Source: Winogradskyella psychrotolerans
Lineage (GTDB): Bacteria > Bacteroidota > Bacteroidia > Flavobacteriales > Flavobacteriaceae
Length of the DNA: 64,000 nucleotides
Assembly (NCBI RefSeq): GCF_018860565.1
Contig: NZ_JAHKPS010000018.1
Coordinates: forward strand, 248,001 to 312,000
Reading direction: 5' to 3'
Shown one piece after another: positions 1-64,000 of the stretch; within the stretch, counting starts at the first letter, position 1; every line of letters starts with the position of its first letter. The notes under the pieces were generated by a model. It ran no database searches and had not been told where the DNA came from. It was given only the letters and a program-made list of their open reading frames with translations. The translations under genes were made by a program, and so were the position numbers.

Positions 1-1
1 T

Positions 2-772
2 GGAGTTGTTACAGATTTGGGTGGTTTTGTAGCAAGTACATACATGCGAGGCATCGCTTACATAAACATTCCAACAACACTATTAGCCATGGTAGATGCT
101 TCAGTTGGAGGAAAAACGGGAGTTGATTTAGGCGCCTTAAAAAATCAAATAGGAATTATAAATGAAGGAGTAATGGTTGGAGTTGACACCTCTTACCTAG
201 ATACTTTACCTCAAAATGAAATGGTTTCTGGTTTCGCAGAAATGCTAAAACATGGTTTAATTTACGATAAAACCTACTGGAACACCTTAACACATCTTGA
301 AAAATTAGACATTTCCGATTTAGACCAATTGATTTATGACTCTATCATCATCAAAAATGAAGTGGTAACATCTGACCCAACAGAGAAAGGCCTAAGAAAA
401 ATTCTAAATTTTGGTCATACTTTAGGTCACGCAATTGAAAGCTACTTTCTAGAAAACGCAGATAAGACACCATTATTACACGGAGAAGCTATTGCAATAG
501 GCATGCTATTAGAAAGCTACCTATCAACTAAAATATGCGGCTTAAGCCAAGACGAATTTGAGATAATTTCTTCAGGAATACTCAAAACATTCTCTAAAGT
601 TGAAATCAATAAAAACGACCAAAAAGTAATCATAGATCTATTACAGTACGACAAAAAGAATAGTTATGGCGTTGTAAAATTTGTATTGCTTGAAGCCATT
701 GGCAAACCCAAAACCGACTGTGTAGTTCACAACGACCTTATTTTAGAAGCTTTTGATTATTATACCCATTAG
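2..772 (+). CDS. aroB: 3-dehydroquinate synthase, C-terminal part (cut by window edge)
   Basis: AroB converts DAHP to 3-dehydroquinate, the second step of the shikimate pathway, using NAD and a metal ion. The reading frame is open to the left edge, so the first roughly 100 residues are missing; about 256 residues are visible. The NAD/phosphate glycine region GVVTDLGGF opens the fragment. The three metal ligands of the family can be seen: the Glu of GFAEMLKHG, the first His of NFGHTLGHA and the His of LHGEAIAIG. A TTG at 17 is an internal codon, not a start. The TAG stop overlaps the stop of the convergent DinB-like gene. The family assignment is secure. Confidence 0.95.
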   Translation, partial: GVVTDLGGFVASTYMRGIAYINIPTTLLAMVDASVGGKTGVDLGALKNQIGIINEGVMVGVDTSYLDTLPQNEMVSGFAEMLKHGLIYDKTYWNTLTHLEKLDISDLDQLIYDSIIIKNEVVTSDPTEKGLRKILNFGHTLGHAIESYFLENADKTPLLHGEAIAIGMLLESYLSTKICGLSQDEFEIISSGILKTFSKVEINKNDQKVIIDLLQYDKKNSYGVVKFVLLEAIGKPKTDCVVHNDLILEAFDYYTH

Positions 773-1284
773 AGATAACGGTCTTTTACAATTTGAGTAT
801 GGTGATTTTCATGACCTGTTAAAATATATCCTAATGCCCTCACAGAAATGGGACAGCCACTCGCCTCACCCACTTGTTCTAAAGCGGCTGAATCAAAACT
901 TCTATACAACGCTATAGAAGCCTGCCTTACAGCCTTATACTCATCTATTATGTTGACTAAAGAACGTTTGCTTGCGTTAGCTGTAATAGCATAATCGTCT
1001 TGTTCATACCCAGCCAATGGCGTTTTATCCTCTCGCGCTATTCGTAATGCTCTATATGCAAAAACACGTTCAGTATCTATAATATGAAGCAACACATCCT
1101 TTGGAGTCCATTTCCCTTCTGCGTAAGCATAATTATGCTTGTCTTGCGCTAAGCCCGAATAAAACAACACCACAGAATCTAAATTTTGTTCTAAACCCTC
1201 AACGATATCTATGCTTGCCGCATTATCAATATACCGTTTATAATACGTGTCATATTCGTTATTATTAAGTGTATTAGAAATCAT
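769..1284 (-). CDS. DinB-like (DinB_2 superfamily) putative metal-dependent protein
   Basis: This 171-residue protein looks like a member of the DinB/YfiT four-helix-bundle superfamily, which includes metal-dependent thiol transferases such as bacillithiol S-transferases as well as many proteins of unknown activity. The usual metal triad is in place: His67 in VLLHIIDTE, and His158 and His162 in GHENHH near the C terminus. WTPKDVLLH is the characteristic first motif. There is no signal peptide, so it should be cytoplasmic. It converges on aroB with overlapping stop codons. The substrate cannot be told from the sequence, and no direct link to DNA damage should be assumed from the family name. 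Confidence 0.8.
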   Translation of the reverse strand: MISNTLNNNEYDTYYKRYIDNAASIDIVEGLEQNLDSVVLFYSGLAQDKHNYAYAEGKWTPKDVLLHIIDTERVFAYRALRIAREDKTPLAGYEQDDYAITANASKRSLVNIIDEYKAVRQASIALYRSFDSAALEQVGEASGCPISVRALGYILTGHENHHTQIVKDRYL

Positions 1285-1301
1285 AATTATATAAATTAAA
1301 A

Positions 1302-1336
1302 AAAAGCCCTTCGTAAACTAACTAAGGGCTTTTGTA
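1302..1336 (-). terminator. Rho-independent terminator of the Lrp/AsnC gene
   Basis: A 10-base stem (AAAAGCCCTT pairing with AAGGGCTTTT) lies 20-50 bases past the stop of the Lrp/AsnC gene. On the minus strand it is followed by a run of T residues. Confidence 0.8.
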
Positions 1337-1352
1337 TATTGTATTGTTTTAA

Positions 1353-1832
1353 TTACAACTCATTAAAAATGGTATGCATTAAACGTTTTTTATCATTAAG
1401 ACTTTCTTCTAAAGAAATCATAGTTTCAGTTCTGTAAACACCTTCTATATCATCTAACATAAAGATAATTTCTTTAGCATGCATAGTATCTTTAGCTCTA
1501 ATCTTACAGAAGATATTAAATTTCCCTGTGGTAATATGAGCAACCGTCACATAAGGTATATTATTAATTCGCTCTAAAACAAACTTAGTTTGCGATGTAT
1601 TTTGAAGAAAAACGCCTACATATGCAATAAACGAATAATCTAATTTTTGATAATCTAATGTTAAAGAAGATCCCTTAATAATTCCCGCTTCTTCCATTTT
1701 TTTAACACGCACATGAACAGTACCAGCAGAAATCAATAATTTTTTCGCAATATCTGTAAATGGAATACGTGTATTATCAATAAGCATATCGAGAATTTGG
1801 TGGTCAATCTCATCTAATTTAAATTTTGCCAT
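1353..1832 (-). CDS. Lrp/AsnC family transcriptional regulator
   Basis: A 159-residue regulator with an N-terminal winged helix-turn-helix (about residues 5-60, beginning LDEIDHQILDMLIDN) and a C-terminal RAM/AsnC ligand-binding domain (about 65-145). Family members bind amino acids, form octamers and control amino-acid metabolism or act as global regulators. The start at MAKFKLDE (1832) fits the family. The frame extends 13 codons further upstream, but that stretch (MFYFCIYF...) does not resemble the family. It ends in the unusual GVYRTETMISLEES region typical of flavobacterial members. It has its own terminator, and no operon partner is visible. The effector is unknown. Confidence 0.9.
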   Translation of the reverse strand: MAKFKLDEIDHQILDMLIDNTRIPFTDIAKKLLISAGTVHVRVKKMEEAGIIKGSSLTLDYQKLDYSFIAYVGVFLQNTSQTKFVLERINNIPYVTVAHITTGKFNIFCKIRAKDTMHAKEIIFMLDDIEGVYRTETMISLEESLNDKKRLMHTIFNEL

Positions 1833-1906
1833 AATCATATAATCTTTAAAGTAAATGCAAAAATAGAACATTTACACTAACGATATTGCATAAAAATTGA
1901 ATTATT

Positions 1907-3052
1907 TTAAGGTTTCAATAAGATTTCCTCATTATTTAACATTGCGAAAACGATTTCGTTACCCAAAATTAATTCCGAATTTTCTGTAGTTTTAAGAACT
2001 CTACCTTTTGCATCAACTTCTTTATGACCAAAATGATTAAGCAGTTTTTCTAATTTTGCTATTTTAGGAACAAAATGCAGTTTTTTGTCCACCAACACTT
2101 CTTCATACTGAATAGCTACATCTATTAAATCGGTGTCTCCTGCTTTTAATTTCGTATCCCTAATAATAATATCATAAAAACATTTTGCATTTTCAGGAAT
2201 ATCAAAATAACGCTCATAACCTCCAATAACAACCTCCTTAGCAATCGTAAACAATCCTGATAAAATAGCAATAAACATTAAACGCCTTACCTCTTCCCTT
2301 TCATAATCATTTGTATAATGACCAGCTTCATAAAGCAATGTTGGCACTCCTAAATTTTGAAAGGTATCACCAACACAACTAAGACTAAAACCATCATCAT
2401 AACGCCCAATCCCATTTGGAATTTCATTTTGCAGTACAGTATTTATCTCCGCAATAATAGCCATAGCTACCTTTCTATTATCTGTTAAAGAACGCTCTTC
2501 ATCTTGCGAAGGTGATAAAAATGAAAGTGTAGCAACGTTGTTTTTTTTTCCAGCACTAAAAATAGTACGCTGTCCATGAAGGTTAAAACAATAATTTGGC
2601 ATAAAATCGTCATAAGCCTGACGTAAAATCTTACTTTCTGGCTGAGATAAATTTTGTGCGTCCCTGTTTAAGTCTACTAGATTCGCATTTAAACGCGTAT
2701 ATTTTTCAGCTCCATCAGGATTTAATATAGGAATAACCACTAACGTACATTGCACTAATATACCTTTTGTGAAATTATTTTCAGTTTCAAACAAATTAAA
2801 ACAATCAAAAAGCGCCTTAGTAGATGTCGATTCGTTTCCGTGCATTTGAGACCATAATAAAATTTTGATTGGTCCATGCCCAAATTTCAAACTGTAGATT
2901 GGTCGTTTTTCAACAGAATATCCAAGCGTAGAAATCTTAGATTTTGGTAATTTTTCTAAACACTTTTCTATATCAGAATTGGTTATATAACGACCATATA
3001 ATTCTGTTGTTTTTACAGAAGAAAACACATCATTTAAAAGCTCTAAATTCAT
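1907..3052 (-). CDS. M14 family zinc carboxypeptidase-like protein
   Basis: A 381-residue protein of the peptidase M14 family, which removes C-terminal residues from peptides or acts on modified peptides through one zinc ion. The zinc ligands are visible as His71 and Glu74 in MHGNEST and His159 in NLHGQRT. The substrate-binding NxD-R motif appears in VDLNRDA, and the catalytic Glu is Glu242 in LLYEAGHY. There is no obvious signal peptide, so it may be cytoplasmic, as in the AGBL/succinylglutamate-desuccinylase-like branches. It is divergent from the XRE regulator, and its promoter carries the same 14-base palindrome as that gene, so joint control is likely. The natural substrate is unknown. 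Confidence 0.88.
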   Translation of the reverse strand: MNLELLNDVFSSVKTTELYGRYITNSDIEKCLEKLPKSKISTLGYSVEKRPIYSLKFGHGPIKILLWSQMHGNESTSTKALFDCFNLFETENNFTKGILVQCTLVVIPILNPDGAEKYTRLNANLVDLNRDAQNLSQPESKILRQAYDDFMPNYCFNLHGQRTIFSAGKKNNVATLSFLSPSQDEERSLTDNRKVAMAIIAEINTVLQNEIPNGIGRYDDGFSLSCVGDTFQNLGVPTLLYEAGHYTNDYEREEVRRLMFIAILSGLFTIAKEVVIGGYERYFDIPENAKCFYDIIIRDTKLKAGDTDLIDVAIQYEEVLVDKKLHFVPKIAKLEKLLNHFGHKEVDAKGRVLKTTENSELILGNEIVFAMLNNEEILLKP

Positions 3053-3066
3053 ATCATTATTTTGAT

Positions 3067-3080
3067 GTTACAAATGTAAT
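3067..3080 (-). promoter_or_regulatory. Operator-like palindrome over the M14 peptidase promoter
   Basis: The 14-base sequence ATTACATTTGTAAC is read on the minus strand, ending 15 bases before the M14 start codon. It contains a palindrome, TTACA-TT-TGTAA, and inside it a perfect Bacteroidota -7 box, TACATTTG. An exact copy on the plus strand lies at 3314-3327 before the XRE gene. Confidence 0.6.
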
Positions 3081-3091
3081 CATTTGAAATT

Positions 3092-3103
3092 TTACATTTG
3101 TAA
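3092..3103 (+). promoter_or_regulatory. Second copy of the operator-like palindrome
   Basis: TTACATTTGTAA again, centred exactly 24 bases from the centre of the copy at 3067-3080. This puts it around the -33 region of the M14 promoter. A more degenerate relative (TTACAATGTTAA) follows at 3126-3137. Confidence 0.5.
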
Positions 3104-3313
3104 ACAGTAATTGTTCTAATTTTTGTTACAATGTTAAACAGATAGTATTAAAAAACACACAGCTATTTATATGCTTTTTGAAAATAATTCAACAAACAAT
3201 ACATTTTAAACCCAATAAACATATTATCAGAACTTTATATCAAAAAATCAAACCTAAAGTTTAACTATAATAAAATATAAACAAAACCTTTAGCTACAAT
3301 TACAATACTATTG

Positions 3314-3327
3314 ATTACATTTGTAAC
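3314..3327 (+). promoter_or_regulatory. Operator-like palindrome over the XRE gene promoter
   Basis: The sequence ATTACATTTGTAAC contains the -7 box TACATTTG (3316-3323), 32 bases before the XRE start codon. It is identical, in inverted orientation, to 3067-3080. This suggests that the XRE protein controls both itself and the M14 gene. Confidence 0.6.
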
Positions 3328-3354
3328 ATCACAAAAACAAATCTAAGGTTTACA

Positions 3355-3732
3355 ATGATAAACTCATCAGAATTTACACAACGCCTACAAAAGGTCATGG
3401 ATTTTTACAGTGAAACAGCATCTAGTTTTGCTGAAAAAATCGGAGTACAGCGCTCTAGTATTTCTCATATTTTGTCTGGTAGAAATAAGCCAAGTTTAGA
3501 CTTTGTAATGAAGGTACTTCACTCCTATCCTGAAGTAGAATTATATTGGCTAATGAATGGCAAAGGTCATTTTCCTAATGAGCCTAAAATTTCAGAATCA
3601 CCAAACTCAAACATAACCGAACAGCCTATTGCAAAACCACAAATCCCTGTTTCGGACTCTAACTCTAATTCTGAAATTGAAAAAATTGTTATCTTTTATA
3701 AAGACGGTACTTTTAAAAGTTATAAGCCTTAA
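3355..3732 (+). CDS. XRE-family helix-turn-helix regulator
   Basis: A 125-residue protein whose first 65 residues form a Cro/C1-type HTH domain (FAEKIGVQRSSISHILSG, recognition helix around residues 31-38). A Pro/Ser/Asn-rich linker follows, then a short C-terminal segment KIVIFYKDGTFKSY that could be a small beta hairpin for dimerisation. It has no protease or ligand domain. The gene has its own promoter with an overlapping palindrome, and the same palindrome covers the divergent M14 gene, so autoregulation is the simplest model. Nothing phage-like surrounds it. What signal it answers to is unknown. Confidence 0.85.
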   Translation: MINSSEFTQRLQKVMDFYSETASSFAEKIGVQRSSISHILSGRNKPSLDFVMKVLHSYPEVELYWLMNGKGHFPNEPKISESPNSNITEQPIAKPQIPVSDSNSNSEIEKIVIFYKDGTFKSYKP

Positions 3733-3751
3733 AACTAATTGCACTATTCAT

Positions 3752-3759
3752 TATCTTTG
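3752..3759 (+). promoter_or_regulatory. -7 promoter box of the small lipoprotein gene
   Basis: TATCTTTG matches the Bacteroidota TAnnTTTG element and lies 15 bases before the ATG. No clear -33 TTG at the usual spacing was found. Confidence 0.4.
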
Positions 3760-3773
3760 AAAAAAGATTTTAA

Positions 3774-4160
3774 ATGAAGCATTTTTCCTCACTTTTGTTA
3801 CTATTACTTTTAACAAGCTGCTATACTATAGAGCGCAATTGTACAGATTTTAAAACAGGTACCTTTGAATTTACCTACACTATTGATGGTATTGAGAAAA
3901 CCTCTCGTTTTAAACGAACAGAACACTTTAACATTGATTATCATGAAGAAGTAGCAGACTCTTCTTCTATTCGCTGGATTAATGATTGTGAATTTATCCT
4001 TAAGAAACTTCACCCTACCAATAATTCTGAAAAAAATGCCATCCACATGAAAATCCTCTCTACAACGGAAGATTCTTATATGTTTGAATACAAGCTTGCT
4101 GTAAAACGACCTAATAAACCATTAAACATAGAAAAAGGCATTGCTAAAAGAGTTAAATAG
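3774..4160 (+). CDS. small predicted lipoprotein of unknown function
   Basis: A 128-residue protein with a hydrophobic signal peptide (residues 1-15) ending in a lipobox, LLTSC with Cys16, so it is expected to be a lipoprotein in the cell envelope. The mature part is a single small soluble domain with no catalytic motif that I recognise. Similar flavobacterial proteins may carry a misleading 'DNA topoisomerase IV' name in databases, probably because parC/parE lie nearby; the sequence here gives no support for such a role. It probably has its own promoter just upstream. Function unknown. Confidence 0.75.
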   Translation: MKHFSSLLLLLLLTSCYTIERNCTDFKTGTFEFTYTIDGIEKTSRFKRTEHFNIDYHEEVADSSSIRWINDCEFILKKLHPTNNSEKNAIHMKILSTTEDSYMFEYKLAVKRPNKPLNIEKGIAKRVK

Positions 4161-4325
4161 CATTAACGTACTGTTTTTATTTACCAGCTAAGCTATAGAG
4201 CGTTGTTTTTATTCCGCTTAACTAAAATTACTGTATTTTATTGGATGCGCTAATTTGGTTTCACTGGATTTCACAAAAATTAGCACGTTTTTAACAAGAC
4301 CCCAAATCTAAAAAACTCTCGGTTA

Positions 4326-5736
4326 ATGCTTTTTAATTCGTTAGAATATCTTCTTTTTTCACCTATAGTCTTTGTTGCCTATTGGTTACTAAAGAACAGC
4401 TACAAGAAGCAGAATATCTTATTACTCATATCTAGCTATGTATTTTACGGCTGGTGGGATTACAGATTCCTGTCTCTTATTATATTCAGTTCTTTTTTAG
4501 ATTATTTTGTTGGTCAAAAAATAGAAGAAGCAATAGGCAAAAAAAACAAAAAACGCTGGTTACTAGTCAGTCTTTTTTCAAATTTAGGCCTACTTGGTGT
4601 TTTCAAATATTACAATTTCTTTGCAGATTCTTTTACAAGTACAATGTCTGCCATTGGATGGGAAGTTAACAACCTTACATTAAATATTATATTACCCGTT
4701 GGAATTAGCTTTTACACCTTTCAAACTCTAAGTTACAGTATAGATATATATCGCAATCAAATAAAAGCAAGCAGAGATATTGTAGGCTTTTTTTACGTTT
4801 GTAAGCTTATTTCAGCAGTTAGTAGCTGGCCCAATTGAACGTGCTTCCAATCTAATTCCTCAGATAGAAAAGAAACGAAACCTTAATATTACCTTAATAA
4901 AAACAGGACTATTTCAAATTTTTATTGGTTTATTTAGAAAAGTTGCCATTGCTGATAATTTGGGTATTTATGTAGATTCTGTCTATGGAAATTACGAAAT
5001 ACACAACAGCTCTACACTTTTAGTTGCAACAGTTTTTTATGCCTTTCAGATTTATTTTGATTTTTCCGGTTATTCTGATATCGCTATTGGTAGTGCAAAA
5101 CTCTTTGGTTTTAATTTTAATAGAAATTTCAATTTCCCCTACTTTTCAAGAACGTTATCCGAATTCTGGAGGCGCTGGCACATGTCACTATCGTTTTGGC
5201 TAAGAGATTACCTTTATATTTCACTAGGCGGAAACAGAAAAGGCATAATAATTACTTACAGAAACTTATTACTTACTATGTTAATTGGTGGACTATGGCA
5301 TGGTAGCTCTTGGAATTTTGTGATTTGGGGAGGAATTCACGGCTTATTTCTAAGTTTAGAAAAATACACCTTCTCTGCTTTTAAAATAAAAACTTTTAAT
5401 GCATTTGGATACATCTACACATTCATTGTTGTTCTTATTGCATGGATTTTCTTTAGAGCACCAGACTTTCATTCAGCCTCTACAATCCTAACTAAAATAT
5501 TCAGCTTCAATTACGGCATATTATTTATTGGTAACATCAATGCTTTTGTCAATGCCTTACTATTGCTTTCACTTGGCATTTTAATTGATTTAAAGATTTT
5601 TAGATCAGGTACATCACTAGAAGAATATGGAGTTCGTTATAGCGCTATAAAACTTTCGATGATTATGGCTGTTATTATCTTAATGCTTTGTCTGTTCTAT
5701 TCAACAGCTGAAAACTTTATTTATTTTCAATTCTAG
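4326..5736 (+). pseudogene. MBOAT-family O-acyltransferase (AlgI/DltB-like) with a one-base frameshift
   Basis: This encodes a polytopic membrane O-acyltransferase that moves acyl groups across the membrane to a polysaccharide or other surface molecule. The first frame (4326-4838) gives the N-terminal part starting MLFNSLEYLL. The second frame carries the rest, including the two catalytic histidines in LWHGSSWNF and GGIHG. The frames meet at a run of seven T (4788-4794). With six T the protein would read GFFTFVSLF...QLVAGPIERA without a break, as in the family. The full length would be about 470 residues, which is normal. So this is a fresh frameshift, phase variation at the T tract, or a sequencing error. 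The SGNH partner follows after 3 bases. Confidence 0.85.
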
Positions 5737-5739
5737 ATT

Positions 5740-6684
5740 ATGAACTCGGAAATCACTAAGAAACTTATCAAAATCATCATACTTACGCTATTAATTAGCT
5801 ATGGCTTAGACAAATTAGTTTTCTTTGGCTTAAATAAAATTAGCAACAACGTAAAGACTGGTCAAGCCATTGGTAAACTCAATCATTTCCTTGAACTAAA
5901 AGACAATACTGATTTTTTAGTTTTTGGAAACTCTAGAGCTAATAGACATATAAATGTTGATTTATTTAGCGACAACAGTTACAACATGGGAATTGATGGT
6001 GTTGGTATTGCTTACAATAGCACACTTATTAATACATTACAAGAAAACAAAGAACAATTCATATTAGTACATATTGACACTAAAAATTTCTTTGATACAA
6101 CTTATGACGGTTCTGATATAAGAGGCCTAAAAACCAAATACAAAAGAAACCCCATTATTACTTCTGCTCTTGATGAATCTGGTCAATTATCAAAATTACA
6201 GCAGATTTACTACAGCATGAATTACAATGGAAGCGCTATTGGAATCATAAAAAACTACTTTAAACCTAGCTACGACTACAAAGCATACAATGGTTACGAT
6301 CCTATTTCGGTAAGCGAAGACCAAGAAGACATGAGAGATATTGTATTATCTAATTTTAGCACCGACAACGAATGTACAGATAGCCACGACGTAAATAGTA
6401 TTGCATTAAACTATTTAAAAGCCATAAAATCCTTTACAGAAAAATCACCAAATAAAACCTTTTTATTTGTTACCTCGCCAATGTACAATGACACTTGCAG
6501 TACAGACAACACTAAACTAGCTAAGATTATGCTAGACCTAGGATTAAACTATATGGATTTTACAAATCTCTACAAGGATAAAAAAGACAATTCCTTGTGG
6601 AAAGACGCTACACACATGTCACAAAAAGGATCAGAAGCTTTTTCTAAATTATTAGTTAATAACATTAAAGCTTCAAAATTCTAG
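5740..6684 (+). CDS. SGNH/GDSL-like protein, partner of the MBOAT acyltransferase
   Basis: A 314-residue protein with one N-terminal membrane anchor (about residues 8-30) and a periplasmic SGNH-hydrolase-like domain. The block I motif is FGNSRA (Ser65 as the expected nucleophile), and block V is DATH (Asp289, His292) near the C terminus. MBOAT proteins are often paired with such proteins (as AlgI with AlgJ/AlgX), which finish the acyl transfer to a surface glycan. It starts 3 bases after the MBOAT gene, so it is surely co-transcribed. If the MBOAT is truly broken this gene may lack its partner. The stop codon shares the palindrome CTAG with the convergent parC stop. Confidence 0.8.
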   Translation: MNSEITKKLIKIIILTLLISYGLDKLVFFGLNKISNNVKTGQAIGKLNHFLELKDNTDFLVFGNSRANRHINVDLFSDNSYNMGIDGVGIAYNSTLINTLQENKEQFILVHIDTKNFFDTTYDGSDIRGLKTKYKRNPIITSALDESGQLSKLQQIYYSMNYNGSAIGIIKNYFKPSYDYKAYNGYDPISVSEDQEDMRDIVLSNFSTDNECTDSHDVNSIALNYLKAIKSFTEKSPNKTFLFVTSPMYNDTCSTDNTKLAKIMLDLGLNYMDFTNLYKDKKDNSLWKDATHMSQKGSEAFSKLLVNNIKASKF

Positions 6685-9356
6685 AAGAGCTTAGCTTGCC
6701 CTGTATCATCAACATCTATATCATCGTCGTTATCTCGAGATGCGCTATTTGACTTTTGTTTAGTATCCGTTTTTGAGCCTTCAGCTTCTAAATTTTCAGA
6801 AACCGTTTCTTCATCAACCACCTCTAACTCATCTGCATGCACTTCTTCCGGAGCCTCATAAGGCAATGCTTCTAACAAGTTTATCTGATTAATTTTATCT
6901 TTTGTCAACTGATTTCCTAATGCCGTAATACCTTTAATAGAAATAAACTCTTCAAGATTTACCTCCATATTTGGTTTTCGGTCTTTACCACGCTCTTTAG
7001 TGAATTCCACCTCTACCATTGGCCTCCAGTCTGTTGAAACGATCTCTAATTGCGAATCCATATGATCCGAAATAAAAGACTCTTCCTTTCCTTCTTGTTC
7101 TATTACAAAACGTTTTACATAGTAACGCTCCTTTTCTCCATCATAGTAAATGGCCGATATTGGTTTTTTAGGAATCCATTTTTCTAAGACAATCATATCA
7201 CTATCAAAATGCGTCGTCAATTCTGGTATAATAGTTTTAACCACTCCAGACTGATTGATAACAAGAAGCCTATCTTCTCCTCTAAACTCACCTATCAATT
7301 CACCTCTTCCATCAACATTTAACCTCTGCACTGTATCGTCAAACCAAATTTTGCGCGGCTTTAAGGTAGATACTCCTTTTTCTTTAAGCTCCACACGCTT
7401 AATAGCATATTTAGTAACTTGATTTCCTTTAGATGCTCTTCCTTTTATAAGAATATCTGCAAAATCTAAATCCCATTTTAACTTCTTAATACTTCCTACT
7501 TGTCTCAACATTATTGTTACTACTTCAGCTTCACCATTAGGATTGGCAGAAAAATACCATAATACAGAACCTTTACTACCGTTAGTTAAATCGTACTCAC
7601 GATCTCTAGTCATACTCGTTACCGCAAATCGTTTTACGTAAGAAGGTCCACTTTTACCATCACGATAAATCATATTATAAATGGTACGCTTATCTTTCTT
7701 CTTAAATACAGCAACATGAATAATGTTTTTACCTATAAAAGTTTTAGAATCTACTTTGGTAACCATCATCTTACCTTCTTTAGTAAACACAATAATATCA
7801 TCTATATCGCTGCAGTCGCACACGTATTCATCGCGTCGCAATGACGTACCAATAAAACCTTCTTCCCTATTTACGTAAAGTTTTGTATTCCTAATAACAA
7901 CCTTTGTCGCATCTACATCATCAAAAATTCTTATTTCTGTTTTACGCTCTTTACCCTCTCCGTATTCCTTTTTTAAACGTTCAAAATAAGCTATAGCGTA
8001 ATCAATTAGATTCGCTAAGTGATGTTTTACTTCAGCTATTTGATCTTCTAAAGCATCTATTTTTTGTTGTGCTTTATCAATATCAAATTTAGAAATACGC
8101 TTAATTCTAATTTCGGTTAAGCGCGTAATATCTTCAACTGTAATTTTTCGTTTTAAATGTTTTATATGTGGCTGAAGTCCTTTGTCAATAGCATTTATAA
8201 CACCATCCCAAGTTTCTTCTTCTTCAATATCGCGATAGATTCTATTTTCAATAAAAATACGCTCTAATGACGCAAAGTGCCATAGCTCTTCAAACTCACC
8301 AAGTTTTATTTCTAATTCACTTTTTAAAAGCTGAACGGTATTATCTGTTGAGCGACGCAACATTTCTGTGACACCAACAAAATACGGCTTGTTATCTTCA
8401 ATAACACAACCCAATGGAGAAATTGACGTTTCACAACTCGTAAAAGCATACAATGCATCAATGGTTTTGTCGGGAGACAAACCTGAAGGCAAATGAATTA
8501 AGATCTCTACATTAGCAGCTGTATTATCTTCAATCTTTTTTATCTTAATTTTCCCCTTGTCGTTTGCCTTAAGTATAGAATCTATAAGCGACGATGTTGT
8601 AGTACCATAAGGAATTTCAGTAATAACTAAAGTATTCTTATCACGTTGAGAAATTTGAGCTCTAACTCTAACCTTACCTCCACGTAAACCATCATTATAA
8701 TTGGTAAAATCTGCAATACCAGCTGTTGGGAAATCTGGCAATAAGGTAAAGCGCTTTCCTTTAAGATGTTTTACAGAAGCATCAATAAGCTCAATAAAAT
8801 TATGCGGTAAAATCTTTGTAGACAAACCTACAGCAATTCCTTCGCCTCCTTGCGCAAGAAGCAAAGGAAACATTACGGGTAAATTAATAGGCTCTTTTCT
8901 TCTACCATCATAAGACGCTTGCCATTCGGTAATCTTAGGATTATAAACAACATCTAAAGCAAACTTAGAAAGTCTAGCTTCAATATATCTTGAAGCTGCA
9001 GCACGATCTCCCGTTAAAATATTTCCCCAGTTTCCTTGGGTATCTATTAATAAATCTTTCTGGCCAATCTGCACCATAGCATCAGCTATACTCGCATCGC
9101 CATGCGGATGATACTGCATAGTATGACCAACAATATTCGCTACTTTGTTATAACGACCATCATCTAAATCTTTCATAGAATGCATTATACGACGCTGAAC
9201 AGGTTTAAAACCATCTTCAATGGCAGGTACAGCACGTTCTAATATGACATAAGAAGCGTAATCCAAAAACCATTCCTTGTACATTCCAGTAACCTTAGTA
9301 ATGGTTTCCTGGCTACCTTCGTCCTCATTTAACAACTCATCATGTTCTTCTATCAT
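6681..9356 (-). CDS. parC: DNA topoisomerase IV subunit A
   Basis: An 891-residue type IIA topoisomerase A subunit, which cuts and rejoins DNA to unlink daughter chromosomes. The N-terminal winged-helix/tower region holds the active tyrosine Tyr124 in AASRYIEARL. A long coiled coil (about residues 400-470) and a C-terminal beta-pinwheel-like region follow. The last roughly 60 residues are acidic and low in complexity. It lies directly after a small membrane-protein gene that follows parE, and this parE-orf-parC order marks it as topoisomerase IV rather than gyrase. The GyrA-box sequence was not found. The stop overlaps the convergent SGNH gene. Confidence 0.93.
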   Translation of the reverse strand: MIEEHDELLNEDEGSQETITKVTGMYKEWFLDYASYVILERAVPAIEDGFKPVQRRIMHSMKDLDDGRYNKVANIVGHTMQYHPHGDASIADAMVQIGQKDLLIDTQGNWGNILTGDRAAASRYIEARLSKFALDVVYNPKITEWQASYDGRRKEPINLPVMFPLLLAQGGEGIAVGLSTKILPHNFIELIDASVKHLKGKRFTLLPDFPTAGIADFTNYNDGLRGGKVRVRAQISQRDKNTLVITEIPYGTTTSSLIDSILKANDKGKIKIKKIEDNTAANVEILIHLPSGLSPDKTIDALYAFTSCETSISPLGCVIEDNKPYFVGVTEMLRRSTDNTVQLLKSELEIKLGEFEELWHFASLERIFIENRIYRDIEEEETWDGVINAIDKGLQPHIKHLKRKITVEDITRLTEIRIKRISKFDIDKAQQKIDALEDQIAEVKHHLANLIDYAIAYFERLKKEYGEGKERKTEIRIFDDVDATKVVIRNTKLYVNREEGFIGTSLRRDEYVCDCSDIDDIIVFTKEGKMMVTKVDSKTFIGKNIIHVAVFKKKDKRTIYNMIYRDGKSGPSYVKRFAVTSMTRDREYDLTNGSKGSVLWYFSANPNGEAEVVTIMLRQVGSIKKLKWDLDFADILIKGRASKGNQVTKYAIKRVELKEKGVSTLKPRKIWFDDTVQRLNVDGRGELIGEFRGEDRLLVINQSGVVKTIIPELTTHFDSDMIVLEKWIPKKPISAIYYDGEKERYYVKRFVIEQEGKEESFISDHMDSQLEIVSTDWRPMVEVEFTKERGKDRKPNMEVNLEEFISIKGITALGNQLTKDKINQINLLEALPYEAPEEVHADELEVVDEETVSENLEAEGSKTDTKQKSNSASRDNDDDIDVDDTGQAKLF

Positions 9357-9830
9357 CTATCCAACTTTATGCTTTATGTTTTCTTTTATAATCTTTCTTA
9401 AAGACTGCTTGACATACTTTAATTTTTTTCGCTTTAACAATGTTATATTAAAACGCTCTTTAGATATTGTTCCATCACTATTCTCTTTAGCAATTACTAA
9501 GACATTATATACGATGTAATCATGAACCTTATAACCTATTAATTCATGTTTAGAAATCTCAACTTTGTTTTCCCTGTAATTAATGAATTCTGTCAGTATT
9601 AATCCACTATTAGTAATTACAATTTTTGCTCCATCACTATCATACTCAAAATATCTCGCTACAAAATGAACTATAACAACTGCAACGATTAACCCCAGTA
9701 TGACATAAAACCAACTTCCTTCAAATAATTCAATAGACTTAAACACAGTTCCTAACAAAACTGCTGCTACGACCAATAAAAAATATAAGGATATTATAGT
9801 ATTTTTTACTTTTCTATTATCTGTTCTCAT
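9357..9830 (-). CDS. membrane protein between parE and parC, function unknown
   Basis: A 157-residue protein with two closely spaced transmembrane helices (about residues 11-30 and 40-58) and a C-terminal soluble part rich in beta strands and ending in a basic segment. The shape recalls small bacterial PH-like or YcxB-like domain proteins, but no motif proves this. The ATG overlaps the parE stop (ATGA) and its own stop is directly followed by the parC start, so it is translated as part of the topoisomerase IV operon. Why a membrane protein sits there is not known. Confidence 0.75.
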
Positions 9831-11686
9831 ATAGCATCTTCTACGACATCTAATTCAACTTTAAGATTGTCAATAATAAATTCTTGACGTGTAGGTGTAT
9901 TTTTTCCCATGTAGAAAGACAATAACTCTTCTATAGACATGTCTTTATCCAACATTACAGGATCTAAACGAATATCTGCACCAATAAAATGCACAAACTC
10001 ATCTGGCGAAATTTCACCCAAACCTTTAAATCGAGTGATTTCTGGTTTTGGTTTTAATTTTTCCATAGCATCTTTACGCTCTTGTTCCGAATAGCAATAA
10101 ATAGTTTCCTTTTTATTTCGCACCCTAAACAATGGCGTCTGTAGAATATAAAGATGTCCATCTTTTATAACTTCTGGAAAGAATTGCAAAAAGAACGTAA
10201 TTAACAACAAGCGAATGTGCATACCATCCACATCGGCATCTGTAGCAATAACGACGTTGTTATAGCGTAAATCTTCTAGAGATTCTTCAATATTTAATGC
10301 AGCTTGAAGCAAATTAAATTCTTCATTCTCATAAACAATTTTCTTACTCAATCCATAGCAATTTAGAGGCTTCCCTTTTAAACTAAAAACAGCTTGTGTA
10401 TTTACATCTCGCGACTTTGTTATACTACCTGATGCAGAATCTCCCTCTGTTATAAACAAGGTTGTTTCTAAATAGCGTTCGTTTTTAGTATCTCCAAAAT
10501 GCACACGGCAATCGCGTAATTTTTTATTGTGAAGACTTGCTTTCTTTGCTCTATCTTTTGCTAGTTTTCGTATACCAGATAACTCTTTACGCTCACGTTC
10601 TGCTTGAAGAATTTTACGTTGAATTTTTTCTGCTGAATCAGGGTTCTTGTGCAAAAAGTTATCTAAGTACGTTTTAACAAAATCATTGATATAGGTTCTT
10701 ACTGTAGGCAAGTCACCTCCCATATCTGTAGATCCTAATTTGGTCTTAGTCTGACTTTCAAAAACAGGCTCCATAACTTTTATAGCAATTGCAGCAACTA
10801 CAGACTTTCTAATATCTGAAGCTTCGTAGTTTTTGCCATAAAATTCTCGTATCGTTTTTACCAAAGATTCTCTAAAAGCAGCTAAATGCGTTCCACCTTG
10901 TGTCGTATTCTGACCATTGACAAACGAATGATACTCTTCGCTATACTGTGTTTTGCTATGTGTTATCGCAATTTCTATATCATCACCTTTTAGATGAATG
11001 ATTGGATACAACATATCTGATTCGTTAATATTTTCAGATAATAAATCCTTTAAGCCATTTTCACTAAAATATTTTTCTCCATTAAAAACTATGGTCAATC
11101 CTGGATTAAGATACACATAGTTTTTAAGCATTTTAACAATATACTCACTTCTGTATTTGTATTTTTTAAAGATGATTTCATCCGGAATAAAACTAACCTT
11201 AGTTCCTTTTCGTCTAGATGTATCATCTAACAACTCTTGATGAGTTAAATTTCCTTGCTCAAATTCCGCAGAAGCAGATCGTCCATCTCTTGTAGACTCT
11301 ACTCTAAAATAAGAAGACAAAGCGTTAACCGCCTTAGTACCTACACCATTTAAACCAACAGATTTTTTAAAGGCTTTAGAATCGTACTTTCCACCGGTAT
11401 TCATCTTAGAAACCACATCTACCACTTTTCCTAATGGAATACCACGACCATAATCTCTAACAATAACACGATCTCCTTGCACAGAAATTTCTATAGTCTT
11501 ACCTGCGCCCATGACATACTCATCAATAGAGTTGTCTAGAACTTCTTTTAGTAAAATATAGATACCATCATCTGGCGAAGATCCATCGCCTAACTTTCCA
11601 ATATACATACCAGGTCGCATTCGGATGTGTTCTTTCCAATCGAGTGAGCGTATGTTATCTTCTGTATAGTTAGACTGTTCTGCCAT
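9827..11686 (-). CDS. parE: DNA topoisomerase IV subunit B
   Basis: A 619-residue ATPase subunit of topoisomerase IV. The GHKL ATP-binding fold is clear at the N terminus, with [11 protein letters not shown] (Mg/ATP-binding Asn) and the glycine motifs DYGRGIPLG and [11 protein letters not shown]. The transducer domain follows, and then the TOPRIM domain with [11 protein letters not shown] and the metal-binding DADVDG. The protein is first in an operon with the small membrane protein and parC and overlaps the next gene by four bases. The length is usual for flavobacterial ParE. Confidence 0.95.
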
Positions 11687-11938
11687 AAAATTTAGGTCAA
11701 TTTTTTTGTTGGAACGCTAATATAAGATTATACCGTAAAAAATGAAATACGGATAGCGTAAAGTAATTAACAATAACCACCTAATATTGTTGAGAACATC
11801 ACAGTTTTGTCAAATATGAGATAATTTCTATATTTTTTGTTTTAAAAATGCATTTCTAGCAGCAAAAAGGTTTGCCATATAGCGTCTAAAAAAACACACC
11901 TACGAATCTCTACACTAATAGAGGAAACGCCATAAAAA

Positions 11939-11966
11939 GCCAAGAGCTAAGAACTAAAAGCCAAAC
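11939..11966 (+). repeat. degenerate 7-base periodic array beside ychF
   Basis: Four 7-base units (GCCAAGA, GCTAAGA, ACTAAAA, GCCAAAC) follow one another without gaps and end one base before the ychF stop codon. The conserved part is a CYA core in every unit. It has the same period as the ACTG arrays near 44-48 kb but a different core. Confidence 0.5.
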
Positions 11967-11967
11967 T

Positions 11968-13062
11968 TTACACGTTAAATAAAAAGTGCATGATATCACC
12001 GTCCTTAACAATATAATTTTTACCCTCTACACGCATTTTACCAGCTTCTTTAACTTTAGCTTCACTTCCATACGCAATGTAGTCTTCATAAGCAATAACC
12101 TCAGCCCTAATAAATCCTTTTTCAAAATCGGTATGAATAACACCTGCAGCCTGTGGACCAGTTGCTCCAACATTAACTGTCCATGCTCTTACTTCTTTTA
12201 CACCTGCTGTAAAATAGGTTTGCTGATTTAATAATTTATATGCAGAACGAATTAGTTTTGCAGAACCTGGTTCCTCTAACCCAATATCTGCTAAAAACAT
12301 TTGACGTTCTTCATAGTCGTCTAATTCATTAATATCTGCTTCGGTTCCCACAGCTAAGACTAAAACCTCAGCATTTTCATCTTTTACAGCCTCTCGTACT
12401 TTATCTACATAAGCATTACCTGTAGTTGCAGCACCTTCATCTACATTACACACATACATTACTGGCTTATCTGTAATAAACTGCGATGGCTTTACGTAAT
12501 CTTCATAATCTTCTTCAGAAAACTCAATAGCCCTAACTGAAATACCAGCTTCAAGCTTTTCTTTTATAGTTAAAAGTACGGCTTCTTCTTTCTGTGCTTC
12601 TTTATTGCCTGTTTTGGCAGCACGCTTAACCTTATCTAGTTTCTTTTCAGCAGTTTCTAAATCTTTAAGTTGCAATTCCATATCAATGGTTTCCTTATCT
12701 CTAATAGGATCTACAGAACCATCAACATGCACAATATTTTCGTTATCAAAGCAACGTAACACATGTAAAATAGCATCAGTTTCTCTAATGTTAGCTAAGA
12801 ATTGATTTCCTAGTCCTTCACCTTTACTAGCACCTTTTACTAAACCTGCAATATCAACAATCTCTACAGTTGCTGGTAATACGCGCTCTGGATTCACCAA
12901 TTCTTCTAATTTCTCTAATCTAGGATCAGGTACATTTACCACACCAATATTAGGTTCTATAGTACAAAACGGAAAGTTAGCACTTTGCGCTTTAGCGTTA
13001 GATAAACAGTTAAATAAGGTTGACTTTCCTACGTTTGGTAATCCTACTATTCCAGCTTTCAT
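11968..13062 (-). CDS. ychF: redox-regulated ATPase YchF (Obg-family)
   Basis: A 364-residue Obg-related P-loop protein that prefers ATP over GTP and binds ribosomes; in E. coli it affects oxidative-stress resistance. The P loop is GLPNVGKST (residues 6-14) and switch II is [10 protein letters not shown]. The usual NKxD is replaced by NVDE (CNVDEGA), the known YchF feature that explains ATP use. The A domain is helical, and the C-terminal TGS/DUF933 region (from about residue 280) carries [20 protein letters not shown] short CCCTTnnnnnAAGGG hairpin lies in its leader at about 13087-13098. Single gene; length exact for the family. Confidence 0.95.
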
Positions 13063-13302
13063 CGAAAAACTTGTTTTGCCCTCCCTTAAAGAAGGGAATC
13101 TTGTTAATTTTTAATCGCAAATTTTGCGAGTGCAAATGTAAGTAATTCGTAGAATAGTTATGAAAAAAAGTTTATTTACTTCAAGAATTAAAACAAATAA
13201 GCAAAGCTCAACTTTCTCTTTTATCTTTTAGGTTTTATTCGCTATGTTATTTTTATTCATAAGCTTTAAATTTAAACGTGATTCAGTTCGTACATTCAGA
13301 AA

Positions 13303-14520
13303 TTAAATACGCTCATCTGGCGTAATCCAATCTGCATTTCTTACAAAAAACACATATTGCGCATAGTCTGTAGTTACTGTTCCCTCTAAAATATCATAGC
13401 CCTCCCAAATGGTGATTAGCTTCTTCACTTTGGTGCCTCGTGTAGAATTTAAATACGGCGAATCTTTAGCGTCTAATTTCAACAAACTAATAGAATTTGG
13501 TTCCGTTACGCGTTTGTAATCCGCTATACCCTGAATATACATAAACAATCTATTATCTTGAGAGTATTTGAATCTTGTGAAATCCTCACCTTTATCTTGC
13601 ATAAATTTTGGAAGCGCTCTACTATCTACTGTTAATCTCGAGTCTACATATAAGGCATTCATACTCACCATTTTGTCAAAATACGGCATAGACGTATCAT
13701 TTTTAATTCTTCCTGCTAACATATAATCGTAAGCCTGTAACGTATGTGCGAACCCAAACCCTCCATAGATATTTTCATCTTTCCACTCGTTTTGCGTGTA
13801 ATATCTCTTAAAATTGAGATACATAAATTGATCGCGTGATCTTATATTCTTGTGGTTTGCTAAATTAAATTGAATGTTTTTTAAGAGACGTGCATCCTCA
13901 GTTGCTAATTCTAATACTTCGGTTTCTAGAATAGTCTTTAATTCGGCTTCAGACCATGCAATTAACGCTTCTTCACTTACTGGAATAGCTGAATGATAAG
14001 CTGTTGGTAATTTTTCTTTTAGCAATTCTCGTAACAGGTTAAAATCTGAAATTTTATCAATAGCCACGAGCTTAAACTTATAAGCTTCTGGAAGTTGCGC
14101 ATAATAAGCGCGCATTTTCACCCATTTATTGCGGTATTGCTCAGAAATACTCCCAATATAAACTACCCATTTTTTTAGAATATCCTTTAATTGGCGATCA
14201 TCAGAGCCTTCAAGATATTTCTGTAGGTAATAACCTTGTGCAATATCCATTTCTGCTAAGTAGATATCGATGTTTACCTTCTCATTAAGTTGCGCAAACA
14301 TCGCATAATCTATTCTAGGTGACGACGCTACCTCATGAACCTCACCTACCAAAAAGAGTTTATTCTTATAAAACGTCTTATCTAAGGAATTAAACTGAAG
14401 CGTATCTGTCATTTCTACGACCTCGGTATGATCTTTTAAATAACTAACATATTTACGCGAAGAACAGCTTGTTAATACTACGATTAAAATTAAAAAGCTA
14501 AAAGTTGTGAAATTTTTCAT
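13303..14520 (-). CDS. predicted lipoprotein with a ChaN/TIKI-like GExH motif
   Basis: A 405-residue protein with a signal peptide and lipobox VLTSC (Cys19), so it should sit in the outer envelope. The start of the mature domain, LFLVGEVHEVASS (Gly59-Glu60-x-His62) followed by IYLAEMD, resembles the active-site region of the EreA/ChaN/TIKI superfamily, which includes haem-binding lipoproteins, erythromycin esterase-like enzymes and TIKI proteases. The rest is mostly helical. No neighbour helps assign a substrate. Membership in the superfamily is an inference from these motifs, and resistance to an antibiotic should not be assumed. Confidence 0.65.
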   Translation of the reverse strand: MKNFTTFSFLILIVVLTSCSSRKYVSYLKDHTEVVEMTDTLQFNSLDKTFYKNKLFLVGEVHEVASSPRIDYAMFAQLNEKVNIDIYLAEMDIAQGYYLQKYLEGSDDRQLKDILKKWVVYIGSISEQYRNKWVKMRAYYAQLPEAYKFKLVAIDKISDFNLLRELLKEKLPTAYHSAIPVSEEALIAWSEAELKTILETEVLELATEDARLLKNIQFNLANHKNIRSRDQFMYLNFKRYYTQNEWKDENIYGGFGFAHTLQAYDYMLAGRIKNDTSMPYFDKMVSMNALYVDSRLTVDSRALPKFMQDKGEDFTRFKYSQDNRLFMYIQGIADYKRVTEPNSISLLKLDAKDSPYLNSTRGTKVKKLITIWEGYDILEGTVTTDYAQYVFFVRNADWITPDERI

Positions 14521-14624
14521 TGGTGTTGTTTTTAATGTTCCCTACAAATAGAAAGCATAAAAACCACCTAAAAAAAAGAGTGTGATGAACCTGAGGTTTT
14601 TGTGTCGAAATTGAAACTTCAGGG

Positions 14625-15464
14625 CTAATCTTGAAGGTCTTGGGACGAATTTGAAAGCCGCTTAGACAAGGCCGCATAGTACTTCTGGGAAATAGGAATA
14701 CTATCTTCTATATTAGAAATTTTCATAAAACGCTTCCTCGCATTTCCTTCTACAGCAGTTAAATAATCTAAATTCACCAAATAAGAACGGTGAACTTGCC
14801 ACGCATTTGGCAATTGTTTTATAATGTTAGAAAGAGTACTTCTAAACATTTTCTGCTGTACTCCGTCTTTAGTGAGATAATAGACTTCGACATAGTTTTG
14901 TTGGGATTGCGCATAGATAAAATCCGACTCAAAAATGGTGAGGATTTCAGATTTACTTTCGCCCTGAATCATTATACTTTTTTCTTCTATGACGTTCTTT
15001 TTATCTTGAAGCGGCACTTCAATAATACCATATTTTGAACGCAAATACAACCACAAAGGCACAATCAGCGGTGTAAACGGCAATCCGAACGTTCCTATAA
15101 AACCCCAGATGTAAGACGTATTTAGAATTGAACTACCACTAACTACATAAAAATGATAAAAAAAACAACATACAAATATTGAGAACAATGTAAAAAGTAT
15201 ATATAGAAACTCATTAATCACAAACCAACGATTAGCTTGCCGTATATATACATAGTTCTCTAATGGATGTACGACTAATATAGGTAGCGCAATGCAAGCC
15301 GCATAACCTGAAAGCTTTAGATGTTTATAAGAAAATTCATTACTCGTATCAAAAGGTTCTAACAATATAAGTAACAATGGAAGAATTGCACCAACTAATA
15401 CCGCAATCCACAATGTGTGTTTCCAACTTTTAGTATAAGCAATTGTCTTATTAAATGCAATCAT
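14625..15464 (-). CDS. membrane-bound LytTR-type transcriptional regulator
   Basis: A 279-residue protein with four predicted transmembrane helices (about residues 18-36, 49-66, 83-107, 119-141) and a C-terminal LytTR DNA-binding domain (about 170-275). The LytTR hallmarks are visible: IYAQSQQNYVEV, then MFRSTLSNIIKQLP and WQVHRSYLVNLDYL. There is no response-regulator receiver domain, so the membrane part itself is probably the sensor, an arrangement common in Bacteroidota. No histidine kinase is next to it. The lipoprotein gene downstream (13303-14520) could be a target, but this is only proximity. Confidence 0.88.
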   Translation of the reverse strand: MIAFNKTIAYTKSWKHTLWIAVLVGAILPLLLILLEPFDTSNEFSYKHLKLSGYAACIALPILVVHPLENYVYIRQANRWFVINEFLYILFTLFSIFVCCFFYHFYVVSGSSILNTSYIWGFIGTFGLPFTPLIVPLWLYLRSKYGIIEVPLQDKKNVIEEKSIMIQGESKSEILTIFESDFIYAQSQQNYVEVYYLTKDGVQQKMFRSTLSNIIKQLPNAWQVHRSYLVNLDYLTAVEGNARKRFMKISNIEDSIPISQKYYAALSKRLSNSSQDLQD

Positions 15465-15543
15465 TTGCGACTTGTTGATAGTTTTGTTGGTGATAAAAAT
15501 AATAAAACCCTGACTATGAAAAAAGATTCAAAACAAAATGAGC

Positions 15544-15915
15544 TTATACAATATTTTTAAACGTCGGAAAGCTTTCCGCAATACTACCAACACCTTTTTT
15601 ATTTACTTTAAATACAACATCTTTTTCCGTAGAGAATAGCAAAACAGACAGAAAGGCACTTTTTAAATGAGACTTCACAATGATTAAAGCATCATCCAAG
15701 CTCATTTCTTCCTCTATATCTTCAGTTTCCCTTGGTCTAAAACTATATTTAAGCATAACCTTAAAATCGCTATCAGAATATATTGGCCTAATAAATATAT
15801 TCTTTAATTCTGGCTTACCTATAGTCTTAGCCATGGTTAATTTTGCAAAAGTACAGTCCGCTATACTTTCTTTTACCAGTTCCCAGAAAACAATAAATTC
15901 ATCTTGATATGTCAT
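15544..15915 (-). CDS. hypothetical protein, 123 residues
   Basis: A small soluble protein with no signal peptide or membrane segment and no motif that I recognise. It has a mixed alpha/beta look, with an N-terminal amphipathic helix (DEFIVFWELVKES) and a Lys/Phe-rich end. An ATG at 15915 gives a clear start and the frame has normal coding character for the region. It lies upstream of the LytTR gene on the same strand, with an 80-base gap, so it may be read separately. Function unknown. Confidence 0.6.
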   Translation of the reverse strand: MTYQDEFIVFWELVKESIADCTFAKLTMAKTIGKPELKNIFIRPIYSDSDFKVMLKYSFRPRETEDIEEEMSLDDALIIVKSHLKSAFLSVLLFSTEKDVVFKVNKKGVGSIAESFPTFKNIV

Positions 15916-16020
15916 AAATTTAAAAATAAATAATACTACTAACGTTTTAGGATAAACACTTAATTAAACGGGCTAAAAAAAAAGAGATAAACCCCATACA
16001 ATTAACGGCTACAATATTAA

Positions 16021-16046
16021 AAACCCCAAGTTAAAAACTCAGGATT
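16021..16046 (-). terminator. terminator-like hairpin after the 109-residue gene
   Basis: An imperfect hairpin (AAATCCTGAG pairing with CTTGGGGTTT on the minus strand) lies 34 bases past the stop. It is closely similar (22 of 26 bases) to the hairpin at 16545-16570. Confidence 0.5.
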
Positions 16047-16079
16047 TATATCTCAATTAATAATACAAATAACACTACA

Positions 16080-16409
16080 TTACTCTCGCTCTAACAGCTT
16101 TTTAGAAACCTTAAAAGTTGCAGAATACAACAAGCCTTCTTGGCGTTTTTTAAAATCTGAGAATGCTTTAATATACCATTTAGAATCCGTGGCTTTCTTT
16201 TTAAAAGCATCGTGATTAGCAACATCATATACCTCTGATTCAAACCAAGGCTCAATTTTATAAACTGATATACCAAAATGCTCTACACGCTTTAATACGG
16301 TTTCAAAATCTGATGCTGAAAAATAGTGTGTAGATTCACTATCAAATCCATCGTTTACATTTTCTAAATCGTTAAATACATTTTTTTCTAAGAATTCAGT
16401 TTGTGTCAT
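16080..16409 (-). CDS. hypothetical protein, 109 residues
   Basis: A small acidic soluble protein. I take the start at MTQTEFLEKNVF (16409); the frame runs nine codons further up, but that part (MFHKNYSYN) looks non-coding. There are no membrane segments and no recognised motif, although a mixed alpha/beta fold is likely. A terminator-like hairpin follows it. It sits between the ferredoxin gene and another unknown gene, but each seems to be a separate unit. Function unknown. Confidence 0.6.
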   Translation of the reverse strand: MTQTEFLEKNVFNDLENVNDGFDSESTHYFSASDFETVLKRVEHFGISVYKIEPWFESEVYDVANHDAFKKKATDSKWYIKAFSDFKKRQEGLLYSATFKVSKKLLERE

Positions 16410-16539
16410 ATTATATGAGTAATTTTTATGGAACATATCCTTTTATAATGAAGCACTAAAACATGTTTAGCACAATGAGGCGAAGTTAGCTTATCTATAT
16501 ACAACAGCAATACAGTCGCTCTAATTAATTTTTAAAAGC

Positions 16540-16570
16540 AAAAAAAATCCCAAGCTAAAGACTTAGGATT
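16540..16570 (-). terminator. terminator of the ferredoxin gene
   Basis: A hairpin with arms AATCC-C-AAG and CTT-A-GGATT lies 27 bases past the ferredoxin stop. On the minus strand it is followed by eight T. Confidence 0.7.
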
Positions 16571-16596
16571 CTTATAATATCTATGGTTAAGACGAT

Positions 16597-16953
16597 TTAA
16601 TGGCCATCAGGATGCATAAAACGTTGTTTTCCTAACAGCTGTTCTTCCGTTTCTACATGGTCTTCATCCGGAACACAACAGTCTACAGGACAAACAGCCG
16701 CGCATTGCGGTTCTTCATGAAAGCCCATACATTCCGTACACTTATCTGGTGCAATGTAATACACTTCGTCACTTATAGGTTCTTGTGTTTCTTCTGCGTC
16801 CACTTCTTTACCGTTTGTTAAAACTATCTTGCCTTTTAAGCTGGTACCATCGGAATAGCGCCAATCGTCAGCACCTTCATAAATAGCAGTATTTGGACAT
16901 TCTGGCTCACACGCTCCACAATTTATACATTCATCTGTGATTATTATTGCCAT
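16597..16953 (-). CDS. 2x[4Fe-4S] ferredoxin
   Basis: A 118-residue electron carrier with two [4Fe-4S] cluster sets. The N-terminal set is Cys9, 12, 15 and 19 ([11 protein letters not shown]), and the C-terminal set includes Cys72, Cys75, Cys84, Cys88 and Cys92 (CTEC and CAAVCPVDC). About 45 residues are inserted between the two motifs, as in the flavobacterial/YfhL-like ferredoxins. The short C-terminal tail ends FMHPDGH. The gene is divergent from the acyl-CoA reductase gene and has its own terminator. The redox partner is not known; the nearby reductase is NADPH-dependent in known relatives, so a direct link is uncertain. Confidence 0.92.
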
Positions 16954-17066
16954 AACATTATTTTAATCTATTATTTTTATAACTAATTAAGTAATTTTAA
17001 GACCGCATCAAAAATTAATTCAACAACAATCTAAAACTTTTATTTAGCTCATTTCTCTTTATTGCG

Positions 17067-17074
17067 TAAATTTG
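17067..17074 (+). promoter_or_regulatory. -7 promoter box of the acyl-CoA reductase gene
   Basis: TAAATTTG is a perfect TAnnTTTG element, 45 bases before the ATG at 17119. It supports that ATG over a TTG start at 17062, which would lie upstream of the promoter box. Confidence 0.5.
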
Positions 17075-17118
17075 CAATTGCAAAAATAGAGCCAAAACAT
17101 CGTATAACCAAACAGTAT

Positions 17119-18177
17119 ATGGATTTACAACAAAGAATTAACGCTTTTGTAAAATTAGGCGAATTTATAAATCAATTTCAGCAAAATAAAATCAGCAAAA
17201 ACGACAAGATTGAAGCTAACGATTTATTCTTTGACGGATTTAAACACCAAATAAAATTGGCTCAAGAACACAACGGCTGGTTTACACAACAAAACATTAC
17301 ATTTACTTTAGAAAACTGGTCTAATGTATTAAGTAACAAAAACATTAACCGCTGGATAGAAAAGTATCAGTTTAACATTAATAATCCCAAAACTGTAGCC
17401 ATAATTATGGCAGGGAATATTCCATTGGTTGGTTTTCACGATTTTTTATCTGTCTTAATTTCCGGTCATAATGTCTTGGTAAAACAATCCTCTAACGACA
17501 AACATTTATTACCGTTTTTAGCCAAATATTTAGAAGTTATAGAACCTAATTTTAAAGGTAAAATCAAATTTACTGAAGAAAAACTAGAAAACTTTGATGC
17601 AGTTATCGCTACAGGAAGTGATAATACTGCTCGTTATTTTGAATACTATTTTAAAGACAAACCTTCTATAATAAGAAAAAACAGAAATTCGGTTGCTATA
17701 TTAACAGGTAACGAAACTAATGAAGAACTAGAAGCCTTATCTCATGATATATTTAGATATTATGGTTTAGGCTGCAGAAATGTATCAAAGTTATTTGTAC
17801 CTAAAGACTATGATTTTGACGCCTTTTTTAATGCTGTTTACAAATGGCATCCTATTATTAACGAATCTAAATACGCAAATAATTACGACTACAATAAGGC
17901 TGTCTATTTAATGAGTGAATTTGATATGTTAGAAAATGGTTTCCTAATGATAAAGGAAGACGAAAGCTATGCCTCACCTATCGCAACGCTATTTTATGAG
18001 TATTATGATAACAAAACAGATTTAGAGCATAAGTTAAAAACAGATGCAGATAAAATACAATGTATTGTTGCAAATAATTTTTCTACTGATGAAATTATTT
18101 TTGGTAAAACTCAAAAGCCACAGCTTTGGGAATATGCAGATAATATAGATACTGTTGAGTTTTTGTTAAAAATGTAG
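17119..18177 (+). CDS. LuxC-type acyl-CoA reductase
   Basis: A 352-residue protein of the LuxC/acyl-CoA reductase family, related to aldehyde dehydrogenases, which reduces acyl-CoA or acyl-protein to an aldehyde with NADPH. Visible family features are AIIMAGNIPLVGFHDFLSV (nucleotide-binding entry), DAVIATGSDNTARYFEYYF, and the region with the catalytic Cys, YYGLGCRNVSKLFVP. The start at MDLQQRINAF (17119) fits the family and the promoter. It stands head-to-head with the ferredoxin gene and upstream of serC/serA, an arrangement common in flavobacteria. No lux genes are present, so bioluminescence is not implied. The true substrate is unknown. Confidence 0.88.
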   Translation: MDLQQRINAFVKLGEFINQFQQNKISKNDKIEANDLFFDGFKHQIKLAQEHNGWFTQQNITFTLENWSNVLSNKNINRWIEKYQFNINNPKTVAIIMAGNIPLVGFHDFLSVLISGHNVLVKQSSNDKHLLPFLAKYLEVIEPNFKGKIKFTEEKLENFDAVIATGSDNTARYFEYYFKDKPSIIRKNRNSVAILTGNETNEELEALSHDIFRYYGLGCRNVSKLFVPKDYDFDAFFNAVYKWHPIINESKYANNYDYNKAVYLMSEFDMLENGFLMIKEDESYASPIATLFYEYYDNKTDLEHKLKTDADKIQCIVANNFSTDEIIFGKTQKPQLWEYADNIDTVEFLLKM

Positions 18178-18266
18178 CCTAAAAATTATTAATTTAATAA
18201 CATAAAATAACCAATTAATTAGCACCTTTGTAGCTGTTTTAACTTCAAGATTAAATTCAGTATACA

Positions 18267-19328
18267 ATGAAAAAACATAATTTTAGTGCAGGACCATGCG
18301 TATTACCAAAGTCAGTAATAGAACAAGCAGCAGCAGCTGTTTTAAATTTTGATGATGGCTTATCGCTTTTAGAAATTTCACACCGTAGCAAACCTTTTGT
18401 AGATGTTATGGAAAACGCTAGATCCTTAGCATTAGAATTATTAGGTCTTGAAGGTAAGGGTTATAAAGCTTTATTTCTTCAAGGTGGTGCAAGTACACAA
18501 TTTTTAATGGTAGCCTTAAATCTTTTAGAAAAAAGAGCTGGTTATTTAAATTCAGGTACTTGGGCAGACAAGTCTATTAAAGAAGCTAAAATCTATGATG
18601 ATATATATGAAGTAGGCTCTTCAAAAAGCGCCAACTACAACTATATTCCTAAAGGATATGATATTCCAGAGGATTACGATTATTTTCACTGTACCTCTAA
18701 CAATACCATTTTTGGAACACAGATGAAGAGTTTCCCAAACTCACCTGTTCCTTTAGTATGTGATATGAGTAGTGATATATTTTCACGTCAATTAGATTTT
18801 TCAAAATTTGATTTGATTTACGCAGGCGCTCAAAAAAATATGGGACCTGCCGGAACAACTTTAGTTGTAATAAAAGAAGACATCTTAGGAAAAGTATCGC
18901 GTAAAATTCCTTCTATGATGGATTACAAAATACATATCAGTAAAGGCAGTATGTTTAATACTCCACCTGTTTTTGCTGTGTATACATCTATGCTAACCTT
19001 AGAATGGTTGAAAAACTTAGGAGGTATTAAAGCCATTGAAGAGCTAAATGAAAAGAAAGCACGTTTAATGTATTCTGAAATTGACTTAAATCCACTATTT
19101 AAAGGTTACGCTGTAAAAGAAGATCGCTCTATGATGAATGCAACATTCACTTTAGAAAACGAAAATCTTAAGGAAACGTTTGAAGCTATGATTAAAGAAG
19201 CTGGTATTAATGGCATTAATGGTCATAGAAGTGTTGGTGGCTACAGAGCTTCAATGTACAACGCTCTATCATTAGATAGTGTGAAGGCCTTAGTTGAAGT
19301 CATGAGTGAATTAGAGAGCAAAGCCTAA
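18267..19328 (+). CDS. serC: phosphoserine aminotransferase
   Basis: A 353-residue PLP enzyme that turns 3-phosphohydroxypyruvate and glutamate into phosphoserine in serine synthesis (and acts in the pyridoxal phosphate pathway in some bacteria). The start MKKHNFSAGPCVLP is typical. The PLP lysine is Lys190 in YAGAQKNMGPAG, and LQGGASTQF binds the cofactor phosphate. The C-terminal motif GHRSVGGYRASMYNA is complete. It is followed 94 bases later by serA, which makes its substrate, so the pair forms a small serine pathway unit. Confidence 0.96.
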   Translation: MKKHNFSAGPCVLPKSVIEQAAAAVLNFDDGLSLLEISHRSKPFVDVMENARSLALELLGLEGKGYKALFLQGGASTQFLMVALNLLEKRAGYLNSGTWADKSIKEAKIYDDIYEVGSSKSANYNYIPKGYDIPEDYDYFHCTSNNTIFGTQMKSFPNSPVPLVCDMSSDIFSRQLDFSKFDLIYAGAQKNMGPAGTTLVVIKEDILGKVSRKIPSMMDYKIHISKGSMFNTPPVFAVYTSMLTLEWLKNLGGIKAIEELNEKKARLMYSEIDLNPLFKGYAVKEDRSMMNATFTLENENLKETFEAMIKEAGINGINGHRSVGGYRASMYNALSLDSVKALVEVMSELESKA

Positions 19329-19386
19329 AGTGAGCTACCATACAAATGGAAATCGCATCACAAAATAATTATAACAAAATTTAATG

Positions 19387-19403
19387 TTTCCGTTTTACGG
19401 AAA
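19387..19403 (+). promoter_or_regulatory. small hairpin in the serA leader
   Basis: TTTCCGT and ACGGAAA form a perfect 7-base stem with a 3-base loop, ending 19 bases before the serA start codon. It could affect translation or mark RNA processing; no known riboswitch is recognised. Confidence 0.3.
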
Positions 19404-19422
19404 TAAAAAAACAAGTTTTTCA

Positions 19423-20373
19423 ATGAAAGTATTAGCAAACGACGGAGTTTCTCAAAGTGGAATTAACGCTTTAGAAGCAGCTGGTTACGAAGTATTAACA
19501 ACCACAGTCGCACAAGAACAATTAGAAAACTATATCAATAAAAATAACATTACTGTTTTATTAGTAAGAAGTGCTACAACGGTAAGAAAAAATATTATTG
19601 ACAACTGTCCAAGCCTTAAAATTATAGGACGAGGCGGTGTTGGTATGGATAATATCGATGTAGAATACGCACGTAGCAAAGGTTTAAAAGTGATAAATAC
19701 TCCTGCAGCATCATCACACTCAGTTGCAGAATTGGTATTTGGCCATTTTTATGGTTTAGCACGTTATTTACATAATTCTAATCGCGATATGCCATTAGAA
19801 GGTGATGCTAACTTTAAAGGCTTAAAAAAATCTTATGCTAAAGGCACCGAATTAAAAGGAAAAACTTTAGGTGTTTTAGGTTTTGGACGTATAGGACAAG
19901 CAACAGCTAAAGTGGCTATTGGTGCAGGAATGAAAGTCGTAGCCTTTGATCCGTTTTTAGAAAAAGCAGACTTACAATTAGATTTCTTTGATGGTCAGAA
20001 ACTAAATTTTGAGATTACAACCATTTCAAAAGAAGAAGTTTTAAAACAAGCCGATTTTTTAACCTTGCATGTACCAGCTCAAAAAGACTACGTAATTGAC
20101 GAAGCCGAATTTAACCAAATGAAAAACGGTGTAATTATAGCCAATGCAGCACGTGGTGGAGTTGTTAATGAAGTTGCTTTAGTAAAAGCAATAGAAAGCG
20201 GTAAAGTTGCTAGAGCAGCTTTAGATGTATACGAAAAAGAACCTAAGCCTGAAGTACAATTATTAATGAATCCTGCGTTATCATTAACACCACACACAGG
20301 AGCAGCAACCAACGAAGCACAAGACAGAATTGGTACTGAATTAGCAGAACAAATTATAAATATTTTAGGTTAA
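19423..20373 (+). CDS. serA: D-3-phosphoglycerate dehydrogenase (short form)
   Basis: A 316-residue NAD-dependent dehydrogenase that oxidises 3-phosphoglycerate to 3-phosphohydroxypyruvate, the first step of serine synthesis. The Rossmann motif is GFGRIG (residues 153-158 from this start). The catalytic Arg, Glu and His lie in NAARGGVVNE, VYEKEP and LTPHTGAAT. It lacks the C-terminal ACT domain, so it is the short type that serine usually does not inhibit through that domain. The start at MKVLANDGVS (19423) fits the family; an upstream in-frame ATG at 19384 would add 13 unlike residues and include a leader hairpin. A strong terminator follows. Confidence 0.94.
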   Translation: MKVLANDGVSQSGINALEAAGYEVLTTTVAQEQLENYINKNNITVLLVRSATTVRKNIIDNCPSLKIIGRGGVGMDNIDVEYARSKGLKVINTPAASSHSVAELVFGHFYGLARYLHNSNRDMPLEGDANFKGLKKSYAKGTELKGKTLGVLGFGRIGQATAKVAIGAGMKVVAFDPFLEKADLQLDFFDGQKLNFEITTISKEEVLKQADFLTLHVPAQKDYVIDEAEFNQMKNGVIIANAARGGVVNEVALVKAIESGKVARAALDVYEKEPKPEVQLLMNPALSLTPHTGAATNEAQDRIGTELAEQIINILG

Positions 20374-20404
20374 GCATTTAAATGTGACCAAAGCAAATAA
20401 AATG

Positions 20405-20430
20405 AGTCCTACTAACGTGGGACTTTTTTT
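20405..20430 (+). terminator. Rho-independent terminator after serA
   Basis: An 8-base stem (AGTCCTAC with GTGGGACT, one wobble pair) and a TAAC loop, followed by seven T. It also shows that the downstream DUF937 gene must start after this point. Confidence 0.85.
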
Positions 20431-20479
20431 GTACCTTACACAATGCTTAATTTTATTAACCTTAATTATATACAACAAA

Positions 20480-21118
20480 ATGGCAGGAATTTTAGATTTA
20501 TTAAACAGTGACTTAGGAAAAACCATCATTAGTGGTGTTTCTGGTTCTACAGGTACCGATCAAGATAAAACAAGTAGCGTATTAACAATGGCGTTACCAG
20601 TATTAATGAAAGCAATGGAGCGTAACGCTTCTACTCCAGATGGAGCAGCTGGACTTATGGGAGCATTAAGCAGCAAGCATGATGGTAGCATTTTAGATAA
20701 CCTCGGAGGTTTGTTTGGTGGTGGTGTTGATGACAATGTAAAAGATGATGGAGCTAAAATCCTTAATCATGTATTAGGAAGTAAGCAGCAAGGTGTAGAA
20801 CAAGTTATTGGTCAAAAAGCTGGTTTAGATGCAGGATCTGTCGCTAACATCTTAAAAGTAGCAGCTCCAATACTAATGGGTGTTTTAGGAAAACAAGCCA
20901 GCCAAAACAATGTAAGCTCACAAAATGATATTAGTGGCCTTTTAGGTGGTTTACTTGGAGGTAACGATACTGCCAATGAACAAAGTTTCCTAGAAAAAAT
21001 ATTAGACGCCGATGGTGACGGTAGCGTTATCGATGATGTCGCTGGTATGGTTTTAGGCGGAGGAAATAAAAGCTCAGGAGGAATTGGCGGTCTTTTAGGC
21101 GGTTTATTCGGAAAATAA
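20480..21118 (+). CDS. DUF937 domain protein
   Basis: A 212-residue protein starting MAGILDLLNSDLGK, with a DUF937 (YidB-like) domain through about residue 160 made of repeated small helices and Gly-rich turns (GLLGGLLGGN). An EF-hand-like DADGDGSVIDDVAGM follows near residues 175-190, and then a Gly-rich tail (GGIGGLLGGLFGK). The gene is single, with terminators on both sides. An upstream in-frame ATG would fall before the serA terminator and is rejected. The function of DUF937 proteins is not established. The Asp-rich loop suggests calcium binding, which is an inference. Confidence 0.85.
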   Translation: MAGILDLLNSDLGKTIISGVSGSTGTDQDKTSSVLTMALPVLMKAMERNASTPDGAAGLMGALSSKHDGSILDNLGGLFGGGVDDNVKDDGAKILNHVLGSKQQGVEQVIGQKAGLDAGSVANILKVAAPILMGVLGKQASQNNVSSQNDISGLLGGLLGGNDTANEQSFLEKILDADGDGSVIDDVAGMVLGGGNKSSGGIGGLLGGLFGK

Positions 21119-21133
21119 AATGCCATTCAAAAT

Positions 21134-21168
21134 AAAAAAAAGCAGCTCAAACGAGCTGCTTTTTTTTA
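21134..21168 (+). terminator. Rho-independent terminator after the DUF937 gene
   Basis: A perfect 8-base stem (AGCAGCTC with GAGCTGCT) and a 4-base loop, with A and T runs on both sides. Confidence 0.9.
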
Positions 21169-21409
21169 TTCTACAACATTTACCTTTCAGAAAAGTTACG
21201 TTAACGCACTCAAATGATCAGTTCACATAATTTAGGTTGTAAAAACAGTAAATATCACCTTGCTTTGTAGTGTTAATTTGAAGTAAAAACATAAATACAC
21301 TAACAATTTTTAATACCTTTAATATTTATGGAACGAGGCCGTTTAATATATTATCATAAAAAAATGAGTAATAGTAAACCTCTCTATCCATCAAAAAAAA
21401 CAAAAAAAC

Positions 21410-21847
21410 ATGAAAAAGATTATTCCATTTATTATTGTGCTCGTTTTAATTGCTAGTTGCAAATCGTATAACACAAACCAAACCATTAATAATGAGAACA
21501 AAAATAGCATAGTGCAAAGCGATACCGTTTATATAAATAGTGATGAAAACGATTACGAAATTATTATTATAGAGCCAGGATTTAACACATGGTTAGCGAG
21601 TACTGCAAGACCTGAAGGTTATTATTCTCAAGAATTTTTAGAATCTAGAAATGCCATATTTGTACAATCATGGAATCAAAGAAATATGCAACCTCAAACT
21701 TACGACCCAAACCTTTATGAATTACGTATAGATTATGATACACGTACAGATTATGGATATGAAATAAACTATAAGCTATATAACTACTTTATCTATTTCC
21801 AATTAACATACAAACAAAAACTATCTTCTTTTACACCTAGAATTTAG
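21410..21847 (+). CDS. DUF6146-like lipoprotein
   Basis: A 145-residue protein with a signal peptide and lipobox VLIASC (Cys17). The mature region contains IIEPGFNTWLAS, PEGYYSQEFLE and IDYDTRTDYGYEINYKLY, which I recognise as the small flavobacterial family called DUF6146. It is expected to be anchored in the outer membrane. The DUF6787 membrane protein gene follows after about 50 bases but seems to have its own promoter. No enzymatic motif is visible, and the function is unknown. Confidence 0.75.
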   Translation: MKKIIPFIIVLVLIASCKSYNTNQTINNENKNSIVQSDTVYINSDENDYEIIIIEPGFNTWLASTARPEGYYSQEFLESRNAIFVQSWNQRNMQPQTYDPNLYELRIDYDTRTDYGYEINYKLYNYFIYFQLTYKQKLSSFTPRI

Positions 21848-21870
21848 CATAGAAAACCATCATAATTTAC

Positions 21871-21899
21871 TAATTTTGCAGCACGATATTCGTGCTATG
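21871..21899 (+). promoter_or_regulatory. -7 box and start-codon hairpin of the DUF6787 gene
   Basis: A TAATTTTG box at 21871-21878 is directly followed by a hairpin AGCACG-ATATT-CGTGCT (21880-21896) that touches the ATG at 21897. If transcription begins near the hairpin, the mRNA would have an almost leaderless, hairpin-capped start. Confidence 0.4.
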
Positions 21900-22391
21900 G
21901 AAAAATTTAAAAAACATTGGGAAATTCAACACAATTGGCAGTTGTTATTTCCCTTTTTTGGTTTGGTTATTTTAGGGTATTCTGCTTTTAAAATTTCTAA
22001 TGCCTTTTTAGAAAACTACGGTTTAACGCTGAGTTTGGTCGCTTCTATTTTTGTTTTCTTTCTGTTATTAAAATTAACGTTATTCATATTTAAAAAATTA
22101 GAAAAGAAATGGATTCTCGATTATAAATGGGAAATGATCCGTGTCTTTATGGTATTTGCCTTTACAGGTACATCATCCTTATTTGTTGGAAGACCTATAA
22201 TAAAACTTATTGGAATTACTAAAGAAAACTTAAACCCTATTCTCTATTGGTTTTTATTTATTATTATTGGGCTCATTTTCTACCAAATTCTATTAGTAAT
22301 GTTTGGATGGCTTTTTGGTCAGTTTAAATTTTTCTGGGAATTTGAAAAGAAAATGCTACGAAGGTTCGGATTTAAACGCTTTTTAGATTGA
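21897..22391 (+). CDS. DUF6787-like membrane protein
   Basis: A 164-residue integral membrane protein with about four hydrophobic segments (near residues 17-35, 42-63, 83-103, 113-138) and a charged, basic C-terminal end (FEKKMLRRFGFKRF). I recognise it as the flavobacterial DUF6787 family. The ATG at 21897 is preferred over a TTG seven codons upstream, which lies inside the promoter box. The stop overlaps a TTG start of the next gene. No function is known. Confidence 0.75.
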   Translation: MEKFKKHWEIQHNWQLLFPFFGLVILGYSAFKISNAFLENYGLTLSLVASIFVFFLLLKLTLFIFKKLEKKWILDYKWEMIRVFMVFAFTGTSSLFVGRPIIKLIGITKENLNPILYWFLFIIIGLIFYQILLVMFGWLFGQFKFFWEFEKKMLRRFGFKRFLD

Positions 22392-22729
22392 CAACAAAAA
22401 CAGTAATAACATCACTTTTTAAAACATTAGCAATTGTGCTAATGCTTTTTGTGTTGTTACCTTCTGCTGTAAAATTAACTCATGTTTTTAATCATCATTC
22501 GCATCAGGTCTGTGATTCAGACAACGCGCTTAAAACTCACTTTCATGAATCTGATTTAGATTGTGATTTTTATAAATTCAAACTCACAAACAACTTATTT
22601 CTAGTCTGTAACAACTACGAAATAATTACAAAAATAACAGCGACAGAACAGCTGTCTTCATATTATAATTCTTTAAAAAGTTATCAGCATTCCACACGAT
22701 TTGTAAGAGGACCTCCTCATGTGAGTTAG
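22388..22729 (+). CDS. small membrane-anchored His/Cys-rich protein, probably metal-related
   Basis: A 113-residue protein with one N-terminal hydrophobic segment (about 12-30) followed by an exported region rich in possible metal ligands: HVFNHHSHQVC, then THFHESDLDCDFYKF. The start appears to be a TTG that overlaps the stop of the preceding gene (TTGA); there is no better ATG upstream of the hydrophobic segment. It is 38 bases before a TonB-dependent receptor gene whose lipoprotein partner is also His-rich. A role in binding zinc, copper or a similar metal is inferred from composition and context only. Confidence 0.65.
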   Translation: MTTKTVITSLFKTLAIVLMLFVLLPSAVKLTHVFNHHSHQVCDSDNALKTHFHESDLDCDFYKFKLTNNLFLVCNNYEIITKITATEQLSSYYNSLKSYQHSTRFVRGPPHVS

Positions 22730-22767
22730 AATAAAAATTTTCTAATACTCTCATAAAATCTATTTGA

Positions 22768-25167
22768 ATGAAATCAATAATTATTGGCTTAGTTATAGCT
22801 ATTTCTGGCTTTAGCTACAGTCAAAACTGCAGCTATATTTTTTTAGGTGAAGTCAAAGATTTTCATGATGGCACCCCCATAGAATCTGCTACTATTTACA
22901 TTAAAGAAAGTGATAAATATATAATTTCAGATTTTGATGGTAAGTTCAGAATTGAAAACCTTTGCTCTGGCACTTTAACATTAACTATTTCTCATATTGG
23001 ATGTGAAACAAAAACTGTTTCATATACCATTGACAATGATGTTTTTAAAATTATTTCCTTAGAACACCATTTAGAAGAACTAAATGAAGTTGTGGTGAAT
23101 TCTCATTTAAAAACAGAAGGTACTAGTATAGAGAAAACTATTAATAAAGCAGATTTAGAAAAATACACCGATAAATCCTTAGGTGATGCTTTAAATTCGG
23201 TAAGTGGTGTGTCTTCACTAAATACAGGAAATACTATTGTAAAACCCATGATACACGGTTTACACAGCAGCCGTTTATTAATTATTAATAATAATGTACG
23301 CATGTTTGACCAAGAATGGGGAGATGAACATGCACCAAACATTGATATTAATTCTAGTAATAAAGTTGAAGTGATTAAAGGAGCTAACACTTTAAAATAC
23401 GGAAGTGATGCTATTGGTGGATTAATTCTTATCCAGCCTAAACGTTATGTTGCTCAAGATAGTTTATTTGGTAGCACTATGTTATCATTAAATTCAAATG
23501 GACGTGGTGGTAATGTAAATTCAGAACTGGTTAAAACCTATAAATCTGGATTTTATGGTAGAATTCAAGCAAGCTACAAACAATTCGGAGATTTTAAAGC
23601 ACCTGACTATTATTTAACCAATAGCGGTTTAAAAAATAGCAATGCTTCTGCTAGAATTGGCTATAGAACTTTTGAAAAAGGTTTTGATGCCTACTATAGT
23701 GTTGTGAGTAATGAGTTCGCTATTTTACAAGCATCACACATTGGTAATGTCGGAGATTTAGTTGCTGCAATAAATAGCAGAGAACCACGTGTCATTGAAG
23801 ATTTCTCATATAATATTGATTACCCGAAACAAAATATTTTGCATCATTTAGCAAAGATTGAAGCCTATAAGCGGTTTAAGAACTTTGGGAAATTATCGGT
23901 ACAATATGATATGCAAATTAACAGACGAAAAGAATTCGATTTAAGAAGAGGTAATTTAGCAGACACTCCTGTTATAGATCTTAGATTATTCACAAATTCT
24001 TTACAGACTAATTTGAATATAGATGCTATTGATAATCTTAAAATAGATACAGGCTTATTAGTGCGTTATCAGCAAAATGATGCTGTTTCAGGTACTGGAA
24101 TAAGTCCTTTAATTCCTGATTTTCAAAAGTATGATGCAAGTATTTATATGATTGGAAATTATGACTTAAATGAGTCTTCTGAAATAAGTGCTGGAGCGCG
24201 TTACGATTTTACAAGAATTGAAGCTGAAAAGCGGTATAATTTAACAGATTGGAATGACACGTATAATTACGATGAGTTATTTCCGCAATTTGAAACTAAT
24301 AATATAGATAATTCTAAGATTTTAACACGTCCGGAATTTACATTTCATAACATTTCTGCCAATTTGGGATATTCTAAGCAATTTAATAGCGACATATCCT
24401 TATTTGTTAATTATGGTTTGGCAACGCGAGTACCTAACCCATCAGAATTGTTTAGCGACGGTTTACATCATAGTGCTGCGAGAATAGAAACTGGTTTATT
24501 AACCCTTAATAAAGAAATCGCGAATAAGTTCGTGGCGTCTTTAGAAAGAAATAATCAGAATTTTGGATTTTCAATCAGTCCGTATTTTAAAGCTATTAAC
24601 GATTATATTCAACTTATTCCTGTTGGTATTACCACAACCATTAGAGGAGCATTTCCTGTATGGGAGTATAATCAGGTTAATGCACAAATTTTCGGTATTG
24701 ATATTGATGTCAATAAAAAAATCACTAATAAATTTAATTACAAAGGCAGTATAAGTCTTTTAAAAGGTGAAAACCTTAGCCAAGACATACCACTTATACA
24801 TATGCCTTCAACAAATTTTACGAATAGTATATCCTATTATAATGACGAGTTAAATCAATTATCCATTAATTTAATTCACAAAACTGTATTACAACAAAAT
24901 AAATTTCCAGATTATAACTTTTATACATTTAACCCAATACTACAAGAAGATGTGTATGTAGACATTAGCTCTACTCCACCTGCGTATTCATTATTTAGTT
25001 TTAATAGCTCTGTTAGCTTTAAAGCTTTTAAAACAGGAACATTAAAATTAGAATTAAATGTCGAAAATCTATTTAATACAAAGTACAATGAGTACTTAAA
25101 TAGACAAAGGTATTTTGCTCATGAATTGGGCAGAAACATTAACTTAAAAATAAAGATCAATTATTAA
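22768..25167 (+). CDS. TonB-dependent outer-membrane receptor, probably for a metal
   Basis: A 799-residue receptor with a signal peptide (to about Ser18), an N-terminal carboxypeptidase-regulatory-like beta domain (about 25-105, containing DFDGKFRI), a plug domain (about 120-225) and a long beta-barrel ending in an aromatic-rich last strand. The plug holds HGLHSSRLLIINN and WGDEHAPNID, a His/Asp/Glu-containing region seen in bacteroidal receptors for heavy metals or zinc. Flanking His-rich proteins on both sides support metal uptake. There is no SusD partner, so it is not a classic glycan receptor. The exact metal is not known. Confidence 0.88.
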   Translation: MKSIIIGLVIAISGFSYSQNCSYIFLGEVKDFHDGTPIESATIYIKESDKYIISDFDGKFRIENLCSGTLTLTISHIGCETKTVSYTIDNDVFKIISLEHHLEELNEVVVNSHLKTEGTSIEKTINKADLEKYTDKSLGDALNSVSGVSSLNTGNTIVKPMIHGLHSSRLLIINNNVRMFDQEWGDEHAPNIDINSSNKVEVIKGANTLKYGSDAIGGLILIQPKRYVAQDSLFGSTMLSLNSNGRGGNVNSELVKTYKSGFYGRIQASYKQFGDFKAPDYYLTNSGLKNSNASARIGYRTFEKGFDAYYSVVSNEFAILQASHIGNVGDLVAAINSREPRVIEDFSYNIDYPKQNILHHLAKIEAYKRFKNFGKLSVQYDMQINRRKEFDLRRGNLADTPVIDLRLFTNSLQTNLNIDAIDNLKIDTGLLVRYQQNDAVSGTGISPLIPDFQKYDASIYMIGNYDLNESSEISAGARYDFTRIEAEKRYNLTDWNDTYNYDELFPQFETNNIDNSKILTRPEFTFHNISANLGYSKQFNSDISLFVNYGLATRVPNPSELFSDGLHHSAARIETGLLTLNKEIANKFVASLERNNQNFGFSISPYFKAINDYIQLIPVGITTTIRGAFPVWEYNQVNAQIFGIDIDVNKKITNKFNYKGSISLLKGENLSQDIPLIHMPSTNFTNSISYYNDELNQLSINLIHKTVLQQNKFPDYNFYTFNPILQEDVYVDISSTPPAYSLFSFNSSVSFKAFKTGTLKLELNVENLFNTKYNEYLNRQRYFAHELGRNINLKIKINY

Positions 25168-25180
25168 CTCAAAAATTAAA

Positions 25181-25756
25181 ATGATGAAAAATATCAAATC
25201 AACAAATACAATTAAATTATTAGCCTTACTTTTTGTTTCAAGTTTAGCATTTGTAGGCTGTTCTAGTGACGACGATGGACACCATGATGATCATGATCAT
25301 GAAGAAGAACTTATCACTACAGTACGCTATACACTTACTAACGGTACAGATATTGTTACTTTAGAGTTTCAAGATTTAGACGGAGAAGGTGGTGCAGATG
25401 GAACTTATGATGTCTCTGGTCCATTAACAGCAAACACAACATATACAGGTGCCATCAAACTATTAAATGAAACCGAAAATCCTGCTGATGATATTACCTT
25501 AGAAGTTGAAGACGAAGGCGATGATCATGAGTTCTTTTACACAACTACAATTTCAGACATTACAATTAGTAAAAATGATATAGATGAAGATGGTAATCCT
25601 ATTGGAATAGCAACAACATTTGTTACTGGCGATGCCGGAACAGGTTCATTGATTATAGAATTAATTCACGAACCAACAAAACCAAACGATGGAACCTCTA
25701 TAAATGCTGGTGGTAGTACAGATGTAGAAGTAACATTTCCAATACAAGTTCAATAA
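25181..25756 (+). CDS. His/Asp-rich lipoprotein linked to the TonB receptor
   Basis: A 191-residue protein with a signal peptide and lipobox VGCSS (Cys27), followed at once by an acidic His-rich tract, DDDGHHDDHDHEEE, a good candidate metal-binding site. The rest is a beta-rich domain with repeated Thr/Asp/Gly motifs (LTNGTDIVTLEFQDLDGEGG). Similar proteins next to bacteroidal TonB receptors carry the odd database name 'type 1 periplasmic binding fold', which I do not rely on. It starts 13 bases after the receptor gene and so is co-transcribed, probably as a surface metal-capture lipoprotein. Confidence 0.78.
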   Translation: MMKNIKSTNTIKLLALLFVSSLAFVGCSSDDDGHHDDHDHEEELITTVRYTLTNGTDIVTLEFQDLDGEGGADGTYDVSGPLTANTTYTGAIKLLNETENPADDITLEVEDEGDDHEFFYTTTISDITISKNDIDEDGNPIGIATTFVTGDAGTGSLIIELIHEPTKPNDGTSINAGGSTDVEVTFPIQVQ

Positions 25757-25780
25757 TCTTATTTTGTAATACAGTTAAAG

Positions 25781-25807
25781 AAAGCACTCATTTTGAGTGC
25801 TTTTTTT
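25781..25807. terminator. terminator closing the metal-receptor operon
   Basis: A 10-base stem (AAAGCACTCA with TGAGTGCTTT) with a 3-base loop, followed by T. It overlaps the stop region of the convergent 92-residue gene. Confidence 0.85.
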
Positions 25808-26084
25808 ATGTTTTATTTTCAATTTTCTCTCTTTTAAAAACATAAGTGTAAAACCACATTAATGTAAATGTTGGTATCACATCAAAGCCTGGCAACGCTT
25901 CTTCTACTAAGGTAATAAGTCCTGCTACCTTACCTGCCTTACCGGCATATAATTTAGTCATTAGCCAACCCGAAACTGGTGCCCAAACGATATCTGAAAA
26001 TTCTCCGACACCTGGAATTATAAATGAAACCAAACCTAAACCATCAAGGAGAATACCTATTATTAATTTTTTGTATTTATTCAT
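25806..26084 (-). CDS. small membrane protein of unknown function
   Basis: A 92-residue protein with about three hydrophobic stretches (near 7-25, 30-48 and 68-85) and a Gly/Pro-rich pattern (IIPGVGEFSDIVWAPVSGW). The C terminus is charged (KREKIENKT). I know similar hypothetical proteins from flavobacteria but no function. The gene stands alone, and its stop lies in the terminator of the receptor operon. Confidence 0.65.
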   Translation of the reverse strand: MNKYKKLIIGILLDGLGLVSFIIPGVGEFSDIVWAPVSGWLMTKLYAGKAGKVAGLITLVEEALPGFDVIPTFTLMWFYTYVFKREKIENKT

Positions 26085-26225
26085 ATACTCTATTAGTTAC
26101 TAGCTAATTTAAAGCAATAATTATTCCAAATAATATATGAATATCATTTTCTAGTACTAAACGGTAAGTGGCTTACGCACTTTATATTTAACGTTTAATT
26201 AAGAGTTTTGCTTAATTTGAGAACT

Positions 26226-26233
26226 TAGCTTTG
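26226..26233 (+). promoter_or_regulatory. -7 promoter box of the DUF5916 gene
   Basis: TAGCTTTG matches TAnnTTTG. A TTTTG at 26206-26210 could serve as the upstream element, and the ATG follows 62 bases later. Confidence 0.5.
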
Positions 26234-26295
26234 TGGCGATACAGATGTAATAACCGCTAAATAATGACATCTGTATTCTAAACGACTAAACAATT

Positions 26296-28737
26296 ATGAC
26301 CGCTCGCTCTTTAACGCTTTTGCTTACATTTTTATGTTATGTACAAATCAGTATAGCTCAAGATAAAAAAGTATTAAATATTCAACGTACAGCAATAGCA
26401 CCAAAAATAGACGGCATTTTAGACGATACTATTTGGAAAAATACTGAAACGGCTACTGGTTTTATTTCTAATAGACCCGAAATTGGAAAAGAAGCTCCAC
26501 ATAACGAACGTACAGAAGTAAAGATGACGTTTGATGATAAAGCCATCTATGTTGCAGCTTACCTATATGATGATCCTACTAAAATAATGAATCAACTCAC
26601 TAGTAGAGATAATTTTGGACAAACCGACTACTTTATACTTGTTCTAAACCCCAATAACGATGCTCAAAATGATACTTCGTTTTATGTTTTTAGTTCTGGC
26701 CAGCAAGCAGATGCTATAGTTAATCCAACTATTGGAGAGGATTTTGGTTGGAATGGTGTTTGGGATAGTGCTGTTAAAATGATGGACGACGGTTGGGTTG
26801 TAGAAATGAAAATCCCATATAGAACATTGCGTTTTGCAGATCAAGAAGAACCGACTTGGGGAGTTCAATTTCATAGAGAATTTAGACGATCTAGATCGCG
26901 ATTTACTTGGAATCCCATTGACCCTACCCAAGGTAATTCAGGATTATATCATGGTGAAATAAAAGGACTTAAAGCTATAGAACCACCTGTTAGGCTAAAC
27001 CTCTACCCTTTTACTACAGGTATCGTTAATAGCTTTGATGGAGAAACTAATACCGACTTAAAATTTGGAATGGATGTTAAATACGGACTCACAGATAATT
27101 TTACCTTAGACGCAACATTGGTCCCCGATTTTAGCCAAGCAGGATTTGATAATGTCGTTTTAAACCTTGGTCCTTTTGAACAAACCTTCTCTGAACAACG
27201 TCAATTTTTTACAGAAGGTGTGGATTTATTTTCTAAAGGAGGTTTATTCTTTTCTAGACGTATTGGAAATAAACCAAGCGGTAAAATTGTTCTTAACGAA
27301 AATGAAGAAGCTAACACACCAAATGAGGTTAAAGTTTTAAATGCCGTAAAAGTGTCTGGTAGAACAAAAAATGGTCTTGGTATAGGCTTTTTTAATGCTA
27401 TTACAGAAAAAACCACAGCTACCATAAAAAACACACTAACTAACGAAAAACGCAAAACCATAGTTGAACCGTTTGCTAATTACAATATTTTAGTTGTAGA
27501 CCAACAATTTAACGGCAACTCTTCTGTTAGTTTAATTAATACTAATGTACTTAGAGAAGGTCACTTTAGAGATGCTAATGCAACAGCTTTAGTTGCTAAC
27601 CTAATTAATAAACGCAATACATATAGTGTAGCGTCCGATTTACGAATGAGCAATGTAAACTACCAAAACTCTAATAACGAAACAGGCTTTAGTAGTTATT
27701 TAAAACTGGCTAAAATTCATGGTAATTTACGCTATAGTGTAGAACACAGTTTTGCAGACACTAAATTTAATATCAACGACCTTGGACTTCTGTTAAGAAA
27801 TAATTACAACACCTTTAGTTCTGATATATCGTACCAAACCTTTGAGCCTAGCGGAAGTTTAAATAATTATAGCATCAATGCCTTTTTTAATTATAATAAA
27901 TTAGTAGATCCTAATGTATATGCGCAGTCTAATTTTGGCATCACATATCAAGCTACAACAAATAAATTAGATGGTTTTGGTTTTAGATTAAACATAGAAC
28001 CAGGCAGACAGAACGATTACTTTGAATCTAGAGATGGCAGACCATTTATCTATGAAAATTTTGTAAGCACTGGCGGATGGATTTCATCAAATTACAACCG
28101 AAGATTTGCCCTAGATTTAAGCGCCAACATTGGTGCCTTATTTGAAAATGGCAGAGACTTATTTACTTATGATTTTGATTTTAAACCACGCCTTAGAGTT
28201 AACAATAAACTCTTACTTATTTACGAACTGAGTTACGACTTTGCTAACGGTGATCGTGGTTATGCAGCAGAAGCAGATGAACAAACTATTTTTGGAGAAC
28301 GAAACAGGCAAATTGTAACCAATAGTATTTCTGCTAACTACGCCTTCAATCCTTTTAACTCTTTAGTACTTAGCTTTAGACATTATTGGGATACTGTAAA
28401 TTACGACAACGATTTATTTACCCTTTTAGATACTGGTCGTTTAACAACTGCTTCTGGTTATACATTAGGTAATATTGAAGAATCTCCAAATATTAATTTT
28501 AGTACTTGGAACATCGATTTAAATTACTCTTGGCAATTTGCACCTGGAAGTTTTTTAACCGCTTTATACAGAAACCAATTGTTTAACGCTAATTCTATTG
28601 CCCAAAACAATTATTCTGAAAGCTTAAACAATCTTTTTGAACAACCTATACAACACACGTTTTCATTACGTCTTCAATATTTTATTGATTTTAATGGCAT
28701 TAAATCTGTATTTAATAAAAACAAATCTGCATCTTAA
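26296..28737 (+). CDS. DUF5916 outer-membrane protein with CBM9-like N-domain
   Basis: An 813-residue exported protein: signal peptide (about 1-21), a carbohydrate-binding family 9-like beta-sandwich (about 28-190, with IDGILDDTIW and VVEMKIPYRTLRF), and a DUF5916 region that looks like a transmembrane beta-barrel to the C terminus. The family is very common in Bacteroidota, and its substrate is not settled. The CBM9-like part suggests binding of a sugar or another small ligand at the surface. It has a good promoter and is followed by lolD after a 39-base gap, with no obvious terminator between them. Confidence 0.85.
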   Translation: MTARSLTLLLTFLCYVQISIAQDKKVLNIQRTAIAPKIDGILDDTIWKNTETATGFISNRPEIGKEAPHNERTEVKMTFDDKAIYVAAYLYDDPTKIMNQLTSRDNFGQTDYFILVLNPNNDAQNDTSFYVFSSGQQADAIVNPTIGEDFGWNGVWDSAVKMMDDGWVVEMKIPYRTLRFADQEEPTWGVQFHREFRRSRSRFTWNPIDPTQGNSGLYHGEIKGLKAIEPPVRLNLYPFTTGIVNSFDGETNTDLKFGMDVKYGLTDNFTLDATLVPDFSQAGFDNVVLNLGPFEQTFSEQRQFFTEGVDLFSKGGLFFSRRIGNKPSGKIVLNENEEANTPNEVKVLNAVKVSGRTKNGLGIGFFNAITEKTTATIKNTLTNEKRKTIVEPFANYNILVVDQQFNGNSSVSLINTNVLREGHFRDANATALVANLINKRNTYSVASDLRMSNVNYQNSNNETGFSSYLKLAKIHGNLRYSVEHSFADTKFNINDLGLLLRNNYNTFSSDISYQTFEPSGSLNNYSINAFFNYNKLVDPNVYAQSNFGITYQATTNKLDGFGFRLNIEPGRQNDYFESRDGRPFIYENFVSTGGWISSNYNRRFALDLSANIGALFENGRDLFTYDFDFKPRLRVNNKLLLIYELSYDFANGDRGYAAEADEQTIFGERNRQIVTNSISANYAFNPFNSLVLSFRHYWDTVNYDNDLFTLLDTGRLTTASGYTLGNIEESPNINFSTWNIDLNYSWQFAPGSFLTALYRNQLFNANSIAQNNYSESLNNLFEQPIQHTFSLRLQYFIDFNGIKSVFNKNKSAS

Positions 28738-28776
28738 TTTTGTGGATTAATGCATTAAGTATTATTTTCACCTCTT

Positions 28777-29454
28777 ATGAGCAATATCGTAATTTCAGCA
28801 AAACAAATTAAGAAAGCCTATAAAGATCTTCAGGTCTTAAAAGGTGTTGACCTAACCATTTTAGAAAGCGAAATCATATCCATAGTTGGAGCTTCTGGCG
28901 CTGGTAAAACAACCTTACTTCAAATTTTAGGTACTTTAGATAAACCAGATTATACATCTGAAACGGAACTCATTATTAACAACCAATCTATAAAGTCTTT
29001 AAACGATAAAGCTTTAGCTAAATTTAGAAATAAAAATATTGGTTTTATATTTCAGTTTCATCAATTATTACCTGAGTTTTCGGCTTTAGAAAATATATGT
29101 ATTCCTGCTTTTATTAATAACACACCTAAAGCTGAAGCAGAAAATCGTGCAAAAGAATTATTAGACTATTTAGGACTTAGCGAACGCATTCATCACAAAC
29201 CCAATAGCATGTCTGGTGGCGAACAACAACGTGTAGCTGTTGCTAGAGCTTTAATTAACAGACCAAATATCATTTTTGCTGATGAACCTTCAGGAAATTT
29301 AGATAGCGAATCTGCAGACCAACTTCATAACTTGTTTTTTAAACTTAGAGATGAATTTAATCAGACGTTTGTTATTGTTACGCATAATCAAGAATTAGCA
29401 GAAATGGCAGACCGAAAGCTGACTATGGTTGATGGGAAAATTGTTAATGAATAA
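28777..29454 (+). CDS. lolD: LolD-like ABC transporter ATPase
   Basis: A 225-residue ATPase of the LolD/MacB type, which powers release of lipoproteins from the inner membrane. The Walker A is GASGAGKTT (38-46), the signature MSGGEQQ (145-151) and Walker [11 protein letters not shown] from residue 167. [16 protein letters not shown] is the LolD-like Q-loop region. The membrane partners LolC/LolE are not adjacent, as is usual in flavobacteria, so related MacB-type permeases cannot be excluded as partners. Confidence 0.85.
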
Positions 29455-29462
29455 TAAAAACA

Positions 29463-30692
29463 CTAGCTCTTCTTTAACATTCTTAAAGTAAAACCTCCTA
29501 ACAACAACATCACAACACCTATAATTCCCCAAAGCCAATAACTATTTTCAAATAATGGCTTTACTTTTTCTTGTTTAGGTTTTACAATTAATTCCTCTGC
29601 TCCTATTGTTAAAGTTTTTAAATCTTTTGGTACTTTGGTTTCAAACCTATTAATATCATAGACTGGCTGGCTAGCAGAAGGATTTCCATAAACCAACATA
29701 TAATCTGCAGACTCTGTAAATCTTCCTATCATTTGAAATTCATAACCTTTTACAGAAACACCAGCAATTGATAGTGGTTGATTATTATCATTATAAATGG
29801 TTACTCTTAAATGCTTAGCAATTGTATTAGGAAGTTTAAACAGATTAACCTCTAAAGAGTTTAATGTACCACTAGCTACTGTTTTATAATCATATTTCCA
29901 CCCTTTTTCAATTTTTACACTGTCTCTTCTATATTCAATTTTTACAGGTCTGTAATAATCAAATGTATTGCTAACATCAATATTTAATTGACTTAATGCA
30001 ACAGGCTGCTTTAGTTCTAAATTTACAATAGTTGCTTTCTGCTCTTTATCATCTATTGTTTCTAACTTTTTTATGCTATAATTAATAGAAGTACCTTCAG
30101 TAGTTTCGTATTTAGAAAGTTGTGCAGAATTTAATTGTGGCTGCTCATCATGCTTTACAATAAGTCTATAAAAACGAAATTTAGAATTTGGAAATTCTAG
30201 CTTTGTAAATTTAAAGTTTGTCGATTTATTTTTAATAGACATAATTCTATAATCTTCTAGTATAGTAAACCATTCTTGCTGATTTTGACTGCCTTGCAAC
30301 TCTACTTTCCAATCAAAATTATGCTCATTAAAATCTAAACTAATTTGATTGATGACCACTTCTGAATGCAACTGAAATGTAAAATAATAGCCTTTATCGC
30401 CTTTGGTTTTATTAATAATATCAAAAGAACTAGATCTATGCATTATTCTCTCTGACAATACTTTAAGATAATAAGGAGCTTCAATAGTGTCATTTTTAGT
30501 AACTCCATAAATTCTAAGATCTGAAAAATCTGATTTCAAACTTCCAAAAACAGCTTCTGGTATAATTAATTGATGCCATTCGTTAGTAACCTCATTAAGA
30601 GCTCGTTTATAATTATACGTTTCCATTTGAGCCGAACAAAAAGTTGTAAATCCAATAAATAAACCTATAAATAACTTATTCGTTAACGTCAT
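29463..30692 (-). CDS. DUF3999 family protein
   Basis: A 409-residue protein with a signal peptide ending CSAQ (about residue 21), a long periplasmic region with beta-sandwich-like segments, and a single C-terminal membrane helix (about 382-402) followed by a basic tail. The family DUF3999 is regularly paired with DUF2339, as here: the two genes overlap by 17 bases, so translation is coupled. The function is not known; an envelope role is likely from topology. It converges on lolD with 8 bases between the stops. Confidence 0.85.
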   Translation of the reverse strand: MTLTNKLFIGLFIGFTTFCSAQMETYNYKRALNEVTNEWHQLIIPEAVFGSLKSDFSDLRIYGVTKNDTIEAPYYLKVLSERIMHRSSSFDIINKTKGDKGYYFTFQLHSEVVINQISLDFNEHNFDWKVELQGSQNQQEWFTILEDYRIMSIKNKSTNFKFTKLEFPNSKFRFYRLIVKHDEQPQLNSAQLSKYETTEGTSINYSIKKLETIDDKEQKATIVNLELKQPVALSQLNIDVSNTFDYYRPVKIEYRRDSVKIEKGWKYDYKTVASGTLNSLEVNLFKLPNTIAKHLRVTIYNDNNQPLSIAGVSVKGYEFQMIGRFTESADYMLVYGNPSASQPVYDINRFETKVPKDLKTLTIGAEELIVKPKQEKVKPLFENSYWLWGIIGVVMLLLGGFTLRMLKKS

Positions 30693-33048
30693 CTGTAATC
30701 TGGTTTTTGTATTTGTTATATAAAAATGAAATAATTAAAAGTAGTACACCTAGTGACACAAACACTATAGTTTTTGAAATGGTATTAAGATGTACAATAT
30801 CGTAAAAGAAGAGTTTTATTAAGGTAATTCCAAAGAAAGCCATACCTCCAATTCGTAAATAAATTTTATTTTTCCAAATTCCAAAAGCAATTAATAAAAA
30901 CGAATAAACTCCCCAAAGTATACTTAAGCCTAGTTTATATGATTGCGTAGATTCAAACATATTCATCCAATGAATAAGCTCACTACTTAGCACCCAAATA
31001 AGAGACACATGAAGTAAAATATCGTATGCCATTTTATAGCCTTTGGTTATACCCTCACGCTTTATAAACCTATAACATGTATATAATGCTAAGGCCAAGA
31101 ATATAAACGACACATATCTAATCCATAAATAAAAACTGTTTTGCGCAAAATATTCTGAAGGATTTAAATAACTTTCTCTTAAGTCACTTAACGCTAATAA
31201 ACCTTGTGTTAAGAAAATAAATATACTCACCACTGTTAAGCCTAAAATGATTTTCTCTAATATTTTATTTTTTATAAGCTTAAAATTAATAAAAGCTAAC
31301 AACGCTACAAATACTAAAGAATAATTAAGAATCCAGATGGTCTTAAAATCTCTTAAATCATAATTAAAGATGGGCTCTTTATAATTACCCTCAGTAGTAA
31401 TCAATAAATCTGTAGTATGATATAATTGATCCCAATACATTTCAATTTCTAACCTAAAGGCATAATAAGCACTAAACACCAATATTGAAGGAATTACATA
31501 AGACAACAAACGGTACCAAATTGAAGTTGGTTTTAATGCAGAAGTATATTCCTTATTTATAGATAACCAAACAATAACTCCAAATGCTGAAACAAATAAC
31601 AACGATGTTAAAAAATGAATATTAAAAATTGAGGTCACTTTATTTTCTATGTCAATTCCATAAAATGAATCATACGCATAAGACCAATCTTGTAGAATAC
31701 TTAAAAATGCTAGAAACATTAATGGATACGATAATTTTTCGTAAACCTTAATACCTTTTGTTCTTCCTAACCAAAATAGTAAGGCTGCTTCACTTACCCA
31801 TAAAAGCGTTACCCAATTGCCATTTAACTGAACCGGAATTGTAATTGTAATAAATACTAAAACCATTGCAGAAGCTAAATAAAACAAGTTTTTATCTCCC
31901 AGTTTTTTCTTGTAAAATATGACACTAACAATAAAATGAATAACAGCATTACCAAGCGTAAACACCCCTAAAAGTTGTGAGCCAATGCTATTACGATCTA
32001 GAATAGCATAGCCAAATCCAAAAAACAAAAAGGAATTAAACAGTAATAATACAACATCACTCTTTTTAAACACCTCTCTTTTAAGCATCTTATAGGCTAA
32101 AAATGTGATGTAGAAAATAACAAAAAATAAGCTCAGAAAAACTAAAGCTAAACTAAACTGTTCGACTTCGTAATATTCAAAAAAGAACCAAGTCCCGAAA
32201 ATTAGCCATGTAAATATAAAGGCTGAATAGTATAATGATTTCCAATATTTCTTAAATGAAAGCACTAATATGCCAATATTAATTATAGCCATATAACCAA
32301 ACAGAACTTCAACTTGCCCAGAACCATCACTCAATAAAAACGGAACTGCATACGCACCAACTAAACCAATATGTGCAATCACTTGTTTATTGTAACTTGT
32401 AGCTGCAACGACTGTAAATGCGGTAAAAACCACCATGAGCGCAAACGTAAATAGTTGCGGAATAAGATCATAAAAGCTATAAGCAAAAAAGGTGATAAAA
32501 TACAAAATAACGATAGAACCACTTACCAAAACTGCGCTGTAAGATTCGTATTTCTTTTTAAGTTTTATTCCAAAAGCAAGTAAACCAATAGCTGTTAGAT
32601 AACCTAAAACAATTCGTGTTAGCGGACTTATTAAATCATTTTCAATGGAGTATTTTGCACCAATAGCAACACCAATAATTGTGATAATAATTCCTATTTT
32701 ATTCAGAATGTTTTCACCTATAAACTTTTCTAAACTCGATTTTGATTTTGGTGTATCATAAGAAACTTTTGGTGCTTCTTGTTCAATAAATTCTGTTGTA
32801 TGTTTTGTTTCTAAAACAGAATCTGATTCTAACACCAAAGGCTTATCAACCTCATTATCAAGTTTAATCTCAGGTTCTAATTCTACCGCTTTCTCAACTT
32901 CAATTTGTTTTTCTGTAGTTGCATCAGATTTTAAGCGATACAATTCTTCTTTAAGACTATTAATCTCTGAAGAAAACTCAGCTTGCTTTTTAAAAAGCAA
33001 TTCTAATTTTTCAATTAGCTTATTAATAAGTTCCTGATTTGTTGCCAT
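30676..33048 (-). CDS. DUF2339 family multi-pass membrane protein
   Basis: A 790-residue protein starting with a cytoplasmic coiled coil (about 3-40) and a charged linker, then about 20 or more transmembrane helices from residue 108 onward to near the C terminus. This layout is the hallmark of DUF2339. It forms an operon with the DUF3999 gene. Proposed roles in the literature are vague; transport or envelope homeostasis is possible, but the sequence gives no catalytic motif. Confidence 0.88.
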   Translation of the reverse strand: MATNQELINKLIEKLELLFKKQAEFSSEINSLKEELYRLKSDATTEKQIEVEKAVELEPEIKLDNEVDKPLVLESDSVLETKHTTEFIEQEAPKVSYDTPKSKSSLEKFIGENILNKIGIIITIIGVAIGAKYSIENDLISPLTRIVLGYLTAIGLLAFGIKLKKKYESYSAVLVSGSIVILYFITFFAYSFYDLIPQLFTFALMVVFTAFTVVAATSYNKQVIAHIGLVGAYAVPFLLSDGSGQVEVLFGYMAIINIGILVLSFKKYWKSLYYSAFIFTWLIFGTWFFFEYYEVEQFSLALVFLSLFFVIFYITFLAYKMLKREVFKKSDVVLLLFNSFLFFGFGYAILDRNSIGSQLLGVFTLGNAVIHFIVSVIFYKKKLGDKNLFYLASAMVLVFITITIPVQLNGNWVTLLWVSEAALLFWLGRTKGIKVYEKLSYPLMFLAFLSILQDWSYAYDSFYGIDIENKVTSIFNIHFLTSLLFVSAFGVIVWLSINKEYTSALKPTSIWYRLLSYVIPSILVFSAYYAFRLEIEMYWDQLYHTTDLLITTEGNYKEPIFNYDLRDFKTIWILNYSLVFVALLAFINFKLIKNKILEKIILGLTVVSIFIFLTQGLLALSDLRESYLNPSEYFAQNSFYLWIRYVSFIFLALALYTCYRFIKREGITKGYKMAYDILLHVSLIWVLSSELIHWMNMFESTQSYKLGLSILWGVYSFLLIAFGIWKNKIYLRIGGMAFFGITLIKLFFYDIVHLNTISKTIVFVSLGVLLLIISFLYNKYKNQITDDVNE

Positions 33049-33475
33049 ATACTATTGATTTGGATATCTTCTCAAGTAAAAAAGACTAGGCTAAAATAGT
33101 TTTAAAAAACTGAACGGTCAACTTTGTGCATTGAAGTTCTGTTTTTACCATATTATATAGTTGTCATATATTACTTGTGCTTCATCTATAAAACCTACTC
33201 CTTTTCTTTTTAAAAATATTGAACGTAGCTAGACTAAAATCAACATTTATTTCCCCTTCTTACACAACACTCATTAAATTGAAAACAATGGAGAGTTATA
33301 TTTTTAATGATGATTTAGGATATCATAAGACCATTAAAATAGAATTGATAAAATGTTTTATAAGCAATAAAACTTATTAACTATTTAAATAAAAAGCTGT
33401 TCAAATAAAACCATACATTATATCCTATAAAACTCATAAAACCTTTAATTTTGTAATGCAATAAATACAATACAC
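33049..33475. other. gene-free gap between DUF2339 gene and fumC
   Basis: A 427-base AT-rich stretch holding the promoters of both divergent genes. A perfect -7 box, TAATTTTG, lies at 33446-33453 before fumC. A 30-codon reading frame (33288-33380) is present but has no supporting feature. No repeat, tRNA or structured RNA was recognised. Confidence 0.5.
33446..33453 (+). promoter_or_regulatory. -7 promoter box of fumC
   Basis: TAATTTTG, 22 bases before the fumC ATG, matches the Bacteroidota element. Confidence 0.5.
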
Positions 33476-34873
33476 ATGAATTACAGAATAGAAAAAGACA
33501 CCATGGGCGAGGTAAAAGTGCCTGCAGACAAACTTTGGGGAGCACAAACAGAACGTTCTCGCAACAACTTTAAAATTGGAGCATCTGCATCTATGCCTTT
33601 AGAAATAGTACATGGCTTTGCTTATTTAAAAAAAGCAGCGGCATATACAAACTGTGAGCTAGAAGTATTATCTAAAGAAAAGCGTGATTTAATTGCTCAA
33701 GTTTGTGATGAAATTTTAGACAACAAGCACAACGATCAGTTTCCTTTAGTTATTTGGCAAACAGGTTCTGGTACACAAAGCAACATGAATGTTAATGAAG
33801 TTATTGCTAACAGAGCACATCAAATTGTCGGAAAAGTTATTGGTGAAGGCGAGAAAACAATTCAGCCTAACGATGATGTAAACAAATCGCAATCCTCTAA
33901 CGATACCTTTCCAACAGGAATGCATATTGCCGCCTACAAGAAAGTGGTAGAAACTACAATTCCTGGAGTGATTCAATTACGTAATACACTACATAAAAAA
34001 GCTCAAGAATTTAAAACGGTTGTAAAGATTGGTCGTACACACCTAATGGATGCAACTCCTTTAACTTTAGGACAAGAGTTTTCTGGTTATGTATCGCAAT
34101 TGGACCATGGTCTTAAAGCTTTGGAAGCTACTTTGGCACACCTTAGCGAATTAGCATTAGGCGGAACAGCAGTAGGAACAGGACTAAACACACCAGAAGG
34201 ATACGATGTTTTAGTTGCTAAATACATTGCCGAATTTACAGGTTTACCTTTTGTAACAGCTGACAATAAATTTGAGGCTTTAGCAGCACATGATGCCATT
34301 GTAGAAACTCATGGAGCGTTAAAATTACTAGCCGTTTCTTTAAATAAAATAGCCAATGATATTAGAATGATGGCTTCTGGTCCTCGTTCTGGAATTGGTG
34401 AAATTATAATTCCGGCAAACGAACCAGGAAGTTCTATTATGCCAGGAAAAGTAAACCCAACACAATGCGAAGCCTTAACAATGGTTTGTGCCCAAGTTAT
34501 GGGTAACGATGTTGCTATTTCTGTTGGTGGTACACAAGGACATTATGAACTAAATGTGTTTAAACCAATGATGGCTGCAAATATTTTACAATCTGCACAA
34601 TTAATAGGAGATGCTTGTGTGAGTTTTGAGGAACACTGTGCTAGTGGCATTGAACCCAACCACCAAGTCATTAAAGAATTATTAAACAACTCCTTAATGC
34701 TAGTGACGGCCTTAAATACAAAAATTGGCTATTACAAAGCTGCTGAAATTGCAAATACAGCACATAAAAACGGAACTACATTAAAAGAGGAAGCTGTAAA
34801 TTTAGGTTACGTTTCTGCCGAAGATTATGACGAATGGGTAAAACCAGAAAATATGGTAGGAAGCCTAAAATAA
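33476..34873 (+). CDS. fumC: class II fumarate hydratase
   Basis: A 465-residue oxygen-stable fumarase that interconverts fumarate and malate in the TCA cycle. The family signature [11 protein letters not shown] is at residues 318-328, the catalytic His189 lies in [10 protein letters not shown], and the substrate-binding SGTQSNMN-type loop appears as [12 protein letters not shown] (97-108). The full length is normal for FumC. It has its own promoter. The gene for a secreted T9SS protein follows after 77 bases but is probably separate. Confidence 0.96.
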
Positions 34874-34950
34874 CGTTAAAGTGTAAATTATTATCGACAA
34901 AATGCATCTACTACGAAATAATTTATATATTAGCACAAACTAAAATCATT

Positions 34951-36372
34951 ATGAAAACAACATTACTAGGCTTATTATCAGCATTTTGTATTACTATAAC
35001 CGCAAATGCTCAAACTGATTGGGCACCAAAAACAACAATTGATAATGCTACAGGAGACACTCCTTACGCTATTGACTCAGGTCTAATGGATAATGATGGT
35101 AACATCGATATTTTAATAGGTACAGAAGCCGATAACATAATAGTATGGTATAAAGGTAACGGTGACGGTACGTTTTCAAAACAAGCTGAAATTACCAACA
35201 CACTAATAAATCTTGGAAGTATTAAATTAGCTGACCTAAACAATGACACTCATATGGATATTTTGGCTGCTGGATACGGAAACTATACGGGTTCTATAGG
35301 CTCTGATTCAAAAATTGTTTGGTTTCAAGGAGATGGTACTGGATCTTTTGGTGCAGAGCAACTGATAACCGATGCTTATGATGGCATGAGTGGTATCTTT
35401 GTTGGTAATATTAATGCAGGAACAACTCCTGATATTGCTCTAACGTCTAATGCTGATAACCAAGTCGTATGGCTTTCTAATGATGGATCTGGCAACTTTA
35501 CAGTTGGTGGCACAATAGATAACACATTGTCTGGACCTGGAGTTGTTAATATGAAAGATATTGATAACGATGGAGATTTAGATGCTTTAATAGGAACAAC
35601 AAATTACGCTGGAGATGTTTTAGAAATTTTTAGAAACGACTTAATTCCAGGAGGTGCAGTTGCATTTACAAAAGATGCCACATCTGTTGCTACTGGAAAA
35701 GCAGGCCTTTTTTATGTCTCTTTTGAAGATTTAGACGGAGATGCAAACTTAGATATCTTAGCTACTGAGATTTCTTATGGAAGTGGCCCTACTGGTCATT
35801 TATACTGGTACGAAGATAATGGTGCTGGTTTTACTGAAACAACATTTACGACCTCTACAAACAACCCTTCAATGGCTCAAGCTAAAGATTTAGATAATGA
35901 CGGATTAGTTGATATTATATTAAGTAGTGGTGCGCTAGGAGATGTTATTGATTTGGTGTGGTTTAAAAATAATGGTGATGGCACTTTTGGTCCTGAACAA
36001 ATTATAAACGATACACAATCTCAAGTTTATGTATTTACTGTTGCAGATTTTGATGGTGATTTGGATTTAGACATTGCAAGTAATGCTTATGGTGCAGACA
36101 ATCTAAATTATATTGAAAACCTTTATGAAACATTAAGTGTTGCAGATTTTGATGCAACTTCAATAAAGATTTTTCCTAATCCTACAAAAGATGTTTTAAC
36201 CTTTGAAGGTTTTAATGAAACTATTAAAATTTCAGTTTTTGATATTTTAGGAAAGCAAGTATTAGAACAAACATTAAATTATGGAGAAACACTTAACGTA
36301 TCTCAATTAGTAAGTGGTCTATACACCATTAAGTTTAATAATAAATTTGCTTTAAAATTTATAAAAGAATAA
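34951..36372 (+). CDS. secreted FG-GAP/VCBS repeat protein with T9SS type A sorting domain
   Basis: A 473-residue secreted protein. The signal peptide ends ITANAQ (about 21). Several VCBS/FG-GAP repeats follow, each with a calcium-binding-like Asp-rich loop (DLNNDTHMDIL, DIDNDGDLDAL, DLDNDGLVDII), suggesting a beta-propeller. The last 75 residues (from FDATSIKIFPNPTKD) are a typical type IX secretion C-terminal sorting domain, ending in a basic KFIKE. So it should be exported and attached to, or released from, the cell surface. The start at MKTTLLGLL is clear; an in-frame ATG upstream lies inside fumC. A strong terminator follows. Confidence 0.9.
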   Translation: MKTTLLGLLSAFCITITANAQTDWAPKTTIDNATGDTPYAIDSGLMDNDGNIDILIGTEADNIIVWYKGNGDGTFSKQAEITNTLINLGSIKLADLNNDTHMDILAAGYGNYTGSIGSDSKIVWFQGDGTGSFGAEQLITDAYDGMSGIFVGNINAGTTPDIALTSNADNQVVWLSNDGSGNFTVGGTIDNTLSGPGVVNMKDIDNDGDLDALIGTTNYAGDVLEIFRNDLIPGGAVAFTKDATSVATGKAGLFYVSFEDLDGDANLDILATEISYGSGPTGHLYWYEDNGAGFTETTFTTSTNNPSMAQAKDLDNDGLVDIILSSGALGDVIDLVWFKNNGDGTFGPEQIINDTQSQVYVFTVADFDGDLDLDIASNAYGADNLNYIENLYETLSVADFDATSIKIFPNPTKDVLTFEGFNETIKISVFDILGKQVLEQTLNYGETLNVSQLVSGLYTIKFNNKFALKFIKE

Positions 36373-36395
36373 GAAATTCGACATTATAAAATCTA

Positions 36396-36430
36396 AAAAC
36401 GCTAGTAAATTACTTCTAGCGTTTTTTTTT
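36396..36430 (+). terminator. Rho-independent terminator after the VCBS gene
   Basis: A perfect 10-base stem (AAAACGCTAG with CTAGCGTTTT) and a 10-base loop, with nine T at the end. Confidence 0.9.
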
Positions 36431-36470
36431 GTTCAAAAAAATAGCAATCTTTACAAAAATACCAATCCAT

Positions 36471-37706
36471 ATGTCTATCCTAATTACCAACATTAAACAA
36501 TTATTACAAGTTCACGACTCTAACGTTACTATTGTAAAAGGTGATGCTATGAAAAATTTACCTGTTATAGAAAATGCGTATGTCTATATAGACCACGATA
36601 CTATTATTGAATATGGTAAAATGGAAGACTACAGGCCTATTGAAGCAGATACTGTTATAGATGCCACGGGAAAAATTGTGCTACCATCTTGGTGCGATTC
36701 TCATACCCATGTTGTTTATGCAGGTGATAGAACATCTGAATTTGTAGATAGAATTAACGGATTGTCTTATGCTGAAATAGCTAACAAAGGTGGAGGAATT
36801 CTAAATTCTGCAAAGAAACTTCAAGACACTTCTGAAGACGATTTATTTGAACAATCAATAAAGCGATTAAATGAACTTATAGCCATGGGTTCTGGTGCTG
36901 TAGAAATTAAAACAGGCTATGGTTTAACCACTGAAGCTGAACTGAAAATGCTACGTGTTATTAAGCGAATTAAACAAGAAAGCTTAGCCAAAATTATACC
37001 TACACTATTAGCTGCACATGCTATTCCTGAAGAATTCAAATCTAAAAAACAAGACTATATTAAATACATCACAGAAGAGTTAATCCCACAAGCTGCTAAA
37101 CTAAATATTACACATTATGTCGATGTATTTTGTGAAGAAGGTTACTTTGACATTAAAGACACTGAAGCTATTTTAGAAGCTGGAAAAAAATACAATTTAA
37201 GACCAAAAATACACGTCAATCAATTTAATATTTTAGGTGGCATAGCACTTGGAGTTAAACACAATGCACTTTCTGTAGATCATTTAGAAGAATTAAACGA
37301 TGACGATATTAAAGCTTTAAAAGGAAGTGATACCATTTCAGTTGCTTTACCTGGTTGCTCCTACTTTATAAGTATTCCTTACACTCCAGCTAGAAAAATT
37401 ATTGACGCAGGTTTACCATTAGCCATTGCTACAGATTACAATCCTGGTACTGCTCCTAGTGGAAACATGAACTTTGTTGTTAGTGCTGCTTGTGTAAAAC
37501 TAAAACTAACTCCAGAAGAAGCAATAAATGCAGCAACTATAAATGGTGCTTATGCTATGGGAATTAGTAATATGTACGGCAGTATCACGAGAGGAAAAAA
37601 GGCAAACCTTATTATTACAAAACCTATGAATCATTATAGCGAAATACCTTATGCTTTCGCGCACGATCCTATAGAACAGGTCATCATAAACGGTCAATTG
37701 TTATAA
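36471..37706 (+). CDS. hutI: imidazolonepropionase
   Basis: A 411-residue metal-dependent amidohydrolase that opens imidazolone propionate to formiminoglutamate, the third step of histidine breakdown. The metal-binding HxH is in CDSHTHVVYAG, further ligands are in LLAAHAIPEE and IHVNQFN, and the late Asp is in AIATDYNPGTAPSG. The start at MSILITNIKQ (36471) fits; an upstream TTG lies in the preceding terminator. The gene for the next enzyme of the pathway, hutG, lies about 1.1 kb downstream, with an unrelated opposite-strand gene between. Confidence 0.93.
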   Translation: MSILITNIKQLLQVHDSNVTIVKGDAMKNLPVIENAYVYIDHDTIIEYGKMEDYRPIEADTVIDATGKIVLPSWCDSHTHVVYAGDRTSEFVDRINGLSYAEIANKGGGILNSAKKLQDTSEDDLFEQSIKRLNELIAMGSGAVEIKTGYGLTTEAELKMLRVIKRIKQESLAKIIPTLLAAHAIPEEFKSKKQDYIKYITEELIPQAAKLNITHYVDVFCEEGYFDIKDTEAILEAGKKYNLRPKIHVNQFNILGGIALGVKHNALSVDHLEELNDDDIKALKGSDTISVALPGCSYFISIPYTPARKIIDAGLPLAIATDYNPGTAPSGNMNFVVSAACVKLKLTPEEAINAATINGAYAMGISNMYGSITRGKKANLIITKPMNHYSEIPYAFAHDPIEQVIINGQLL

Positions 37707-37707
37707 C

Positions 37708-37740
37708 AAAAAAATCCAAAAGCGTACTTTTGGATTTTCT
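37708..37740. terminator. bidirectional terminator between hutI and the coiled-coil gene
   Basis: A perfect 12-base stem (AAAATCCAAAAG with CTTTTGGATTTT) with a CGTA loop, and A/T runs on both sides. Confidence 0.9.
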
Positions 37741-37767
37741 TACTATTAATTAGTCAATATTCATCTC

Positions 37768-38655
37768 TTACTTCATTGTAAACTCTGAAGAGGAAATTAA
37801 TTCTTTATCGTTAAATACATTAATCTTATAACGTCCTTTTTCAAACTTAGAGTCTTCTAATTCATTGATGTATTCACAAATATTTAAGTTTCTATTCTCG
37901 TAGTTAAATCTACTAATTAAGCTGTAGTTTAACACTTGATCTTCAAACTCAATTTGGTCGTTAGAACCTAGTACATTATTTTTTGGATCAATTACTTGTA
38001 TATACAATTCCTTATCTCCTGCCTCAGCTAAGGTATTTTTAGCGACTGTAAAACATACTTTAAGTTTATCACTTCTACTCGCTCGTTCAGTTGGAATTTG
38101 CTTTCCGCTTCTTCTTTCTATCACACCCAATCCTACTAGACCTACTGTTTGCAATGCTGCAGCATCTCTAACAACTGTAGCTAATTCTGTGTTTTGTACC
38201 AAAAGTGAATCTGTAAACATCGTACGTTCGGCTAATTGAACATTTGTACTATCTAACGATGTTGCTAAATATTCATTTTCAACTTTTAAACGGTCATTTT
38301 CAGTTAACAAAATATCCATTTCCTCCTGTAAGGCTAGATATTTCTTTTTGTACCTCCATAAGCTACCAACACTATTTTGAGAAATTTTTAAAGAATCCAT
38401 TAAACCTTGAATACGCTCTCTAGCAGCAATGATTTCTTCATTTTTTATTTCACTTTCAGCAATCGCTTCGTCATAATCTTTAGCCATATTACTAAGATCA
38501 TTCATTACTTGTTGCTTTTCGCTAACTAATAATTTTTCGTTCTCTTGCTTTTCATTGTAAAGCTTAGATGTATAAAATGCAGTACCTAAGAATAATACCG
38601 CAAGTATAACTAAGCCAACTTTTAATCCTGTGTTTGATTTTTGTGCACCTTCCAT
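37768..38655 (-). CDS. single-pass membrane coiled-coil protein
   Basis: A 295-residue protein with a short cytoplasmic head, one transmembrane helix (about 12-29), a long coiled coil (about 32-165) and a C-terminal beta-rich domain (about 195-293). Similar flavobacterial proteins are sometimes labelled 'chromosome partitioning protein ParA', but no Walker motif is present, so that name is not supported. The layout suggests a periplasmic spacer with a small globular end, possibly linked to the envelope. It separates hutI from hutG on the opposite strand. Function unknown. Confidence 0.7.
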   Translation of the reverse strand: MEGAQKSNTGLKVGLVILAVLFLGTAFYTSKLYNEKQENEKLLVSEKQQVMNDLSNMAKDYDEAIAESEIKNEEIIAARERIQGLMDSLKISQNSVGSLWRYKKKYLALQEEMDILLTENDRLKVENEYLATSLDSTNVQLAERTMFTDSLLVQNTELATVVRDAAALQTVGLVGLGVIERRSGKQIPTERASRSDKLKVCFTVAKNTLAEAGDKELYIQVIDPKNNVLGSNDQIEFEDQVLNYSLISRFNYENRNLNICEYINELEDSKFEKGRYKINVFNDKELISSSEFTMK

Positions 38656-38768
38656 AAACTGTTTGGTTTTAAGTATTGTTAAATCTAATTTTTTTAATTG
38701 TTAATTTGAGATCAAAGTAATTAAATAAATCTGTACTTTTATTCTAAATATATTAATTTTTTACCCAA

Positions 38769-39788
38769 ATGGAACATCTTACCTTATTTACAGAAAAAGA
38801 ACAACAACAGCTTTTAAAGAAACGTACAGGTGAAACAAAATTTGGAGAACATGTTCAGTTAACTACTAACCTCACTAACATATACGACGCTATTGTTAAT
38901 TTAGATGTTGACTTTGTTTTATTTGGAATAAAAGAAGACATAGGCGTTTACGGAAACCTCGGACAAACAGGCACTTATAAGGCTTGGGAAGCCACTCTAA
39001 AAGTTTTGTTAAATGTCCAGAGTAATAGTTTTACACAAGCAAAACGTGTTTTAATATTAGGACATTTAGAGTATTCTGACAAACGTGAAGAACTACTAAC
39101 ATTAAATACCTCTAAAAAGAAAAATCTAAATAAAATCCGAAAATACACAGAAACCATTGATAAAGATGTGACTCATATAGTTTCTTCAATTATTAAAGCT
39201 GGGAAAATTCCAATAATAATAGGTGGAGGTCACAACAATGCTTATGGAAATATAAAAGGTTCTGCTTTAGCTAATAAGAAAAGAATCAATGTGATTAATT
39301 TTGATGCACATTCTGACTTTAGAGCTGAAGAAGGGAGACATAGTGGTAACGGTTTTAGCTATGCTTATGCTGAAGGATTCTTAAAAAATTATTTTGTATT
39401 TGGTCTTCACGAAAACTATACTTCTGATACCTTACTCAAAACCATGAAGAAAGTAAAATCTATTAAATATAACACTTACGAAGCTATTGAAGTTAGAAAA
39501 GAACTCGATTTTAATTCAGAAATGAAAAATGCATTAACCCATGTTTCTGAAAAACCTTTTGGCATTGAAATAGATTGTGATGCCATTAAAAACATACCTA
39601 GTAGTGCTATGACTCCCAGCGGATTTAGTGTAAAAAAAGCAAGACGATTTGTTAATTACTTTGGTAAGCATGAAAATGCTACATATTTACATATCTGTGA
39701 AGCCGCACCTACTCAAAAAACAGAAACTAAAGTTGGCAAATTAATAACTTACCTAATTACAGATTTTATTAGAGCTCATGGAAATTAA
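38769..39788 (+). CDS. hutG: formimidoylglutamase (arginase/agmatinase fold)
   Basis: A 339-residue manganese hydrolase of the ureohydrolase family. The metal ligands are visible in IIGGGHNNAYG, NFDAHSDFR and the late EIDCDAIK. Together with the nearby hutI, formimidoylglutamase is the best call: it splits formiminoglutamate to glutamate and formamide. Bacteroidota often carry this protein as an 'arginase family' hit. The GNAT gene overlaps its 3' end by 11 bases, so the two are translated together. Confidence 0.85.
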   Translation: MEHLTLFTEKEQQQLLKKRTGETKFGEHVQLTTNLTNIYDAIVNLDVDFVLFGIKEDIGVYGNLGQTGTYKAWEATLKVLLNVQSNSFTQAKRVLILGHLEYSDKREELLTLNTSKKKNLNKIRKYTETIDKDVTHIVSSIIKAGKIPIIIGGGHNNAYGNIKGSALANKKRINVINFDAHSDFRAEEGRHSGNGFSYAYAEGFLKNYFVFGLHENYTSDTLLKTMKKVKSIKYNTYEAIEVRKELDFNSEMKNALTHVSEKPFGIEIDCDAIKNIPSSAMTPSGFSVKKARRFVNYFGKHENATYLHICEAAPTQKTETKVGKLITYLITDFIRAHGN

Positions 39789-40242
39789 AATTATAGATTT
39801 TCATGCCAAGTATACCCAAAACTTCTACGATTTAAATATTGAATGGTTAAAAGCCTTCTTTTATGTTGAAGATTATGATGAGGACGTTTTAAGTCAACCA
39901 GAAAAATACATCATTAGTAAAGGTGGTTTTATTTTTTTAGCTATAAAAAATGACAACGTTGTTGGAACTGTTGCTTTAATGCCAACTGAGGAAACAGGCC
40001 TTTTAGAATTAACTAAAATGGCTGTATGTCCAGAACAACGCGGTAAAAAAATTGGGCAACGTCTATTACAGCACTGTATTGATTTTGGAAAAGCACAAAA
40101 CCTAAACGGGCTACTACTCTACTCTAGCAGAAAATTAGAAAACGCTATTTATTTATATCGAAAATATGGATTTGAAGAATTACAATTAGAACGTAATTCG
40201 CCTTATGTTCGTTCCGATATTAAGATGTTATTAAAGTTATAA
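39778..40242 (+). CDS. GNAT family acetyltransferase
   Basis: A 154-residue N-acetyltransferase fold. The acetyl-CoA pyrophosphate loop is CPEQRGKKIGQRLL (Q/RxxGxG/A type), preceded by LELTKMAV and followed by LYRKYGFEEL, all typical. It overlaps hutG by 11 bases in another frame, which suggests translational coupling with histidine breakdown, although the acceptor substrate is unknown. It converges on the 564-residue membrane protein gene, with 5 bases between the stops. Confidence 0.85.
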   Translation: MEIKIIDFHAKYTQNFYDLNIEWLKAFFYVEDYDEDVLSQPEKYIISKGGFIFLAIKNDNVVGTVALMPTEETGLLELTKMAVCPEQRGKKIGQRLLQHCIDFGKAQNLNGLLLYSSRKLENAIYLYRKYGFEELQLERNSPYVRSDIKMLLKL

Positions 40243-40247
40243 GACTA

Positions 40248-41942
40248 TTAATTCCCAACCGCCTTTAAAGAATCGATTTGACGCTGTAATCTATCAATAG
40301 CATCTGTATTATCTTCTACTTTTGGAATACGCATTAAAGAATCCATTTCGCGTTCCATAATATCTTCATCTTTGGGCTGTTCGTTGTAATAATAGCCAAT
40401 ACCTTCACTGGCTCTCCAAGCTTCATTTAACTGATTATACACTTCCTCATCCCAAGTACTTGGATGTTTTACATCTATCCAAATCACATCTCTGTATTCG
40501 CTATCAATTAAAACCAAATCTGGTGTAGCAGAACCATCAAATTGCTGAGCATCTGAAGAACTAATAGAAGATATAGTTCCTAAGAAAAACATACGCTTTC
40601 TACCTGCAATGTCTTTAATATAAGGTCTAAACTCTACTGGTGTACTCGCATTCCAATCGTATTCTTTTCGAGATTCTTTTACTTTTAAAGGCATTGCAGA
40701 AACACCTGCATAACCTTGTTTTTTGGTTGCATGATCATAGTAATACATTTTATCCGTTCCATCTGCCGGAATAAAAACACTATAGCTTAAACTGGTTCGT
40801 TCATCTCCTACAGGCTCTAATCCAAACCAATGGTATAAGCCACTGTATGCATCAGAGTTTGAGCCTGCAAAATCAAAATCAGTAACATAAGGTTGTTGGT
40901 TTTGGTCTTTTGGCATTATTGGAATTTTTACAGCCGTTTCCATATTCCAAGGTAATGGATCACTAAAACCACCTAAAAACTTTAACGACTCTGCTTGCAA
41001 CTGTGATACCTTTTCTGCTAAGGTGTTTTGTTTATTTAAAAACGGATAATTTTTAATATTATCTGGACTCACAAATGTGCCTTTTCCAATGGTAATACGC
41101 TCTATATAATCATTAATATCGTGCTCACCACTATCTATAATCATCACACCACCAAAACTGGGATATGGAAAAAAGAAACCTTTCCATTTTATTAAACTCA
41201 CCACTTCTACCCAATTACCATCATCATTTTTCATGTAAAACGTATCACTTGGTTCATAATTAAATAACATCCAAGGATTAAAACGTTGTACAACAGCATT
41301 GTATGTGTTACGACTAAATTTTAAAGATTCTCCAATTGAAAACGTTACCGAAATACGATTTTCGTTAGAAAAACGAGGAAATGGAGTTGTACTACTCACA
41401 GCAAATACTTCTTCTGTGTTATCACTTATTTGCTGCATTACATACTTCTCACTTGGCTGAATAGCCATAGTCCATTTATTTTGATCATCTACTCTAACCA
41501 AATGCGGTAAAGACACATCTTTAGTTTCTCCAACACTTTCGTTGGCCATAGAAAAGATGTTTCTTAAGGGTTGGATACGTTCGTTTTGTGTTAATGGTAG
41601 TTCGTTAATTTCTACTTTATTAAGATTATTAAACACATTATAGGTTTTCATGTAGTCGTACATTTTATAATGCCAACCAACACCATATAGCAATCCAAAA
41701 AAGACAATTAGTAATGCTAAAATTCCTAAACGACTACCAACATGAGCAGAGTTTCTAAATTTACGCAAACCAAAATATAAAACTAAGCCACTAACTAATA
41801 TGACGAAAATATACTTTCTTAGAAATAGCAAAACAGGTTGGTAATCGTCTCTAAAAAAGAACAATAAAATTAATAATAGCAACACTACGAAAATGGTGAT
41901 TCGTTTTTGTTTACCTCCTTTATTCCAATATGATTTTATCAT
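40248..41942 (-). CDS. membrane protein with a large soluble domain, last gene of the AAA+ cluster
   Basis: A 564-residue protein with three transmembrane helices near the N terminus (about 15-31, 38-57 and 73-92), then a roughly 440-residue soluble domain. That domain is beta-rich and has many Phe/Tyr/Trp residues (LIKWKGFFFPYPSFGGV). It ends in a helical region with DRLQRQIDSLKAV. I do not recognise the family. Topology would place the large domain outside the cytoplasm if the N terminus is inside and three helices are used. It is downstream of a small membrane protein gene in the same direction. Confidence 0.7.
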   Translation of the reverse strand: MIKSYWNKGGKQKRITIFVVLLLLILLFFFRDDYQPVLLFLRKYIFVILVSGLVLYFGLRKFRNSAHVGSRLGILALLIVFFGLLYGVGWHYKMYDYMKTYNVFNNLNKVEINELPLTQNERIQPLRNIFSMANESVGETKDVSLPHLVRVDDQNKWTMAIQPSEKYVMQQISDNTEEVFAVSSTTPFPRFSNENRISVTFSIGESLKFSRNTYNAVVQRFNPWMLFNYEPSDTFYMKNDDGNWVEVVSLIKWKGFFFPYPSFGGVMIIDSGEHDINDYIERITIGKGTFVSPDNIKNYPFLNKQNTLAEKVSQLQAESLKFLGGFSDPLPWNMETAVKIPIMPKDQNQQPYVTDFDFAGSNSDAYSGLYHWFGLEPVGDERTSLSYSVFIPADGTDKMYYYDHATKKQGYAGVSAMPLKVKESRKEYDWNASTPVEFRPYIKDIAGRKRMFFLGTISSISSSDAQQFDGSATPDLVLIDSEYRDVIWIDVKHPSTWDEEVYNQLNEAWRASEGIGYYYNEQPKDEDIMEREMDSLMRIPKVEDNTDAIDRLQRQIDSLKAVGN

Positions 41943-41955
41943 AGTATCAATTTCT

Positions 41956-41997
41956 CATTGCGAAGCCAACTTGTTTATTAACTGTAGCAATCTGTTT
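41956..41997 (+). repeat. 42-base dispersed intergenic repeat, copy 1
   Basis: It starts CATTGC, ends GCAATCTGTTT, and matches 35 of 42 bases with 44618-44659. The ends ATTGC/GCAAT can pair. It belongs to a style of intergenic element seen in Bacteroidota (CATTGCGAGG...GCAATCT). Confidence 0.65.
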
Positions 41998-42055
41998 GTT
42001 TTATAATTATTAAGTCATGTTATGTAAAGCACTTAAACTTCATAACGCATTTCAA

Positions 42056-42583
42056 CTACATTAGACCCTTATCTTTCAATCGGTCACGTGCACTTGTTTT
42101 TTCAACTTCAGGTTTAGATTTAATTTCTTGTTTCACTTCTGTTTCAACCTTAGCATCTTTTGATTCCAAATCATGAATAAAATCTTTTCCTTTTTCAACA
42201 GTATCCTTAACAGCATCTAAAAGCGAATCACTTTTTTCGTCAATAACCTCTGATGATTTAAATACAAAATTAGCCAAATACGTCCCTAATAAGGTACCAA
42301 AAATACTAGATGCGAATAATGATATGGTTGCTAAATCAATAGGAATTACAAATCTAACGACAACAATTCCAACTAAAAAAAGCACTCCAATATAAACCAA
42401 ACGCATTAAAAAAGACTGCTGATATAGAAACCCTTTTGTACTACTTTTAGGCATCTGTAGCTCTTTAGAGTAAAATATCTTATTAAAAAAACGGTATACT
42501 TTGTTACTTTTAGATTCGCGCCAATACAATACAATTCCAAACAGTATGGCTGCAATAAAAACTATTATTTCGAGTGACATCAT
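42056..42583 (-). CDS. small membrane protein of the AAA+ cluster
   Basis: A 175-residue protein with one N-terminal helix (about 5-20), two further hydrophobic segments (about 59-78 and 83-105, the latter containing a GTLLGTYLANF stretch) and a charged, coiled-coil-like C-terminal tail rich in Lys and Glu (residues 115-175). I do not recognise a family. The gene lies 40 bases after the DUF6638-like gene, so the two are probably co-transcribed. The acidic/basic tail could contact the cytoplasmic AAA+ or coiled-coil partners, which is an inference. Confidence 0.65.
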   Translation of the reverse strand: MMSLEIIVFIAAILFGIVLYWRESKSNKVYRFFNKIFYSKELQMPKSSTKGFLYQQSFLMRLVYIGVLFLVGIVVVRFVIPIDLATISLFASSIFGTLLGTYLANFVFKSSEVIDEKSDSLLDAVKDTVEKGKDFIHDLESKDAKVETEVKQEIKSKPEVEKTSARDRLKDKGLM

Positions 42584-42623
42584 AATCTATGTTTTGGTTT
42601 CTTATAAAATTAGTCTAATTATA

Positions 42624-43859
42624 TTAAATATTGTTACGAATACGCTCAATTACCCAATCCTTAAAAGAATCGTCCCAAGTGTCGTAATTTTTATAAAACT
42701 GTTCTTTATCATACCAATACAAGAATAACACATCCATTGGAGCAATATTAATTAACAGTTTATGAATTAAATCACGATGCTCTGACGACAACGACGAATG
42801 TGGCTGATGCAACGCAAAATATAAATCTTGATCTACGATATCTTCAATTTTATAAGCATTACTGCGTTCTAATTTTTCAAGATACAGTTCAACGCTCATT
42901 ACTTGCTTCCTCGCATTGATATCAATTTTATTCAAATAACTTTTAAATAACACTTTATCATTCAAAATTGCTGCAATTGGGTGTTCTGTATCTTTTAAAA
43001 ATTGTGCTAATTCGTATTTCTTAATTCTGTCGTAATTTGGTGTTTTTACAATCTGTTCTAAATCACATTCTATAATAATATGATCCTTTAATTTAGCAAC
43101 TAATTCCGGTTGCGAGATATGATAAATTAGCACATCGTGAATGGTATCCTTTATGGCTTCTTTATAAAATTCTTTGCTTTCAAAAACAACAATTGGTTTT
43201 ATAAAATCTCGAAGCAAATACACACCATCAAAAGCTCTTGTATAAAATGAGCCTGTTGTATATTGTAATGGTCCTAAGCTTAAATCTCTGCCTCTTAAAT
43301 CGCCATAAGTTGTAGCAGAATTTAATAATAGCTGGTGAATATCTTCATCTATAAAATTATTACCCAGCCTAAACCTATCTACTAATCTTAATTGCTCCTT
43401 TTGCTTTTCTTCGAGATGATCAATTAAACGGAAAGTAATATTAACTTTGTCATACTTTAAGATATCTAAAGGTTCATAAAACACATCGATGTCTTGATCA
43501 AAATCAATACAGATAGCAGAATCTCTAGTAATATCATTGATTTTCTGGCCATGTGTTCTAAACACATGTTGCATCATATCTTTATCAAACGAATGAAAAG
43601 GTAAATACACAGGTTTTCCTTTTTGCAATGGAGAAATAATAATACCATGCGGATTTGCATCACCATGATTAAGGTAATGCATATTATTCATTTCTTCAGC
43701 AACTTCAGGACTCCAGCCAATACCATCTATAAAAAAAGAGGTCAATGTTGTTTCTTTAAACCCTAGAGTTTTTAAGCATTTATTGTAACGTTCTACTAAT
43801 TTTCCACTGATGGGAATAAGTTCGCTTCTGTATAAATTTGCTTGTTTTAGTTTTTGCAT
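42624..43859 (-). CDS. DUF6638-like protein of the AAA+ cluster
   Basis: A 411-residue soluble protein with no signal or membrane segment. The start QANLYRSELIPISGKLVERYNKCL and the later FIDGIGWSPEVAEEM and NHGDANPHGIIISPLQ are what I recall of the bacteroidal DUF6638 family. It is rich in His and Asp in the middle (HGDANPHG, FRTHGQK), but no catalytic pattern is certain. The C-terminal region is helical and ends WVIERIRNNI. The function is unknown. Its position in the cluster next to the AAA+ gene seems regular in relatives, but I cannot verify that here. Confidence 0.65.
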   Translation of the reverse strand: MQKLKQANLYRSELIPISGKLVERYNKCLKTLGFKETTLTSFFIDGIGWSPEVAEEMNNMHYLNHGDANPHGIIISPLQKGKPVYLPFHSFDKDMMQHVFRTHGQKINDITRDSAICIDFDQDIDVFYEPLDILKYDKVNITFRLIDHLEEKQKEQLRLVDRFRLGNNFIDEDIHQLLLNSATTYGDLRGRDLSLGPLQYTTGSFYTRAFDGVYLLRDFIKPIVVFESKEFYKEAIKDTIHDVLIYHISQPELVAKLKDHIIIECDLEQIVKTPNYDRIKKYELAQFLKDTEHPIAAILNDKVLFKSYLNKIDINARKQVMSVELYLEKLERSNAYKIEDIVDQDLYFALHQPHSSLSSEHRDLIHKLLINIAPMDVLFLYWYDKEQFYKNYDTWDDSFKDWVIERIRNNI

Positions 43860-43863
43860 CTTG

Positions 43864-43881
43864 TTGCCGCAAATGCGGTAA
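43864..43881 (-). other. small hairpin upstream of the DUF6638-like gene
   Basis: TTGCCGC and GCGGTAA pair across AAAT, five bases before the start codon (on the minus strand). The following AATCT recalls the ends of the 42-base repeat, so it may be a decayed relative. Confidence 0.3.
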
Positions 43882-44002
43882 TCTAAATTTTTCTTTTATT
43901 CTTTTTTGACATGAATTTTACTAATTCTCACTAATTCTAGTAATAATGTACAGTATTCAAATATATCAAAACTCTATATTTTATTTCAAATCAGGTTCCT
44001 AT

Positions 44003-44590
44003 CTATACAGGAATTAATAATTCATTAATCTGAGCGTATTGCAATAACATAATCGTTTTTGCATCTATAATTTCTTCGTTTTTTACCAATTCTATAGCTT
44101 TAGAAAACGGAAGTTCTAAAATTTCAATATCTTCATCTTCGCTTTCTAATCCTCCACCCTTACTTACTTTCATGGATTCATTATATTCTGCAATAAATAA
44201 GAACATTTTTTCTGTTAAAGCACCTGGCGATGTATAAGCTGTAAGAACTTGCTGAGCATTGCTTATTTTATAACCTACCTCTTCTTCTGTTTCCCTAATT
44301 ATGGTTTCTAAAGGCTTATCATTATTATCTATGGCACCTGCACAGGCCTCAATAGACATACCTTCATTTTTATTGTTTTCATAAGCTGGCATACGGAATT
44401 GTTTCGTTAGAATCACCGTTTGTTTTTTTACATTATACAGTAATATAGCAGCACCATTACCACGATTGTAACATTCGCGAGATAAACGTTTCCATTCTCC
44501 ATTTTTAAATTGATAATCGTAATCAATTCTATCTAGTCTTGCCCATTCTTTAGAAAGGGTTGTTTTAGTTATGTTTTTTAGGTTGTCCAT
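44003..44590 (-). CDS. NUDIX hydrolase (NudK/ADP-sugar pyrophosphatase type)
   Basis: A 195-residue NUDIX protein that should cleave a nucleoside-diphosphate sugar (GDP-mannose or ADP-ribose type). The NUDIX box runs from GAIDNND to RETEEEVG; the key REtEEEVG part is intact, while the first conserved Glu is Asp, as in some NudK relatives. LTAYTSPGALTEKMFLF and the AGAIDNN entry support this subfamily. I take the ATG at 44590 (MDNLKNITKT) over one five codons earlier. It sits within the AAA+ cluster, so an activated sugar or ADP-ribose signal could belong to that system. Confidence 0.85.
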   Translation of the reverse strand: MDNLKNITKTTLSKEWARLDRIDYDYQFKNGEWKRLSRECYNRGNGAAILLYNVKKQTVILTKQFRMPAYENNKNEGMSIEACAGAIDNNDKPLETIIRETEEEVGYKISNAQQVLTAYTSPGALTEKMFLFIAEYNESMKVSKGGGLESEDEDIEILELPFSKAIELVKNEEIIDAKTIMLLQYAQINELLIPV

Positions 44591-44617
44591 ATTTTTACAA
44601 AACATTCTACTTTATGT

Positions 44618-44659
44618 CATTGCCAAGTTAACTTCTTTGTTAACTGCGGCAATCTGTTT
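44618..44659 (+). repeat. 42-base dispersed intergenic repeat, copy 2
   Basis: Matches 35 of 42 bases with 41956-41997, in the same orientation, and has the same ends (CATTGC, GCAATCTGTTT). A second degenerate module (GATTCCTCGTCGCTCG, then GGAACGAC) follows at about 44683-44721, as often seen in such elements. Confidence 0.65.
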
Positions 44660-44725
44660 ATTGGTTAGGTTTTCCCTTTATGAGATTCCTCGTCGCTCGT
44701 GCCTCATTCTATCGGAACGACAAAG

Positions 44726-44753
44726 ACTACACACTTTTTACTTTACACTTTTT
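44726..44753 (+). repeat. 7-base periodic array beside the AAA+ gene
   Basis: Four gapless heptads with core ACTN (ACTACAC, ACTTTTT, ACTTTAC, ACTTTTT), then CACT. They end 12 bases before the stop of the AAA+ gene. Confidence 0.5.
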
Positions 44754-44764
44754 CACTAATAAGT

Positions 44765-46720
44765 TTACTTCCCAAACTGCGCTCTAGCCTCTGTTTCAAT
44801 ATTCAGCTGGTTCACTCTCGCATCTACTTTTCGTTTAAAGTCTGTATCTGCAATGGTTGCCACATTATCTAAATAACGAATGACTTCTTGTCTCCTTATA
44901 TCTGAAAAGTTTAAACCTTTCATATTCGATTTCATTAACTCTTGAAGCATATTAAACTTGGTATCATAATCCTTTTTAAAATAGGTTTCTGGATTCTCAA
45001 ACCAATCGTGTTCTAAATCGAAATCGGTTAACCGTAATGAAATTGCAGATTGAATATTACGTACATCTCTTGAAGAGAAGAACGGAAATATCTTCTGAAT
45101 TTCTTTATACAAAGCCGCATAAAACATATGGTCATCCGTTTCGTGAAGCTTTTCTACTTTATCAAAGGTTTCGTGAACACGTGCTTCTGAAGGATGCTCT
45201 ATGGCATTCAGAATTTCTCCCATGCTGTTTGCCAAACCTTGATCTGACAAGTATTTATAGGTTTCAGGATCGTCCATATTTACGAAATCTGGCATGGTAT
45301 TTTGCAATTTCTTCCACCAGATATAATCTTGATCTACAAAATCGTGCTCAGTACGTGCACCATCTATTTTAAATCGACCTTGCACACGAGAAATTACGGC
45401 TTTATCTAACATTTCTGGCAAGTTGGTAAACAAGCCAATAGAACTGTTACCATAATTAACGGCATAAGCACCTTCTGTGTATCTTAAAAACACACCAATG
45501 ACTTCTTTTACTCCAGCTGAAACGCCTTGAGCTGTTCGTTCTTGCAAATTATTTTCGGCATCATCAATTGGTGCAAAAATTAATTTGGTTGGGTCTTGCA
45601 ATGGCTTCATCCATTCTACCATTTTCTCGGCAGAACCACCCTGAAACGTACTAATTAATGTATCTGGCATTGGGTGAAATAAAAATGGAATATCAAGATT
45701 ATCAGAGTGCTCTTTTAGCCTAGTTGCAATGGCAGCAATCAACATACTTTTTCCTGTTCCCGGAATTCCATAACCCATAAAAACAGGCATAAAACCGCCT
45801 AATTCTTGAAATGGATTTTTCTGAGCTTCAAAATCGTAACTCAGCATACGTTCGGTTAAACGACGTGCAAAATGTTTAGCATCTCTATTTCCAACAATTT
45901 GTTCAAACTGAATTTTATTAAACTCAACACTCTTTGCTGTACCAGAAAAAGCATTTTCCCAACCAGAAACGGCAAAGTCACTATTTTCTAGCTTGTACGT
46001 TCTATCAACAATAGTTTCAGTATATTCTAAACTACTTTTACGCAATTGAATTTCACCAATTAAAGCTTCAAAATACACCATTGTAAAATCAATAACATCT
46101 TTATCTGATTTAATGATTTCTGGGTGACCTAAATACTTATCGTAATAAAACAGCTGACACGAAATTCCTTTTAAAGGTGTAAGAAACGACACTTCAGGAA
46201 TGCCTGCAAACTTCTGCTTCATTACCGATAAATCGTCTGAAGCATGTGGTTTTAAATCGTGTAGAATTTTATACGCTGTAGAAAACAACATAAAAGCAGT
46301 TGCTGTATGCATTTTACTTTCGTATTCGCGTCTTCCTGAATTATCTAATGCCGATTTATTTTCACTTAAGGACGATAAGCCTGACGCATCATAAAAACTA
46401 TCTTTTATCCAAATACCTAAAGTTATTGCTTCTTGTACAGCAAATAAAGTATGATTTAACTTTACAGGAAGTGCTACTGATTCTGGCAATAAACGTTTCT
46501 TTAAAGCCAAAATAGTTTTAGAAACAGAAATGACATTGACGTTACTTCCATTATTTGCCCTAGATAAATACAACAAAATAGATTCATCTTTAGCATCATT
46601 GTCTTTGTTTTTGGCGCGTTGACTTTGCTCCCATTGTATGGATTTTAAATACGACGTGGCTTCATCGCGAAGCATATCTAATTCATTTTGTTTTATAGGG
46701 AAAGTTGAGTTGTGTTCCAT
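44765..46720 (-). CDS. classical AAA+ ATPase with a large helical N-domain
   Basis: A 651-residue protein. The first 270 residues are helical and unlike known domains. A classical AAA module then begins: Walker A GIPGTGKS (318-325), a Walker-B-like IFAPIDDAE (381-389) with Asp-Asp instead of the common Asp-Glu, sensor 1 Asn433 in FTNLP, and Arg445/Arg449 in ISRVQGRF as Arg-finger candidates. A long helical C-terminal part follows. AAA proteins of this class remodel or unfold proteins. Neighbours are a coiled-coil protein and membrane proteins, so remodelling of a membrane-linked assembly is possible. No protease domain is present. Confidence 0.82.
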   Translation of the reverse strand: MEHNSTFPIKQNELDMLRDEATSYLKSIQWEQSQRAKNKDNDAKDESILLYLSRANNGSNVNVISVSKTILALKKRLLPESVALPVKLNHTLFAVQEAITLGIWIKDSFYDASGLSSLSENKSALDNSGRREYESKMHTATAFMLFSTAYKILHDLKPHASDDLSVMKQKFAGIPEVSFLTPLKGISCQLFYYDKYLGHPEIIKSDKDVIDFTMVYFEALIGEIQLRKSSLEYTETIVDRTYKLENSDFAVSGWENAFSGTAKSVEFNKIQFEQIVGNRDAKHFARRLTERMLSYDFEAQKNPFQELGGFMPVFMGYGIPGTGKSMLIAAIATRLKEHSDNLDIPFLFHPMPDTLISTFQGGSAEKMVEWMKPLQDPTKLIFAPIDDAENNLQERTAQGVSAGVKEVIGVFLRYTEGAYAVNYGNSSIGLFTNLPEMLDKAVISRVQGRFKIDGARTEHDFVDQDYIWWKKLQNTMPDFVNMDDPETYKYLSDQGLANSMGEILNAIEHPSEARVHETFDKVEKLHETDDHMFYAALYKEIQKIFPFFSSRDVRNIQSAISLRLTDFDLEHDWFENPETYFKKDYDTKFNMLQELMKSNMKGLNFSDIRRQEVIRYLDNVATIADTDFKRKVDARVNQLNIETEARAQFGK

Positions 46721-46724
46721 TTTT

Positions 46725-46759
46725 TAGTCTTCAGTTTAAAGTATGCAGTCTTCAGTATT
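46725..46759 (-). repeat. heptad array A, downstream of the four-helix-bundle gene
   Basis: Five gapless 7-base units read on the minus strand as NACTNNN/ACTG cores (plus strand CAGT or TAGT every 7 bases). They start 5 bases before the AAA+ start codon. Confidence 0.6.
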
Positions 46760-46789
46760 TACTGTTGCGGCTTACTCTTGCTTTTTATT

Positions 46790-46824
46790 TAATCTTCAGT
46801 TGGTAGTCTTCAGTCCTAAGTACT
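46790..46824 (-). repeat. heptad array B, downstream of the four-helix-bundle gene
   Basis: Five 7-base units on the plus strand with cores TAAT, CAGT, TAGT, CAGT and AAGT, in the same orientation as array A and opposite to array C at 47247-47281. Confidence 0.6.
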
Positions 46825-46863
46825 TACTCATACGACTTAGACTTGACAAATATTATTAAAATT

Positions 46864-47226
46864 TTATAATCCGAATTTATCAGGATATTTCATCATGTAA
46901 TTGATAAGCTTTCCTATTTCTTCACTTTTAAATTGTAATTCATTTTTCTTTTCTTCTGAAATATAATCACATGCTAAAGCAAAATCTAGCCATAATTGAG
47001 TTTCAGAGTTTTCACTGTCAGCGTCAGACAATTTGCTTTTAAAATGTTTCTCGTACTGACGTTTTCTATAGCCTTCAGCTATATTAGAACAAACAGATCT
47101 ACTCGAACGTACCATCTGTGATGTTAATCCAAACATTTCAGATTTAGGAAACGCTTTAGTTAAATGAAATATTTCCATTGCTAAATCGAATCCTTTTTGA
47201 TAAGCCAATAATGTTTTAAACGACAT
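46864..47226 (-). CDS. four-helix-bundle protein (S23/IVP family)
   Basis: A 120-residue protein of the four-helix-bundle family first known from intervening sequences in 23S rRNA genes and related to the Avd accessory protein of diversity-generating retroelements. Family hallmarks are FGLTSQMVRSS (32-42), SNIAEGY (47-53) and ETQLWLDFA (75-83). It is basic and probably binds nucleic acid. There is no reverse transcriptase or 23S rRNA gene nearby. It interrupts the AAA+ cluster and is bracketed by inverted heptad arrays, which suggests it was inserted as a cassette. Confidence 0.88.
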   Translation of the reverse strand: MSFKTLLAYQKGFDLAMEIFHLTKAFPKSEMFGLTSQMVRSSRSVCSNIAEGYRKRQYEKHFKSKLSDADSENSETQLWLDFALACDYISEEKKNELQFKSEEIGKLINYMMKYPDKFGL

Positions 47227-47246
47227 ATTAATATTTACTGATTCTA

Positions 47247-47281
47247 ACTGCTAACTGAGGACTGCACACTGCAGACTCATT
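47247..47281 (+). repeat. heptad array C, upstream of the four-helix-bundle gene
   Basis: Five gapless units with cores ACTG, ACTG, ACTG, ACTG and ACTC. The last overlaps the stop of the 347-residue gene. Another ACTG precedes at 47237, out of phase by three bases. The orientation is opposite to arrays A and B. Confidence 0.65.
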
Positions 47282-48320
47282 CCATTTTTAATTCAGAAAT
47301 CTGAACTGGTGACATTGCCAACTTATTCATAATTTCAGGTGTTTTATTATATAGTAACTGTATGATTCGATGTGGCGCAAAAACGTAGCGTTGCCTAAAC
47401 ATAGCGTCCCAACGTTGATACGTTTGTTTACTAAAAAAACCACCTTCTTTAAATTCGCTTCCCGATTTTAATTCGTCTACTTTTAGTGAAATCGCATAAG
47501 ATTCTAAAGGAATTTCTTTATTTGCAATGCCTTGTAAAATGGCATGTGTCACTTTATTTTCATCCTTAGCAAACACATTATGAATTGGTCCTAAATCTAC
47601 ACGTTTTATCAGTTTTGGTAATACTTTTGGCAAACGCTTATCTATACCGTAAGCCATAGTATCTAAAGCCATTTCTCGGTCTGCAATAGACTTTAAAGCA
47701 CTGTATATTTCACTGCGTTCTTTTAGAGGATCTTTGCCATCGTAATCAAAATACATGTAGCAAATGAATGGTCTGTTGTGAGACACATCATAGAAGCTCC
47801 AGCTTACTAAATATTCAGCCGCTGAACCTTCTGGTGCTGCTATTATTTTACCTTGAACAAAACGATTAAAAATATATTCTTTTTTGGCCGAGGTATAATA
47901 CACTATTGAAGCTGCCTGAAAGAGCTTACGTTTAGCAATAGGTTCTTTCTTTCGCATCAAAGTGTCTAGAAATTCTTCTTTTAGCGTTTCTACATCTGTA
48001 AGCTTACCTAAGTAATCTTCTCGTAATGCTAAATCATTAAACAAATAGCGGAATTCTAAATAATTAGGAAAGCTAGAGTCCGTTAAATCTACTTTCATGT
48101 TTTCCTCTTCGTCATACATATATTTTACACGCATGGCTTCAATGGAATACAGCAACAAATCACTGTATTGCTTAAACAAGAGTACTTCTTGTTGATTTAG
48201 AATTTGTTTTTGTTGTACAGCTACAATAAGCTCCTTTAATGCAAAATCTATCATTCTGTGATAGAACACATATTGTTCTTTGGAATCTAATATGGCGGAA
48301 TCTAATGGTGTTACTATCAT
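47277..48320 (-). CDS. unknown soluble protein of the AAA+ cluster, 347 residues
   Basis: A soluble, mostly helical N-terminal half (about 1-170) and a mixed C-terminal half. No signal peptide, membrane segment or catalytic motif is seen. The C-terminal region FGGFF-like EFKEGGFFSKQTYQRW and the helical FAPHRIIQLLYNK are distinctive but not familiar. It lies between the coiled-coil protein and the AAA+ protein, so it could be an adaptor between them. Its C-terminal stop codon is overlapped by a heptad array. I cannot name a family. Confidence 0.65.
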   Translation of the reverse strand: MIVTPLDSAILDSKEQYVFYHRMIDFALKELIVAVQQKQILNQQEVLLFKQYSDLLLYSIEAMRVKYMYDEEENMKVDLTDSSFPNYLEFRYLFNDLALREDYLGKLTDVETLKEEFLDTLMRKKEPIAKRKLFQAASIVYYTSAKKEYIFNRFVQGKIIAAPEGSAAEYLVSWSFYDVSHNRPFICYMYFDYDGKDPLKERSEIYSALKSIADREMALDTMAYGIDKRLPKVLPKLIKRVDLGPIHNVFAKDENKVTHAILQGIANKEIPLESYAISLKVDELKSGSEFKEGGFFSKQTYQRWDAMFRQRYVFAPHRIIQLLYNKTPEIMNKLAMSPVQISELKME

Positions 48321-48322
48321 TT

Positions 48323-48357
48323 TTGTAGGCCGTTGGCAGTATTCAGTTTGTAGTATA
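48323..48357 (-). repeat. heptad array D1
   Basis: Five 7-base units on the plus strand with cores TTGT, CCGT, CAGT, CAGT and TAGT, beginning two bases before the 347-residue gene's start codon (minus strand). Confidence 0.55.
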
Positions 48358-48413
48358 CCAAGAATACCTGAAAAGTATTATTTAAAAATATATTGAATAT
48401 ATAGTATTAGTCA

Positions 48414-48451
48414 CAGTATTCAGTCTTCATTTGACTGTTAACTGAATACTG
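48414..48451. repeat. 11-base inverted repeat inside the heptad region
   Basis: CAGTATTCAGT (48414-48424) and its exact reverse complement ACTGAATACTG (48441-48451) are separated by 16 bases. This is the point where the arrays change orientation. Confidence 0.65.
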
Positions 48452-48468
48452 CTGACTTACAACTTATT
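48434..48468 (+). repeat. heptad array D3
   Basis: Five gapless 7-base units with cores ACTG, ACTG, ACTG, ACTT and ACTT, ending one base before the stop of the coiled-coil gene. It faces array D1. Confidence 0.6.
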
Positions 48469-48469
48469 A

Positions 48470-49813
48470 TTATCCTAAAAGGTCATCTTCGTTTGCTTCT
48501 GGTTTTGGTTCGCCAGCTGGCTCTCCTCCGTCACCTGAAGGTGCGTTTGCATCTGCTGCGTAGTAATCTTCAAAAATTTCTTTCATATCAATGCCGTAAC
48601 GCTCAGCAAAATTCTTTTGAATAGACTTATCCTTTTCTCTAATTTCACTTAAAGCTTCAGCATAACTTCCGTAAACGCCCTGCATAACTTTTTCGTGCAC
48701 TGGAATATTATCCATCATTTCTTGACGTGCTCTAGCACTTGCCGTATGCATTGCGGCTAAAGTTTCACCAATATGCTCGTCTGTCTTAACACCTAAATGC
48801 TCTAAAATTGCTGCGAATTCCTGATCTGTACGTGCTTTTAAAGCTACCACATAACCATCGTAATATTTAAGACGCTCGTCTGTATCTGACTTTAATTTTG
48901 CACGATGCGTTTGTAAGTTACTACGTAAAGATGTTAATACTTTAATGGTTAAGTTATGTTTATGAACAAAACTATCTTTAGAAGCTGCTAATGTGGTATA
49001 AGCATTTTTAAGGCCTTCTAATTCTTCAACTTTTTGCTCTAAGGTGGTTACTTTACTTAAAGCATCTGAATAATCTGTAGATTGTTTATCGGCCACTTCT
49101 TCTAAAGCTTGACGTGCTTGTTTTAGTAGCGCATATTGCTCTTCAAGCTTATCCTCTACTTCTTTTTTCTTTTGAAGTGCTTTGGTATGATTGTTAGACG
49201 CTTCAACAATAGCTGTTTTAAGACTTTCTTCGACTTCTTTTATTTCGATTTCTCTATCTTTTAAACGCTTAATTGCAGCCTGACTCTTAAATGATAATTC
49301 ATTTAATAAGGTTTGAACATCTGCCGTTTCAATACGTTGTTGAAACATTGCTTTTGCTTTATTGTCTGATGCATCACGTTCTTTTTGAGCATTTTGAAGT
49401 TCTTGCTCAGCATCTTTAATCTTACTTTTACGTCCCCAAAGATTGTTCCACCACGTGTCTGGTTTATTATTTGCATCTTCAAGTTCTACTTTTGCGCGCT
49501 CTAAACGCTTAACGGCATCATCAATGATTTTTTGCTCAGCTGCGTTTAATGCTGAAAAGCCTTCAAACATAATACCAACTTCGTCCTGATAATCTGTTAA
49601 GTCTTTAATGGCATCTAATAAAGTAGTTCTATCTTTTTCGGCCATATCTACCACATTATCTAAGGTGGCATTTAATATTTTCTGACGACTTTCAGGATCA
49701 TCTTCTTGTGCCAATTTAGACTTCATTTGGTCTATGGCTTTTCCCCAATTGACATCAACTTTCGCTGCTTTTTCGTTGGAACTTGTTTCTAATAAATCAA
49801 AATCATCAGACAT
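48470..49813 (-). CDS. long coiled-coil protein, first gene of the AAA+ cluster
   Basis: A 447-residue cytoplasmic protein, almost all helix, with heptad-rich coiled coils through about residues 70-330 broken at PDTWWNNLWGRKSK (about 118-131). The C-terminal tail is acidic and Gly/Pro-rich (GDGGEPAGEPKPEANEDDLLG). It lacks membrane segments. Relatives in flavobacteria may appear as 'microtubule-binding' or 'cell surface' proteins, neither of which the sequence supports. It is first in a unidirectional cluster ahead of the AAA+ ATPase, so it could be its substrate or scaffold. A link to TelA or PspA-like proteins is possible but unproven. Confidence 0.7.
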   Translation of the reverse strand: MSDDFDLLETSSNEKAAKVDVNWGKAIDQMKSKLAQEDDPESRQKILNATLDNVVDMAEKDRTTLLDAIKDLTDYQDEVGIMFEGFSALNAAEQKIIDDAVKRLERAKVELEDANNKPDTWWNNLWGRKSKIKDAEQELQNAQKERDASDNKAKAMFQQRIETADVQTLLNELSFKSQAAIKRLKDREIEIKEVEESLKTAIVEASNNHTKALQKKKEVEDKLEEQYALLKQARQALEEVADKQSTDYSDALSKVTTLEQKVEELEGLKNAYTTLAASKDSFVHKHNLTIKVLTSLRSNLQTHRAKLKSDTDERLKYYDGYVVALKARTDQEFAAILEHLGVKTDEHIGETLAAMHTASARARQEMMDNIPVHEKVMQGVYGSYAEALSEIREKDKSIQKNFAERYGIDMKEIFEDYYAADANAPSGDGGEPAGEPKPEANEDDLLG

Positions 49814-50220
49814 ATTGTGTGTGGTATTTGGTTGAACTATTTTCTGTAAAGCAATTTCGGTATTTTTTTAAGACTATAAAAACTTTACTTACTAAAATAT
49901 ATGTAGTCATACTTTTAACATTGTTACAACTTTCTTACTATTTTTTTAATATCTATGACACTACACCTACCAAATCTTATTAATACCATATTTGTCATTT
50001 TATGGCATTATAACGAATTGTAGAACTGTTAAAATTTGATTTATTAACAAATAACTTAATGTTGATTTTCGCTTAGAAACACTGTGTTTCGTCGGACATT
50101 ATAAACGCTTAATCGATAAATTTGTTGATTAAAAATTGTAAATATTTTAATATTAAGTATTTAACATTAAGTTTTTTTCTATCTTAGCATTCTAGAACCC
50201 AATTCTAAAACCATACTTAT
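49814..50220. other. gene-free gap between the coiled-coil gene and a small membrane-protein gene
   Basis: A 407-base AT-rich divergent region. It holds a 15-base hyphenated palindrome, GAAACAC-T-GTGTTTC (50076-50090), that could be an operator, and a TATCTTAG box shortly before the plus-strand gene. No RNA gene or repeat was recognised. Confidence 0.5.
50076..50090. promoter_or_regulatory. 15-base palindrome
   Basis: GAAACAC and GTGTTTC flank a single T. It is a candidate operator for one of the divergent genes; no matching second copy was seen nearby. Confidence 0.35.
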
Positions 50221-50445
50221 ATGTTTAGTAACCTGCTTTCCAAAGCCTTAATTGTGACGACTACGCAACTTACTATGATTTTAATAGCTGTAGCGTCCAT
50301 TTTTCTCGTTTTTATTCTTATAGCTATTTTGAAGATGTATAAGTTAAAAGCTGAAAACAAAAAATTAATGCAAACCAATGCTTATAAAGATTACGAAGAA
50401 TCCAATCAAGATATTCCTAGTGGACATCTTTATGGAGACAACTAA
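50221..50445 (+). CDS. small single-pass membrane protein
   Basis: A 74-residue protein with one strong transmembrane helix (about 16-38) followed by a short charged helix (MYKLKAENKKLMQ) and an acidic tail. It is probably real, since it has a clear ATG, a promoter-like box upstream and a shared terminator downstream. Function unknown. It is divergent from the AAA+ cluster, but no direct link is shown. Confidence 0.6.
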   Translation: MFSNLLSKALIVTTTQLTMILIAVASIFLVFILIAILKMYKLKAENKKLMQTNAYKDYEESNQDIPSGHLYGDN

Positions 50446-50610
50446 AGCAGTTATTTAAAAACTAAATTTATCCGTTTTTATGGGCTGTTTTAACAAAGGC
50501 TACTTATAACATCGTTACTACTTATAAGTTAGATTTGGTCATTTCTCTTAAATCCCACAAATTAAAATCAATACTAAAACATTTAGAAAACAATCTCATT
50601 TATATATCAT

Positions 50611-50642
50611 AAAAAAAGCCAGCAATTTTGCTGGCTTTTTTA
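50611..50642. terminator. bidirectional terminator between the small membrane gene and ettA
   Basis: A stem AGCCAGCA with TGCTGGCT, flanked by A and T runs; it can serve both converging genes. Confidence 0.9.
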
Positions 50643-50659
50643 GTTTATAACATTTAGTA

Positions 50660-52351
50660 TTATCGTACTAATTTCTTATACTTAATTCGTTTTGGCATTA
50701 AATCTCCACCCAAACGTTTCTTCTTATTTTCCTCGTATTCACTAAATCCTCCTTCAAAGAAATAGACTTGAGAATCTCCTTCAAAAGCTAAAATATGCGT
50801 ACAAATTCTATCTAAGAACCATCTATCGTGACTAATAACAACAGCACAGCCTGCGAAGTTTTCCAAACCTTCTTCCAGAGCTCTTAATGTATTAACATCT
50901 AAGTCGTTAGTAGGCTCATCTAAAAGTAACACATTACCTTCTTCTTTAAGTGTCATAGCCAAGTGTAAACGGTTACGTTCACCACCAGAAAGTAGTTTTA
51001 CCTTTTTATTTTGTTCACCACCAGAGAAGTTAAAACGGCTTAAATAGGCTCTAGAATTTACTTCCTTTCCTCCCATCATTACCAACTCTTGCTCATCACT
51101 AAAGTTTTGCCAAATTGTTTTTTCAGGATCTATATTAGAATGCTTTTGATCGACGTAAGCAATCTTTGCTGTTTCACCAACTTTAAATTCTCCTTTATCA
51201 GGATTCTCTTCTCCCATTATCATTCTAAAAATAGTAGTTTTACCAGCACCATTAGGACCAATAACACCAACTATTCCTGCTTGAGGAAGATTAAAATTTA
51301 AGTTGTCGTATAACAATTTATCATCATAAGCTTTAGCAACTCCAATAGCTTCAATTACATTAGTTCCTAAACGTGGACCGTTAGGAATATAGATTTCTAA
51401 TTTTTCGTCAAGTTGTTTTTGATCTTGACTCATTAATTTATCATAGTTCTTCAAACGTGCTTTTTGCTTTGTTTGACGCCCTTTTGCTCCTTGACGTACC
51501 CAATCTAGCTCACGTTCTAAAGTCTTTTGACGTTTAGACGCTGTTTTACTTTCTTGAGCCATTCGTTTTGATTTTTGATCTAACCAAGACGAATAATTTC
51601 CTTTCCAAGGAATTCCTTCTCCTCTATCGAGTTCTAAAATCCAACCTGCTACATTATCTAAGAAATATCTATCGTGTGTTACAGCGATAACAGTACCTTT
51701 ATATTGTGCTAAATGATGCTCTAGCCAATGTACAGACTCTGCATCTAAGTGGTTGGTAGGCTCATCTAATAACAATACATCAGGCTCTTGTAATAACAAG
51801 CGACATAAGGCTACACGACGACGTTCACCACCAGATAGCACTCCAATTTTCTTATCACCATCAGGAGTTCTTAGCGCATCCATTGCAATTTCTAGCTTGG
51901 TATCTAACTCCCAAGCATTAGCTGCATCAATCTGATCTTGCAGTTCTGCTTGGCGATTCATTAGCTTTTCCATCTTATCGGCATCGCTATATACTTCCTC
52001 TAATCCAAACTGGTCATTGATACTGTTGTATTCATCGAGAATGGCTACAGTTTCAGCAGCACCTTCTCTTACAATTTCCATAACCGTTTTATCGTCATCC
52101 AGTTGCGGCTCTTGCTCTAAGTAGCCAACCGTATAACCTGGTTGAAAAACCACATCTCCTTGGTAGTTTTTATCTACACCTGCTATGATTTTTAAAAGCG
52201 TGGATTTACCAGAACCATTTAGACCTAGAATCCCAATCTTAGCACCATAAAAGAAACTTAAGTATATATTTTTTAAAACAGGAGTATTTTCTCCTGGAAA
52301 GGTCTTTGTGAGACCAGACATTGCAAAAATTACTTTTTTATCGTCACTCAT
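50660..52351 (-). CDS. ettA: energy-dependent translational throttle protein EttA (ABC-F)
   Basis: A 563-residue ABC-F ATPase that binds the ribosomal E site and gates translation according to the ATP/ADP ratio. There are two ABC cassettes: first Walker A GLNGSGKST with LSGGERRRVAL and LLLDEPTNHLD; second GPNGAGKTT with LSGGERNRLHL and LLLDEPTNDLD. The linker between the cassettes (P-site tRNA interaction motif) and the arm region (RMAQESKTASKRQKTLERE) match EttA rather than UUP or ABC-F resistance proteins. Full length; separate transcription unit. Confidence 0.94.
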   Translation of the reverse strand: MSDDKKVIFAMSGLTKTFPGENTPVLKNIYLSFFYGAKIGILGLNGSGKSTLLKIIAGVDKNYQGDVVFQPGYTVGYLEQEPQLDDDKTVMEIVREGAAETVAILDEYNSINDQFGLEEVYSDADKMEKLMNRQAELQDQIDAANAWELDTKLEIAMDALRTPDGDKKIGVLSGGERRRVALCRLLLQEPDVLLLDEPTNHLDAESVHWLEHHLAQYKGTVIAVTHDRYFLDNVAGWILELDRGEGIPWKGNYSSWLDQKSKRMAQESKTASKRQKTLERELDWVRQGAKGRQTKQKARLKNYDKLMSQDQKQLDEKLEIYIPNGPRLGTNVIEAIGVAKAYDDKLLYDNLNFNLPQAGIVGVIGPNGAGKTTIFRMIMGEENPDKGEFKVGETAKIAYVDQKHSNIDPEKTIWQNFSDEQELVMMGGKEVNSRAYLSRFNFSGGEQNKKVKLLSGGERNRLHLAMTLKEEGNVLLLDEPTNDLDVNTLRALEEGLENFAGCAVVISHDRWFLDRICTHILAFEGDSQVYFFEGGFSEYEENKKKRLGGDLMPKRIKYKKLVR

Positions 52352-52402
52352 AATTGTTCGTTTATTTATTGTAAAGTTAAACTATTGAACATCACAAATT
52401 AA

Positions 52403-52585
52403 TTACACACGTCCTTTTAAAGCATTAAAAACCCATGCTATACAGAAAAAACCACCACCAACAGCAGCAAATCCCCAACCTGCAACATCATCGTATCGGA
52501 ATGCGCCAAGCGCAATTAATCCAAATCCTACAAAAAGCATAATCCATGTAGCCCAAGCTAATACTGTATTTTTATTCATTGCCAT
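52403..52585 (-). CDS. CAL67264-type small membrane protein
   Basis: A 60-residue protein with two transmembrane helices (about 8-26 and 34-52) joined by a YDDVAGWG loop. I recognise it as the small bacteroidal family named after locus CAL67264. The start MAMNKNTVLAW (52585) is an ATG, and a second ATG follows two codons later; a TTG further up is unlikely. The gene is single, downstream of the pirin operon terminator. Function unknown. Confidence 0.7.
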   Translation of the reverse strand: MAMNKNTVLAWATWIMLFVGFGLIALGAFRYDDVAGWGFAAVGGGFFCIAWVFNALKGRV

Positions 52586-52635
52586 AATCAATCTTAATTT
52601 TAATCGTTAGTTAGTTTACAAATATCGTATTTTAA

Positions 52636-52665
52636 ATAAAAAAAGCATCACTATTTGTGATGCTT
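52636..52665 (-). terminator. terminator of the pirin operon
   Basis: A 9-base stem (AAGCATCAC with GTGATGCTT) with T run on the minus strand, 23 bases past the pirin stop. Confidence 0.85.
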
Positions 52666-52687
52666 CTAATGTAAATTATGTCAAAAA

Positions 52688-53413
52688 CTAAAAATTAATC
52701 ATAGGAACTTCAATAAACAATAGCTCATTATCGGTTTTGGCGGTTATATTAAAACTATCCGTTTCTGAAATCCCTATAGCATCTCTAGACGCTAAAATAT
52801 CTCCTTCAATTTTGGCTTTACCAGAAATCAACATCACATAAACACCATGAGCCTTTCCTTTTAGTTGATATGTGAATGCTTCGCCTTCTGACAAATCAAT
52901 TCTTGAAAGCTTAGCATCTTGATGAATTTTAAGACTTTCTGTATCACTATCATCAAAAGCTGTTACTAATGTTTGAAGCTGTCCTTTTCGACCTTCAGCT
53001 TTAAATGTTTTTTGATCATAACGTGGCGCAACATTTCGTTTTTGTGGAATTATCCAAATTTGAAATAAACTTAAATGCTCATCAAGCGATCCATTAATTT
53101 CAGAATGTTGAACGCCTGTTCCTGCTGACATCACTTGTACTTCGCCTGGAATTACAGCTTGCCAATCATCATTCATATTATCGCGATGTTTTAAAACACC
53201 TTTTAATGGTATGGTTATAATCTCCATATTATCATGAGGATGTGTTCCAAACCCCATTTTTGGTGCTATAATATCATCATTTAAGACTCTTAATGCACCA
53301 AAATGCACGCGTTCAGGATTATTCCAACTTGCAAAACTAAAGGAATGTTTAGCTTGTAACCATCCATGATCTGCAAAACCTCTAGTGTTTGCTTTATGTA
53401 GTACTTTTTTCAT
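52688..53413 (-). CDS. pirin family protein (YhhW-like)
   Basis: A 241-residue bicupin. The metal site of pirins is visible as His58 and His60 in FGTHPHDNMEI and His103 and Glu105 in VQHSEING. YhhW-type pirins have quercetinase (2,3-dioxygenase) activity in vitro and respond to redox stress. It is the last gene of an operon with marR, a GNAT, an FMN reductase and a DoxX-like gene, which fits a response to quinones or other electrophiles. It has a strong terminator. The exact substrate is unknown. Confidence 0.92.
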   Translation of the reverse strand: MKKVLHKANTRGFADHGWLQAKHSFSFASWNNPERVHFGALRVLNDDIIAPKMGFGTHPHDNMEIITIPLKGVLKHRDNMNDDWQAVIPGEVQVMSAGTGVQHSEINGSLDEHLSLFQIWIIPQKRNVAPRYDQKTFKAEGRKGQLQTLVTAFDDSDTESLKIHQDAKLSRIDLSEGEAFTYQLKGKAHGVYVMLISGKAKIEGDILASRDAIGISETDSFNITAKTDNELLFIEVPMINF

Positions 53414-53438
53414 GATAATGTCCTTTTATTGATTTTAA

Positions 53439-53876
53439 CTAGCGCATTTTATCGAGCAGATCACTTAATTGTTCCGCTTCAGCCTCACTTAAATTTTGAA
53501 TTAACTCTTTATTCATATCATCAGGAATTGTGTTTAACAAATCCAAACCTTGCTCTGTGATTTCAATTTTAACCACACGCCTATCGTGTTCTGATGGCAA
53601 ACGTTTAATTAATTGCTTAGCACAGAGTTTATCCATTAATCGTGTAGCATTAGGTGAACGTTCTAACATTCTATTTTTAATAGTCTGTACTTTCAAAGGT
53701 TCGTTAGCTCCTCTTAAAATTCTTAAAATATTATACTGTTGCTGTGAAATTCCAAAGGCTTTAAAAGATTCGCTTTGAATACTCGTAATCCAATTAGCAG
53801 TATAAATAATGTTTAGAAGCGCCTTAACTCTATTGTTTTCAAATTTTGAATTAATATCTTTAGATAAGTCTCCCAT
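53439..53876 (-). CDS. MarR family transcriptional regulator
   Basis: A 145-residue winged-helix regulator of the MarR type: QQYNILRILRG, then VQTIKNRMLERSPNATRLMDKL as the recognition helices and the wing with SEHDRRVVKIEITEQG. Members bind DNA as dimers and release it on contact with phenolic compounds or oxidants. It is the fourth gene of the doxX-like/FMN reductase/GNAT/marR/pirin operon and probably represses it; a candidate operator lies upstream of the first gene. Conserved Cys residues are few (one Cys, in DKLCAK), so sensing through a single thiol is possible. Confidence 0.9.
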   Translation of the reverse strand: MGDLSKDINSKFENNRVKALLNIIYTANWITSIQSESFKAFGISQQQYNILRILRGANEPLKVQTIKNRMLERSPNATRLMDKLCAKQLIKRLPSEHDRRVVKIEITEQGLDLLNTIPDDMNKELIQNLSEAEAEQLSDLLDKMR

Positions 53877-53899
53877 ATTTAATAGTCTTAGAATTCTTT

Positions 53900-54181
53900 T
53901 TAAGCTTTAATGTCATCATATTGCGTAGTCTTACCAAAAACTTTGGCGACATAAGGGCAACTTGCTGTAGCTTGTAATTTGTTTTCTCTTGCGAAATCTG
54001 CAACCGCTTCTATTAATTTATGACCAAGATTTTGCCCTCTGTAATTCGGGTCAATCTCTGTGTGATTGATATCGATAAGACCTTCATTAACGTATGCATA
54101 CGCAATTTCACCAATTTCTTTTTCATTATCTAAAAGATAGAATCTATTGTTCTTATTTGATGTGTCGTGTTTTAATTCCAT
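53900..54181 (-). CDS. short GNAT-like N-acetyltransferase (YjdJ type)
   Basis: A 93-residue protein of the compact GCN5-like type. The acetyl-CoA loop is NYRGQNLGHKLIEA, and the C-terminal motif TASCPYVAKVFGK is typical of the YjdJ/NATD1 branch. The acceptor is not known. It is two bases from the stop-start junction with the FMN reductase gene and sits in the MarR operon, so it may help with damage or detoxification. Confidence 0.88.
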   Translation of the reverse strand: MELKHDTSNKNNRFYLLDNEKEIGEIAYAYVNEGLIDINHTEIDPNYRGQNLGHKLIEAVADFARENKLQATASCPYVAKVFGKTTQYDDIKA

Positions 54182-54183
54182 GA

Positions 54184-54714
54184 TTATAGACTGTTTTTAA
54201 AATGTTCCACTTTATTCAACAATTCTGTATTTAAATCGTCATTAGTAATCTTACCATCAGAAAAATTATCATAAAATGACGGTAGAGAAAACTGCCCTAC
54301 AATATTAGCATCATGTCTTGGAAAACGATCAGCAGCCAATTCTAAAACCGAAGCTCCACCTCTAGCTCCTGGCGATGTTGCCATAAGTAATAACGGTTTG
54401 CTTAAAAACGTTTTTTGCTCTACTCTAGAAGCCCAATCAAATATGTTTTTGAACGCTGACGTATATGCACCATTATGTTCTGCTAAAGCGATTATAAAAC
54501 CATCAGCTCCTTTTAAATGATCTACAAAAGCTACAGCTTGCTCAGGAAAACCTTGAGCCTGTTCTTTGTCTGAACTATAAATAGGCATTTCAAAATCGTT
54601 TAAATCTAATACTGTTGTACTAACTCCATCTACTAATTGGGATGCGTAAGTGGCTAATTGTTTATTAATTGAAGTACTGCTATTACTTCCTGCAAATGCG
54701 ATAATATGCTTCAT
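54184..54714 (-). CDS. NAD(P)H-dependent FMN reductase family protein
   Basis: A 176-residue flavodoxin-like reductase. The FMN phosphate loop is AGSNSSTSINKQLA near the N terminus, the flavin-ring region is ALAEHNGAYTSAFKN and LLMATSPGARGG follows. Such enzymes reduce flavins, quinones or azo compounds with NAD(P)H. In this MarR operon a role as a quinone reductase is likely, although the substrate is not fixed by sequence. Confidence 0.9.
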   Translation of the reverse strand: MKHIIAFAGSNSSTSINKQLATYASQLVDGVSTTVLDLNDFEMPIYSSDKEQAQGFPEQAVAFVDHLKGADGFIIALAEHNGAYTSAFKNIFDWASRVEQKTFLSKPLLLMATSPGARGGASVLELAADRFPRHDANIVGQFSLPSFYDNFSDGKITNDDLNTELLNKVEHFKNSL

Positions 54715-54731
54715 TGATTTCTTATTTAGGT

Positions 54732-55085
54732 TTAATTTATTTTTTTATAAAAGATATATGATACCATTAGTAAAACAAATGCTAATACTGCTGCCATTTG
54801 CTCACCATCGCCAATCATATAATGAGCAAAAAAGGCCAATATAAATGCAAAAAAGAAGCCTGAATACGCCCATTCCTTCAAAGTTTTTAAACCTGGTGCC
54901 CAAAGCACTATCAACCCTAGTAATTTAACAACAGCATAGGGATATATAATATAAGATGGATATCCAAAATTTGTGAATGCCATTACCATATCGTCATGTT
55001 TAAAAAAGTACATGCTAATGGAAAATAACATTAACAAAGTTAATAAGCCTGTAGCTACATAATAAATAATTTTATTTTTTTTCAT
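54732..55085 (-). CDS. DoxX-like membrane protein
   Basis: A 117-residue protein with four transmembrane helices (about 8-25, 43-62, 72-88 and 94-112), matching the DoxX/DoxD-like fold. FTNFGYPSYIIYPYAVVKLLGLIVL is the characteristic second region, which I shorten here. DoxX proteins are linked to thiol and quinone redox balance in the membrane. It is the first gene of the MarR operon, directly behind the candidate operator and promoter. Confidence 0.85.
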   Translation of the reverse strand: MKKNKIIYYVATGLLTLLMLFSISMYFFKHDDMVMAFTNFGYPSYIIYPYAVVKLLGLIVLWAPGLKTLKEWAYSGFFFAFILAFFAHYMIGDGEQMAAVLAFVLLMVSYIFYKKIN

Positions 55086-55106
55086 TTTTTCTATGTTTTA
55101 ATGATA

Positions 55107-55114
55107 CAAATCTA
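55107..55114 (-). promoter_or_regulatory. -7 promoter box of the MarR-type operon
   Basis: Read on the minus strand as TAGATTTG, a perfect TAnnTTTG element, 21 bases before the doxX-like start codon. Confidence 0.5.
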
Positions 55115-55130
55115 CAACAAAACAAATTAG

Positions 55131-55150
55131 TTTCCAAGGAAAATAATTCC
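55131..55150 (-). promoter_or_regulatory. candidate MarR operator
   Basis: A TTTCC-AA-GGAAA inverted repeat (55131-55142) with a third half-site TTCC at 55147-55150, in the -33 region of the promoter above. Its position would let a bound MarR dimer block transcription. Confidence 0.5.
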
Positions 55151-55229
55151 ATGTAATATTATTTAGCAAAACATTCGCTTTCCAAACATCGTTTCGTTTT
55201 GTAAATTCGTGCAAAACAAATCTGTATTA

Positions 55230-56858
55230 ATGGATATCAAATTCAACCAAAACGAAGACCACAATAAACTTTTAGTTTCTGATCTAAAAAAACGCTTTGC
55301 AAAAGTAAAGCTAGGTGGTGGCGAAAAAAGTATAGAAAAACATCACGCAAAAGGCAAAATGACAGCTCGAGAGCGTATAAACTATCTGTTAGACCCAAAA
55401 TCTAAATCTATAGAGATTGGTGCTTTTGCAGGTGAAGGCATGTATGAGCAATATGGTGGTTGTCCTTCTGGAGGTGTCGTTGTAAAAATGGGCTATATTA
55501 AAGGTAAACAATGTATTGTTGTTGCTAATGATGCCACAGTAAAAGCTGGAGCCTGGTTTCCTATTACAGGAAAAAAGAATTTACGTGCTCAGGAAATTGC
55601 CATAGAAAACCGTTTGCCAATTATATATTTGGTGGATAGCGCTGGAGTTTTTCTACCAATGCAGGATGAGATTTTCCCAGATAAAGAACACTTTGGGCGT
55701 ATTTTTAGAAATAATGCTGTAATGAGCAGTATGGGAATTACGCAAATTGCCGCTGTTATGGGAAGTTGTGTTGCTGGTGGTGCTTATTTACCAATTATGA
55801 GTGATGAAGCTTTAATTGTAGATAAAACCGGAAGTATTTTCTTAGCGGGAAGCTATTTAGTAAAAGCTGCCATAGGTGAATCTATAGATAATGAAACCTT
55901 AGGAGGAGCAACAACACACTGTGAAATTTCTGGAGTTACAGACTACAAAGCTAAGGATGATAAAGATGCTTTAGATAAAATTAGAAACATCGTTGATAAA
56001 ATCGGTGATTTTGATAAAGCAGGTTATAATAGAACTGATTCTAAAAAACCAAAAGAGAATCCGGATGATATCTATGGAATTCTTCCAAAAAGTCGTGCTG
56101 ACCAATACGATATGAAAGAAATCATAAAGCGTTTGGTAGATAACTCTGAGTTTGACGAATACAAACAGGATTATGGCAAAACTATTATCACAGCTTATGC
56201 TAGAATTGAAGGTTGGGCTGTTGGAATTGTTGCCAATCAAAGAAAATTAGTAAAAAACAAAAAAGGTGAAATGCAATTTGGCGGTGTTATTTATAACGAC
56301 TCTGCTGATAAGGCAACGCGCTTTATAGCCAATTGTAATCAGAAGAAAATTCCTTTGGTCTTTTTACAAGATGTCACAGGATTCATGGTTGGTAGTAAAT
56401 CTGAACATTCTGGTATTATAAAGGATGGTGCTAAAATGGTAAATGCAGTTAGTAATTCTGTAGTTCCAAAATTCACTATTGTTTTAGGAAATAGCTATGG
56501 TGCCGGAAACTATGCGATGTGTGGAAAAGCTTATGACCCAAGGTTAATTGCAGCTTGGCCAAGTGCCGAACTTGCTGTGATGAGTGGTAATTCTGCGGCT
56601 AAAGTTTTATTACAGATTGAAACGGCTTCGCTAAAGAAAAAAGGCGAAAAAATAACAAAAGAAAAGGAAGAAGAATTATTTAATAAGATTAAAGATAGAT
56701 ACGATGATCAAGTATCTCCTTATTATGCTGCTTCTCGTATTTGGACCGATGGTGTAATCGATCCTTTAGATACCAGAACGTGGATTTCTATGGGCATAGA
56801 AGCCGCAAATCATGCTCCTATTGAAAAACCATTTAATATGGGTGTGTTACAAGTTTAA
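55230..56858 (+). CDS. acyl-CoA carboxylase carboxyltransferase (beta) subunit
   Basis: A 542-residue biotin-dependent carboxyltransferase of the methylcrotonyl/propionyl-CoA carboxylase class. The acyl-CoA site GGCPSGGVVVKMGY and the carboxybiotin-binding LQDVTGFMVGS and GNSYGAGNYAMCG are clear. The type resembles MccB (leucine breakdown) most, but the substrate is not certain. The ATG at 55230 (MDIKFNQN) is preferred over an upstream GTG. The biotin-carrier alpha subunit is not adjacent. A TAAATTCG promoter-like box precedes it, and a strong terminator follows. Confidence 0.88.
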   Translation: MDIKFNQNEDHNKLLVSDLKKRFAKVKLGGGEKSIEKHHAKGKMTARERINYLLDPKSKSIEIGAFAGEGMYEQYGGCPSGGVVVKMGYIKGKQCIVVANDATVKAGAWFPITGKKNLRAQEIAIENRLPIIYLVDSAGVFLPMQDEIFPDKEHFGRIFRNNAVMSSMGITQIAAVMGSCVAGGAYLPIMSDEALIVDKTGSIFLAGSYLVKAAIGESIDNETLGGATTHCEISGVTDYKAKDDKDALDKIRNIVDKIGDFDKAGYNRTDSKKPKENPDDIYGILPKSRADQYDMKEIIKRLVDNSEFDEYKQDYGKTIITAYARIEGWAVGIVANQRKLVKNKKGEMQFGGVIYNDSADKATRFIANCNQKKIPLVFLQDVTGFMVGSKSEHSGIIKDGAKMVNAVSNSVVPKFTIVLGNSYGAGNYAMCGKAYDPRLIAAWPSAELAVMSGNSAAKVLLQIETASLKKKGEKITKEKEEELFNKIKDRYDDQVSPYYAASRIWTDGVIDPLDTRTWISMGIEAANHAPIEKPFNMGVLQV

Positions 56859-56884
56859 AGTAATTTGTAAATATAACCACATAA

Positions 56885-56914
56885 AAAAAGAGCGCAAATT
56901 GCGCTCTTTTTTTT
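56885..56914. terminator. bidirectional terminator after the carboxylase gene
   Basis: A GAGCGC/GCGCTC stem extended by A and T pairs, with an 8-base T run. Confidence 0.9.
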
Positions 56915-56930
56915 ATATAATAATATGCTA

Positions 56931-57113
56931 TTAAAGGGTTAACCCTTCACGTTTAGCTTTCTTTTCTTCTCTAATTTCTTTTAGACGTTCCATTGATGCT
57001 CCAAAAATCCAATAAGGAATAACGAAAGTTAAAAGGAAAATCATTAACCAAAATCCTATAGTTAATATGGTTAAAAATGCTAAAAATCCTAAATATTGAT
57101 CAAAGTCGAACAT
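56931..57113 (-). CDS. small single-helix membrane protein
   Basis: A 60-residue protein with one long or two short hydrophobic segments (about 9-38), a short WIFGASMERL stretch and a very basic C-terminal helix (REEKKAKREG). It has a clear start and lies alone between terminators. Similar small proteins are found in flavobacteria with no known function. Confidence 0.6.
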   Translation of the reverse strand: MFDFDQYLGFLAFLTILTIGFWLMIFLLTFVIPYWIFGASMERLKEIREEKKAKREGLTL

Positions 57114-57212
57114 AATTCTTGTATCGTTTACGTTTTGTTAGTACAAAGATATAACCAAAATATAAGTTTTACAACAGGTAATCTTAGTTTTATTAACAGG
57201 TTATTAAAAAAT

Positions 57213-57575
57213 TTATAGAGACTTCATTAATAAATCTGCTGTAGCCGGATTTGTAGCCAAGGGCACATTGTGTACATCACACAGTCTCATTAACATAAGA
57301 ATATCTGGTTCATGCGGATGGCGATCTAATGGATCTCTAAAAAACAAGACCATATTACACTGTCCTTCTGCTACTCGCGCTGCTATTTGAGCATCTCCTC
57401 CTAAAGGACCAGATAATAACGCATTAACATTAAAACCTGCTTTAGAGACTTTTTCTCCAGTTGTTCCTGTAGAAACTAGGTTGATATTTTTGTGATGTAA
57501 AATTTCGCTATGCTCATTTAAAAATTGAACCATTTCTGCTTTTTTTCCATCGTGAGCTATTATAGCTATTTCCAT
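57213..57575 (-). CDS. mgsA: methylglyoxal synthase
   Basis: A 120-residue enzyme that turns dihydroxyacetone phosphate into methylglyoxal and phosphate, a bypass used when sugar phosphates pile up. The active-site motifs are STGTTGEKVSKAG (phosphate binding), SGPLGGDAQIA (catalytic Asp) and FFRDPLDRHPHEPD (catalytic His region). It is the last gene of an operon with pfkA, gapA and a sugar-kinase-like gene, which fits control of triose-phosphate flow. Confidence 0.95.
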   Translation of the reverse strand: MEIAIIAHDGKKAEMVQFLNEHSEILHHKNINLVSTGTTGEKVSKAGFNVNALLSGPLGGDAQIAARVAEGQCNMVLFFRDPLDRHPHEPDILMLMRLCDVHNVPLATNPATADLLMKSL

Positions 57576-57576
57576 A

Positions 57577-58440
57577 TTAAAGATTTTTAACGTGATACTC
57601 GACTAAACCTTCTATTGGTCGTCTTACAAAATTACCGACTTTAAATCCGTATTCTTTGGCTACTTGCTTAATTTCATCTTGTCCAAAATAGGCAATAGAA
57701 CCTGCAAAATGAACTGGAGTTCCTGCTTTTAATTCTTCTTTATATTGAAGAATCATATTTTCTGCAAACAGACGAATTCCTTTAGTTATGATATTACTAA
57801 TATATTCAGAATCCTTATTAATAAACATAAACTCTGCATGGTCTGCTAAATAAGCACTAGGATTGGTTTGCTTATAAAGGTTATACTTAATATAATCAGC
57901 ATCCAGATTATGTTTGTGAGCAAAAGCCACGCTAATAGTATCTGGCATCTTTTTAAAATAGTAATCCCTAATTAATTGCTTACCAAAATAGTTTCCGCTA
58001 GCATCATCCATTAGTATAAATCCAAGACTTGACACACGCTGATGTAGGTCTCTACCATCGTAATAACTACAATTTGATCCCGTTCCTAATATACAAACTA
58101 CAGCAGCTTCATCATTTGAATTAATGCACGCTCTCACTGCAGCATAAGTATCTTCTCTTACTTCTACTATAGCACTTGTAAAGAACGATTCTAGTATCAT
58201 TTTCAATAAAAGTCTAGGCTTTTCTGTGCCACATCCTGCTCCATAAAAGTAAACATGTGTAACCTCATTAGCTATTGCCATTAGCTCTTTACTTTTTCGG
58301 ATCGTTTTATTGAGTTTCTTTTCAGCAACAATTGCCGGATTTAAGCCTTTAGTTCTTATTTTATCAACTGCTTGCTTACCGTTTTTATCTATCGCAATCC
58401 AGTCGCATTTTGTTGAACCTCCATCTGTAATTAGAATCAT
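57577..58440 (-). CDS. BadF/BadG/BcrA-type ATPase, N-acetylglucosamine kinase-like
   Basis: A 287-residue ASKHA-fold protein. The phosphate-1 motif is DGGSTKCDWIAID at the N terminus, phosphate-2 is CILGTGSNCSYYDG, and the adenosine region follows near FAGSIAYFG. It resembles eukaryote-type N-acetylglucosamine kinase and the BadF family; a sugar kinase role is the best guess. It is one base from mgsA and downstream of gapA, past a hairpin that may reduce transcription into it. Confidence 0.85.
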   Translation of the reverse strand: MILITDGGSTKCDWIAIDKNGKQAVDKIRTKGLNPAIVAEKKLNKTIRKSKELMAIANEVTHVYFYGAGCGTEKPRLLLKMILESFFTSAIVEVREDTYAAVRACINSNDEAAVVCILGTGSNCSYYDGRDLHQRVSSLGFILMDDASGNYFGKQLIRDYYFKKMPDTISVAFAHKHNLDADYIKYNLYKQTNPSAYLADHAEFMFINKDSEYISNIITKGIRLFAENMILQYKEELKAGTPVHFAGSIAYFGQDEIKQVAKEYGFKVGNFVRRPIEGLVEYHVKNL

Positions 58441-58453
58441 GATACTATTTTTA

Positions 58454-58499
58454 TATAAAAATTCCGTAGCCTATGCAAACACATAATCCTACGGAATTT
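58454..58499 (-). terminator. terminator or attenuator between gapA and the kinase-like gene
   Basis: A perfect 11-base stem (AAATTCCGTAG with CTACGGAATTT) and a 19-base loop, followed by T on the minus strand. It would lower, not necessarily stop, expression of the kinase-like gene and mgsA. Confidence 0.75.
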
Positions 58500-58516
58500 A
58501 AGAATTATATTATAAA

Positions 58517-60537
<2,021 letters not shown>

Positions 60538-60672
60538 TGTCTTAATTATTTATAGTAAAATTAAGAAACTATACATATAATAATGTGACTATTATCATAA
60601 AAAAAATAGCATTAAAGTAATTCAAACGTTTTCGTTAATAAGTATTTTAATATAAATGAAGAATTGAAGGTT

Positions 60673-63600
60673 TTAAGACTGAGTTTTCGTCTTTTTTTTC
60701 TTCATTGTCATGTAATTTGGCATCATTTTTTCCTCGTCACGCTCTTTTTTTTGTGACTTATTTTTAGCCTTTTCATCTTTTTTGTTTTTACCCGAAAAGA
60801 TAATTTGAAGGAGTTCTTTAAAGGTATCAAACTCGACATTATAAGAGAGACCAACACCTTGTGTATACCCTATTTCTTCTCCAAAATTTCTAATACTATT
60901 TTCTCTATTAAAAACTTTGGCTTTAAGTGTTCCGTCTTCATTTAATAAAAGATCTATTTGAACATCTCCACTAATAACTGTTTGACTAGCGCTTCCGAAT
61001 GGCACACCAACTTTACCATTAACTAAAATCTTATCACTTATTTTAGTTTGAAGTGTAACTCCTACTTTATTATTGGTTTGTAATTCTGGTGTGTCTTGTC
61101 CTAGTTCTAAATCGATACCAACATCTAAATTCCCATTATTTGTACCAAAAAGATTATTGACAATCCCTGTTAATCGTTCTGAAATGGTACCTGTAAAATT
61201 AGCACCTCCTAAACCACTAGAAAACCCTCCTGTTGCTAAGAAAATTAAAGCCTGATTGTCACGTTCATCTTTAGAGGACAGCCTGTAATCTAACTCTGAC
61301 TTTACTGTAGAACTTACATTAGGAAATCTAAAATCGAATTGAGGGTCTGGTTGTTCTAATTGACCTGTTAAATGAATTTCGACTTCTACATCTATACTCT
61401 GATTAATAGGATTGTCTAATAATACAGAAGGATTAGCACTACCTTCATACACTGCTTTTAAGTTTAACTCCGCGTTCATTGGATCTCCTTCCCAAACAAT
61501 ACTTCCTCCTTGTTCTACTTTAAACTTTTTTTCTACAACACCTCCATATTTAAAGTTGTATGTTCCGTCATAAACCACAAAATCTCCCCACATATTAAAG
61601 GCGCCATTGGTATTAATTAAAAAGTTTAAACCTCCTACACCTCTACCTTTAATTGTACTACCTGCCTCTTTATCTATAACTATTTCAATAACGGCATTTT
61701 CATTTACATTTAAATCAAAATCTAAGACTAAACCTTTAACTTCAATTAAATCTGAAACCTCTCCTTTTATTCTGGCGGCTTTTTCTTCTGGACTTAAAAA
61801 ATGAATAAAAGAGTTGTCTCCAAAACTTTCAGAATCATTTAATGGAATATAAAACTCTGTTCCAGCTTCTGTTCGTCCGTTTATAACTTTAATAACCAGC
61901 TGATCTGTTGGTCCTTTTATTTCTGCTTTTCCTGAAATAAAACCTGTACCATAATACAGCTCATCTTCTGTTTCCTCAGTGTTTAACACTAAAAGACGAT
62001 CTGTATTTAATTCTAAACCTAATTTCCAATCCGAAAAATTATCATGTGCTATAAACCCATTGAGACTCCCCTTTGAAAAGTATTTAGAATCCGTCATTGA
62101 AACGTCATTAAAAACAAATTGCTGCCCTCTTAATGATACCTTAGAGTCAAAATCAAAACCATAATCTACATTAAGATATGGAATAGACAAACCTGCCCTA
62201 TCTAACAGTAACTCACCATAAATTGCTGGTTTTTTTAAGCTTCCAGTTACATTAGCATAACCAGATACTAAGCCTCTAATATTACTAATAACCCCTTCAC
62301 CCAAAGGGTTTAATGGATCTAATAAAAATTCTTCAAACACTACATCTAAATCTATAATAGGATTATTTTCTGCAACATCAATAACACCTTTAGCGTCTAA
62401 CGATTTTAAATTGTCATTAATTAGTGTTACATCTACATTATAGTTTGTAATAGAGTTATTCCCTTCAATTTTAGCTTTTAAGTTTCCTAAATCATAATCA
62501 TTAACAAAAAGACCACTTACTTCTACATTAGATTTAGGCAAGTACACTCCATTGTTTTGAACCACATCAAGTTTACCATTTACAATACCTTTTAAAGCTA
62601 AACTGTCTATACGTGGCGTAATTTTAACAAGCTGTACATCTTTAAAATCTACATTAAAATCTTTGTTAACTGAATCCTTTACTTTACCAGAAAGCAAAAT
62701 TTCTTCATTATCATGTGTAATTTTAATTGGTGAGATATCGAACGTTTTAAAATCTCTATCAAATCGAATTTTATTTAAGGTATCTTTTTTAGAATTTAAA
62801 AGCCAATCGTAACCTTTAAATAACACATCTGATTTTCTAAAACCAACTACAGATTTATTAGTTTCGTCAATAGTGTAAAATAAATTTAGGTTAAAATCGT
62901 CTGCATTGTTTTCTCCACCTTTAAACTCAGACTTGATGAGTAAAGTATCACGTTTTGTAACATTAATTAAGCTAAATTGAGAAGCGTTGTATATACCTGC
63001 ACCAATACTATCTATTTCTATATACGTGTTATATATTGGGTTGCTATTATCTATGTTTATATTGATATTGTTAGCAAAATAGTCTTTAAATTTAATTTCT
63101 GGCGAATTAAACGTTAATTCAAATCCTTTTTCATCCGTTTCTATTCTACCTTCAATAAACGTGTTACTTCCTATAGTTAAATCCTTAAAAAATACCGCTG
63201 CTATTTTAGAATATATATTGAATCTAAAATTGAGGTATTGCCCTTCTTCTACAATATTTGGAACATAATTCGTGTAAATACTTCCTACTGAATTTTCTAC
63301 TAATCCAATAATATCTTTAGTTTTAAACTGGCCTGAGACTTTTCCATCTATAATATCTGGGGAGTTTATAGTAATGGTACGTTCGGTATCTCTAAAAGAA
63401 GAGACAATATCAAAATCTTGAAAACCATAACTCTTATCTTGATTTTTATACGTTGTATTCTTTATATTAATAGCACCTGTAGCATTGTCTAGTGTTGTAC
63501 CTCTAGCACTCATGGTTACTAAACCTCTAAATTCTGAAATACTATCTCGTGTAACAAAATTTAATTTATTAAGATTGGCATAACCAACATTAGCCTTAAA

Positions 63601-64000
63601 ATCGAATTTTTTAAGATCTTCAGAAAAATCTACCAAACCATTAAAGTCGAGTTGTAAATTAAGATCTTCAGCTTTTACAATACCATTAAATATTTTATTT
63701 CCAAGATCTCCTGAAAGTGAAATATCTCTGTACGTATAACCGTTATAATCTAAAACATAAACATCTCCTTTTACATCTGTTTTTAAATTTTCAATAGTAA
63801 ACCCTTTACCATCAACATCGAGATTTAAAGAAGCTGTTTTTACTGAAGGTTCATTAATAAGCTCTCCGAGATTAAATTCATCTAAAACAATATTCCCTAT
63901 ATAATTTGCATTGTCAATATTATCGATATCTGTAAGTTGTAAATTAGATTTTATAAACCCTAAATCCGTATCTATTTCTAAATCTGCTTCAACACGCTTA
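60673..64000 (-). CDS. tamB: TamB-like translocation/assembly protein, C-terminal part (cut by window edge)
   Basis: The frame is open to the right edge, so only the last 1100 or so residues are seen; a TTG at 63636 is an internal Leu. The protein is a long repetitive beta-strand (AsmA/TamB) bridge with the DUF490 C-terminal domain (about the last 450 residues, with VLDFDLNVNENAVIEI and VYDGTYNFKYGG). The very end is highly basic (KKDEKAKNKSQKKERDEEKM, then MKKKKTKTQS). TamB spans the periplasm and carries lipids or helps outer-membrane assembly; in Bacteroidota it works without a TamA partner next to it. Confidence 0.9.
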   Translation of the reverse strand, partial: KRVEADLEIDTDLGFIKSNLQLTDIDNIDNANYIGNIVLDEFNLGELINEPSVKTASLNLDVDGKGFTIENLKTDVKGDVYVLDYNGYTYRDISLSGDLGNKIFNGIVKAEDLNLQLDFNGLVDFSEDLKKFDFKANVGYANLNKLNFVTRDSISEFRGLVTMSARGTTLDNATGAINIKNTTYKNQDKSYGFQDFDIVSSFRDTERTITINSPDIIDGKVSGQFKTKDIIGLVENSVGSIYTNYVPNIVEEGQYLNFRFNIYSKIAAVFFKDLTIGSNTFIEGRIETDEKGFELTFNSPEIKFKDYFANNININIDNSNPIYNTYIEIDSIGAGIYNASQFSLINVTKRDTLLIKSEFKGGENNADDFNLNLFYTIDETNKSVVGFRKSDVLFKGYDWLLNSKKDTLNKIRFDRDFKTFDISPIKITHDNEEILLSGKVKDSVNKDFNVDFKDVQLVKITPRIDSLALKGIVNGKLDVVQNNGVYLPKSNVEVSGLFVNDYDLGNLKAKIEGNNSITNYNVDVTLINDNLKSLDAKGVIDVAENNPIIDLDVVFEEFLLDPLNPLGEGVISNIRGLVSGYANVTGSLKKPAIYGELLLDRAGLSIPYLNVDYGFDFDSKVSLRGQQFVFNDVSMTDSKYFSKGSLNGFIAHDNFSDWKLGLELNTDRLLVLNTEETEDELYYGTGFISGKAEIKGPTDQLVIKVINGRTEAGTEFYIPLNDSESFGDNSFIHFLSPEEKAARIKGEVSDLIEVKGLVLDFDLNVNENAVIEIVIDKEAGSTIKGRGVGGLNFLINTNGAFNMWGDFVVYDGTYNFKYGGVVEKKFKVEQGGSIVWEGDPMNAELNLKAVYEGSANPSVLLDNPINQSIDVEVEIHLTGQLEQPDPQFDFRFPNVSSTVKSELDYRLSSKDERDNQALIFLATGGFSSGLGGANFTGTISERLTGIVNNLFGTNNGNLDVGIDLELGQDTPELQTNNKVGVTLQTKISDKILVNGKVGVPFGSASQTVISGDVQIDLLLNEDGTLKAKVFNRENSIRNFGEEIGYTQGVGLSYNVEFDTFKELLQIIFSGKNKKDEKAKNKSQKKERDEEKMMPNYMTMKKKKTKTQS

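Follow-up and report, generated by a model that had tools for sequence, protein, structure and literature searches.

Why should a short gene for a four-helix-bundle protein, set between two other protein genes, be bracketed by rows of seven-nucleotide repeats that run in opposite senses on its two sides, and what reads these rows? The question is raised by a locus in the window (the whole stretch of DNA that was analysed, 64 kb from Winogradskyella psychrotolerans), where a 347-aa gene (P347, used below as a marker of the locus), the four-helix gene and an AAA ATPase gene all lie on one strand, with the four-helix gene in the middle (Table 1). The 120-aa product is a clear member of the PF05635 family (114.9 bits against a cut-off of 33.8) and matches TIGR02436 as well (107.6 bits, cut-off 24), while the PADLOC anti-phage models give no match for it. 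Its AF2 model (pLDDT 96.9) consists of four long helices and one short helix, and the best fold matches are 2gsc, which is the Xanthomonas protein XCC0516 in the PDB, and 2rld, followed by the Avd protein 4dwl with TM values of 0.80/0.89. Both 2rld and 2gsc, relatives with solved structures, comprise five chains each, these being crystal entries whose state in solution may differ. The closest named homologues belong to Winogradskyella and related genera.

Table 1. Genes and repeat arrays around the four-helix gene (positions within the window)
Feature	Position	Strand	Basis
AAA ATPase (PF00004), downstream neighbour of the four-helix gene	44765..46720	-	Pfam
Array A: TAGT/CAGT/AAGT/CAGT/CAGT, five heptads; in gene orientation the 3' arm, ACTG sense	46725..46759	+	heptad scan
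Array B: TAAT/CAGT/TAGT/CAGT/AAGT, five weaker heptads; also 3' of the gene	46790..46824	+	heptad scan
Four-helix-bundle protein gene, 120 aa (PF05635 23S_rRNA_IVP / TIGR02436)	46864..47226	-	profile scores
Array C: four ACTG and one ACTC, five heptads; in gene orientation the 5' arm, CAGT sense	47247..47281	+	heptad scan
P347, 347-aa upstream neighbour, locus marker; no Pfam/NCBIfam match	47277..48320	-	profile scans
Array at the P347 start; reads in the ACTG sense along the coding strand; without a four-helix gene	48330..48354	-	heptad scan
Inverted pair without a gene: runs of CAGT (48414-48438) and ACTG (48434-48465) just past the UP447 stop codon	48414..48465	.	heptad scan
UP447, next upstream gene, 447 aa; no Pfam/NCBIfam match	48470..49813	-	profile scans

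Three arrays surround the gene. A and B share one sense and C has the opposite one, B being the weakest of the three; their cores start at 46725-46753 in A and at 46790-46818 in B. For C, the original prediction had placed the cores at 47247, 47254, 47261, 47268 and 47275, and this is borne out, the last core being ACTC. Each of the three holds five in-register heptads, with C opposite in sense as had been predicted, and chance gives almost none of this: six heptad runs scoring at least 9 were found in the 64 kb against a mean of 0.17 and a maximum of two in 60 first-order Markov resamplings, and three runs scoring at least 14 against none in the resamplings. As a control, permuted cores that are not rotations gave zero or one run each in the window. 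Array C overlaps the stop codon of P347, and the start codon of the AAA gene lies a few bases past the end of array A. All six runs are confined to two gene junctions, 46718-46821 together with 47247-47278, and 48330-48465; the latter, between the 447-aa and 347-aa genes, bears array arms with no gene between them and had escaped the earlier reading. The three arrays are not perfect direct repeats of TAACTGA, their spacers varying from one unit to the next. A search with Rfam returned nothing at the P347–AAA junction and no rRNA match in 44000-50500; one sub-threshold match to a CRISPR repeat lies elsewhere.

Such bracketing is not peculiar to this locus. A scan of genome contigs yielded 77 homologous loci, in which the same junction was assigned wherever a match to P347 or the AAA gene lay within 6 kb. 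Up to 400 bp from the gene, CAGT/ACTG runs have a density of 2.09 per kb, versus 0.029 per kb farther away. A CAGT array upstream and an ACTG array downstream occur together at 49 of the 77 loci (38 of 41 at the P347–AAA junction and 11 of 36 elsewhere), so the opposite-sense bracketing that had been noticed here extends, far beyond chance, to the four-helix family in other genera and at other sites. Neither ACTG-type arm is present in 18 of the 36 homologues away from the P347–AAA junction. The neighbours were read for twelve of these 36 loci (the eleven two-armed ones and L120): seven lie at an ffh–folD junction, and the rest lie between sufC–sufD-like, enoyl-CoA hydratase–carboxylase-like or sugar-nucleotide genes, as named from their sequences. 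At L301, the 3' end of the P347 coding sequence contains the upstream array.

The family at large gives a broader picture. The window's own genome carries six PF05635 genes, and CAGT/ACTG runs are found within 1.5 kb of the focal gene only; heptads of other cores accompany two of the other five, a longer repeat accompanies one, and nothing is visible at the remaining two. At L002 1265-1490, a four-helix gene of this genome is preceded by a longer tandem repeat whose unit, rich in TTAGA, measures some tens of bases. For the genus, 100 stretches were taken down a ranked list (among the matches listed, some being skipped), four stretches of the own genome being added on purpose; they contain 106 four-helix genes, and 103 remained after three under 95 aa had been dropped. 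Subfamilies (clades) are here average-linkage clusters of protein identity, not branches of a tree. In the first 40 stretches, periods of 7 and 8 nt are each enriched in the flanks, with 18 of 80 passing a threshold that only 0.5% of far blocks (14/2771) reach; 11 of the 80 flanks pass for period 4, which is a harmonic of 8, four pass for period 11, and none or one for periods 5, 6, 9, 10 and 12.

The two arms were compared by aligning the 160 nt upstream of each gene with the reverse complement of the 160 nt downstream, at the 99% level of shuffled sequences. Complementary arms were found at 38 of the 103 sampled genes versus three of 103 in the direct-comparison control, and the other 65 have no significant arm match. 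With arms swapped between loci, 42% of comparisons match within a subfamily and 1.25% between subfamilies; even for one subfamily at different sites, 21% of 62 comparisons match. When each group of one subfamily at one site is counted once, inverted matches are seen in 16 of 32 groups versus direct ones in 3 of 32 (95% level). The same stretches contain 1083 other genes that do not adjoin a four-helix gene; of these, 65 pass in the inverted and 8.3% in the direct comparison, so that inversion has no advantage there. Other genes with both gaps of at least 60 bp pass in 39 of 327 cases, which is above the shuffle level and below the 38 of 103 for four-helix genes (p 8e-8).

The fitted cores are cAGT (period 7), TTaGA (8), GTGAngcg (8), tTnGTTg (7), tTTaGCt (7) and gATTnGT (7), where tTnGTTg is the core of clade 14 and tTTaGCt that of clade 23; the core of clade 24 is weak. 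The core thus differs between protein subfamilies and agrees between both arms. In clades 14 and 16, as read from the printed sequences, the downstream array enters the first codons of the next gene. At L163, L178, L182, L191, L196, L217 and the clade-16 loci, the N-terminus of the neighbour (metH-like or rluA-like, as read from the sequence) is partly encoded by the repeat.

Matching arms are also encountered outside the genus. They were detected (p <=0.01) in 17 of 30 high-scoring PF05635 loci of the phylum, a non-random set drawn from among the best-scoring ones, and in 15 of 24 plasmid loci (21 of these 24 are cyanobacterial), analysed out of 46 plasmid records with a match; direct-sense arms were found in five of the 24. 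On an Azospirillum plasmid, a complete 23S rRNA gene contains the IVP gene, flanked by inverted heptads that form its arms, and this case is a canonical intervening sequence (IVS). Four-helix genes at L266, L403, L408 and L411, all on cyanobacterial plasmids, sit at junctions of CRISPR-cas operons (cas6–cas4, cas2–cas1, cas10–cmr3).

The architecture of the focal element is that of an rRNA IVS. In 23S rRNA IVSs, inverted repeats enclose an ORF of the same protein family (S23/IVP); in Coxiella, according to the accessible text of PMC4990558, this ORF is preceded by tandem heptamers of variable number. The element considered here differs in that it lies between protein genes and not inside a 23S rRNA gene, that each arm is an array whose spacers are free and whose core depends on the subfamily, and that there are dispersed arrays without a gene.

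The number of units in an array is informative as well. Five is the commonest size in the focal subfamily, in two other subfamilies and in the sampled gene-less heterogeneous arrays. Beside the focal subfamily, the count is exactly five in 36 of the 59 arrays downstream of the gene and in 22 of the 54 upstream of it, compared with 9 of 36 arrays far from the gene at the same loci (p 0.0007 versus downstream, p 0.17 versus upstream), and five plus five units in 18 of 48 two-armed loci. Clade 14 has five units in 12 of 12 arms (orthologous sites) and clade 23 in 14 of 20. There is no five-unit rule in clades 16, 17 and 19, which hold 2-22 units, or in clade 24, with two to four, and the genus set includes nine clade-1 genes, mostly from sibling groups, that show no peak at five. 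Gene-less heterogeneous arrays from 44 sampled loci have five units in 25 of 49 cases, four in nine and six in six, these loci having been picked by a pattern of four perfect units, so that shorter arrays are unfairly represented; gene-less homogeneous arrays have five units in 2 of 11 (p 0.09 versus heterogeneous). Throughout the five-unit arms, AGT is near-invariant in all units and the spacers vary.

How, then, could these observations be joined? The gene and its two arms may be regarded as one unit, an IVS-like element placed where two protein genes adjoin. The arms would be rows of 7- or 8-nt units, each with a conserved core and free spacers, rather than plain inverted repeats, and the four-helix protein, a pentameric ring by homology with its crystallized relatives, would read the core with one unit per protomer. 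Five units would then make up one site, and the gene would lie between two sites facing each other, one in each arm; pairing of the arms in the transcript could moreover enclose the ORF. As for the gene-less pairs found at other stop/start junctions, they might be further sites of the same protein or derivatives of the element. We infer that rings of this protein probably read cognate arrays within an IVS-like element at gene junctions, and we lean to the same degree towards RNA rather than DNA as the molecule on which the protein acts. A match of five protomers to five units would be the simplest reading of the count.

Two known proteins help to picture such an activity. TRAP is a ring protein that reads evenly spaced RNA repeats; its fold is unrelated to that of the four-helix protein, and the likeness would lie in the proposed logic of one repeat unit per protomer. 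Avd of the diversity-generating retroelements is a pentamer, although no account of that pentamer came up in the literature covered, and it shares its fold (4dwl) with the protein studied here.

If the protein reads arrays, a link in trans might be expected between a gene and arrays located elsewhere in the genome. The octad GTGANNNG repeated four times is present in nine of 60 genus genomes, exactly the nine that have a clade-17 gene (identity at least 78% in those nine; the next best elsewhere is 72%). Arrays of GTGANNNG away from the gene, 4-29 units long, occur in four of the nine genomes with the clade-17 gene versus none of the 51 others (p 2.6e-4). For the clade-19 core in trans, the figures are two of three genomes with the gene versus 14 of 57 without it (p 0.17, with three gene-bearing genomes only).

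For the ACTG core, the association is looser. Perfect four-unit ACTG arrays are present in nine of nine genomes with an intact gene (the gene's own arrays being counted) versus 31 of 51 without it; the arrays thus also occur where the gene is missing, which tells in part against the tie between arrays and gene family that had been put forward. Part of the signal in gene-less genomes is plain microsatellite: in G033, which has no PF05635 match, 21 of the 22 ACTG matches listed are homogeneous ACTGCTA repeats. In G030, the sole fourfold ACTG match among the matches listed is at the gene itself. When the genomes were probed for heterogeneous arrays (none of the reversed controls gave a match), seven of nine with the gene were positive versus 17 of 51 without it; after removal of the gene's own arrays, six of nine remain (p 0.07). 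As a trans marker of the gene, ACTG arrays are thus weak, the association not being significant once these own arrays are removed.

The gene-less arrays have a characteristic position. In G011, the intergenic space at two junctions (L333 and L336) holds five heptads of CAGT and five of ACTG, exactly. Among 46 gene-less loci, starts that follow an array have it in the ACTG sense in 19 cases and in the CAGT sense in one; stops that precede an array have it in the CAGT sense in 24 cases and in the ACTG sense in six, and 13 arrays are near neither. The distance from the end of an array to the start codon is mostly 4-10 nt in the gene-less loci. This strand-specific rule was considered as evidence on RNA versus DNA and set aside, because a palindromic pair that fills the gap predicts the same rule, which therefore tells nothing on that matter. 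The genes on both sides are co-directional in 22 cases, convergent in ten and divergent in two, 11 arrays at locus edges being left out; the convergent context is enriched (p 0.005), and the shortage of divergent cases does not reach significance (p 0.42).

The best-surviving competitor is a mobile DNA cassette, in which the arrays would be terminal inverted repeats cut by a transposase acting in trans and the gene-less pairs would be non-autonomous copies. It was as cassette ends that the original prediction had read the arrays, and part of that picture holds, since opposite-sense arrays do bracket the gene and empty sites do exist. P347 is present in 56 genus genomes, 54 of which have a readable junction, one partial match having been left out and the junction of G056 lying at a contig end. 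The gene is found there in ten of the 54 (the own genome included; the copy of G049 is decayed, with stops) and is absent from 44, so that it is not universal at this place. The gap is below 200 bp at 34 of the 44 gene-less junctions, and a run scoring at least 9 is present in only four of these 34; many of the printed gene-less junctions show shorter or irregular CAGT/ACTG hairpins. On the P347 tree, gene presence changes eight times, at least six of these changes being required by branches with good support. Within sister pairs the state differs too (G011 with the gene and G034 without it; G037 with it and G042 without it), and the gene-less junctions of G034 and G042 retain CAGT/ACTG stretches, partly with a 6-nt spacing. 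The existence of gene-less inverted pairs, the use of several different junctions and the restriction of the dispersed clade-17 arrays to genomes with the clade-17 gene also suit a cassette. The same is true of the outermost unit, which is alike in both arms, usually (A/T)AGT where the inner units are CAGT (upstream A in 16 and T in three of 21; downstream T in 22 and A in six of 33).

What fails is recent mobility. The order P347–gene–AAA recurs in 41 of the 77 homologous loci, in many genera, and silent-site identity over these 41 loci is 0.52 for the four-helix gene, 0.47 for P347 and 0.45 for the AAA gene, with 78-91% protein identity to the four-helix protein of the window. Since the order is the same and the silent sites have diverged like those of the neighbours, the gene is old at this junction and stays in place, kept by selection on the protein and often lost. 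Inheritance at the P347–AAA junction is vertical, with losses, and more than one junction is used; loss or replacement has been repeated, and relocation has occurred but is rare, ffh–folD being the second conserved junction. Gene-less five-unit arrays share at most one of their four spacers in 286 of 296 pairs, and so they are not recent copies of one another. Moreover, Pfam scans of the four-helix gene and of its seven neighbours, three of which match no family, revealed neither a transposase nor an integrase. REP palindromes and RAYT transposases are a familiar case of a protein family with cognate dispersed palindromic repeats; unlike in that system, no nuclease domain was matched by Pfam in the four-helix gene or its seven neighbours. 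On balance, a mobile cassette seems unlikely.

The P347–AAA junction has other occupants as well. Unrelated genes are found there at L022, L026, L043, L300, L302, L304, L305 and L315, which gives it the look of a landing site, and the ORFs that replace the gene in congeners are, by reading, sulfotransferase-like and lipoprotein-like. At L046 and L049, another palindromic repeat (of the CGTCATAACGAAG type) takes the place of the heptads.

Less probable still is the idea that the arms serve only as an RNA stem, a substrate of RNase III that lets the ORF be cut out of the mRNA, with a protein that does not read the arrays. It has a precedent in the Coxiella IVS: according to the accessible text of PMC4990558, RNase III excises this IVS, its ends form a stem of 28 bp, and its protein is seemingly not made. 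The predicted fold of the window's transcript (z -3.0) likewise has the arms paired around the ORF. However, within a subfamily the two arms of one locus match no better than arms taken from different loci (medians 95 and 98.5), the core follows the protein subfamily, and the protein sequence is conserved in spite of the diverged silent sites. A covarying stem was looked for and rejected: the spacers of the two arms show no covariation in register (p 0.5), and in free register there is a slight excess over swapped arms (p 0.08). A conserved core with free spacers and no in-register covariation favours a protein that reads the core over selection for a long perfect stem.

It is very improbable that the repeats are a byproduct, made by slippage and template switching at permissive junctions where four-helix genes happen to lie by chance. 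The acceptance of other genes and other repeats by the P347–AAA junction, the homogeneous heptad repeats without a gene and the matching flanks of some control genes would be in keeping with such an origin, but it would not lead one to expect a specificity for periods 7 and 8, cores that differ by subfamily or a peak at five units in heterogeneous arrays. Finally, that the protein is an Avd and the locus part of a diversity-generating retroelement is scarcely credible, for besides the fold match to 4dwl there is a weak bAvd match (46.3 bits, Pfam cut-off 40), whereas the NCBIfam Avd equivalog is missed by far (33.3 bits versus a cut-off of 80) and Pfam finds no reverse transcriptase among the seven neighbouring genes.

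Returning to rings that read cognate arrays, the wider literature on heptads is of interest. Direct TAACTGA heptads have been described in Beggiatoaceae, cyanobacteria and Bacteroidetes (MacGregor 2015, PMC4679880); in Beggiatoaceae, according to the accessible text, they lie mostly in forward sense just before start codons, S1, Csp and Csr being named as candidate binders, and in one Bacteroidetes genome a set is reversed after a stop codon. Like the arrays considered here, these are intergenic heptads that contain ACTG; unlike here, the work searched for one fixed heptamer, and its accessible text describes no paired arms around a gene. Nor do "helix bundle", "S23" or "intervening" appear in that text, and four-helix proteins are not among the binders it names. 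GGGAATC and GGGGA(C/T)T heptads are known too (Rehm 2015, PMC4692102, as accessible), and a Flavobacterium genome paper, in its accessible part, simply lists four-helix genes (PMC5524665). Heptamers are reported to be the most abundant intergenic repeats, of unknown function (PMC6344855, presumably Mori 2018, as accessible). In the literature covered, mostly open-access, no paper was found in which a general connection is drawn between four-helix genes and inverted arrays of a cognate core.

It is tempting, if only as a tentative extension that we hold to be possible rather than probable, to regard PF05635 proteins as a large class of ring-shaped array readers, each with its own 7- or 8-nt unit read by one protomer; intergenic heptamers would then be in part their sites, and the rRNA intervening sequences would be one case. 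If this is true, the commonest periodic repeat of bacterial genomes, which is without known function, may have a protein partner, and a protein family with many natural repeat codes could supply practical sequence-specific binders. As to the variety of the repeats themselves, long arrays at G006:C2:825453-825963 consist of alternating GATTAGT and GATTGGT, with an apparent super-unit of 14 nt.
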